A stretch of 36,156 nucleotides of DNA, from the NCBI GenBank assembly GCA_004321925.1, contig SCQH01000033.1, positions 1-36,156 on the forward strand. The letters are read 5' to 3'. Under the pieces are notes generated by a model. The model searched no databases. It was not told the DNA's origin and saw nothing but the letters and a program-made list of their open reading frames with translations. The translations under genes and the position numbers were made by a program. This document shows, piece after piece, positions 1 through 36,156 of this stretch (positions are counted from its first letter, which is position 1; the number at the start of each line of letters is the position of its first letter). This DNA is from Nitrospirota bacterium. GTDB taxonomy: Bacteria > Nitrospirota > Thermodesulfovibrionia > Thermodesulfovibrionales > UBA6898.

Positions 1-243
1 CACGAGCCCGGTGATCTCCTGGAGCACCTGCTCCATGATCTGCGGCTTGACCGCAAGGATAATGATGTCGCAGGCTGCCACCAGCTCAGTGTTTGAGTCT
101 GTTGTCCTGACTCCGTAAGTGCGCTCAAGGAACTGCCTTCTCTCCTGGCCCGGTTCAGAGACCATGATATCCTTCATCCCCACCTCGGACATCCCTTTGA
201 TCAAAGCCCCGGCCATATTCCCGCCGCCGATAAAACCTGTCAT
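1..243 (-). CDS. proC: Pyrroline-5-carboxylate reductase, N-terminal part (cut by window edge)
   Basis: The 81 visible codons read as the N-terminal Rossmann half of ProC, which reduces pyrroline-5-carboxylate to proline with NAD(P)H in the cytoplasm. The protein begins MTGFIGGGNMAGAL, the dinucleotide-binding GxGxMA loop typical of ProC, and continues through an ILAVKPQ segment that is also characteristic of the family. The ATG at 243 overlaps the stop codon of the upstream yggS gene by 4 nt (ATGA), so the two are translationally coupled. The yggS-proC pairing is common in bacteria. The catalytic C-terminal domain lies left of the window, so completeness cannot be judged. Confidence 0.93.
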   Translation of the reverse strand, partial: MTGFIGGGNMAGALIKGMSEVGMKDIMVSEPGQERRQFLERTYGVRTTDSNTELVAACDIIILAVKPQIMEQVLQEITGLV

Positions 244-941
244 GCCGCCTCCTTTTTACGTTCTCCGAACAGCTCCGTTCCTACCCTGACGATCGTTGCG
301 CCCTCTTCTATCGCCACTTCAAAATCGTGCGACATGCCCATCGAAAGTTCCCTGAGCTCAAATCCCCGCGAGATCAGCGTATCGCGGAGCAGGCGGAGCT
401 CACGGTAAAAAGGCCTCACCTGCGCCGGATCCTCAAAATACGGCGGTATGGTCATGAGCCCCGCGACCTTCAGGTTCTTCAGCCGGAATACCCTCTCAGC
501 CGCCTTCAGAACACCATCAGGACTGAAACCATGTTTGCTTTCTTCGTCGGAAAGCTTGACCTGAAGCAGGATATTCTGTATCTTGCCGAGCTGTCCGGCG
601 TGTGTATCAATGAGCTCCGCAAGCTCAGGAGAATCGACCGAATGGATAAGGTCAAAGAGCTCCACTGACGGACGGACCTTGTTCTTCTGCAGGTGGCCGA
701 TGAGGTGCCAGACAAGGACCGAGTCCCTGACCGACTCACGCAGTATGGCCGCTTTTTCCCGCGCTGCCTGGACCCTGCTCTCCCCGAACTCACGCAGTCC
801 GCTCTCGACGGCCTCGCTGATCGTCTCCGGCCCGACCCCTTTTGTGACGGCAAGGAGCCGTATCCCGGTCAGGTCCCTTTCTGCTTTCAGCGCAGCCCGG
901 GCCATCCTTGAATAAACATTTTTCACCGTGTCTAATAGCAT
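240..941 (-). CDS. yggS: YggS/PROSC family PLP homeostasis protein
   Basis: A 233-residue cytoplasmic protein of the YggS (PLPBP) family, which binds pyridoxal phosphate without a known reaction and buffers PLP levels. The family signatures are visible: LLAVTKG with the PLP-binding lysine near residue 34, GESRVQ, WHLIGHLQKNK, SVDS, LLQVKLSDEESKHG, GLMTIPP and a C-terminal LSMGMSHDFEVAIEEGATIVRVGT segment (two neighbouring motifs that contact the phosphate). Length is normal for the family. It starts 77 nt after the LysE-type gene and its stop overlaps the proC start. A promoter candidate precedes it (see 994-1022), so it may be transcribed separately from the genes upstream. Confidence 0.95.
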   Translation of the reverse strand: MLLDTVKNVYSRMARAALKAERDLTGIRLLAVTKGVGPETISEAVESGLREFGESRVQAAREKAAILRESVRDSVLVWHLIGHLQKNKVRPSVELFDLIHSVDSPELAELIDTHAGQLGKIQNILLQVKLSDEESKHGFSPDGVLKAAERVFRLKNLKVAGLMTIPPYFEDPAQVRPFYRELRLLRDTLISRGFELRELSMGMSHDFEVAIEEGATIVRVGTELFGERKKEAA

Positions 942-993
942 TCAGCGTCCATTGGGAAACGATCTTCGCACTGCCTGAGACAGCGCGTTTTTT

Positions 994-1022
994 ATTGTAG
1001 TCCCTATGAGGTTTAAATTCAA
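994..1022 (-). promoter_or_regulatory. Candidate sigma70 promoter for yggS-proC
   Basis: On the minus strand TTGAAT (1017-1022) and TACAAT (994-999) are separated by exactly 17 nt. The -35 element overlaps the last codons of the LysE-type gene. The predicted start lies about 45 nt before the yggS ATG. It is a motif match only. Confidence 0.45.
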
Positions 1023-1642
1023 TAAACGATGCTTTTGATGAACCAGCCGCCGAAAAAAAGCAGAAAAACGCCGCAGGCATACAGCATATACCGGTAGCCG
1101 GCCTCTCCCATGGCATGCCGTCCCTTCGCAACCGCGCCCGAGACCATGCTGTACCAGGCAAGGTCGGCCGCTATATGACCCGCATAAAATGCCGCTGCCC
1201 CGGCCACCCCGGACCTCATTGAGCTGACGAGGTAGCCGAACCCTATCGTCACCCACCAGATGACCCAGTACGGGTTTGAGATGCTCCCGACAATGCCGGT
1301 CAGGACCAGGTTCATCCCGGGACGGCCCTCTTCTGCCGTAAAGACCAGCCGTGCCTTTCGGGCATCCTTTAAGAGCATGATCCCCATGACAATCAGGATC
1401 ACGCCGCCGGTCAGGCTGATAAAGGCCTTTGTCCTCTCTGCGGTCAGCAGCGGCGTTATGCCGAAGAAGAGCAGCAACACGATCGCCAGCTCAAGGATGC
1501 CATGGCCGAGGATGATCAGGGGGCCGGCCTTGAACCCTTTTTTTATTGACTCGCTCACGGTGATGGTCAGCAGGGGGCCCGGGACCAGTGCACCCGACAG
1601 TGCTATCACAAAGGAGGAAAAGGCTATCAGGACGAGGCTCAC
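1019..1642 (-). CDS. LysE/RhtB-family amino-acid exporter-like membrane protein
   Basis: A 207-residue integral membrane protein with about six hydrophobic segments, matching the LysE/RhtB translocator family that exports amino acids or related small molecules. The N-terminal segment ALSGALVPGPLLTITV carries the conserved P-G-P motif of the family. Later helices include a NPYWVIWW segment, also typical. The GTG start at 1642 overlaps the stop of the upstream radical SAM gene by 4 nt (GTGA), so it is translationally coupled to it. Substrate cannot be told from sequence. No signal of truncation. Confidence 0.85.
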   Translation of the reverse strand: MSLVLIAFSSFVIALSGALVPGPLLTITVSESIKKGFKAGPLIILGHGILELAIVLLLFFGITPLLTAERTKAFISLTGGVILIVMGIMLLKDARKARLVFTAEEGRPGMNLVLTGIVGSISNPYWVIWWVTIGFGYLVSSMRSGVAGAAAFYAGHIAADLAWYSMVSGAVAKGRHAMGEAGYRYMLYACGVFLLFFGGWFIKSIVY

Positions 1643-3261
1643 GACCTGAGGGCCTCCTGATACTCCTCCCAGAGCCTCTCTTTAGCCACACCGGCATCGA
1701 TGAAGTCCCAGGGAAGCACCTCAGCAATATCTTTCCTTCTAAATATGGAGAAAGACCTGTCTGCCGCGGCAAAGCCCGAAATTCCTGTATGAGCGGTCTT
1801 TTCTATGAGCGCAGAGCTGCGCCTGTCGCCGATCGAGAGGACTCCCTGGAAATAGGCCTGCTTCACAATATCGTAATTGACCTTCACCCCTTTGACGTTC
1901 GAAAGCCCCTTTTTCAGGATCTTCAGCCGTTCCTTCACCTCTCCCATCCTCTCCATAGGGTGCCACTGAAAAGGGGTGAAGGGCTTCGGGACAAAGGTGC
2001 TGGCAGTGATGTTTATAAAGCCGCGCCTGTTTCGGTCGCGGATCTTCTTCACCAGAGAAACGATGCCGTTGATATCTTCCCTTGTCTCGGTCGGAAGGCC
2101 GACCATAAAATAGAGCCGGAGCGTCTCGACGCCTTCGGCCAGGATCAGGCCTGCCGCCTCGAGAATGTCTTCTTCGCTGATCTTCTTGCTGATCACCCCC
2201 CGCAACCGTGCGGTCCCAGCCTCAGGGGCGATGGATACGCTCTTATGTCCTTTCATTAACGATACAATCCTGCCGCTTTTTGAACTGGCCCTGAGCGAGG
2301 TGATCGAAAAATCAACGCCTTCTATCGCAAGCACCTCTTCCGCATGCTGATAATCCGAAAGCGACGGACCGATCAGCCCCACCCTCTTCGTCTTCTTCAG
2401 CGCCTCGGAGATCTCGGCCTTCATCTCGGCCAGGTCCTTCTTTCTGACCGGCTTATAGATATGTCCGGCAACACAGAACCTGCAGGACCAGGGACAGCCG
2501 CGCATCGCCTCTGCCAGATACATACCGGAGAAACTGGCCTCGGGAGTAATGATGACCGGCCTGATGCCCTTAACGGAGATGCTCGCGACCGTCCGTTTTT
2601 TTATCCTGGCAGGGGCAGCAGGCAAAGAGGTCCGGCCGGAGATCTGCCCTGTCACCGCATCGTAGGCCACTGAATAAAGGCGGGGAATGTACAGGCCGCT
2701 GATATGCAGACAGGCGCTGTAGAGATCGTCCCGCTGCCTGTGGCCCCTGAAGACGTCGATAAATTCAGGCAGCATCTCCTCTGCCTCCCCGATGAAAGAG
2801 ATGTCGATGAACTCCGCCATCGGTTCAGGGTTATAGAAGGCGCAGACCCCTCCCATGATGATCAGGGGATGTGCCGGCATTCGGTCAGAGCTCCGCAGCG
2901 GGATGCGCGACAACTCCAGCATCTTCAGGACATTCGGATAATCGTTTTCGAAAGAGACAGAGAAGGCAACGATATCAAAATCGGCCAGCGGCCGTTTCGA
3001 TTCCATCGAAAAGATCCCGGTCCCGCTCTTTATATGCACGTCAATATCCTCCGGGGACGGCAAAAATGCCCGTTCAGCGACAACATCCGGCATGCTGTTG
3101 AGCAGCCCGTATATGCCCTGGAACCCGAGGCTGGACATGCCGACGGAATACGTGTTCGGATACAGAAGGGCTATACTGATCCTGCCGCCTGGGTCCTTAT
3201 AGATCGTACCGGTCTCACGGGAGAGCAGATGGTCGGTCTTCTCATACAATTGCTGGTTCAT
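1639..3261 (-). CDS. Radical SAM protein with N-terminal B12-binding-like domain (TIGR03960-like)
   Basis: A 540-residue protein with a CxxxCxxC iron-sulfur/SAM motif, seen as CPWSCRFC (coding bases near 2476-2500), hence a radical SAM enzyme. The first ~200 residues (ALLYPNTYSVGMSSLGF, ESKRPLADFDIVAFS, PLIIMGGVCAFYNPEP) look like the cobalamin-binding-type domain of the TIGR03960 group. Reaction and substrate are unknown. I prefer the ATG at 3261 (MNQQLYEK) over the upstream in-frame ATG at 3309, because a TATAAT hexamer lies at 3271-3276 and would place transcription start next to 3261. TIGR03960 proteins are often fused or adjacent to a TIGR03936 partner and an RNase; here it stands alone with a LysE-type exporter. 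Confidence 0.85.
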   Translation of the reverse strand: MNQQLYEKTDHLLSRETGTIYKDPGGRISIALLYPNTYSVGMSSLGFQGIYGLLNSMPDVVAERAFLPSPEDIDVHIKSGTGIFSMESKRPLADFDIVAFSVSFENDYPNVLKMLELSRIPLRSSDRMPAHPLIIMGGVCAFYNPEPMAEFIDISFIGEAEEMLPEFIDVFRGHRQRDDLYSACLHISGLYIPRLYSVAYDAVTGQISGRTSLPAAPARIKKRTVASISVKGIRPVIITPEASFSGMYLAEAMRGCPWSCRFCVAGHIYKPVRKKDLAEMKAEISEALKKTKRVGLIGPSLSDYQHAEEVLAIEGVDFSITSLRASSKSGRIVSLMKGHKSVSIAPEAGTARLRGVISKKISEEDILEAAGLILAEGVETLRLYFMVGLPTETREDINGIVSLVKKIRDRNRRGFINITASTFVPKPFTPFQWHPMERMGEVKERLKILKKGLSNVKGVKVNYDIVKQAYFQGVLSIGDRRSSALIEKTAHTGISGFAAADRSFSIFRRKDIAEVLPWDFIDAGVAKERLWEEYQEALRS

Positions 3262-3270
3262 GCTGCTTCT

Positions 3271-3276
3271 ATTATA
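3271..3276 (-). promoter_or_regulatory. -10 element (TATAAT) of the radical SAM gene
   Basis: A perfect TATAAT on the minus strand ends 9 nt before the ATG at 3261. I see no good -35 hexamer at 16-18 nt. If used, the mRNA would have almost no leader. Confidence 0.4.
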
Positions 3277-3319
3277 CTTGCCGGTGCGGGTAGAGAGGTA
3301 TCGAATCAATCCGGTGTGC

Positions 3320-3325
3320 TAAAAT
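3320..3325 (+). promoter_or_regulatory. -10 element (TAAAAT) of smpB
   Basis: TAAAAT ends 6 nt before the smpB ATG, which would make the transcript start at or within a base or two of the start codon. No Shine-Dalgarno sequence and no convincing -35 box are visible. It is divergent from the minus-strand TATAAT at 3271. Confidence 0.35.
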
Positions 3326-3331
3326 TCAGCT

Positions 3332-3781
3332 ATGACCATTGTGGCCCAGAACAGAAAGGCCTTTCATGACTATGCGATCGACGAGACGCTCGAGGCAGGG
3401 ATAGTCCTGACCGGGACCGAGGTAAAATCCCTCAGGGACGGGAAGGCGAATCTCATGGACAGTTACGTCCTCATCAAGGGGTCTGAGGCATTACTGCTGA
3501 ATTGCCATATAAGCCCTTACTCACACGGCAATATCATGAACCACGATCCCATCAGGACGCGGAAGCTCCTCCTGCATAAAAAAGAGATCGCCAGACTTCA
3601 GGGCAAGATATTACAGAAAGGCTATTCGCTCATCCCGCTGAAGATCTATTTTAAGGGCTCCCATGCAAAGGTAGAGGTTGGTCTCGCACGAGGAAAGAAG
3701 CAGTATGAAAAGCGGGACACGATCAAGAAAAAGGAAGCCGACCGCGAGATCCAGCGCGCAATGAGGAATCGCAACAAATAA
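3332..3781 (+). CDS. smpB: SsrA-binding protein SmpB
   Basis: A 149-residue protein of normal SmpB length. SmpB binds tmRNA and delivers it to stalled ribosomes for trans-translation. The diagnostic segments are present: [11 protein letters not shown] at the start, [17 protein letters not shown], an [16 protein letters not shown] segment, and the basic C-terminal tail that occupies the decoding centre. The gene stands alone on the plus strand between divergent and convergent neighbours. Its RNA partner ssrA is encoded in this same window about 8.4 kb downstream in the same orientation. The ATG at 3332 is the only sensible start; a -10-like TAAAAT directly before it suggests a leaderless mRNA. 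Confidence 0.97.
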
Positions 3782-3791
3782 TCTTCTGCAA

Positions 3792-3820
3792 GCCGGATGT
3801 CAGCCCGGCAGCCTTTTGAT
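3792..3820 (+). terminator. Possible terminator after smpB
   Basis: A 5-bp GCCGG/CCGGC stem with an 8-nt loop (3792-3809) is followed by a T-rich stretch containing TTTT and TTTC. It sits between the convergent smpB and LRR genes. The stem is short, so the call is tentative. Confidence 0.35.
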
Positions 3821-3836
3821 TTCTTCTGGACTGTCC

Positions 3837-5000
3837 TTATCTCGCTGCGACGGTGATCTGCTTGTCTATCACCCTGACGCCGTCGAGGAAGATCTCGAAT
3901 TTCCATTGGCCGGGGCTGTCGAGGTTCTTCCGTATCTGATAAGCGGTATAGGTATAATGCGTATCATCGGACGGCGAAAAATCCATCTTCGTCTGCTTGA
4001 CCAGATCTCCTGAGCCGTCATAGATGTTGCAGAGATACTGGTGTGTTTCTCGCGGAAGGGAGTACCACATGACATAGAGGTATATCGACTTCTCCTCCAG
4101 GGTCAACTCCCTGAGATTGTTTATCGGTTCATTGTTCTCATCCAGCCCGTTGGTAAATATCGCCCGGTAATTGGGGCTCCCCGCAGAACTCTTCTTCTTT
4201 TCAGGGCTGCGTGCCGTCTTCACCGGAGGTTCGGCCTGTTTGCCCGCCAGATCGAACTTCAGATTGGGAAAGTTCTTTTTCAACATCTCAAGGTCCGCAG
4301 AAGTGATATTGCTGCCGCCAAGGATAACCCTGAGCCCCTTTACCGTTTTGAAATCATCAGGGAAAGAGGGAACATTTGCTGATATAACCGAGAGTTCCTT
4401 AAGCTTTTTCAGCTTTGCGACAAAAGCCGGGATCTCCGGGATGCTGTTATCGTCCAGCAGAAGCCTCTCGAGCTTGTCCAGCCCCGCGATCTGCTGCGGC
4501 ACCTCTGTCAGGCCGTTTCGTCCCAGATCGAGCTCTGTCAGGTTCTTGAGGCGCGAAATGCCTTTCGGCAGGTGCTTTGCCTGCTTCTTCAGTGTCTGTT
4601 TTGAAGTATCAGCAGCAGCGTTGTCCGTGACGCCGGAGAGCCTCAGCACCCTGAGATTGGACAGATTCCCGATAGATTCAGGAATGGCAATGTTCATTTT
4701 GCATCCGCTGCCATTGTCGATGATCAGCCTTTCAAGCTTCGGCAGACTTCCGATCTCGGCAGGCAGGGCTTCAAGCTGCGGAAGACAGCCGATCTGAAGT
4801 CTCTGCAGGTTCCGGAGCTTCTTTATCTCAGGCGGCAGCTGTTTCAGCCTGGGATCATCCTTCAGTGTCACCACAGTGGCCTTCTTCGGATTTGACAATG
4901 CAGCCTTCAGGCTGTCGTACGACTGGGCCTTAGTCTCAACCGGCAATGAGCCTAGTACGAGCAATGATATAACAGCAGATCTCAGGATAGTTTTCGGCAT
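3837..5000 (-). CDS. Exported leucine-rich-repeat protein with C-terminal beta-rich domain
   Basis: A roughly 387-residue protein with an N-terminal signal peptide (hydrophobic core AVISLLVLGSL, likely cleavage after VETKA). Residues about 50-255 hold around eight leucine-rich repeats of the bacterial LPxxIxxLxxLxxLxL type, for example LPPEIKKLRNLQRL and VPQQIAGLDKLERL. After a basic linker (SPEKKKSS) the last ~110 residues form a separate, probably beta-sandwich domain (IYLYVMWYSLP, GQWKFEIFLDG). LRR surfaces bind other proteins, so a binding or scaffolding role outside the cytoplasm is likely, but no function is known. AGGAGG at 5005-5010 sits 4 nt before the ATG at 5000 and only 1 nt before the ATG at 5003, which favours 5000. 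Confidence 0.8.
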   Translation of the reverse strand: MPKTILRSAVISLLVLGSLPVETKAQSYDSLKAALSNPKKATVVTLKDDPRLKQLPPEIKKLRNLQRLQIGCLPQLEALPAEIGSLPKLERLIIDNGSGCKMNIAIPESIGNLSNLRVLRLSGVTDNAAADTSKQTLKKQAKHLPKGISRLKNLTELDLGRNGLTEVPQQIAGLDKLERLLLDDNSIPEIPAFVAKLKKLKELSVISANVPSFPDDFKTVKGLRVILGGSNITSADLEMLKKNFPNLKFDLAGKQAEPPVKTARSPEKKKSSAGSPNYRAIFTNGLDENNEPINNLRELTLEEKSIYLYVMWYSLPRETHQYLCNIYDGSGDLVKQTKMDFSPSDDTHYTYTAYQIRKNLDSPGQWKFEIFLDGVRVIDKQITVAAR

Positions 5001-5003
5001 CAT

Positions 5004-5278
5004 TCCTCCTGTATGTCTTCATAGTTGATCATACCAATTATCCCTTACAATCAATGACTTGACAGTATACCACAGCTCAGCATTTATAGTCAGCAGCCAT
5101 CGTTGTCAGTCGGGATGAAAAAAGCCCGGAAAACCCTGAAAAAGAAGTTGCAATCAGCAGTGATAGAGATACAATTTTAGTAGGAATAGCAGTGCATGAT
5201 AACAGACTGCTGTCCGGTCAGATTTATTAACCGTAAGGGGCAGCATGTTATGTGCCAACATTAAAAAGGGGGTGCGAT
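5004..5278. other. Divergent intergenic region between LRR and collagen-like genes
   Basis: 275 nt without a gene. On the plus strand TTGACA (5059-5064) is followed 18-19 nt later by TTTATAG (5083-5089), a fair sigma70 promoter about 190 nt upstream of the collagen-like gene, implying a long leader. On the minus strand TATGAT (5028-5033) with TTGATT 15 nt upstream (5049-5054) could serve the LRR gene. No hairpin, riboswitch or small ORF stands out. Confidence 0.4.
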
Positions 5279-6229
5279 ATGAAAAAGCTAATGAAGGGGT
5301 ATATCGGTTCGGCAGTCATGGTTACTCTGCTTGTTTTCATGGCAATGGGCAGGGCATGGGGAGATGCGACATATTCATCCGACGGGAATATCCATCTGTA
5401 TATGGTGGATGTCCCGGGATCAGGTATGTATGATGCCTATCTGAAGGCAACGGACAGCACCGGGCTGGAGTTTGTGCTTACCAGTGCGCAGGAGGTTGCT
5501 CCTGGACCGGGCATTGCAGCGAAGTTTACCGGAGAGACAGGCATTCTGAGCATACCGAAGCTTGCCATGAACGGGGTGAGCAATGATACGAAATATGTTG
5601 ATGTTGATCTGGAGCTCATACCCGGATCAGACCCTATGAAGTTTAAGGTAAAAGGTGTTTATGGGCTGCAGGTTGGCGTTGACGACAGGGGGCCGATGGG
5701 ACCCCGGGGACTTAAAGGAGACACCGGTGCAACAGGACCGCAGGGGATACAGGGAGTGGCAGGTCCGATGGGGCTGCAGGGACCGATAGGCTTGCCAGGA
5801 CCGACTGGTGCCACTGGCGCTACAGGTGCAACGGGGCCGCAGGGGATCCAGGGTGCAGCAGGACCGCAGGGGCCGATTGGTTTGACCGGTGCAACAGGCC
5901 CGCAGGGGATACAGGGAGTGGCAGGACCAACAGGTGCCACGGGCGCAACGGGAGCAGTAGGAATTTCACAATACGAGTATTTCGAAGTGAGTGTGCCGTG
6001 CACTAACGCGTTGTGTTCGGGACAAGCCAATTGCTCTGCCGGTAAGTCCGTATTGGGTGGGGGCGTCTGGCGACCAGGAGGTGGGGTACTCGGGAATAAC
6101 CTTCACGCGAGTTACCCCCACAATACCTGGGTAGGCTTCCCGCCGGATCATTGGCACGGGGATGTCCAAAACATGGACTGGTTCGAAATCACTTTTAAAG
6201 TCTGGGTCATCTGTGCTGTGGTCAATTAG
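5279..6229 (+). CDS. Exported collagen-like Gly-X-Y repeat protein
   Basis: A 316-residue exported protein. The ATG at 5279 is preferred over 5252 because AAGGGGG precedes it at good spacing and it opens a clean signal peptide ([10 protein letters not shown], hydrophobic [10 protein letters not shown], likely cleavage after RAWG). Residues about 23-137 form a unique N-terminal domain. Residues 138-230 are 31 uninterrupted Gly-X-Y triplets (bases 5690-5968), rich in GAT, GPQ and GIQ. The last 86 residues have four cysteines and a GKSVLGGG motif, resembling C-terminal domains found on other bacterial collagen-like proteins. Such proteins form triple helices on the cell surface or in the matrix. 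The repeat DNA itself is internally repetitive, so copy number may vary between strains. It may be a surface adhesin; this is inference. Confidence 0.88.
5690..5968 (+). repeat. Collagen-like triplet repeat tract (31 x 9 nt)
   Basis: Thirty-one consecutive GGN-N3-N3 codon triplets. A longer unit, about 40 nt encoding [10 protein letters not shown] plus V/A, A, G, P, recurs three times (near 5724, 5823 and 5896), showing duplication of blocks rather than only single triplets. Confidence 0.9.
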
Positions 6230-6230
6230 G

Positions 6231-6280
6231 GGCCATTTTTTGGCCTTCGGCGCTTGGACGGGGCGGCTTGTTGCTGCCCC
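6231..6280 (+). terminator. Hairpins after the collagen-like gene
   Basis: Two inverted repeats follow the stop codon. GGCCA/TGGCC (6231-6245) has a T5 loop. GGGGCGGC/GCTGCCCC (6260-6280) has an 8-bp stem with one G-U pair and a 5-nt loop, followed by a mixed AT stretch rather than a T run. It probably terminates transcription between this gene and the convergent TPR-CHAT gene. Confidence 0.5.
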
Positions 6281-6360
6281 ATCATTATTGTATAGTTGCT
6301 CTTCTGCATGAAATCTTCCGGACAAACCTGTCGACCCGAAAGGGACGTTTATCCGTAAGG

Positions 6361-7700
6361 CTAATTCGGGTTGCCGACCAGAATAAAGGCACCCCAGTAA
6401 AAGGGGTTCGGTTTTTTCTTCATGATCTCAAGCTTGGCCTGCCGCAAGGCCTCTGCCTTTGATTTCCCTTCTGCCATGAGACCGTAGAAGCCGGTCATCA
6501 GCTCCATGGTCTCTTTGCTCGGCACGCTCCAGAGGCTGAGGATGACCGCTTTCGAACCTGAAAGGATAAAGGCACGCTTCAGCCCGAATACCCCCTCCCC
6601 GCTCTGGACGTCCCCAACCCCTGTCTCGCAGGCGGAGAGTACGACAAGGTCTGTCCCGCTGAGCCTCAGGCCCATGACCTTCTCGGCGCTCATCACGCCT
6701 TCGTCCTTGCCCTCGCGCAGGGAAAGGTTGATCCCCGCAAGCGCAATACCTGAACGCAGCATCGGGTTGTCTTTAAACAGCAGGTGATCAGAGCCGGATG
6801 TATCGGCAGTCTTCAGAGGATCGGCCCTTGAGATGAAATACCCGTGGGTCGCCAGGTGCAGGATCCTCGGCGACCCGGCAGTAAGCAGAACAGATTCCAC
6901 GGCTTTTTCGCTCTGATAGTTCTTCACCGTCAGCTTCATCCTCCGGGTCAGTATATCCTGGATCGTATTGGCTTCGCTCTTCGTATGAGGGAGCCTCGCA
7001 AAAAACGCAAGGTCGCTCCCTTTTGGTATAACATGCGTTTCCGTCTCTGCCCCGGTCGCCTTATCTGCGCCCCTCACCTTTACGGCCAGACCCAGATCGT
7101 AATCAGGGTCAGCAATGATGACTGCCGCCCCCTGCCCGCTCCGCGGGGCAGTCGCCTCGAACCTCACGAAATCCCTGCCGGCAGATATATAGCTGATCCG
7201 GTACTTTTCAATGGCATACTCATTCTGCGCATTGAGCAGGATCTCAACAGGTATCAGGTTCAGCATGCCGTCAGGGCTGACATAAAGGTGCTGTTTACCC
7301 GAAAGGTGCTGCTCAAGGGGGTTGAGAATAAGCCGGTAGATCTCTGCGGCCTCCCTGTCGAGCAGCTTCCTGTTGGGGACATATGCGTTCCGTGCGGCAT
7401 TCATGGCCTTAAGGTATGTCTGGATATGCTTCTCGATGATGTCGGCCGGCCCAAGGTCAATAAGCTGAGCCGGCGATATTTCTCCCGGGTTGAGGATAAA
7501 TACTAGATACCTCGGTTCTTTCCACTTCTTCTCCTGAAAATCGAACGTCCCGATCCTTGCAAAATCGAGATAGACCGAACCAGGAGGAAATATCCCGGAG
7601 ATCCTCGACGCATCAGCCCGGCCTGACCTCTTGTCAACGGCAAAATCAGCGCTCTTAGCCGACAGGGCAGCCTCAAGAGACTCTTTAAGGCGTTCATTCT
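6361..7700 (-). other. CHAT protease domain region of the TPR-CHAT protein
   Basis: Approximate extent of the region downstream of the TPRs. It contains the helical linker and the CHAT fold, with FPPGSVYLDFA, YVSPDGMLNLIPVE, the catalytic histidine and the catalytic cysteine in the usual order. The C-terminus NPFYWGAFILVGNPN is the standard CHAT ending, so the domain is complete. Confidence 0.85.
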
Positions 7701-10700
7701 CGAGGATCATTCTTTTTGTGTCTTCGAAGGTCAGATTTGTCACGCGTGAACTCTGCAGTTTCGCGATCTCTCTCCTCGTCTTTGTCAGTTCCTCAAAGAG
7801 CGTCTTGATCTCAGAATCTCCCGATTCAACGACCGCGGCTATATGCCTTCCCTGTGCCTCCATGACAGCGCCCTTCCACTGCAGCCAGGCATTGAGCGTT
7901 GTTTCGACAGCCTGCGCATCGGCTGACAGATACGCAGCCGAATGGCTCAGGAACGTATACATGGACCTTTCCGTTTCCTTCATATAATTGAGTTTTTCCC
8001 TTTCGGACAAAAGGAGAAATACGTTTTCGCGTTTCCCCCCTTCATTCTGCATGAAACGCCGGAAGAAGAGATGACTGTCGCTATGCCTGCCCTGAAAGGC
8101 ATTGAGGAGGGCCAGTTTCTCGGCAGTCGAAGCCACCCTGGGGTGACCCTCGCCAAAGGCAGCCAGACGGGCCGCATATGCCTTCTGCAGGTAATGGCCT
8201 GAGGTCTCATACCTCCCCGCAGCCAGGTACAAAGCTCCGAGATTATGCAGGCTGTCTGCGACAAAAGGCGCCCCCTGATCGTAGACTTTTTCCCTGATCT
8301 CAAGCGCTGTCCTGAATTTCTGCTCAGCCTCCTGAAATTTTCCGGCAGTCATCGAAAGACCCGCAAGGGTATCGAGGCTCTCAGCAATGTCCGGATGATA
8401 CCTGCCGAAGGCCTTCTCACGTATCTCAAGCGCCCTGAGATAGTTTGTCTCAGCGTCCTTCACAGCCCCCCGTGCCTGATACAGGGAACCCAGAAGACTC
8501 AGTGTTTTGGCCACCTCAAGATGGTCTCTGCCGAGACTTTTTTCCTGGATCTCGAGCGCCTTTTTATATTCCTGCTCAGCCTCCGCAGCCCTGCCGCTGC
8601 TCTTGTAGAGCGCCGCCAGGGCAATACGGGTTTCGGCGACAGAAGGATGCTCCTTTGATAGGAGCTTTTCCCGTATCCCGAGAACCCGCTTGCTGAGAGG
8701 TTCGGCCTCGGCGTATAAACCTTTGGCAATATTGAGCTCGGCCAGTACCTCCATACTTCTGGCGGTCTGCAGGTGCCCGCTGCCGAGCTTCTCCTGGTTG
8801 ATCCTCAGCGCCCTCCCGACAAGCTTCTCCGCATCCTCGTATCTGCCCATATCCAGATACAGGCCCGCAAGTGAGGTCATGACCCGGGCTGTTCCCGGGT
8901 GCTCCCCTCCCCGAGCCTTTTCCATTATATCTATCGCTTTTTTGTAAAGGACCTCTGCGTCGCGGTATTTCCCCATCTCCTCGTACAGCGCAGCAAAGGC
9001 ACCGAGATTTGCCGCATATCTCGGGTGTTCCGCGCCCAGGAGCTTCCCGCTTATCTTCATGGACCTTGAGAGGAGCTGCTCAGCCTCAGTATACCGACCC
9101 AGCGTCATATACAGATGGGCCAGGCCGCTCATGCCGGATGCAATATCCTGATGTTCAGGGACGAGCATCTTCTGTCTGATCTCAAGACCCTTCTTCAGAT
9201 CGGCTTCCGCCTCAGCATATTTTCCTTTTGCAGCATACATAAGCCCAAGGGAGGTAAGGCTCTGGGCAATAAGGGGGTGGTCGCTGCCAAATACGGCCTG
9301 GCGGATCCTCAGGGCCTCTCTGAATGAGGACTCTGCCTCGGCAAGCCTTCCTGTCGAACGGTATATACTGCCGAGAAGCTGAAGGCTTTCAGCCACAGAG
9401 GGATGATCTTTTCCGGCCATGGACTCCCTGTCTCCGAGCGCCTGCCTGCAGGACTGCTCCGCCTTTTCATAATCACCAAGGGAGCTCTGGACTTCGGCAA
9501 GGGTATGAAGACTGGCGGATATATCGGGATGTCCCCGGTCAAAAGCCTTCCGGAAGATCGCCAGTGCCTCAGAGGCCATTTTCTGGGCCTCCGCATATTT
9601 CGCCATTGACCGGTACAGATTGGCAAGCGACCTGAGTGAAGCGGCAGCCTCCGGGTGGTCCTGGCCAAACTTCTCACGTCTGATCTCAAGGGCCTTTTTG
9701 TGAAGCTGTTCAGCTTCGCTCTGGTTACCCATAGCCTCCTGAAATTCGGCAAGATCGCTCAGGCTCGAGGCGTACTCGGGATGCCCGGCCCCCAGTGCCG
9801 CTTCTCTTATCTGCAGCGCCCGTTTCAGCAGGGGCTCGGCCTCGTTATACCTGCCCGAAGCCAGGTAAACATTGGCAAGCAGGCTGATGACAGAAGCAAT
9901 ATCACGGTGATCAGAATTCAGGTGTTTTTCCATTATACCAAGGGCCTTTTCACCGATCTTCCCGGCCTCCTGGTACTTCCCCAGCAGAACCAGCAGATCT
10001 CCCAGGGCTGAGAGACTCTGCGCAACAGAGAGATGTTCCTGGCCCAATGCGGCCTGTCTGATGTCAAGCGCCTTTGAATAGTGCTGTTTCGCTTCCCCAT
10101 ACTTCCCCTTGGCAGCAGAGATGCGGCCCAGCAGCATAAGGTTCTCCGAGATCGCTATCTGATTGGCGGCCGGTTTCTTCTCGAGAATGCTTAAGGCCTT
10201 CTTGCACAGGGGTTCTGCCTTGACCAGATCGCCCCGCTGGAAGGCCACCTCGGCCCGGATCTGCATGGTTTTTGCCGCTGACGGGATCTCAAAATCCCTT
10301 CTTTTCTGCATGATCTCATCGGCGCGGGTCAGTAAACCCTCAACCATATCATATTTCGATATGTTCAGATAGAGTTCAGCAAGGGCATTGAGAGACCTGA
10401 TAATACTGGGGTGGTCCCTGCCAAGCCGTTTTTCGCGTATCGTGAGCGACTGCAGGTAAAGAGACTCGGCTTCCTGATACCTGCCCATGGTCTCATACAG
10501 CTCAGCAATAGTAGCAAGGTTTCCTGCAAGCGATGAATGGTCTTTCCCCAGTGCCTTTTCGCGGATCGAAATTGCCCTCCGGTAAAGGGCTTCGGCATCA
10601 CCATACCTGCCGGTCCTGCGATACACGGAGGCAAGCCTGCTCAGGCCTGCCGCAATTTCGGCATTGTCAGGGTCGAGGTTCTTCTCCCTGATCTCGAGGG

Positions 10701-11364
10701 CCTTCCTGTATTGTTCCTCTGCTGCCGCGTAGTTATTTTTGGCAGATGACAGCGTGCCCAGGCACGAAAGGGCAGATGCCATGGATAAGACGGCTGAATC
10801 TCCCCTGGCAGCGCTTATATCCAGTGCGGTCTTGCAGTACCTTTCAGCATCGTCGTGCCTCCTGAGCGAAATGGCGATCCTGCCGAGAAGGGTCAGGCTC
10901 TCGGCAACAGACTGATGGTCCTTGCCCAGGGCCTTCTCACGTATGCCCCAGGCCCTTTTGGCGTAAGACTCTGCTGCAGAATAGTCGCCCCTTGAGAGAT
11001 GGATCCTGGAATAAAGGTGGAGGCCATCAGCTATATGAGGATCGTCTCTTCCCAAAAGGCGATTTTGTATCTCCAGGGCCTTCGCCACGCTTGCCGAGGC
11101 TTCGTCGAACCTTTCCTCAAAATAAAGCTTCGCAGCCTCATTCATGAGCAGGTCAGCAGCAGGGAGGTCATTTTCAGCAGCAGAAACAGCAGAGGCAAAT
11201 AAAGAGACAAGAAGCAGTGACACAATCAGGTAACGTGCATTTATTTTTCCTGTAAGGCGGCCAGTATCTCCCCCCGTCTGCTGGGGAGAGATACTGGCCG
11301 CGAAAGAACGCCGACAAAACTTCAGATCAGATTCGGACAAGCAGCGGCCTGCGGTTAACGGCAA
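6361..11364 (-). CDS. Exported TPR-CHAT (caspase-like) protein with 24 tandem TPRs
   Basis: A giant protein (1667 codons from the first possible TTG start). The C-terminal ~430 residues are a CHAT domain, the caspase-like cysteine protease fold. Its catalytic histidine is in HLATHGYF (codon 6844-6846) and its cysteine in LSACETGVG (codon 6628-6630), both intact. Before it are 24 consecutive tetratricopeptide repeats, each exactly 42 residues (pattern LxxLAxLYxxxGRYxEAExLxxRALxIREKxLGxDHPxxA), the kinesin-light-chain-like TPR type; a 25th is degenerate. The stretch RYLIVSLLLVSLFASAVSA ahead of the repeats is a strong signal peptide, so the protein should act in the periplasm or outside. No ATG/GTG/TTG lies at a natural position for that signal peptide: the annotated start is TTG at 11364, but an ATA at 11244 behind AGGA fits better. 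Substrate unknown. Confidence 0.9.
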   Translation of the reverse strand: MPLTAGRCLSESDLKFCRRSFAASISPQQTGGDTGRLTGKINARYLIVSLLLVSLFASAVSAAENDLPAADLLMNEAAKLYFEERFDEASASVAKALEIQNRLLGRDDPHIADGLHLYSRIHLSRGDYSAAESYAKRAWGIREKALGKDHQSVAESLTLLGRIAISLRRHDDAERYCKTALDISAARGDSAVLSMASALSCLGTLSSAKNNYAAAEEQYRKALEIREKNLDPDNAEIAAGLSRLASVYRRTGRYGDAEALYRRAISIREKALGKDHSSLAGNLATIAELYETMGRYQEAESLYLQSLTIREKRLGRDHPSIIRSLNALAELYLNISKYDMVEGLLTRADEIMQKRRDFEIPSAAKTMQIRAEVAFQRGDLVKAEPLCKKALSILEKKPAANQIAISENLMLLGRISAAKGKYGEAKQHYSKALDIRQAALGQEHLSVAQSLSALGDLLVLLGKYQEAGKIGEKALGIMEKHLNSDHRDIASVISLLANVYLASGRYNEAEPLLKRALQIREAALGAGHPEYASSLSDLAEFQEAMGNQSEAEQLHKKALEIRREKFGQDHPEAAASLRSLANLYRSMAKYAEAQKMASEALAIFRKAFDRGHPDISASLHTLAEVQSSLGDYEKAEQSCRQALGDRESMAGKDHPSVAESLQLLGSIYRSTGRLAEAESSFREALRIRQAVFGSDHPLIAQSLTSLGLMYAAKGKYAEAEADLKKGLEIRQKMLVPEHQDIASGMSGLAHLYMTLGRYTEAEQLLSRSMKISGKLLGAEHPRYAANLGAFAALYEEMGKYRDAEVLYKKAIDIMEKARGGEHPGTARVMTSLAGLYLDMGRYEDAEKLVGRALRINQEKLGSGHLQTARSMEVLAELNIAKGLYAEAEPLSKRVLGIREKLLSKEHPSVAETRIALAALYKSSGRAAEAEQEYKKALEIQEKSLGRDHLEVAKTLSLLGSLYQARGAVKDAETNYLRALEIREKAFGRYHPDIAESLDTLAGLSMTAGKFQEAEQKFRTALEIREKVYDQGAPFVADSLHNLGALYLAAGRYETSGHYLQKAYAARLAAFGEGHPRVASTAEKLALLNAFQGRHSDSHLFFRRFMQNEGGKRENVFLLLSEREKLNYMKETERSMYTFLSHSAAYLSADAQAVETTLNAWLQWKGAVMEAQGRHIAAVVESGDSEIKTLFEELTKTRREIAKLQSSRVTNLTFEDTKRMILENERLKESLEAALSAKSADFAVDKRSGRADASRISGIFPPGSVYLDFARIGTFDFQEKKWKEPRYLVFILNPGEISPAQLIDLGPADIIEKHIQTYLKAMNAARNAYVPNRKLLDREAAEIYRLILNPLEQHLSGKQHLYVSPDGMLNLIPVEILLNAQNEYAIEKYRISYISAGRDFVRFEATAPRSGQGAAVIIADPDYDLGLAVKVRGADKATGAETETHVIPKGSDLAFFARLPHTKSEANTIQDILTRRMKLTVKNYQSEKAVESVLLTAGSPRILHLATHGYFISRADPLKTADTSGSDHLLFKDNPMLRSGIALAGINLSLREGKDEGVMSAEKVMGLRLSGTDLVVLSACETGVGDVQSGEGVFGLKRAFILSGSKAVILSLWSVPSKETMELMTGFYGLMAEGKSKAEALRQAKLEIMKKKPNPFYWGAFILVGNPN
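11257..11301 (-). promoter_or_regulatory. Long perfect hairpin ahead of the TPR-CHAT signal peptide
   Basis: A 14-bp perfect inverted repeat (arms 11257-11270 and 11288-11301, GCGGCCAGTATCTC and its complement) is extended by an inner CCCC/GGGG. There is no T run on either side, so it does not look like an ordinary rho-independent terminator. It lies between the upstream gene's stop (11355) and the likely translation start near 11244, placing it in the mRNA leader if the ATA start is right. Possible roles are attenuation, mRNA stability or processing. Confidence 0.6.
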
Positions 11365-11891
11365 ACCCAGTCCCCATGCCTGTTGAGCCGCCAGAAGCAG
11401 TCGTAGAACCTGTCATGATGACGGCGCTCATAATAATGATGCCCGCCATAATAACCATGCCCATGCCCCCACCGGTCGCGGTGGCCGCGATGATGCCTCA
11501 CTTCAGCAACTTCCGGGGCATCCTTTATCTTCGCTATCAACGCCAGCAGCTCCGCATCATCAGCAGCGAATTCCTTTGCCTTGGCAAGCAGAGACTCACG
11601 GTCGTACTGGGCTCCGTCTTTGCTCTTTTCATCCTTAATGCCCTTGAAAGGCAGATCATCCAGGATCTTGACCGCACTGAGCATTATGATCGGGTCCTTC
11701 TCTGCCTCGCCGTAGGAGATCACCCTCAGTAAAAGGTTTGCCTTTTTTTGCAGTTCAGATCTATGCTTTTTCTCGACGACCATAACGCCTTCTTTTTTTG
11801 AATCATCCTTCTTCTCCTCAGCCCATGCTCCGTTGAAACTAACGGCAACCACAAAAACAAGCATCATGACAAACCAGAATGTTTTTTTCAT
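11355..11891 (-). CDS. Small exported His-rich protein upstream of TPR-CHAT
   Basis: A 178-residue protein I do not recognise. The ATG at 11891 is chosen because AGGAG sits about 8 nt upstream and it opens a signal peptide (MKKTFWFVMMLVFVVAVS, likely cleavage after NGAWA); the open frame continues upstream to 12122 but without coding character. The mature part has a charged N-terminal stretch, a helical middle (residues ~45-125, DPIIMLSAVKIL and DDAELLALIAKI), and a His/Tyr/Gly-rich tail (HHRGHRDRWGHGHGYYGGHH) that could bind metal, ending with two cysteines (YDCFWRLNRHGDWVC). It is immediately upstream of, and co-oriented with, the TPR-CHAT gene, so the two probably form an operon. It could be a partner, inhibitor or substrate of the CHAT protease; that is speculation. 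Confidence 0.75.
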   Translation of the reverse strand: MKKTFWFVMMLVFVVAVSFNGAWAEEKKDDSKKEGVMVVEKKHRSELQKKANLLLRVISYGEAEKDPIIMLSAVKILDDLPFKGIKDEKSKDGAQYDRESLLAKAKEFAADDAELLALIAKIKDAPEVAEVRHHRGHRDRWGHGHGYYGGHHYYERRHHDRFYDCFWRLNRHGDWVCR

Positions 11892-12080
11892 CTGCCATCT
11901 CCTTTTGATAGATATCATGACCGGCTCACATTTCAGATCATTTGCAGTACGTCCCTGCCCATCGGTTCCCTTCTCGGTGATCACCTCCCCATACTCTAAA
12001 ATAAAAAATCCGGGACAATCTGTTGCTTCATGAAAATGACGCTGCCTGTAATGGCTCACCATACTGCGGTTTGTAATAAG

Positions 12081-12116
12081 AAAATACCATAAAAAAGTAA
12101 CCATTTCAATCGTCAA
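12081..12116 (-). promoter_or_regulatory. Candidate promoter for His-rich/TPR-CHAT genes
   Basis: TTGAAA (12104-12109) and TATTTT (12081-12086) are 17 nt apart on the minus strand; an alternative pair TTGACG/TATGGT overlaps it. It is the only reasonable promoter seen upstream of 11891. Confidence 0.35.
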
Positions 12117-12207
12117 ATTCATTTACATTTATTATCGGATTGATAATATTACTTCACGCATTCTCATGAGAGGTCAAGAAGCCTCACCGGGAGCCTCATG
12201 GATATGT

Positions 12208-12213
12208 TATACT
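12208..12213 (+). promoter_or_regulatory. -10 element of ssrA
   Basis: TATACT lies 14 nt before the mature 5' end of tmRNA, consistent with a short pre-tmRNA leader removed by RNase P. No clear -35 box is visible at 17 nt. Confidence 0.45.
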
Positions 12214-12227
12214 TAAACATAGACCGT

Positions 12228-12573
12228 GGGGGCGAAAGGGCTCGACGGGGGTTATGAGGCATATGTGGCATGTCGTGGCTCCATCACCACGTTAAAAGGT
12301 GGAAAAAAACACAAACGCCAACAACGAACTGGCACTCGCTGCTTAACTAAGCAGCTCGTCACTTTTGGATCGCCTGTGTCCGGGAGATGACGACAATGCA
12401 GCAGGCTGGCTGTCAGACCTGCCCCTGATCTGACGGCGAGACTAAGGGGGATTGGCCCTTAAAGAGTATGTCTGTTGACGCTTTAAGTGCTGAAAACCAA
12501 AAAACAGACTAAACATGTAGAAGCATATGTGTAGTACCTTCGGACCGGGGTTCGATTCCCCGCGCCTCCACCA
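12228..12573 (+). ncRNA. ssrA: Transfer-messenger RNA (tmRNA)
   Basis: A one-piece tmRNA of 346 nt that rescues stalled ribosomes together with SmpB. The 5' end GGGGGCG (12228-12234) pairs with CGCCTCC before the encoded CCA end (12571-12573), giving a 7-bp acceptor stem with a G-U at the third pair, the alanyl-tRNA synthetase identity element. The 3' part contains the T-arm GGGGTTCGATTCCCC. The tag reading frame reads A-N-N-E-L-A-L-A-A then TAA (12317-12346), ending in the LAA-type degron used by ClpXP. The stop codon sits inside a GCTGCTTA/TAAGCAGC hairpin just as in other tmRNAs. The exact resume codon is inferred. It lies 83 nt upstream of an amidase gene and about 8.4 kb from smpB. Confidence 0.97.
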
Positions 12574-12656
12574 AATCAGTCCTCTGCCGGTAATATGTCC
12601 GTCTGCCCTTTCTTCTCTTGCAAAAGACCCTTCAGATATGGAGAATGTATAGAGTC

Positions 12657-13736
12657 ATGAAAATTTTTTTTCCGGTTATTGTTGTCCTGATGCTCGCCTC
12701 GTCGCTCTCTGCCGAAAAACCGGCAGAGGTCCTGATGCGTTACGGGAGACAGGAAAACAGCATACGCATTGTGCTTGAGGCAGGCGATGATCAGATCAGG
12801 AATGCCAGCACCATAACCTCCCTGCTTGCGGTCAAGATCGAGTTCCCGTCGGCCTTCGAGCTGAAGAAGCAGAAGGACTTCCTCTTTGAGACATCCCAGA
12901 AGGACCGTTTTCTGACGATCAGCCTGAAGGACATCACTGATGTCAAGACCTATAAGCTCACCTCGCCCTCCCGCATTGTCATCGACCTCAAGACCGCCAC
13001 GAAACCTTCAAAGGAGCTGCCAAAAACAGAGGTGAAGGCCCAGACCGAGGGCGGGCAGCCGACAGCCAAACCGGCCAGGGATGCTGCTCCTCCGGATGCC
13101 CAAAAGCCGGCACCCGGCCTGACACCGGCCCCAAAGACGCCGCTGCCTGCCGGACAGTCCCCTGAAAAAGGCCTGAGACTGAAGGTCTGCGTCATAGATC
13201 CGGGTCACGGCGGCCATGATACGGGAATAATGATCCAGGAGATGAAGGAAAAGGATATGAACCTCGTCATTGCGAAGGACCTTGCGGCCGCACTGGCTAA
13301 AAAAGGGATCACCGCGCATATGACCCGCAGGGTCGACCAGGCTGTTCCCCTGTCCGAGAGGATCAATGTTGCCTCCCTAAAAAAACCTGACCTCCTCCTG
13401 TCGATCCATGCAGGCGCCGCAGAGGGATGGGCTGTCTATACGGCGGTCGCGGAAGACGTTACTGCGGAGGCGGCGATAAAGATGTATGCCGCATCGTCAC
13501 GCCAGGCCAGGCATATTGAAAAAAGCAGGGCTCTGGCAAGGGCGCTGGAGACCGCACTGAAGACCGAGTTCAAGGTCCCGGTAAGGACACGGGAATTACC
13601 CCTTCCTGTCCTGAGTTCCGCGGATGCCACGTCAGTACTGGTTGAATACCCTCTCAGCAGTTCCCCCAATGACCAGAAGATGCGCGACAGGATCGTCAAG
13701 GCCCTGCTCAACGGGATGGCCGGCTATGAACAGTAA
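12657..13736 (+). CDS. N-acetylmuramoyl-L-alanine amidase with AMIN-like domain
   Basis: A 359-residue exported enzyme that cleaves the bond between MurNAc and the stem peptide of peptidoglycan. ATG 12657 is chosen because GGAG lies 10 nt upstream and it opens a signal peptide (IFFPVIVVLMLASSLSA). Residues ~25-120 look like an AMIN domain (ending PSRIVIDL), which targets amidases to the envelope. A Pro/Ala/Lys-rich linker follows, then an Amidase_3 domain with zinc ligands in DPGHGG, EKDMNL and SIHAG and a catalytic glutamate in VLVEYPL. SIHAG replaces the usual SIHAN/SIHAD, and the loop after it is shorter than usual. The stop overlaps the next gene by 11 nt; the operon continues to rph. Confidence 0.88.
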   Translation: MKIFFPVIVVLMLASSLSAEKPAEVLMRYGRQENSIRIVLEAGDDQIRNASTITSLLAVKIEFPSAFELKKQKDFLFETSQKDRFLTISLKDITDVKTYKLTSPSRIVIDLKTATKPSKELPKTEVKAQTEGGQPTAKPARDAAPPDAQKPAPGLTPAPKTPLPAGQSPEKGLRLKVCVIDPGHGGHDTGIMIQEMKEKDMNLVIAKDLAAALAKKGITAHMTRRVDQAVPLSERINVASLKKPDLLLSIHAGAAEGWAVYTAVAEDVTAEAAIKMYAASSRQARHIEKSRALARALETALKTEFKVPVRTRELPLPVLSSADATSVLVEYPLSSSPNDQKMRDRIVKALLNGMAGYEQ

Positions 13737-14325
13737 CCGGTTCTTTCTGTGGGGTTCCGTCGCCCTGCTCCTTGTCGCTGCTTCAGCAGGCGGTTATTAC
13801 TTTTTCCATAACTTCAAGATAACCAAACAGCAGGCGGTCCAGCTCTCTCCTCAGGACCTTGCTCTGCCCGGCCAGACGGACACCACGGTCGTGAAGCTCT
13901 TCTACCCTGCAGGGACACAGCTGGAGATGTCCGAAAAGAGCATCCAGAGGAGATCGGGCAGCGTTGCTGCGGCAGAAGCGATCATCGAGGAATATTTCAA
14001 ACTGACCGTAAACGGAAAGGGATCGGCCATCCCCCGGAATGTCAGGGTCCTGGGCATATACCGGGACCCGAGTCAGGTCCTGTATATAGATCTTTCCGAC
14101 GAGCTCAGAAGAAATTTCCAGGGTGATGCCCTGTCCGAATACCTGCTCATCAGGGGCCTCTATGAAAGCCTGATATCGAACATTTCTGATATTCAGGACG
14201 TGAAGCTTCTGATCGAGGGAAAGGAGCTCGATTCTCTCGGCGGGCATATCTACCTCAAGTTCCCGCTCAGGAACATCGTCTCCTACGATCCGAAAAAGGA
14301 ACCCGCGGTGCCTGATGCGCAGTAA
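13726..14325 (+). CDS. GerMN-domain membrane-anchored protein
   Basis: A 199-residue protein starting at ATG 13726 inside the 3' end of the amidase gene. Residues 6-25 (FFLWGSVALLLVAASAGGYYF) form a membrane anchor or uncleaved signal. The rest fits a single GerMN domain, with VVKLFYP at its start, the LTVNGKGSAIPRNVRVLGIY core and VLYIDLSDEL. GerMN domains occur in sporulation and envelope proteins and are often encoded next to amidases; they are thought to bind cell-wall material. The catalytic role is unknown. The gene overlaps both neighbours (11 nt each), which supports one envelope operon with the amidase and murI. Confidence 0.85.
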   Translation: MNSNRFFLWGSVALLLVAASAGGYYFFHNFKITKQQAVQLSPQDLALPGQTDTTVVKLFYPAGTQLEMSEKSIQRRSGSVAAAEAIIEEYFKLTVNGKGSAIPRNVRVLGIYRDPSQVLYIDLSDELRRNFQGDALSEYLLIRGLYESLISNISDIQDVKLLIEGKELDSLGGHIYLKFPLRNIVSYDPKKEPAVPDAQ

Positions 14326-15130
14326 GGACATGCCCATAGGCATCTTTGATTCAGGTATCGGTGGCCTGACCGTGCTCAAAGAGATCATCAATAAGCTCCC
14401 CGCTGAGAATACCGTCTATCTTGGTGATACGGCGCGCGTCCCGTACGGCATCCGCTCCCCGGAAACGGTCACCCGGTATTCCTTCGAAAATACCCGTTTC
14501 CTTTTTTCGAAACATATCAAGCTCCTTGTTATGGCCTGCAATACCGCGTCATCGATAAGCCTGGATGCGGTCAGGCAGTCTGTCAGCCTTCCTGTCGTGG
14601 GAGTCATCGAGCCGGGGGCGCGGGCAGCGGTCTCGGCGACGCGCAATGGGAAGATCGGGGTGATCGGCACCGACGCCACCGTCCGGAGCAATGCCTATGC
14701 AAACGCGATCCGGGCGCTTGATGCCTCGGCAGAGGTCTTCAGCCTGCCCTGCCCCCTTTTCGTTCCCCTGGTCGAAGAAGGCTGGACAGAGGGCACGGTT
14801 GCGGAACTGACCGCCGGGACCTATCTCAGCGATATCAGGGACAAGGGCATCGATACGCTGGTATTGGGCTGCACGCATTATCCGCTGCTCAAGGCGGTCA
14901 TTTCGAAGACCATGGGGCCCGACGTGAAGCTCATAGACTCGGCCATCGAGACCGCCTTTGCAATACGGGACATCCTTTCTGAACTTTCCTTATTGAGAGC
15001 TGATCAGGCAGCAGGCAGCAGGGAATTTTACGTTACCGACTCACCCGAGAAGTTCGTTGCCGTCGGGGAGCGTTTTTTAGGCAGCAGGATAGACGTTATC
15101 ACCAAGATCGAACTTTCTTCGGAGGTATGA
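14315..15130 (+). CDS. murI: Glutamate racemase
   Basis: A 271-residue cytoplasmic enzyme converting L- to D-glutamate for peptidoglycan stem peptides. The cofactor-independent racemase motifs are intact: FDSGIGGLTVL at the start, one catalytic cysteine in MACNTAS (C75) and the other in LGCTHYP (C186). The start at 14315 overlaps the GerMN gene by 11 nt; an alternative ATG at 14330 (MPIGIFDSG) would give a more typical N-terminus but has its purine-rich AAGGA too close. It belongs with the preceding amidase and GerMN genes in a cell-wall operon. Confidence 0.95.
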   Translation: MRSKDMPIGIFDSGIGGLTVLKEIINKLPAENTVYLGDTARVPYGIRSPETVTRYSFENTRFLFSKHIKLLVMACNTASSISLDAVRQSVSLPVVGVIEPGARAAVSATRNGKIGVIGTDATVRSNAYANAIRALDASAEVFSLPCPLFVPLVEEGWTEGTVAELTAGTYLSDIRDKGIDTLVLGCTHYPLLKAVISKTMGPDVKLIDSAIETAFAIRDILSELSLLRADQAAGSREFYVTDSPEKFVAVGERFLGSRIDVITKIELSSEV

Positions 15131-15133
15131 CCC

Positions 15134-15862
15134 GTGCGACCGGACAACAGGAACAATAACGAGCTCAGGAACATCAGGATCACCAGGAATTTTATCGGCA
15201 CGGCAGAAGGTTCGGTCCTTATTGAACTGGGCAACACCCGGGTCATCTGCAATGCGACCATAGAGGAAAAGGTCCCCCATTTCCTCAAGGACCAGAACAA
15301 GGGATGGATAACCGCTGAATATTCGATGCTCCCGAGGGCGACCCAGGTCAGGACCCAGCGCGAGTCCTCTTCTGGCCGTGTCAGCGGCAGGACCCATGAG
15401 ATCCAGCGGCTCATCGGCAGGTCCCTGAGGTCTGTTGTAGACCTTCAGCAGCTCGGCCAGAGGACCATCTGGATAGACTGCGACGTTATTCAGGCTGACG
15501 GGGGGACCAGGACCGCTTCGATCACCGGCGCTTTTATATGCCTCTGTGACGCTCTCTTCTATGCACGGAGCAAGGGGCTGATCAGCACCGATCCTGTCAG
15601 GGACTATCTCTCGGCGGTCAGCGTCGGGGTCGTCGGCGGGACCCCGGTCATCGACCTCTGCTACCAGGAGGACTCAACGGCCGAGGTGGACATGAATGTG
15701 GTGATGACCGGCAACGGGGATATTGTCGAGATACAGGGGACAGCAGAGGGCAGCCCTTTTTCCCAGAAGACCCTCGATATGCTGATGGAGCTTGCCCGCA
15801 ACGGGGTTCAGGAACTCGTCACCATACAGAAGGAACTGCTCGAGAACAGACTCGGAAAATAG
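15134..15862 (+). CDS. rph: Ribonuclease PH
   Basis: A 242-residue phosphorolytic 3'-5' exoribonuclease that trims tRNA precursors to their mature 3' ends. The family signatures are present: [14 protein letters not shown] at the N-terminus, the phosphate-binding [15 protein letters not shown] segment, [12 protein letters not shown] and the [12 protein letters not shown] strand near the C-terminus. It uses GTG (15134) behind a GGAGG ribosome-binding site that lies in the end of murI. Often rdgB follows rph; here it does not. Confidence 0.96.
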
Positions 15863-15889
15863 CAGATTTTTTGTCTGTTCAGCGTCTGC

Positions 15890-15919
15890 TTGTCTGTAAA
15901 AATGTCTTTTCCCTATGGT
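15890..15919 (+). promoter_or_regulatory. Candidate promoter for ftsH
   Basis: TTGTCT (15890-15895) and TATGGT (15914-15919) are 18 nt apart, placing a start about 25 nt before the ftsH TTG codon, just ahead of its AGGAGG site. It is a motif match only; no heat-shock (sigma32) consensus was recognised. Confidence 0.35.
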
Positions 15920-15950
15920 AAACTAATCGGATAGTACAGGAGGTATAACA

Positions 15951-17798
<1,848 letters not shown>

Positions 17799-17822
17799 GC
17801 GCAGCTCAGACAGAGGCTCTCT

Positions 17823-17849
17823 CAACGGCGGGATCTGATCCCGCCGTTG
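17823..17849 (+). terminator. Perfect palindrome after ftsH
   Basis: Thirteen-base arms (CAACGGCGGGATC and its exact complement) are separated by a single T, forming a very stable hairpin. It is followed by TCGTTAAGG and not a T run, so it may act as a Rho-assisted terminator, a processing site or an mRNA 3'-end stabiliser rather than a classical intrinsic terminator. Confidence 0.5.
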
Positions 17850-17891
17850 TCGTTAAGGGCGAGGACGCGGCACAATTAAGATGAAGACAGC

Positions 17892-18740
17892 ATGAAACTC
17901 TCCTGGAAGCAGTTCGAACTGAACTTCACAAAAAAGACCTGCGTCATGGGGATCATCAATACGACCCCTGATTCCTTTTCCGAGGGAGGAGCTGACCTCG
18001 AGCCGTCCCGCGCGGTGGAGCATGCATTACGGATGGTCGAGGAGGGTGCCGATATCCTCGATATCGGAGGAGAATCAAGCAGGCCCGGCTCTGACCCTGT
18101 CACGGCAGAGGAGGAGATCCGGCGCACGATGCCGGTCATTGAGGCCCTCGCAAAGAAGACCGTGGTACCCCTTTCGATCGACACCTGCAAGGCTGCAGTT
18201 GCCCGGCGGGCGCTGGATGCAGGCGCAAGCATCATCAACGACATCAGCGGCCTCAGGTCCGATCCGGGGATGATGGAACTCGCTGCCTCGGCCGGGGTCC
18301 CTGTGGTCATCATGCATATGAAAGGCACGCCGAAGTCCATGCAGGTCAATCCCGTTTATGAAGACCTGATAGCGGAGATCCTCGCTTATTTCAGGGACTC
18401 AATCCGTCTGGCAACCCGGGCAGGCATTTCAGAAGAGATGATCATCCTTGACCCCGGCATAGGCTTTGGCAAGACCTTTGACCACAACCTCCGGATCATC
18501 AACAGACTTGACGCCTTCAGGCAACTCGGCAGGCCGATCCTGGTCGGACCGTCCAGGAAGGCCTTTATCGGGAAGATCCTCGGCAACGCACCGCCGGCCC
18601 AGCGGCTCGAAGGCACTGCAGCCGTTGTCGCCGCATCCATACTCCGCGGGGCCGATATCATACGGGTCCATGACGTCAGGGAGATGGCAAAGGTCGCGCG
18701 GGTCGCTGACGCCATAAAACAGGAACGGGTCCCGGAATAA
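17892..18740 (+). CDS. folP: Dihydropteroate synthase
   Basis: A 282-residue cytoplasmic enzyme that joins p-aminobenzoate to dihydropterin pyrophosphate in folate synthesis, the sulfonamide target. The motifs are intact: MGIINTTPDSFSEGG, DIGGESSRPGS, INDISGLRSD, VVIMHMKGTPKSMQ, DPGIGFGKT and the C-terminal RVHDV. Length is normal. It follows ftsH by 93 nt, a common bacterial order. The diadenylate cyclase gene that often comes next is absent; a convergent nuclease gene lies 11 nt away. Confidence 0.96.
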   Translation: MKLSWKQFELNFTKKTCVMGIINTTPDSFSEGGADLEPSRAVEHALRMVEEGADILDIGGESSRPGSDPVTAEEEIRRTMPVIEALAKKTVVPLSIDTCKAAVARRALDAGASIINDISGLRSDPGMMELAASAGVPVVIMHMKGTPKSMQVNPVYEDLIAEILAYFRDSIRLATRAGISEEMIILDPGIGFGKTFDHNLRIINRLDAFRQLGRPILVGPSRKAFIGKILGNAPPAQRLEGTAAVVAASILRGADIIRVHDVREMAKVARVADAIKQERVPE

Positions 18741-18751
18741 CACAGGTCTCC

Positions 18752-19309
18752 TCAGTAACGCGGGTGCTGTTTCCTATAGTCTGAGGGTGCCTGACGAAGT
18801 CCGTTCTTTCCCCAGATACCGAGCATCTTTTCCCGGGCCTCTTTCTGAGCCCTCGTAAAGAGGTCGGCATACCGCACGTTCGGCGGGAAGGTGAACAGGA
18901 CAGCATACCCGTCCCGGACCATCATCTCGTTGATCAGCCTGCCGTCCGGGGTCCTGAGATAGACCAGAAGCCTCTCGTACTTATCCCTTTTGACGACATC
19001 ATATTCCAGGACCACATTCCATGAGCCCTTGCTGATGATCTCCTGGAGATGCTCCTTCGAGCGTTTTCCCCAGGGCCTTTGGCCGTTTTCGGGCGCGTCG
19101 ATGCCGATAAGGCGTAATTTTTCCGTTCTCCCGCCGAGGACCACGCTCACCGTGTCACCGTCATAGACCTTCTCGACCCTCACCGACCCTTTGGCTGGGC
19201 TCTCAGTATTTTTCTTTACTTCCGGGGAGAATCTCTCCCTCATACCAAAGAGCACAGAGGCAAGAGAAAGGAGGACGATGACGATATATTTTATAGTTCT
19301 CTTTGACAT
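18752..19309 (-). CDS. Membrane-anchored or exported thermonuclease-family nuclease
   Basis: A 185-residue member of the staphylococcal nuclease (SNase) family, calcium-dependent nucleases acting on DNA and RNA. A hydrophobic N-terminal segment (YIVIVLLSLASVLFG, residues 8-22) anchors or exports it. The active-site residues can be matched: Asp in YDGDTV (D52), Arg and Asp/Glu in LRLIGIDAPE (R66, D71, E74), and Arg in KYERLLVY (R113). It is the last gene of the long minus-strand run, 15 nt after the rRNA methyltransferase gene. Role may be extracellular nucleic-acid degradation. Confidence 0.88.
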   Translation of the reverse strand: MSKRTIKYIVIVLLSLASVLFGMRERFSPEVKKNTESPAKGSVRVEKVYDGDTVSVVLGGRTEKLRLIGIDAPENGQRPWGKRSKEHLQEIISKGSWNVVLEYDVVKRDKYERLLVYLRTPDGRLINEMMVRDGYAVLFTFPPNVRYADLFTRAQKEAREKMLGIWGKNGLRQAPSDYRKQHPRY

Positions 19310-19324
19310 AGGGTCAGCCCGGCA

Positions 19325-20491
19325 TCAGTCGACAACGAGAAAGGCACATTTGAGATACTCCGTCTCCGGCATGGCAAGCAGGACCGGATGGTCCATGGCC
19401 TGTGACCGAAGGCTGATCAGCCTGAGACTTCTCCCCGCATCTTTTGCCGCGCCAAGGAGCATCTCCATGAACATCTCCTTCTTCATATGGTACGAGCAGG
19501 AGGAGGTCGCAAGAAGGCCGCCGGGCTTAAGCATTCGCATCGAGGCCGCATTCAGGTCAGTATATGCCCTGACCGCCTCCTTGATCTTCGCAGCGCTTTT
19601 TACAAAGGCCGGTGGATCGCAGACGATGAAATCATACCCGGTCGATCCGGCCTGCCCCTTCTGCTTCAGATAGTCAAAGACATCATGAACGATAAACCCT
19701 GCCCTGCCCTGCAGGCCGTTCAGCGCCGCGTTCTTCATGGCCTGCTCAACCGCCTTTTCGGAACTGTCTATGCCCGTAACTACAGCGCCTGCCGAGGCGA
19801 GAGAAAGAGACCAAGCACCGTTGTAGCAAAAAAGATCGAGTCCTGTCCCGTCTTTTACGAGCTCGCTGAAGGCCTTCCGGTTCTCCCTCTGGTCGAGGAA
19901 AAAGCCTGTCTTTTGTCCCCCCAGCGGGTCTATTTCGAACAGGATCCCGTTTTCCCGGATGGGCAGAAGTTTCTCCGGGTCCCCCTTGATCACTTCTTTA
20001 TATAAAGGCAGCCCCTCAAGCAGCCGTGACCGGCTGTCGTTCCTGAGCACGATGATCCCGGGCTTCAGGATCTCCTCGAGCAGGCCGAGGAGCGTCTCCT
20101 TAAGGGCCTCCATGCCCGCAGTTAAAAGCTGTACAACGATACACTCCCCGTAACGGTCGACGATAAGCCCCGGGAGATGATCTGCCTCGCTGAAGACCAT
20201 GCGGCAGACCTCAGTGTCCGCAACCAGCCTTTCCCTGAACCTCACTGCCTCGAGCAGACGCTGCCTGAAAAATTCCCTGTCAAGGGTTAGACGCTCTCTC
20301 GAAAGCAGACGTGCAGAGATGAGACTATTGGGGTTGATGTATCCGGTCCCCAGGAGCGTGTTTTTTTGGTCGAGGACCTCTACCTGCTCACCCGGGGTGA
20401 ACTGCCTAAGATTTTCGCTGATCTCGTTTGAGAAGATCCAGAGATGCCCGTTGAGTATACGCCGTGACCTTTTAAGGTGTATCGTCTGCAT
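19325..20491 (-). CDS. Class I rRNA (cytosine-C5) methyltransferase, RlmI type
   Basis: A 388-residue SAM-dependent methyltransferase of the RlmI/YccW family, which methylates a cytosine of 23S rRNA. The N-terminus (HLKRSRRILNGHLWIFSNEI) begins a PUA RNA-binding domain. The C-terminal Rossmann domain has the SAM loop DLFCYNGAWSLSLA and the VCDPPAFVKS motif of this family, plus ATSSCSYHM with a cysteine. The exact target base cannot be assigned from sequence. The ATG at 20491 directly follows the GH57 stop codon (TAGATG), so translation is probably coupled. Confidence 0.9.
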   Translation of the reverse strand: MQTIHLKRSRRILNGHLWIFSNEISENLRQFTPGEQVEVLDQKNTLLGTGYINPNSLISARLLSRERLTLDREFFRQRLLEAVRFRERLVADTEVCRMVFSEADHLPGLIVDRYGECIVVQLLTAGMEALKETLLGLLEEILKPGIIVLRNDSRSRLLEGLPLYKEVIKGDPEKLLPIRENGILFEIDPLGGQKTGFFLDQRENRKAFSELVKDGTGLDLFCYNGAWSLSLASAGAVVTGIDSSEKAVEQAMKNAALNGLQGRAGFIVHDVFDYLKQKGQAGSTGYDFIVCDPPAFVKSAAKIKEAVRAYTDLNAASMRMLKPGGLLATSSCSYHMKKEMFMEMLLGAAKDAGRSLRLISLRSQAMDHPVLLAMPETEYLKCAFLVVD

Positions 20492-22669
20492 CTAGTACCA
20501 CATCATGGCCTCAAAATCGGCTGTCGGCACGGTGATGCAGATGTGACCCCGCCAGGGGCAGCGCTCTATCTCCTCGCCGTCCTTACGGACCGAAATAAAG
20601 AGCTGCAGGTCCTGCTTTTCAACTGCCTTAAGGTCGGCAAACGGGATGGCTATCTCAAAGATGTCCCTGACTGCCATGTCAGGTATCTCCCTTCTCCTGA
20701 CCCAAACGTCTTCTTTCTTCTCATAGACGGTCCCCTTCAGGGGCTGCTGGTCCAGCACGCAGGATATCCTGATATCGGCCGGGCTTGACGTCATGACAGA
20801 AAACTCCAGCCCTTCCTCAAGGTCGTCAAAGGAGCCTTTGGGGTCTATTCTCAGAAAAAGGGTCTCCCGGTCGAACCCGAAAAAGATGGTCGAGATCAGG
20901 CTCTCGGACTTATGCATGCTGCCGCCCGATTTTTTGACGTCGAGCTGCGCACCCTGATACCACTCATAATAGCTGGTGACAATCCCGTCGATCTTCGGCT
21001 GTATAAACCCCCGGATCATCAGGGGGGTAAGCACCTCCCGGTCGTGACGCAGCACCGGGACAAAGAGCTGGGCAGGCACGTCCTTACCGATCTCTTTGAA
21101 GACCTGCATCAGGTTCAGCCTGAAGAGCTCATCAAAATCCTCCTGGGTCTCTGTCGTATGCTCATCGCCATACCACCAGTTCCAGTCACTCCCTTCGGCA
21201 GCATACAGGGATTTCCAGGCCTTCTCCGTATCGGCTCCCGGATTATGCTCCTCGAACTCCGCCAGTTTGTCGCGGGTGTCCTGGAGATAGTCCCAGGACA
21301 GATTGTCCTCTTCATGGCCGATCCAGATGCCGTAGTTTGAGTTTATCCAGGAACCCGGATGGATGCGGTCGAGACTATCGCCTTTGCCGTGTTCTGTAAG
21401 GAAATCGGAAACGGTCGTCGTCCGGATCCGCTCTTCTTTTGAAAGCCCTTCATAGAGATAGAGGAAAAAATCCCGGCCGTCGTTCTTGAAATGCTCCCAG
21501 GCATTCTCTCCGTCGAGCACGATCGAGACAAGGTGGGGCCTCTCCGAAGGCATGGAATGCCTGATGGCCAGGAGCCTGGATATGAGGTCGTCAGCCGCGC
21601 TTTTGGGGTCCCACTGGGAATAGACGAACCCGATCAGGTCTGAGATCTGGTGGTCCCGGAATATGATCGAGACATCGTCAAAGCAATAAGGCCGGTAGAG
21701 GAGCATGGGCTCGGTCAGCCTGCCCGAATTGTCCCTGAACCCCCTCCCCAGGGAATTTGAGAGTATCCCTTCATCGGTCGCCACCCACTTCAGCCCCTGC
21801 CGGGAAACGATCTTCAGGACCTCCTCGCTGACAGAGCCCTCTGACGGCCACATGCCCGCAGGCCGGTGATCAAAGACCTGTTCAAAGTAACGCAGGCCCA
21901 TATCGATCTGTTTTTCAGCATCCTCGGGATGCCTGAACCTCTGCCGGGGCAGTCTGACGCCGGGCATCGCCACCCGGGCGATCTCCGTATCACAGAGCAG
22001 GGGGAGGATAGGATGATAGAACGGAGTGAAGGAGAGCTCGATCTGGCCGGTTGCCGCCATGTCCCGGTAAGAGGGGATGATCTTCTTCAGTATGGCAAGC
22101 TGCGCCTGAAGAAGCAGTTCCTTTTCCTCTTCAGTATACCCATGCCCTTTTTCTGTCAGCATCTTCAGGAACGGGTCCGTTGACCTGAACAGCGGGTCTA
22201 TCCAGCAGAGGTTGAAAAAAACCTGAAGGTCCAGGAAGTCCCCGGTTGTAAAATATTTAACGGCCCGGGCCAGGTCGCTTTTGATCAGGTGGGTCCCTCT
22301 TTTTACCAGGAGCTCATAATAGCGTGGGAAGGGCCTGATCATATTGTCCCAATGGGCCAGGAAGAAATTCTCGAGGATGAAGGCCTTCTCGTCTTCAAGC
22401 AGGTCTGCCGCTTTCTTCCTGCTGATCTCCAGATAAAGGTCCTTCGCCTGGTTGTCCGTGTAGTCGACAAGCTGCTCAAGAAGCGACGGGACCAGGTTGA
22501 AATTCTGGCGTATGGCCGGGAATTCCCTCAGTATCTCGACCATATCGAGGTAATCCTTGGTCCCGTGCAGGCGGACCCAGGGCAGGCGGTACTGGTCGGT
22601 CATGGGGTCTTTATAGTACGGTTGATGCATATGCCAGACAACGGCAAGATACAACGGATTATCGGTCAT
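20492..22669 (-). CDS. Glycoside hydrolase family 57 protein
   Basis: A 725-residue cytoplasmic GH57 enzyme, the family of alpha-amylases, 4-alpha-glucanotransferases and glycogen branching enzymes. ATG 22669 (MTDNPLYLAVVWHMHQPYY) is used because GH57 proteins start with this HxHQP strand; the longer frame to 22720 lies inside ftsB. The nucleophile Glu is in MWPSEGSVS (E277) and the acid Asp in the LDGENAWEHF motif, both present. The last ~180 residues form a beta-rich domain. No signal peptide is seen. It overlaps ftsB by 11 nt and abuts the methyltransferase gene. Probably acts on intracellular glycogen or maltodextrin; exact specificity is not assignable. Confidence 0.92.
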   Translation of the reverse strand: MTDNPLYLAVVWHMHQPYYKDPMTDQYRLPWVRLHGTKDYLDMVEILREFPAIRQNFNLVPSLLEQLVDYTDNQAKDLYLEISRKKAADLLEDEKAFILENFFLAHWDNMIRPFPRYYELLVKRGTHLIKSDLARAVKYFTTGDFLDLQVFFNLCWIDPLFRSTDPFLKMLTEKGHGYTEEEKELLLQAQLAILKKIIPSYRDMAATGQIELSFTPFYHPILPLLCDTEIARVAMPGVRLPRQRFRHPEDAEKQIDMGLRYFEQVFDHRPAGMWPSEGSVSEEVLKIVSRQGLKWVATDEGILSNSLGRGFRDNSGRLTEPMLLYRPYCFDDVSIIFRDHQISDLIGFVYSQWDPKSAADDLISRLLAIRHSMPSERPHLVSIVLDGENAWEHFKNDGRDFFLYLYEGLSKEERIRTTTVSDFLTEHGKGDSLDRIHPGSWINSNYGIWIGHEEDNLSWDYLQDTRDKLAEFEEHNPGADTEKAWKSLYAAEGSDWNWWYGDEHTTETQEDFDELFRLNLMQVFKEIGKDVPAQLFVPVLRHDREVLTPLMIRGFIQPKIDGIVTSYYEWYQGAQLDVKKSGGSMHKSESLISTIFFGFDRETLFLRIDPKGSFDDLEEGLEFSVMTSSPADIRISCVLDQQPLKGTVYEKKEDVWVRRREIPDMAVRDIFEIAIPFADLKAVEKQDLQLFISVRKDGEEIERCPWRGHICITVPTADFEAMMWY

Positions 22670-22978
22670 ACGTGAAGATATATTCGTCGGGTTTGGCCAG
22701 TCCAAACTCTTCCCGGGCAAGTTTCTCCCGGTAAAAAGGGTCTTCCTTCAGCAGTTTTATCTGGGTGCGCATGTCCTCATTCTGTCTGGTCAGCTCGGTG
22801 AGCTGCTTCTCGAGGTTCTTGCGGGTCCTGTTGAGCTCGAAATACCTGAAAAGCCCCATATCCCCGAAGACCAGGTTGATGGAAAGATAGATAACGCTCA
22901 GCAGCATGAAGGTAAAGAAGATGAGCCTGCGCTTTCTGACCTCGCCGTAGACCTGTTGCCTGAGCAGGTTCTTATTCA

Positions 22979-22979
<1 letters not shown>
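22659..22979 (-). CDS. ftsB: Septum formation initiator FtsB/DivIC-like protein
   Basis: A 106-residue bitopic membrane protein of the cell-division FtsB/DivIC family, which links FtsL and FtsQ in the divisome. A short basic cytoplasmic N-terminus (RKRR) precedes one transmembrane segment (LIFFTFMLLSVIYLSINLVF), then a coiled coil (RKNLEKQLTELTRQNEDMRTQIKLL, heptads evident) and the typical DPFYREKLAREEFGL motif. It overlaps the enolase stop by 1 nt (TAATG), and the eno-ftsB order is widespread. Confidence 0.93.
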
Positions 22980-24265
<1,286 letters not shown>

Positions 24266-24284
24266 TTATTAAGATTAAACCTAA

Positions 24285-25682
24285 TTATAAATACTGTCGC
24301 AGGAGATTTTCCACTCTCTCCATGTCAAGTTGCCTGCCGGTAAGCTCTGTCCTGTTATCGATATGCCTCATGGTCGCCTCAAGATATATCTTGAAATAGG
24401 AGACCTTCTCCATGATCTTTTTGAAGCCGTCCTCTTTCAGCATATCCGGTTTCACCGAGTTGATCTCATTAAAGAACTGGAAAAACTCCTCATAGTCATC
24501 ATGCCGCAGCAGCCTGAAGGTGAAACTTTCAAAATAGAGCATAAAGCCGCGGATAGATTCAAAGGCCTTGATCCGGGTCTCCGGCCTCCTGACCCGCGTT
24601 TCAAGCAGGGTAAGGATCTTATGGAGAGCGGTGATGTCCTCCCTCAGCCTGACCGACTGCTGCATCTTCGTCACGAAGCTCGCAAACAGTTCTTCACCCT
24701 TGATGCCGGGTTTGAAGAAGCCGGTCAGCTGGACAATGCTCTGCTCGGTGAGGTTCTTGAGGATGCCGTGGCTGTTCTCGATCTTGCCCCTGAAATGAGG
24801 GGTCGACCTCCTGCGGTGGACATCGCGAAGCTCCTGCAGGTAGACCCGGCGGTTCTCCATCGAGAACTGGTAGGCGATGGATTTCAGGAAGAACTCCAGC
24901 TCAGGCACCTTGATCTTCTTGATGACCTTGGCGATATAAGCCTGAAAGGTGTTGACCTCGGCCCTCAGCAGTATCAGGACGATCAGGGAGGAGTTCAGGG
25001 AAACGGAGCGCTGTGCAGATATGTCCACAAAGCTCAGATATCTCAGGAACCTGAAGAGATAGATATAGATGACCGATATGTTCTTCCGGATCTCCCTGGC
25101 ATCCAGCGTCTTGACGATGCTGGAGATCTCTGCATTGCTGATGACGTCAAATTCAGGGTTCAATTCCCTGAGGAACGGATTGAAGAACCTGTTTTCACGT
25201 ATCTCCTTGCTTATCATATGCCCGATATTGAGGAATCCCATATAGGAGATGGACCCGGTCCGTACGATGTCCGCGATGACCCCCTTGAGGTTATTGAAAG
25301 AGTCATACAGCAGGTAAAGCCCCTTCTCCGGAGTGTCCTGTTTGTACAGGTTCTCCCGGAAGGCATCGCGGTCGCGCGTGTTCAGGAGCTTTGTCTCGGC
25401 GAACTTCTGAAACCAGTAGGCGTTCTTTCTGCTTTCGGGGATGACGACCTCAAGGGTCCCCAGGACGCGGAGGATCGCATCCCGCGCGGTCGTCAGCTCC
25501 TCGATAAAATTCCTCGTGGTTATATCCTCATGGGAAGAGGTAAGGTTTTCGATGTTGAAGAACCGGTCGAGGGCCCGCAGCAGGACATCGAGCTCCGAGA
25601 AAAGCAGGATATTATCCTTCTTTGAGCGTTCGACCCAGTCCCCGGCCAGATCCTTATGGAGCATGGTATTCAGCGCAGTCAC
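24285..25682 (-). CDS. Unrecognised 465-residue helical protein between lpd and eno
   Basis: I do not recognise this protein. It starts with GTG at 25682 overlapping the lpd stop by 4 nt (GTGA); an ATG at 25664 is an alternative. It appears almost wholly alpha-helical with many charged residues, no signal peptide, no clear transmembrane segment and no nucleotide-binding or catalytic motif. Features include a LFSELDVLLRALDRFFNIENL start, a central hydrophobic stretch near residues 225-245 (VSLNSSLIVLILLRAEVN), and several Arg-rich helices (DVHRRRSTPHFRG). Translational coupling to lpd and the short gap to eno suggest a cytoplasmic role connected to central metabolism or simply a conserved cluster position. 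Its size, composition and coupling make it a real gene. Confidence 0.85.
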   Translation of the reverse strand: MTALNTMLHKDLAGDWVERSKKDNILLFSELDVLLRALDRFFNIENLTSSHEDITTRNFIEELTTARDAILRVLGTLEVVIPESRKNAYWFQKFAETKLLNTRDRDAFRENLYKQDTPEKGLYLLYDSFNNLKGVIADIVRTGSISYMGFLNIGHMISKEIRENRFFNPFLRELNPEFDVISNAEISSIVKTLDAREIRKNISVIYIYLFRFLRYLSFVDISAQRSVSLNSSLIVLILLRAEVNTFQAYIAKVIKKIKVPELEFFLKSIAYQFSMENRRVYLQELRDVHRRRSTPHFRGKIENSHGILKNLTEQSIVQLTGFFKPGIKGEELFASFVTKMQQSVRLREDITALHKILTLLETRVRRPETRIKAFESIRGFMLYFESFTFRLLRHDDYEEFFQFFNEINSVKPDMLKEDGFKKIMEKVSYFKIYLEATMRHIDNRTELTGRQLDMERVENLLRQYL

Positions 25683-27064
25683 TTCCGGGTCAGATGGACG
25701 GCCTCTCCATGGACATCTTCGGAAGCCTCCCTCAGACCCTCAGCAAGCGTTGGATGGGCATGGACCGTTTCGGCGATGTCCCGCGCCGTCAGTCCTTTTC
25801 TCATTGCCACGGCGAACTCGTGTATCAGATCAGAGGCGTGGGGACCGATGATGTGAACACCCAGGATCCCGTCGGTATGCTCATCTGCTATGACCTTTAT
25901 GACCCCGGCGATCTCTCCCATGGCATGTGCCCTGCCGAGTCCCCTGAAGGGAAATCTTCCTGTCCTGATCTTCAGCCCCTGCGCAACAGCCTGATGCTCT
26001 CTCAGTCCTACCGAGGCGATCTCAGGTGAGGTGAATATGGCTGCCGGAATGACCCTGCTGTCCATGACCGCCGGGATCCCCATGATATTTTTTGCGGCGA
26101 CAAGTCCCTGTTCTGAGGCAACGTGGGCCAGAAGAAGGCCGCCGGTCACATCGCCCACGGCATAGACCCCGGGAAGCTCCGTCTCCATATTTTCATTGAC
26201 AACGATCTCTCCTTTATTCCCCTTTCGGATACCGACCGTCTCAAGGCCGATATCCCCGGTGTTCAGCGCCCTGCCGATGGAGACGAGGACTTTTTCCGAA
26301 ACCAGCTCCCTGCCGTCAGAGAGGACGACATGGACCCCATCGTCGCGCAGATCGGCCCTTTCGACCCTGACGCCCGTATATAGCCGTATCTTCTTCTTTT
26401 TCAGCTCCCGTTCAAGCAGCTCCGAGATCTCGGCGTCCTCGGCAGGTACGGCCCTGTCCATCATCTCAACCAGCGTCACCTCGCTGCCAAGCTCCCGGTA
26501 GATACAGGCAAATTCGCAGCCAATCGCCCCGGCGCCGATGATCAGCAGGCTCCGGGGTATCTCGGTCAGTTCAAGCGCATCGGTGGAGGAGAGTATATGT
26601 TTCCCGTCAAAGGGCAGCGCGGGCATCGGGGCCGGCCGCGACCCGGTTGCGATGATGATCCTCTCCGCCGTGATCACCCCGGAAGAGCCGTCCTCAGCGG
26701 AGATCATGACCTCCTGCGGCGAGACCAGGCTGCCCCTTCCCTGTCTGAGGGCGACACCCCAGCTTTTAAAAAGGGCCCTGATCCCTTTGATCTGGGTGCT
26801 GACCACCTTATTTTTTCTTTGCATGATGCCGGAGAGGTTTGGGGCAATGCTCCCGCTGAGGTCAATGCCGAAGGAGGCAAGCTCCCGTGTCTTCGCAAGC
26901 AGCTCTGTAGAGGCAACCAGCGTCTTCGTCGGTATACAGCCCCGGTTCAGGCAGGTTCCGCCAACCTCGTGGTTCTCTATCACCGTGACCCCGGCGCCCA
27001 GTTGTGCCATCTTGAGGGCAGCAACATAGCCTCCGGGACCTGCGCCGAGAACAGCAACTCTCAT
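25679..27064 (-). CDS. lpdA: Dihydrolipoyl dehydrogenase
   Basis: A 461-residue flavoprotein that reoxidises dihydrolipoyl groups of the glycine cleavage or 2-oxoacid dehydrogenase complexes with NAD. FAD-binding GAGPGG is at residues 7-12, the redox-active disulfide is in GGTCLNRGC, the NAD-binding loop is IIGAGAIGCEFA, the second FAD motif is VYAVGDVTGG, and the C-terminal catalytic HAHPTLAE is present. It overlaps gcvH upstream by 4 nt and the unknown gene downstream by 4 nt. Its neighbour gcvH is the likely substrate carrier. Confidence 0.95.
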   Translation of the reverse strand: MRVAVLGAGPGGYVAALKMAQLGAGVTVIENHEVGGTCLNRGCIPTKTLVASTELLAKTRELASFGIDLSGSIAPNLSGIMQRKNKVVSTQIKGIRALFKSWGVALRQGRGSLVSPQEVMISAEDGSSGVITAERIIIATGSRPAPMPALPFDGKHILSSTDALELTEIPRSLLIIGAGAIGCEFACIYRELGSEVTLVEMMDRAVPAEDAEISELLERELKKKKIRLYTGVRVERADLRDDGVHVVLSDGRELVSEKVLVSIGRALNTGDIGLETVGIRKGNKGEIVVNENMETELPGVYAVGDVTGGLLLAHVASEQGLVAAKNIMGIPAVMDSRVIPAAIFTSPEIASVGLREHQAVAQGLKIRTGRFPFRGLGRAHAMGEIAGVIKVIADEHTDGILGVHIIGPHASDLIHEFAVAMRKGLTARDIAETVHAHPTLAEGLREASEDVHGEAVHLTRK

Positions 27065-27447
27065 TCAGACTCCTCTTCCACGAATTTCTCATATTCAGAG
27101 GCATCCATAAGATCATCAAGCTCCGCAGGGTTCTCGATCTCCACCACGGCTATCCAGCCTTTGCCGTAGGGGTCCTCATTGATCACTTCGGGAGAGTCTG
27201 ACAGTTCGTCATTCACCTTGATCACCTTGCCGGTTACCGGCGATATTATGGGAGATGTCTCTTTGGTGGACTCGATCTCGGACATCTCGGTCTGGGCCTC
27301 GACCGGGGCGTCAACTTCAGGCAGTTCGATATAGACGATGTCCCCAAGCATGTCCTGGGCATAATCGGTTATACCGATGGTCCCTTTCTTCCCGGTCACT
27401 TTTATCCAGGTATGCCGTTTGTGATACTTCAGATCATCAGGGTTCAT
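27061..27447 (-). CDS. gcvH: Glycine cleavage system H protein
   Basis: A 128-residue lipoyl carrier protein. The ATG at 27447 sits 5 nt after AGGAGG; the longer frame to 27549 has no coding character. The lipoylated lysine is K62 in EIESTKETSP, embedded in a standard H-protein sequence (HTWIKV, GITDYAQDMLGDIVYIELP, PVTGKVIKVN). gcvT and gcvP are not in this window, so the protein may serve a glycine cleavage system encoded elsewhere or act as a lipoyl-assembly/relay protein. The ATGA overlap couples it to lpd. A weak promoter candidate lies upstream. Confidence 0.95.
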   Translation of the reverse strand: MNPDDLKYHKRHTWIKVTGKKGTIGITDYAQDMLGDIVYIELPEVDAPVEAQTEMSEIESTKETSPIISPVTGKVIKVNDELSDSPEVINEDPYGKGWIAVVEIENPAELDDLMDASEYEKFVEEESE

Positions 27448-27478
27448 GATGCCTCCTTTTTTCGGTTCTCGTTTCCAT

Positions 27479-27506
27479 ATCTTAGCATGTATCACCGTAC
27501 CTGAAA
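27479..27506 (-). promoter_or_regulatory. Candidate promoter for the gcvH operon
   Basis: TTTCAG (27501-27506) and TAAGAT (27479-27484) are 16 nt apart on the minus strand, about 32 nt before the gcvH ATG. No glycine riboswitch fold was recognised in the short leader. Confidence 0.3.
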
Positions 27507-27564
27507 AGCCCTGACGCACGGGGAACACCCCAACACCATAAGCATACACAGGATCGCGGCGGAA

Positions 27565-30141
27565 CTAAAATGTCAGCTTCTTCTGCAGCCCCGTGAGTAT
27601 CCTGAGGGCCTCGGCCTGCTTGAGCTTTTTGGTATCCAGTGCAGCAAGCTCGTCAAGCACGGATTCGCGGACGGACGAGAAGAGGTCAAGCTGTTCCTTA
27701 CCCTTCCGGGACTTTGGACCGGCCAGTTTCGGCCTGCCGGTCTCGTTGAGCTCTTCCTTCTCCAGATTGTTCAGGACCTCTTTGGCGCGGGTAAGGACAC
27801 TGTCCGGCACACCGGCAAGCCGGGCGACCTGAATTCCGTAGCTTTTGTCCGCAGGCCCTTCCTCGATCTTGCGCAGGAAGATGATCTCATCTCCCCATTC
27901 TCTGACCGAGACATTATAGTTCCTGACCCCGTCGAGGGTAAGCGTCAGTTCCGTCAGTTCATTATAATGGGTCGCAAACAGCGTCCTCGCCCTGATCTGC
28001 TTCACGATGTGCTCGGCTATCGCCCAGGCAATGCTGATCCCGTCAAAGGTGCTGGTGCCCCGTCCGACCTCATCAAGGATGATCAGACTGCGCGCGGTTG
28101 CGTTGTTGATGATGTTGGCCGCCTCGATCATCTCGACCATGAACGTGCTCTGGCCCTTTGAGAGAAAATCAGACGCTCCGATGCGCGTAAATATCCTGTC
28201 GGTTATCCCTATTGTAGCAGACGCGGCCGGAACGAACCCCCCCATCTGCGCGATCAGGACGATCAGGGCGACCTGCCGCATATACGTCGATTTCCCTGCC
28301 ATGTTGGGGCCGGTCAGGATATGCAGCAGGCTGTCATGGGTATCAAGGTAAGTGCTGTTGGGGATGAACCGTTCAGTGTTCAGCATGCGTTCAAGTACCG
28401 GATGCCTGCCGTCCTCGATCTCGGTCACCGCCTCATCGGCGATCACCGGTTTAACATACCGGTACCGTTTTGCGACGACCGCAAGGGAAGCGAAAAAGTC
28501 TGTCGAGGCAAGGGCATGCGATGCGCTGACCAGGGCAACGGCCTCCCGGGCAACCTCCTGCAGGACCTCCAGGAAGACCTCGAGTTCGAGGTTCTTCAGC
28601 CTTTCCTCTGATCCAAGCACCCGATTCTCATAATCCTTGAGCTCAGGGGTGACAAACCTCTCACTGCCGACGAGGGTCTGCTTCCTGATATAATCGTCCG
28701 GCACGAGTTCGAGGTTTGCCTTGGTGACCTCAAGAAAATATCCGATGATCTTGTTGTAGCTTATCTTCAGGGACGAAATGCCGGTCCTCTTCTTTTCCCG
28801 TGCCTCGATCCCTGCTATAAGGTCCTTGCCCTTGGTCGAGATATCTTTCAGTCCGTCCACATCGCTGTTAAAGCCGGTCCTGATGAGCCCGCCCTCCTTC
28901 GTGCTGACCGGTGGGCTGTCGATTATGCTCCTTTCTATAAGTGTCTTCACCGCTGAAAACTCCGCGATCATACCGGCCAGGGACTTCAGGCTGGGGTCCT
29001 GCGCATGCAGCAGGGATTTCCTGATCTTCGGAATATACTCAAGGGAGTTCTTCAGGGCCACAAGGTCCCGGGCGTTTGCCGAGCCCGAGGTGATCCGGGT
29101 CGCCAGCCTCTCGATGTCCTGGACCTTCCGTAAGGGGGACCGCAACTCCTCGAGAAGCTCGAAATCATTCACGAGACATTCGACAGCATCCAGCCTTTTG
29201 CGTATCTCCTGCTGATCGGTCAGGGGACGGACCAGCGCCGACCTCAGAAAACGGCCCCCCATCGGGGTCAGCGTCTCATCAAGCACCCACAGAAGGGTGC
29301 CCTCCCGCGAACCGTCCCTGAGATTATGCGCCAGCTCAAGGTTCCGCTGCGTCGAGGCATCCATGAACATATAAGCCGTCTGGTTCAGGGCTGATATCTT
29401 GCTGAAGGTCCGGGTATTCTTCTGTGTGCGTTCGATATAGCCGACAAGGGCGCCGGCGGCCGAGATGGCCGGGGCAATGCCTTCGCAGCCGAACCCTTCC
29501 AGGGAAGAGACCTTCAGGTGGTTCAGGAGCGTCCGGTACGCATCCGCATACTCAAACGTATAATCGTCAAGCCCGGTGATGAAAACCCCTCCGAAGATCT
29601 CCCGGTAATAACTGCTCCCCCGGACACTCTCGGGCAGCAGGATCTCCCTGGGCTCAAACCTGCGCACCTCATCCTCGATGTTCTCTACCGTCTCAAACAC
29701 GACAAGTTCACCGGTCGAGATGTCCGCGGCAGCCACCCCATGCCTGTTGCCTGAGGGGAAAAGGCTCACAATATAGCTGTTTTCCTTGGGGTTCTCCGGG
29801 ACATGGGTCCCGGGGGTGATGACCCGCACCACCTCCCGCGCCACGATCCCCTTTGCCTCCCGGGATTCTTCCATCTGCTCGCAGACCGCTACCCGGTGGC
29901 CAGCCTTGATCAGCTTGGTGATATACGAATCAGCCGCAAAATAGGGGACCCCGCACATCGGCAGGGGGTTCTCTTTGGTCTTGTCCCTGGTCGTCAGCGC
30001 GATCTGCAGGACCCGGGAGGCGATCTCTGCATCAGCGCCGAACATCTCATAAAAATCACCAAGTCTGAACAAAACGATGGCGTCCTGGTGTTCTTCCTTG
30101 ATCGCGGCATATTGTTTCATTATCGGCGTTAATTCTGTCAT
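27565..30141 (-). CDS. mutS: DNA mismatch repair protein MutS
   Basis: An 858-residue MutS, which recognises mismatches and small loops and recruits MutL. The N-terminal mismatch-reading Phe-X-Glu is F30-Y-E32 in GDFYEMFG. The C-terminal ABC-type ATPase has Walker A GPNMAGKST, the Walker B/signature region (LDEVGRGTSTFDG) and FATHYNEL. The ATG at 30141 (MTELTPIMKQY) is chosen over 30177 because family members begin here. There is no Shine-Dalgarno sequence; GATAAT (30155-30160) lies only 13 nt upstream, implying a very short leader. The gene stands alone, divergent from yceD, with no mutL in the window. Confidence 0.97.
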   Translation of the reverse strand: MTELTPIMKQYAAIKEEHQDAIVLFRLGDFYEMFGADAEIASRVLQIALTTRDKTKENPLPMCGVPYFAADSYITKLIKAGHRVAVCEQMEESREAKGIVAREVVRVITPGTHVPENPKENSYIVSLFPSGNRHGVAAADISTGELVVFETVENIEDEVRRFEPREILLPESVRGSSYYREIFGGVFITGLDDYTFEYADAYRTLLNHLKVSSLEGFGCEGIAPAISAAGALVGYIERTQKNTRTFSKISALNQTAYMFMDASTQRNLELAHNLRDGSREGTLLWVLDETLTPMGGRFLRSALVRPLTDQQEIRKRLDAVECLVNDFELLEELRSPLRKVQDIERLATRITSGSANARDLVALKNSLEYIPKIRKSLLHAQDPSLKSLAGMIAEFSAVKTLIERSIIDSPPVSTKEGGLIRTGFNSDVDGLKDISTKGKDLIAGIEAREKKRTGISSLKISYNKIIGYFLEVTKANLELVPDDYIRKQTLVGSERFVTPELKDYENRVLGSEERLKNLELEVFLEVLQEVAREAVALVSASHALASTDFFASLAVVAKRYRYVKPVIADEAVTEIEDGRHPVLERMLNTERFIPNSTYLDTHDSLLHILTGPNMAGKSTYMRQVALIVLIAQMGGFVPAASATIGITDRIFTRIGASDFLSKGQSTFMVEMIEAANIINNATARSLIILDEVGRGTSTFDGISIAWAIAEHIVKQIRARTLFATHYNELTELTLTLDGVRNYNVSVREWGDEIIFLRKIEEGPADKSYGIQVARLAGVPDSVLTRAKEVLNNLEKEELNETGRPKLAGPKSRKGKEQLDLFSSVRESVLDELAALDTKKLKQAEALRILTGLQKKLTF

Positions 30142-30222
30142 TCTGATATTAAATATTATCGGCGCATGAAAGTGCAACGGAAAAACAGCGAAAAGACAGA
30201 TTCATCCGCGGCGCCTCTTTTC

Positions 30223-30252
30223 TTGACTTATTTCCGCAATTATCTTTATAAT
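30223..30252 (+). promoter_or_regulatory. Sigma70-type promoter of the yceD-rpmF-plsX-fabH operon
   Basis: TTGACT (30223-30228) and a perfect TATAAT (30247-30252) are 18 nt apart. The predicted start is about 20 nt before the yceD ATG. Confidence 0.65.
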
Positions 30253-30278
30253 TTTAAAGCATATTTTGGCATGTTATC

Positions 30279-30803
30279 ATGAAGATACTAATAGAAGATA
30301 TCCCGGAGGAAGGCTTAAGCGTAGACGTAACGGAGAAGATACAGACTGATACTTTTTCTGCTGTTTCCCCGGTTGTGTCCCATCTGGAACTGCATAAGCA
30401 GGGAAGCGAGGTCATGGTCGACGGAGACCTTGATGCTGATATCGAACTTCAATGCAGCCGCTGCCTGAAAGACTTCAGGCTCCGGATGAAACTACCGGTC
30501 AACGTTGTCTATCATCCTCTCGAGGAAATAGCTGAAAGCGGCGGGCATGCGGCAAAGCATGCGCTGCACCACGATGAGATGGATATGGGTTTTTACAGCG
30601 GGGGAGAGCTGGATCTGAACCAGCTGCTCACTGAACAGCTGATCCTGAACACGCAGATGAAACCGCTCTGCGATGAACAGTGCAAGGGTATCTGTCCGGT
30701 ATGCGGCACTGACCTGAACACCGGCAGCTGTAACTGTACGCAGAAGGAGATAGACCCGAGACTGGAAGTATTAAAAAAACTATTAAGCGACAGAAAGGAG
30801 TAA
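30279..30803 (+). CDS. yceD: YceD/DUF177 family protein
   Basis: A 174-residue member of the YceD (DUF177) family, conserved upstream of rpmF and linked to 23S rRNA processing or accumulation. The conserved CSRCLKDF motif is present near residue 52. The C-terminus adds a cysteine-rich segment (CDEQCKGICPVCGTDLNTGSC), which is typical for many non-enterobacterial homologues and could bind zinc. It is the first gene of the ribosome/fatty-acid operon; rpmF follows after 3 nt. Confidence 0.92.
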   Translation: MKILIEDIPEEGLSVDVTEKIQTDTFSAVSPVVSHLELHKQGSEVMVDGDLDADIELQCSRCLKDFRLRMKLPVNVVYHPLEEIAESGGHAAKHALHHDEMDMGFYSGGELDLNQLLTEQLILNTQMKPLCDEQCKGICPVCGTDLNTGSCNCTQKEIDPRLEVLKKLLSDRKE

Positions 30804-30806
30804 ACA

Positions 30807-30989
30807 GTGGCAAACCCAACACACAGACATTCAAAGGCACGGAGAGACAAGAGAAGGGCAAACTGGAAAGGCGACGCCCCTACCCTCGGCAGCTGTCCCG
30901 AGTGCAAGGAATTAAAGCAGCCCCACAGGGCCTGCCCGAGCTGCGGCAGCTATAACGGGAATAAAGTCCTCGAGATCGTTGAAAAGTAG
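30807..30989 (+). CDS. rpmF: 50S ribosomal protein L32
   Basis: A 60-residue L32 protein, start GTG at 30807 behind AAGGAG. It begins ANPTHRHSKARRDKRRA, the usual L32 N-terminus, and carries a zinc-ribbon with two CxxC pairs (CPEC and CPSC), meaning the zinc-dependent C+ form. It lies between yceD and plsX, as in most bacteria. Confidence 0.97.
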   Translation: MANPTHRHSKARRDKRRANWKGDAPTLGSCPECKELKQPHRACPSCGSYNGNKVLEIVEK

Positions 30990-30992
30990 ATA

Positions 30993-32009
30993 ATGCTGAT
31001 AGCGCTTGACGCCATGGGCGGGGATCATGCCCCGACGATCAATGTTGATGGGGCGGTCGAGACAGTAAATGAGAATGATGATATCGATGTCATCCTTGTC
31101 GGGAATGAGGCATTGATCAGGCAGGAGCTCAGCAGCAAACGCTTCAACCCGAACCGTATCAGGGTACAGCATGCATCTCAGGTCGTTGAGATGCATGACT
31201 CCCCGTCAACCGCCATACGCAGGAAAAAAGATTCTTCCATACGGGTCGGCATTGACCTTGTCAAGACCGGCAGGGCCGACGGCTTTGTGAGCGCCGGACA
31301 TTCAGGTGTTGTCATGGCAACCTCCATGTTCATCCTGGGGACGTCCAAAGGTGTCGACAGGCCGGCCATCGCAACCCTCATGCCCACACTGAAAGATGTC
31401 TTTCTGCTCCTTGATGTCGGCGCAAACGTTGACTGTAAACCGGAAAACCTGCTTCAGTTCGGCCTCATGGGTAACACCTACTGCAGGCTGATCATGGGCA
31501 AGACAAACCCGGTGGTCGCGCTGCTGAGCATCGGGGAAGAGGACGTCAAGGGCAACGAACTTACCAAGGAGGCCTTTAAGCTCCTGAAAAATACCTCATT
31601 GAACTTTACTGGGAACATAGAGGGCAAGGACCTCTTCACCGGCAAAGCGGATGTGGTCGTCTGCGACGGCTTCACCGGGAACATTGCCCTGAAGGTGAGC
31701 GAAGGTCTTGCAGAGGCAATAATAAAGATGCTCAAGCAGGAGATAAACTCCGGTTCAGCAGGCAGGCTGGGATATCTCATGCTGAAGCCGGCGATCAGGA
31801 ACTTCAAAAAGCGGACCGACTATGACGAATATGGCGGGGCCCCGCTGCTCGGGATAAACGGCGCCTGCATCATAAGCCATGGCAGGTCTACACCCAAGGC
31901 CATAAAAAACGGTTTGCGGGTCGCTGCAGACTACTCCAGGAAAAAGGTCTATGAGGCCATATCAAAAGAAATCGAGAACTACACGATCTCGCGTGAGACC
32001 GCACCGTGA
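30993..32009 (+). CDS. plsX: Phosphate acyltransferase PlsX
   Basis: A 338-residue peripheral membrane enzyme that makes acyl-phosphate from acyl-ACP for phospholipid synthesis. The N-terminal IALDAMGGDHAP motif is diagnostic. Further conserved stretches include SAGHSGVVMA, DVGANVDCKPENL and VVCDGFTGN. Length is normal. It starts 3 nt after rpmF, and its stop overlaps the fabH start by 4 nt (GTGA). Confidence 0.97.
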   Translation: MLIALDAMGGDHAPTINVDGAVETVNENDDIDVILVGNEALIRQELSSKRFNPNRIRVQHASQVVEMHDSPSTAIRRKKDSSIRVGIDLVKTGRADGFVSAGHSGVVMATSMFILGTSKGVDRPAIATLMPTLKDVFLLLDVGANVDCKPENLLQFGLMGNTYCRLIMGKTNPVVALLSIGEEDVKGNELTKEAFKLLKNTSLNFTGNIEGKDLFTGKADVVVCDGFTGNIALKVSEGLAEAIIKMLKQEINSGSAGRLGYLMLKPAIRNFKKRTDYDEYGGAPLLGINGACIISHGRSTPKAIKNGLRVAADYSRKKVYEAISKEIENYTISRETAP

Positions 32010-32986
32010 TCAGGGCCCGCATCATAGGGACAGGCTCATACGTGCCGGACAGGGTCCTGACCAACCGGGAGATAGAAAAAAAAGTTGACACCTCTGATTC
32101 GTGGATCGTTGAGCGGACCGGGATAAAGGAAAGAAGGATAGCTGCAGACACGCAGGCAGCGTCTGACCTCGCTTACGAGGCAGCGTTGTCCGCGCTGAAA
32201 AAAGCGCGTCTGAAGGCAAAGGACCTTGATCTCATCATCGTTGCCACCGTAACCGGCGATATGCCGTTCCCTTCCACCGCCTGCCTGCTTCAGGCCAAGC
32301 TCGGCGCAAAAAATGCGGCGGCCTTTGACCTTGGGGCTGCCTGTTCCGGCTTCATTTATGGCCTGCATGTAGCCAGCGGGATGATCAGGTCGGGCATGCA
32401 CCAGAGGGTCCTTGTGGTCGGGGCAGAAGTCCTCTCCAGGTTTACCGACTGGCAGGACCGCTCCACCTGCATCCTCTTCGGTGATGGGGCCGGGGCGGTG
32501 ATCCTTGAGCCGACCAGGGAAAAACATGGCATCTGGTCGACGCATATATATTCAGACGGAAACCTTGCAGACCTTATCATGCTCCCGGGCGGGGGCTCAC
32601 ATGCAGCCTGCTCACGGGAAACGATCCTTAAAAAACTGCATCATATCAAGATGAAGGGCAACGAGACGTTCAGGGTCGCTGTCAGAACTCTGGAAGAACT
32701 GGCGGAAGACACCCTGGCGAAGAACGATCTTGACCCGGCAAAACTGTCTCTGCTCATACCCCACCAGGCGAATCTGAGGATCATACAGGCAACGGCCAAA
32801 AGACTCGGACTGCCGATGGACAAGGTGTTTCTGAATATCCAGAAATACGGAAACACTTCTGCGGCGTCGGTGCCGATCGCGCTTGATGAGGCGGTTGCAG
32901 AGGACAGGATCAAAGGCGGGGATTATGTTCTGCTTGAGGCCTTCGGCGGCGGCCTCACCTGGGCTTCAGCCCTGATACGCTGGTAG
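32006..32986 (+). CDS. fabH: Beta-ketoacyl-ACP synthase III
   Basis: A 326-residue condensing enzyme that starts type II fatty-acid synthesis from acetyl-CoA and malonyl-ACP. The Cys-His-Asn triad is intact: C113 in GAACSGF, H253 in LIPHQAN and N283 in GNTSAAS. GTG at 32006 overlaps the plsX stop. The N-terminus (IIGTGSYVPDRVLTN) is standard. fabD, which usually follows, is missing: the operon ends here against a convergent membrane protein gene. Confidence 0.97.
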   Translation: MIRARIIGTGSYVPDRVLTNREIEKKVDTSDSWIVERTGIKERRIAADTQAASDLAYEAALSALKKARLKAKDLDLIIVATVTGDMPFPSTACLLQAKLGAKNAAAFDLGAACSGFIYGLHVASGMIRSGMHQRVLVVGAEVLSRFTDWQDRSTCILFGDGAGAVILEPTREKHGIWSTHIYSDGNLADLIMLPGGGSHAACSRETILKKLHHIKMKGNETFRVAVRTLEELAEDTLAKNDLDPAKLSLLIPHQANLRIIQATAKRLGLPMDKVFLNIQKYGNTSAASVPIALDEAVAEDRIKGGDYVLLEAFGGGLTWASALIRW

Positions 32987-33013
32987 CCTTCTTACTTCGC
33001 CCCTTGCTGTACG

Positions 33014-33763
33014 TTAACGATCTTCACGTGCGGCTTTTTTTTCCCTGGCAGCCTTATTTCTGCTTCTGCGTGAGGTCACATGCCAAACCCGGAATAACCT
33101 CTCCAGCTTATCTTTATAGACCATGGAGAGAAAAATGATGACCACGGCAAGGGTCAGGAGCAGCGAAAAACGATAATACTGATGTTTCCTGATGTAGTCG
33201 CCGCCCAGAGTCAGGAGCGCGGTCCCGCCAAATCTCCCCACCGTGCTGATGAGGAGGAACTCCCTGATCGTCAGGTGTCCAAGCCCGAGGATGTAACAGA
33301 GAATATCCTTCGGGGTCCCCGGGATCAGGAAAAGCAGAAAGACCAGAAAGGCCCCCTTATGGTGGAGCAGGTAATCATATTTTGCCATCGTCTTTTTGCT
33401 GACAAAGCGGTCGACAAAGGGCCTTCCGAAGAACTTCGACAGCGAGAACGCAATAAATGAGCCCAGGGTAAGCCCGATGGTCGATAATATAAGCCCCAGC
33501 CCAGGGCCATAAAGATACCCTCCGAGAAATCCGGTGACTTCACCGGGGATCGGGGCTGCAACGACCTGCAGCGTCTGAAGGAGAATGAAGCCTGCGAAGG
33601 AAAGCGGGCCAAGGGAGTCGAGAAAAGCCTTAACCCGCTCCCGGTCCATAAAGAAGTGAAACGTGCCCGTCTTGTAGAGGACGAAGATAAGAATAAAAAA
33701 GCATATCAGGAGGGACAGTTTGACCCATACGCCTTTATTCTTCTCTGTCTTACCGGAGACTAT
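33014..33763 (-). CDS. VTT-domain (DedA/TVP38-like) membrane protein
   Basis: A multi-pass inner-membrane protein of the VTT (SNARE-associated Golgi/DedA-like) superfamily; relatives act as lipid scramblases or in envelope homeostasis. The core has [40 protein letters not shown] and [20 protein letters not shown], with a Lys/Arg-rich C-terminal tail. The first canonical start is ATG 33649 (211 codons), but this drops a good first transmembrane helix ([16 protein letters not shown]) encoded in frame just upstream. The open frame begins right after a TGA, and the only start-like codon before the helix is ATA at 33763, overlapping the slipin stop as ATAG. I give the longer extent (249 residues); the start is uncertain. 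Confidence 0.7.
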
Positions 33764-34554
33764 TGCTCACCCTTTTCAGCTGTTTTTTTCAGGAAAGGAG
33801 CTAACAGATCAATGGGCACCGGGAATATGATCGTCGAGTTCTTCTCGGTCGCAATCTCGGTGAGCGTCTGCAGGAACCGCAGCTGCAGGGCGCCGCTTTC
33901 CGTCGCTATGATCTTTGCTGCATCTGCAAGCTTCTGAGAGGCCTGGAATTCACCTTCCGCATGGATGACCTTCGCCCTCCTCTCGCGCTCTGCTTCGGCC
34001 TGCCGCGCGATAGCCCGCATCATCTCGGCAGGCAGGTCGACGTTCTTGACCTCCACCGATGTCACTTTGATCCCCCAGGGCTCTGTCTGAAAATCTATCA
34101 CCTTCTGGAGGGCTGCGTTCACCTCATCCCTCTTTGCGAGAAGATCATCAAGCTGGCTTTGCCCGAGGGTGCTTCTCAGGGTTGTCTGGGCTATCTGGGA
34201 GGTAGCATAATAGTAGTCCTCAACCTCGGTTATGGCCTTGATAGGGTCTATCACCCTGAAGTAAACGACCGCGTTGACCTTTACCGTGATATTGTCCCTG
34301 GTGATGATGTCCTGCGGAGGAACATCCATGGTCACGGTCCTGAGTCCGACCCTGACGAGCTTGTCAATGCCCAGCGGAAGGATGATGACTATACCGGGGC
34401 CCTTTATCGGGATTATCCTCCCCAGCCTGAAGACAACTCCTCTTTCGTATTCCTTCAATATCTTTATGGCGCTCCAGAAGAAATAGAAGACGAAGAAAAT
34501 AACGATCAAGAGACCAAGCCCTACAGGTGGTATTCCCGGCATAAAATCCTCCAT
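33760..34554 (-). CDS. Slipin (SPFH/band 7 family membrane protein)
   Basis: A 264-residue membrane-anchored SPFH protein, related to stomatin, which oligomerises and organises membrane microdomains. An N-terminal hydrophobic helix ([15 protein letters not shown]) precedes the SPFH domain ([51 protein letters not shown]). A helical region follows ([19 protein letters not shown]). It lies 4 nt downstream of nfeD, the classic nfeD-slipin pair in which the NfeD protease cleaves the slipin C-terminus. Confidence 0.93.
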
Positions 34555-34558
34555 AGAA

Positions 34559-35866
34559 TTATGTATTTCCTTCTCTCAGTTTTCGGACCTTCAGCCGCAA
34601 TCCGGATACGCCGCCGACCACAACCCTTTCGCCCTTGCTGATCGACTCATCCGCATGGGCTGACCACATCTCACCATGTAATAATACCATACCCTCGCCC
34701 TTGTTGATATCGGTATGGGCAACGCCTTCTGTGCCGATAAGGCCTTCTGCCCCGGTCGTCGGCTGCCGCCTCGCAGCCCTGATCACCAGCCTGACCACGA
34801 CGATAAAGAAAAGCGCCGTCGCGACAACGGCAGGCAGCACGACCCATAGGGACAATCTGATCATGGAACCCGGGGTATCAAAAAGCATCAGTGACCCGAT
34901 CGTCATCGCAATGACGCCGCCGATCGCAAGGAGCCCGTGGGAGATGACCTTCACCTCCAGGATAAAGAGGCCTATGGCCAGGAGGATCAGCAGGAAGCCT
35001 GCGTAGTTCACCGGCAGCGTCTGGAAGGAGTAGAACGAGAGGATGAGGCATATGCCGCCGACGATACCGGGCAGGATCGCCCCGGGATTGCTGAGCTCAA
35101 AAAAGAGGCCGTAAAACCCCAGGAGCATAAGCATATAGGCCACGTTCGGATCGGTGATGAAGGCCAGGACCTTCTGCCTGAGCCCCCCTTCCTCCCGGAC
35201 GACCTCTGCGCGTGCCGTACTCAGCTTCCGCTCGCCAAAGGCCGTTTTTACGGTCTTGCCGTCTATGTCGGCAAGCAGTGTCCTCAGATCACGGCTTACC
35301 AGGTCGATCACCTTCTCTTTCAGGGCCTCTGTCTCGGTAATGGATACGCTTTTCCTGACAGCAGCTGCGGCCCAAGCCGAATTCCTTCCCCGCTGTTCGG
35401 CAATAGACTGAATATATGCCGCCGCGTCATTCTCCGCCTTTTCGGACATGGTCTTATCCATCGTCCCGCCAACGGCAACAGGATGAGCCGCCCCGATATT
35501 TGTCCCGGGCGACATTGCGGCGACATGGGCCGCCATGGTAATGAATACGCCCGCAGAAGCTGCACGGGCGCCGGCCGGGGAGACAAACACAACGACCGGC
35601 ACGGAACTGCCCAGGATCTCCCTCACCATGGTCCTCATCGACGTATCGAGCCCGCCCGGCGTATCAAGTTCGACGATCAGGGCCTCCGCATGGGCAGCGG
35701 ATGCTTTCTTGATGCCTGTTGTCAGAAACCCGGCAGCAGCAGGCCCGATCGCACCCCTGATCTCAAGGACATGGACCTTCGGGGCCTGCTCCGCTGTCCC
35801 TGCAGGCGAAATATTCGAGATCAGCAGTACAACGACCAGCAGCGATATTTTAATCATATGTATCAT
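34559..35866 (-). CDS. NfeD-family membrane serine protease
   Basis: A 435-residue long-form NfeD. A signal peptide ([19 protein letters not shown]) is followed by a ClpP-like protease domain with the Ser-Lys dyad, S104 in RAASAGVF and K143 in [10 protein letters not shown] cluster of transmembrane helices lies at about residues 230-360, and a C-terminal OB-fold NfeD domain starts near 370 ([16 protein letters not shown]). Such proteases cleave slipin-type partners, matching the next gene. The start is ATG 35866, or ATG 35857 (MIKISLL). TATAAT at 35875-35880 lies right before it and there is no clear Shine-Dalgarno. Confidence 0.93.
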
Positions 35867-35874
35867 CTGCTCAT

Positions 35875-35880
35875 ATTATA
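35875..35880 (-). promoter_or_regulatory. -10 element (TATAAT) of the nfeD operon
   Basis: A perfect TATAAT on the minus strand ends 8 nt before the first nfeD ATG. No good -35 hexamer is visible at 17 nt. Confidence 0.4.
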
Positions 35881-35978
35881 TACCGAAAACAGTAAGGCCG
35901 CCCTGAAAAAGAACAGTTCATTTTGTACTGGCTGACACGGATCTATGCCGCATGCAGACAGGGGTTCCGCTCATTTGA

Positions 35979-36008
35979 TTGACAAAATGTCCTTATTATT
36001 GATATAAA
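35979..36008 (+). promoter_or_regulatory. Strong sigma70-type promoter ahead of tRNA-like sequence
   Basis: A perfect TTGACA (35979-35984) and TATAAA (36003-36008) are 18 nt apart. The predicted start near 36015 is about 40 nt before the tRNA-like sequence. It probably drives a stable-RNA unit that continues beyond the window. Confidence 0.65.
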
Positions 36009-36053
36009 ATATAGCTTAACTTCGGTCAGTTGAGTATTGTCTGAGGCAGATAT

Positions 36054-36094
36054 TCCCGGGTAGCTCAGCCGGCAGAGTCCCGAAGGCTTTCGGG
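36054..36094 (+). other. tRNA 5'-half-like sequence
   Basis: TCCCGGG followed by TA and GCTCAGCCGGCAGAGT matches a tRNA acceptor 5' strand, positions 8-9 and a complete D-arm. Next comes a CCCGA/TCGGG stem with a 6-nt loop instead of a 7-nt anticodon loop. No variable loop, T-arm or acceptor 3' strand follows. It is therefore a partial tRNA copy or a tRNA-mimicking leader, not a functional tRNA. Confidence 0.6.
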
Positions 36095-36100
36095 ATTAAT

Positions 36101-36122
36101 CACCGGTTTGACGGGTGTTTTT
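36101..36122 (+). terminator. Terminator-like hairpin after the tRNA-like fragment
   Basis: A short CACC/GGTG stem with a GC-rich loop is followed directly by five T residues. The stem is weak, but position and T run suggest termination or attenuation between the two tRNA-like copies. Confidence 0.4.
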
Positions 36123-36146
36123 CAGGTTGCAAAGCGTTTGTTTATG

Positions 36147-36156
36147 TTCCCGGGTA
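36147..36156 (+). repeat. Second copy of the tRNA 5' sequence, cut by window edge
   Basis: TTCCCGGGTA repeats the bases at 36053-36062 exactly, 94 nt downstream. It is probably the first bases of an intact tRNA gene lying to the right; only 10 nt are visible, so the identity cannot be given. Confidence 0.45.

Follow-up and report, generated by a model that had tools for sequence, protein, structure and literature searches.

A probably exported TPR-CHAT protein of a Nitrospirota bacterium with 25 exactly phased repeats and an intact caspase-like His–Cys pair

Introduction

The characterized CHAT proteases that we found act inside the cell. Csx29, the CHAT protein of type III-E CRISPR systems (Craspase), is cytoplasmic, RNA-gated, without a signal peptide, and much shorter than the protein described here. 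In both, tetratricopeptide repeats (TPRs) come first, then a linker, and the His–Cys pair lies in a CHAT domain at the C-terminus, but Csx29 is encoded with gRAMP/Cas7-11 and Csx30, and sequence identity is about 16%. When Csx29 binds RNA, its linker moves and the distance between His and Cys falls from about 7 Å to about 3 Å; a Cys-to-Ala substitution abolishes activity (PMC9729208). Eukaryotic separase follows a similar plan, in which a large helical repeat array precedes a caspase-like domain; it differs in being inhibited by securin and in cleaving cohesin, with 12–18% identity in the aligned part.

Gingipains (peptidase family C25) are exported cysteine proteases with a caspase fold, although they belong to a different family, have no TPRs, use type IX secretion, and are specific for Arg/Lys. 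DdvA (8rot, 8rw5; DdvS/DdvA of Myxococcus xanthus), a solved structure titled as a transmembrane anti-sigma factor, has a C-terminal CHAT domain that, from the title and the domain order, would face the periplasm. DdvA is a membrane-anchored anti-sigma factor, whereas our protein appears to be of a soluble exported type; it has no Pfam anti-sigma match, its sole hydrophobic segment is the signal peptide, and it matches DdvA weakly in sequence (E = 0.04). HetF of Anabaena, the founding CHAT protein, likewise has TPRs, together with a membrane segment (PMC8406250). Its CHAT domain is N-terminal, however, with one transmembrane segment, and its role is in cell division and heterocyst development. 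Finally, a set of uncharacterized exported CHAT proteins linked to two-partner secretion (TPS; for example L029, L065, L070), one of them in the same genome, have a signal peptide, TPRs, and an intact CHAT domain, but they form a separate clade, carry far fewer TPRs, and are encoded with TpsB, TpsA, and often DUF928.

Here we analyze a TPR-CHAT gene within a 36,156-nucleotide stretch of DNA (the window) from a 3.2 Mb genome whose relatives are Nitrospirota, the nearest with names being Thermodesulfovibrio and Nitrospirae metagenome-assembled genomes (MAGs). With slightly more belief than doubt, we read the gene product as an envelope-located, ligand-gated cysteine protease resembling separase and Csx29.

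Results and Discussion

The open reading frame (ORF; 6361–11364, minus strand, 1667 residues) proceeds from a signal-peptide-like segment through TPRs and a helical linker to the C-terminal CHAT domain (Table 1). The repeats are matched by Pfam TPR_12 (E = 2.6e-182) and TPR_10 (E = 2.3e-167). An initial annotation had counted 24 gapless repeats of 42 residues; their length and spacing are indeed exactly 42, but there are 25 of them. When the repeat region was compared with itself, a lag of 42 gave 331 matches and each of the other lags between 30 and 59 gave 52–120, which shows a periodicity beyond chance. The orthologue (genome G003) also has 25 repeats, and each of the 25 window repeats has its same-numbered counterpart as best match (identity 0.50–0.83 on the diagonal; off-diagonal mean 0.32). 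The array is therefore older than the split between the two and has kept its order, and this pairing by number throughout argues for a static recognition surface. Other clade members have 5–14 repeats, nearly all at 42 residues, although a spacing of 41 or 43 or a skipped repeat turns up now and then; exact phasing belongs to this TPR type or family and is not peculiar to the window protein.

Table 1. Features of the TPR-CHAT gene and its immediate surroundings, in window coordinates
Feature	Coordinates	Strand	Basis
Exported TPR-CHAT gene, likeliest coding extent	6361..11244	-	ORF; Pfam TPR and CHAT; N-terminal alignment with orthologue (L024); start is a probable non-standard ATA or an assembly error
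CHAT (caspase-like) domain; catalytic His 6844-6846, Cys 6628-6630	6364..7353	-	Pfam; invariant His/Cys; fold match
Helical linker, TPR array to CHAT	7354..8022 (boundary approximate)	-	AlphaFold2 model; 63.5% identity to orthologue
25 tetratricopeptide repeats, 42 residues each	8023..11172	-	Repeat self-comparison; best match is same-number repeat of orthologue
Signal peptide INARYLIVSLLLVSLFASAVSA, predicted cleavage before AEN	11179..11244	-	Hydropathy maximum of protein; AXA-type site; signal peptides in relatives
Hairpin, 19-bp perfect stem, 7-nt loop, intergenic between neighbor gene and TPR-CHAT gene	11257..11301	-	Fold analysis
178-residue exported neighbor, His-rich two-Cys C-terminal end	11355..11891	-	ORF; linkage to TPR-CHAT gene also in sister species

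The listed TTG start at 11364 overlaps the gene upstream and is almost certainly wrong, because a perfect hairpin separates it from the signal peptide. The 151-base stretch holding this hairpin has a fold z-score of −3.55, and the orthologous locus has a hairpin of different sequence at the equivalent place. Retention of position without retention of sequence is intergenic behavior, so coding probably starts after the hairpin. We also considered the hairpin as a genome-wide repeat and rejected this, as its stem sequence is paired only at 11257–11301 in the genome. No in-frame ATG precedes the hydrophobic segment in the window ORF. The codon opposite the orthologue's ATG (MNKIKYL...) is ATA at 11242–11244, and a start at GTG 11221–11223 would yield a signal peptide lacking a charged n-region. 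The start is likely this ATA, either as a real non-standard start or as the site of a base error in the assembly.

The strong signal peptide noted in the initial annotation is a real hydrophobic segment that relatives conserve. The segment, INARYLIVSLLLVSLFASAVSA, is the hydropathy peak of the window protein, and no other 19-residue stretch is as high. The orthologue begins with an ATG-started signal peptide, MNKIKYLRLLLIP.... Clear signal peptides, such as MKKGRTIGVLAILALSLSLIFS... and MRTGKIAGIFCAVFFCLSLLFS..., also open the full-length sequences that Nitrospirota, Thermodesulfobacteriota, and Eremiobacterota contribute to the window's clade, and nearly all full-length relatives have one when Zixibacteria and Verrucomicrobiota are added. 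The initial annotation had regarded homologues lacking a signal peptide as contrary to export; the relatives instead keep it. The window protein is thus probably exported out of the cytoplasm and, judged from sequence, export is conserved among its relatives.

The feature extends well beyond this clade. By a crude rule-based signal-peptide test, 54 of 66 distinct CHAT loci in a Nitrospirota-centered sample encode an exported protein or lipoprotein, a count in which at least two positives look false (L043, L084) and at least two negatives show a visible signal peptide (L059, L065). The rule applied was the looser of two, as an earlier stricter one missed visible signal peptides, and neither equals SignalP; some proteins of the set are cut by contig ends, and the sample leans to the best-scoring matches in the phylum. 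Several of the 66 are predicted lipoproteins. Clearly cytoplasmic CHAT proteins are few (L030, L091, L093, L094, and L051, the last with another domain at its N-terminus). At L030 (6879–10824 of G000 contig C119), a cytoplasmic protein that combines cyclase and CHAT domains with a CsgG/LpoB-like end is encoded beside an ECF sigma factor gene, and L091 is a similar locus. An Eremiobacterota MAG (L048, 4603–13004) carries tandem exported CHAT genes with near-identical signal peptides.

The CHAT domain matches PF12770 over residues 1338–1665 (E = 1.5e-69; 235 bits against a cut-off of 24). His1507 and Cys1579 (numbered on the 1667-residue ORF) lie in the motifs LHLATHGYF and LSACETG, in agreement with the initial annotation that both are intact, and they are invariant in 18/18 aligned homologues at identities down to 27%; an inactive site in close relatives, which would have spoken against that annotation's proposal, was not seen. 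The motifs are also kept in nearly all remaining exported CHAT groups. Over the linker-CHAT region, identity to the orthologue is 68%, and dN/dS is about 0.1–0.15 with dS saturated, indicating purifying selection. This conservation suggests that the window protein is catalytically competent. An AlphaFold2 model of linker-CHAT (mean pLDDT 76.5, pTM 0.80) predicts a caspase-like fold, with Csx29 as the best match (Z 31.4, 354 residues, 3.1 Å), followed by separase (Z about 25–27) and by gingipain and DdvA (both Z ~21).

The resemblance to DdvA raises an alternative that we judge rather improbable, in which the window protein is an envelope sensor or scaffold whose CHAT domain is structural or regulatory, with little or no proteolysis, as may hold for DdvA. 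The title of the DdvA structure as an anti-sigma factor, together with other CHAT proteins in the phylum that adjoin ECF sigma factors and CHASE2 cyclases, is consistent with such a role. Against this, a purely structural role would not need His and Cys to be invariant across the clade, and the window protein has neither a transmembrane or anti-sigma segment nor a sigma factor or cyclase neighbor.

A second alternative follows from the genomic context of other exported CHAT proteins. Searching around the sampled CHAT genes with a paralogous locus from the same genome (L029), we found TpsA and/or TpsB genes near the CHAT gene in 21 loci, often with DUF928 and sometimes with CHASE2-cyclase genes. 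The L029 locus itself (1142–10980 of G000 contig C26) comprises TpsB, a TPS adhesin, DUF928, a CHASE2-cyclase, and an exported CHAT-TPR gene; the sister genome conserves it (L034), and ~20 sampled Nitrospirota loci have it with variation. A maximum-likelihood CHAT tree places the 20 TPS-linked loci it includes on the same side of a branch supported at 100/100, and the window's relatives on another; the 17-row group of the window protein has 100/99 support. The tree carries a long-branch warning, and its deep joins are less certain than the two groups themselves. The window protein is a member of this second exported CHAT clade, without a TPS link. Exported CHAT proteins might nonetheless mature or release filamentous-haemagglutinin-like proteins in general, with the window protein acting on another surface protein such as its leucine-rich-repeat or collagen-like neighbor. 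The single TPS-linked side of the tree and the paralogue in the same genome favor this proposal, and DegP proteolysis of FhaB in the periplasm (PMC8263021) offers a precedent. We nevertheless consider it unlikely for the window protein, which falls in the other clade, with no TPS genes seen in the window or adjoining its nearest relatives, and for which adjacency to a collagen-like gene present in ~12 genome copies is weak evidence.

That the protein is instead cytoplasmic, with translation starting after the hydrophobic segment or with the segment unused, as a Csx29-like or other defense or regulatory CHAT protease, accords with the missing upstream ATG and with the cytoplasmic action of CHAT proteins such as Csx29, but is very improbable given the ATG-started signal peptide of the orthologue, the signal peptides of most relatives, and a neighborhood free of CRISPR and PADLOC matches and of any cytoplasmic partner.

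Neighborhoods of the same-clade relatives do not converge on a partner. In four of them an efflux-type operon (families assigned for one, L050) lies downstream of the gene, with nothing in common with the window; a CHASE2 cyclase is near one relative (L044), and nothing recurs beside the others. No partner gene is common across these neighborhoods, so no conserved substrate is visible. Among four other members of the genus that were searched, two gave no match and a third retains just a TPR-CHAT remnant (L026, 12367–12786) of 114 residues, 77% identical and with the Cys region preserved, which suggests gene decay; the function is therefore dispensable. No relatives were found among viral contigs.

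The best available candidate for a ligand, inhibitor, or substrate is, by linkage, the 178-residue exported neighbor. Conservation of this neighbor, raised as a check in the initial annotation, is confirmed in the sister species, where a 60%-identical counterpart also lies immediately upstream of the TPR-CHAT gene, but does not extend further: no convincing homologue scored elsewhere among 296 phylum genomes, leaving it in two genomes only. It has no Pfam or NCBIfam match, and Foldseek with a modest model (mean pLDDT 68.5) gave E values no better than 4.6, a null result that does not support a new fold. Just upstream of the neighbor gene, and divergent from it, is a tmRNA gene (12228–12573, plus strand; tag ANNELALAA).

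As the initial annotation had noted, no CRISPR or defense genes lie near the gene in the window; PADLOC returned nothing meaningful, and gRAMP/Cas7-11 and a CRISPR array are absent among the annotated genes. On the other side of the gene is an exported collagen-like (Gly-X-Y) protein (5252–6229, plus strand), whose N-terminal domain has expanded in this lineage: the genome has ~12 copies, most 80–86% identical, and searches of four other genus members found none. It was dropped as a specific partner owing to this copy number and its absence from the sister species. An exported leucine-rich-repeat protein (3837–5003, minus strand) has a 55%-identical copy in the sister genome, ~7 kb away from the TPR-CHAT orthologue there.

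The envelope-protease reading is favored because export is conserved, His and Cys are invariant, the gene is under purifying selection, and the fold matches Csx29 and separase; the absence of a common partner in same-clade neighborhoods and the loss or decay of the gene in genus members weigh against it. On the envelope-protease reading, the protein would be exported via Sec and its signal peptide removed, after which the 25-repeat superhelix would serve as a fixed surface that recognizes one particular periplasmic or cell-surface protein or peptide. By analogy with Csx29 and separase, the helical linker may keep the His–Cys pair restrained until a ligand that binds the superhelix displaces it, opening the active site. 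The enzyme would then cut one specific envelope protein, with the co-encoded neighbor as a putative ligand, inhibitor, or substrate.

Conclusions

The initial annotation had proposed that an exported TPR-CHAT protein represents a different biology. Conserved export and an intact active site are upheld, but exceptional status is not, because exported CHAT proteins are common in the phylum, where they form the majority of our sample, one clade is tied to TPS, and DdvA has been solved. In our literature search, which covered few subscription papers, no study dealt with exported TPR-bearing CHAT proteins or gave one a function, and none connected CHAT with TPS. Exported CHAT proteins are thus common yet almost unstudied, and the window protein is better seen as a promising lead than as a new type of system.

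More broadly, and tentatively, exported CHAT proteins may form a widespread extracytoplasmic separase/caspase-like branch for envelope processing or signaling, with one branch devoted to two-partner-secreted adhesins and a second, including the 25-TPR protein, to other envelope partners. If exported CHAT proteins are active, separase-like proteases would be present in the envelope of many bacteria. TPS adhesins supply a natural substrate hypothesis for one clade, and the window protein comes with a simple two-gene pair. Both would allow a direct test of what this common but unnamed family of genes does, and the conserved TPS link of the former provides an immediate entry point.
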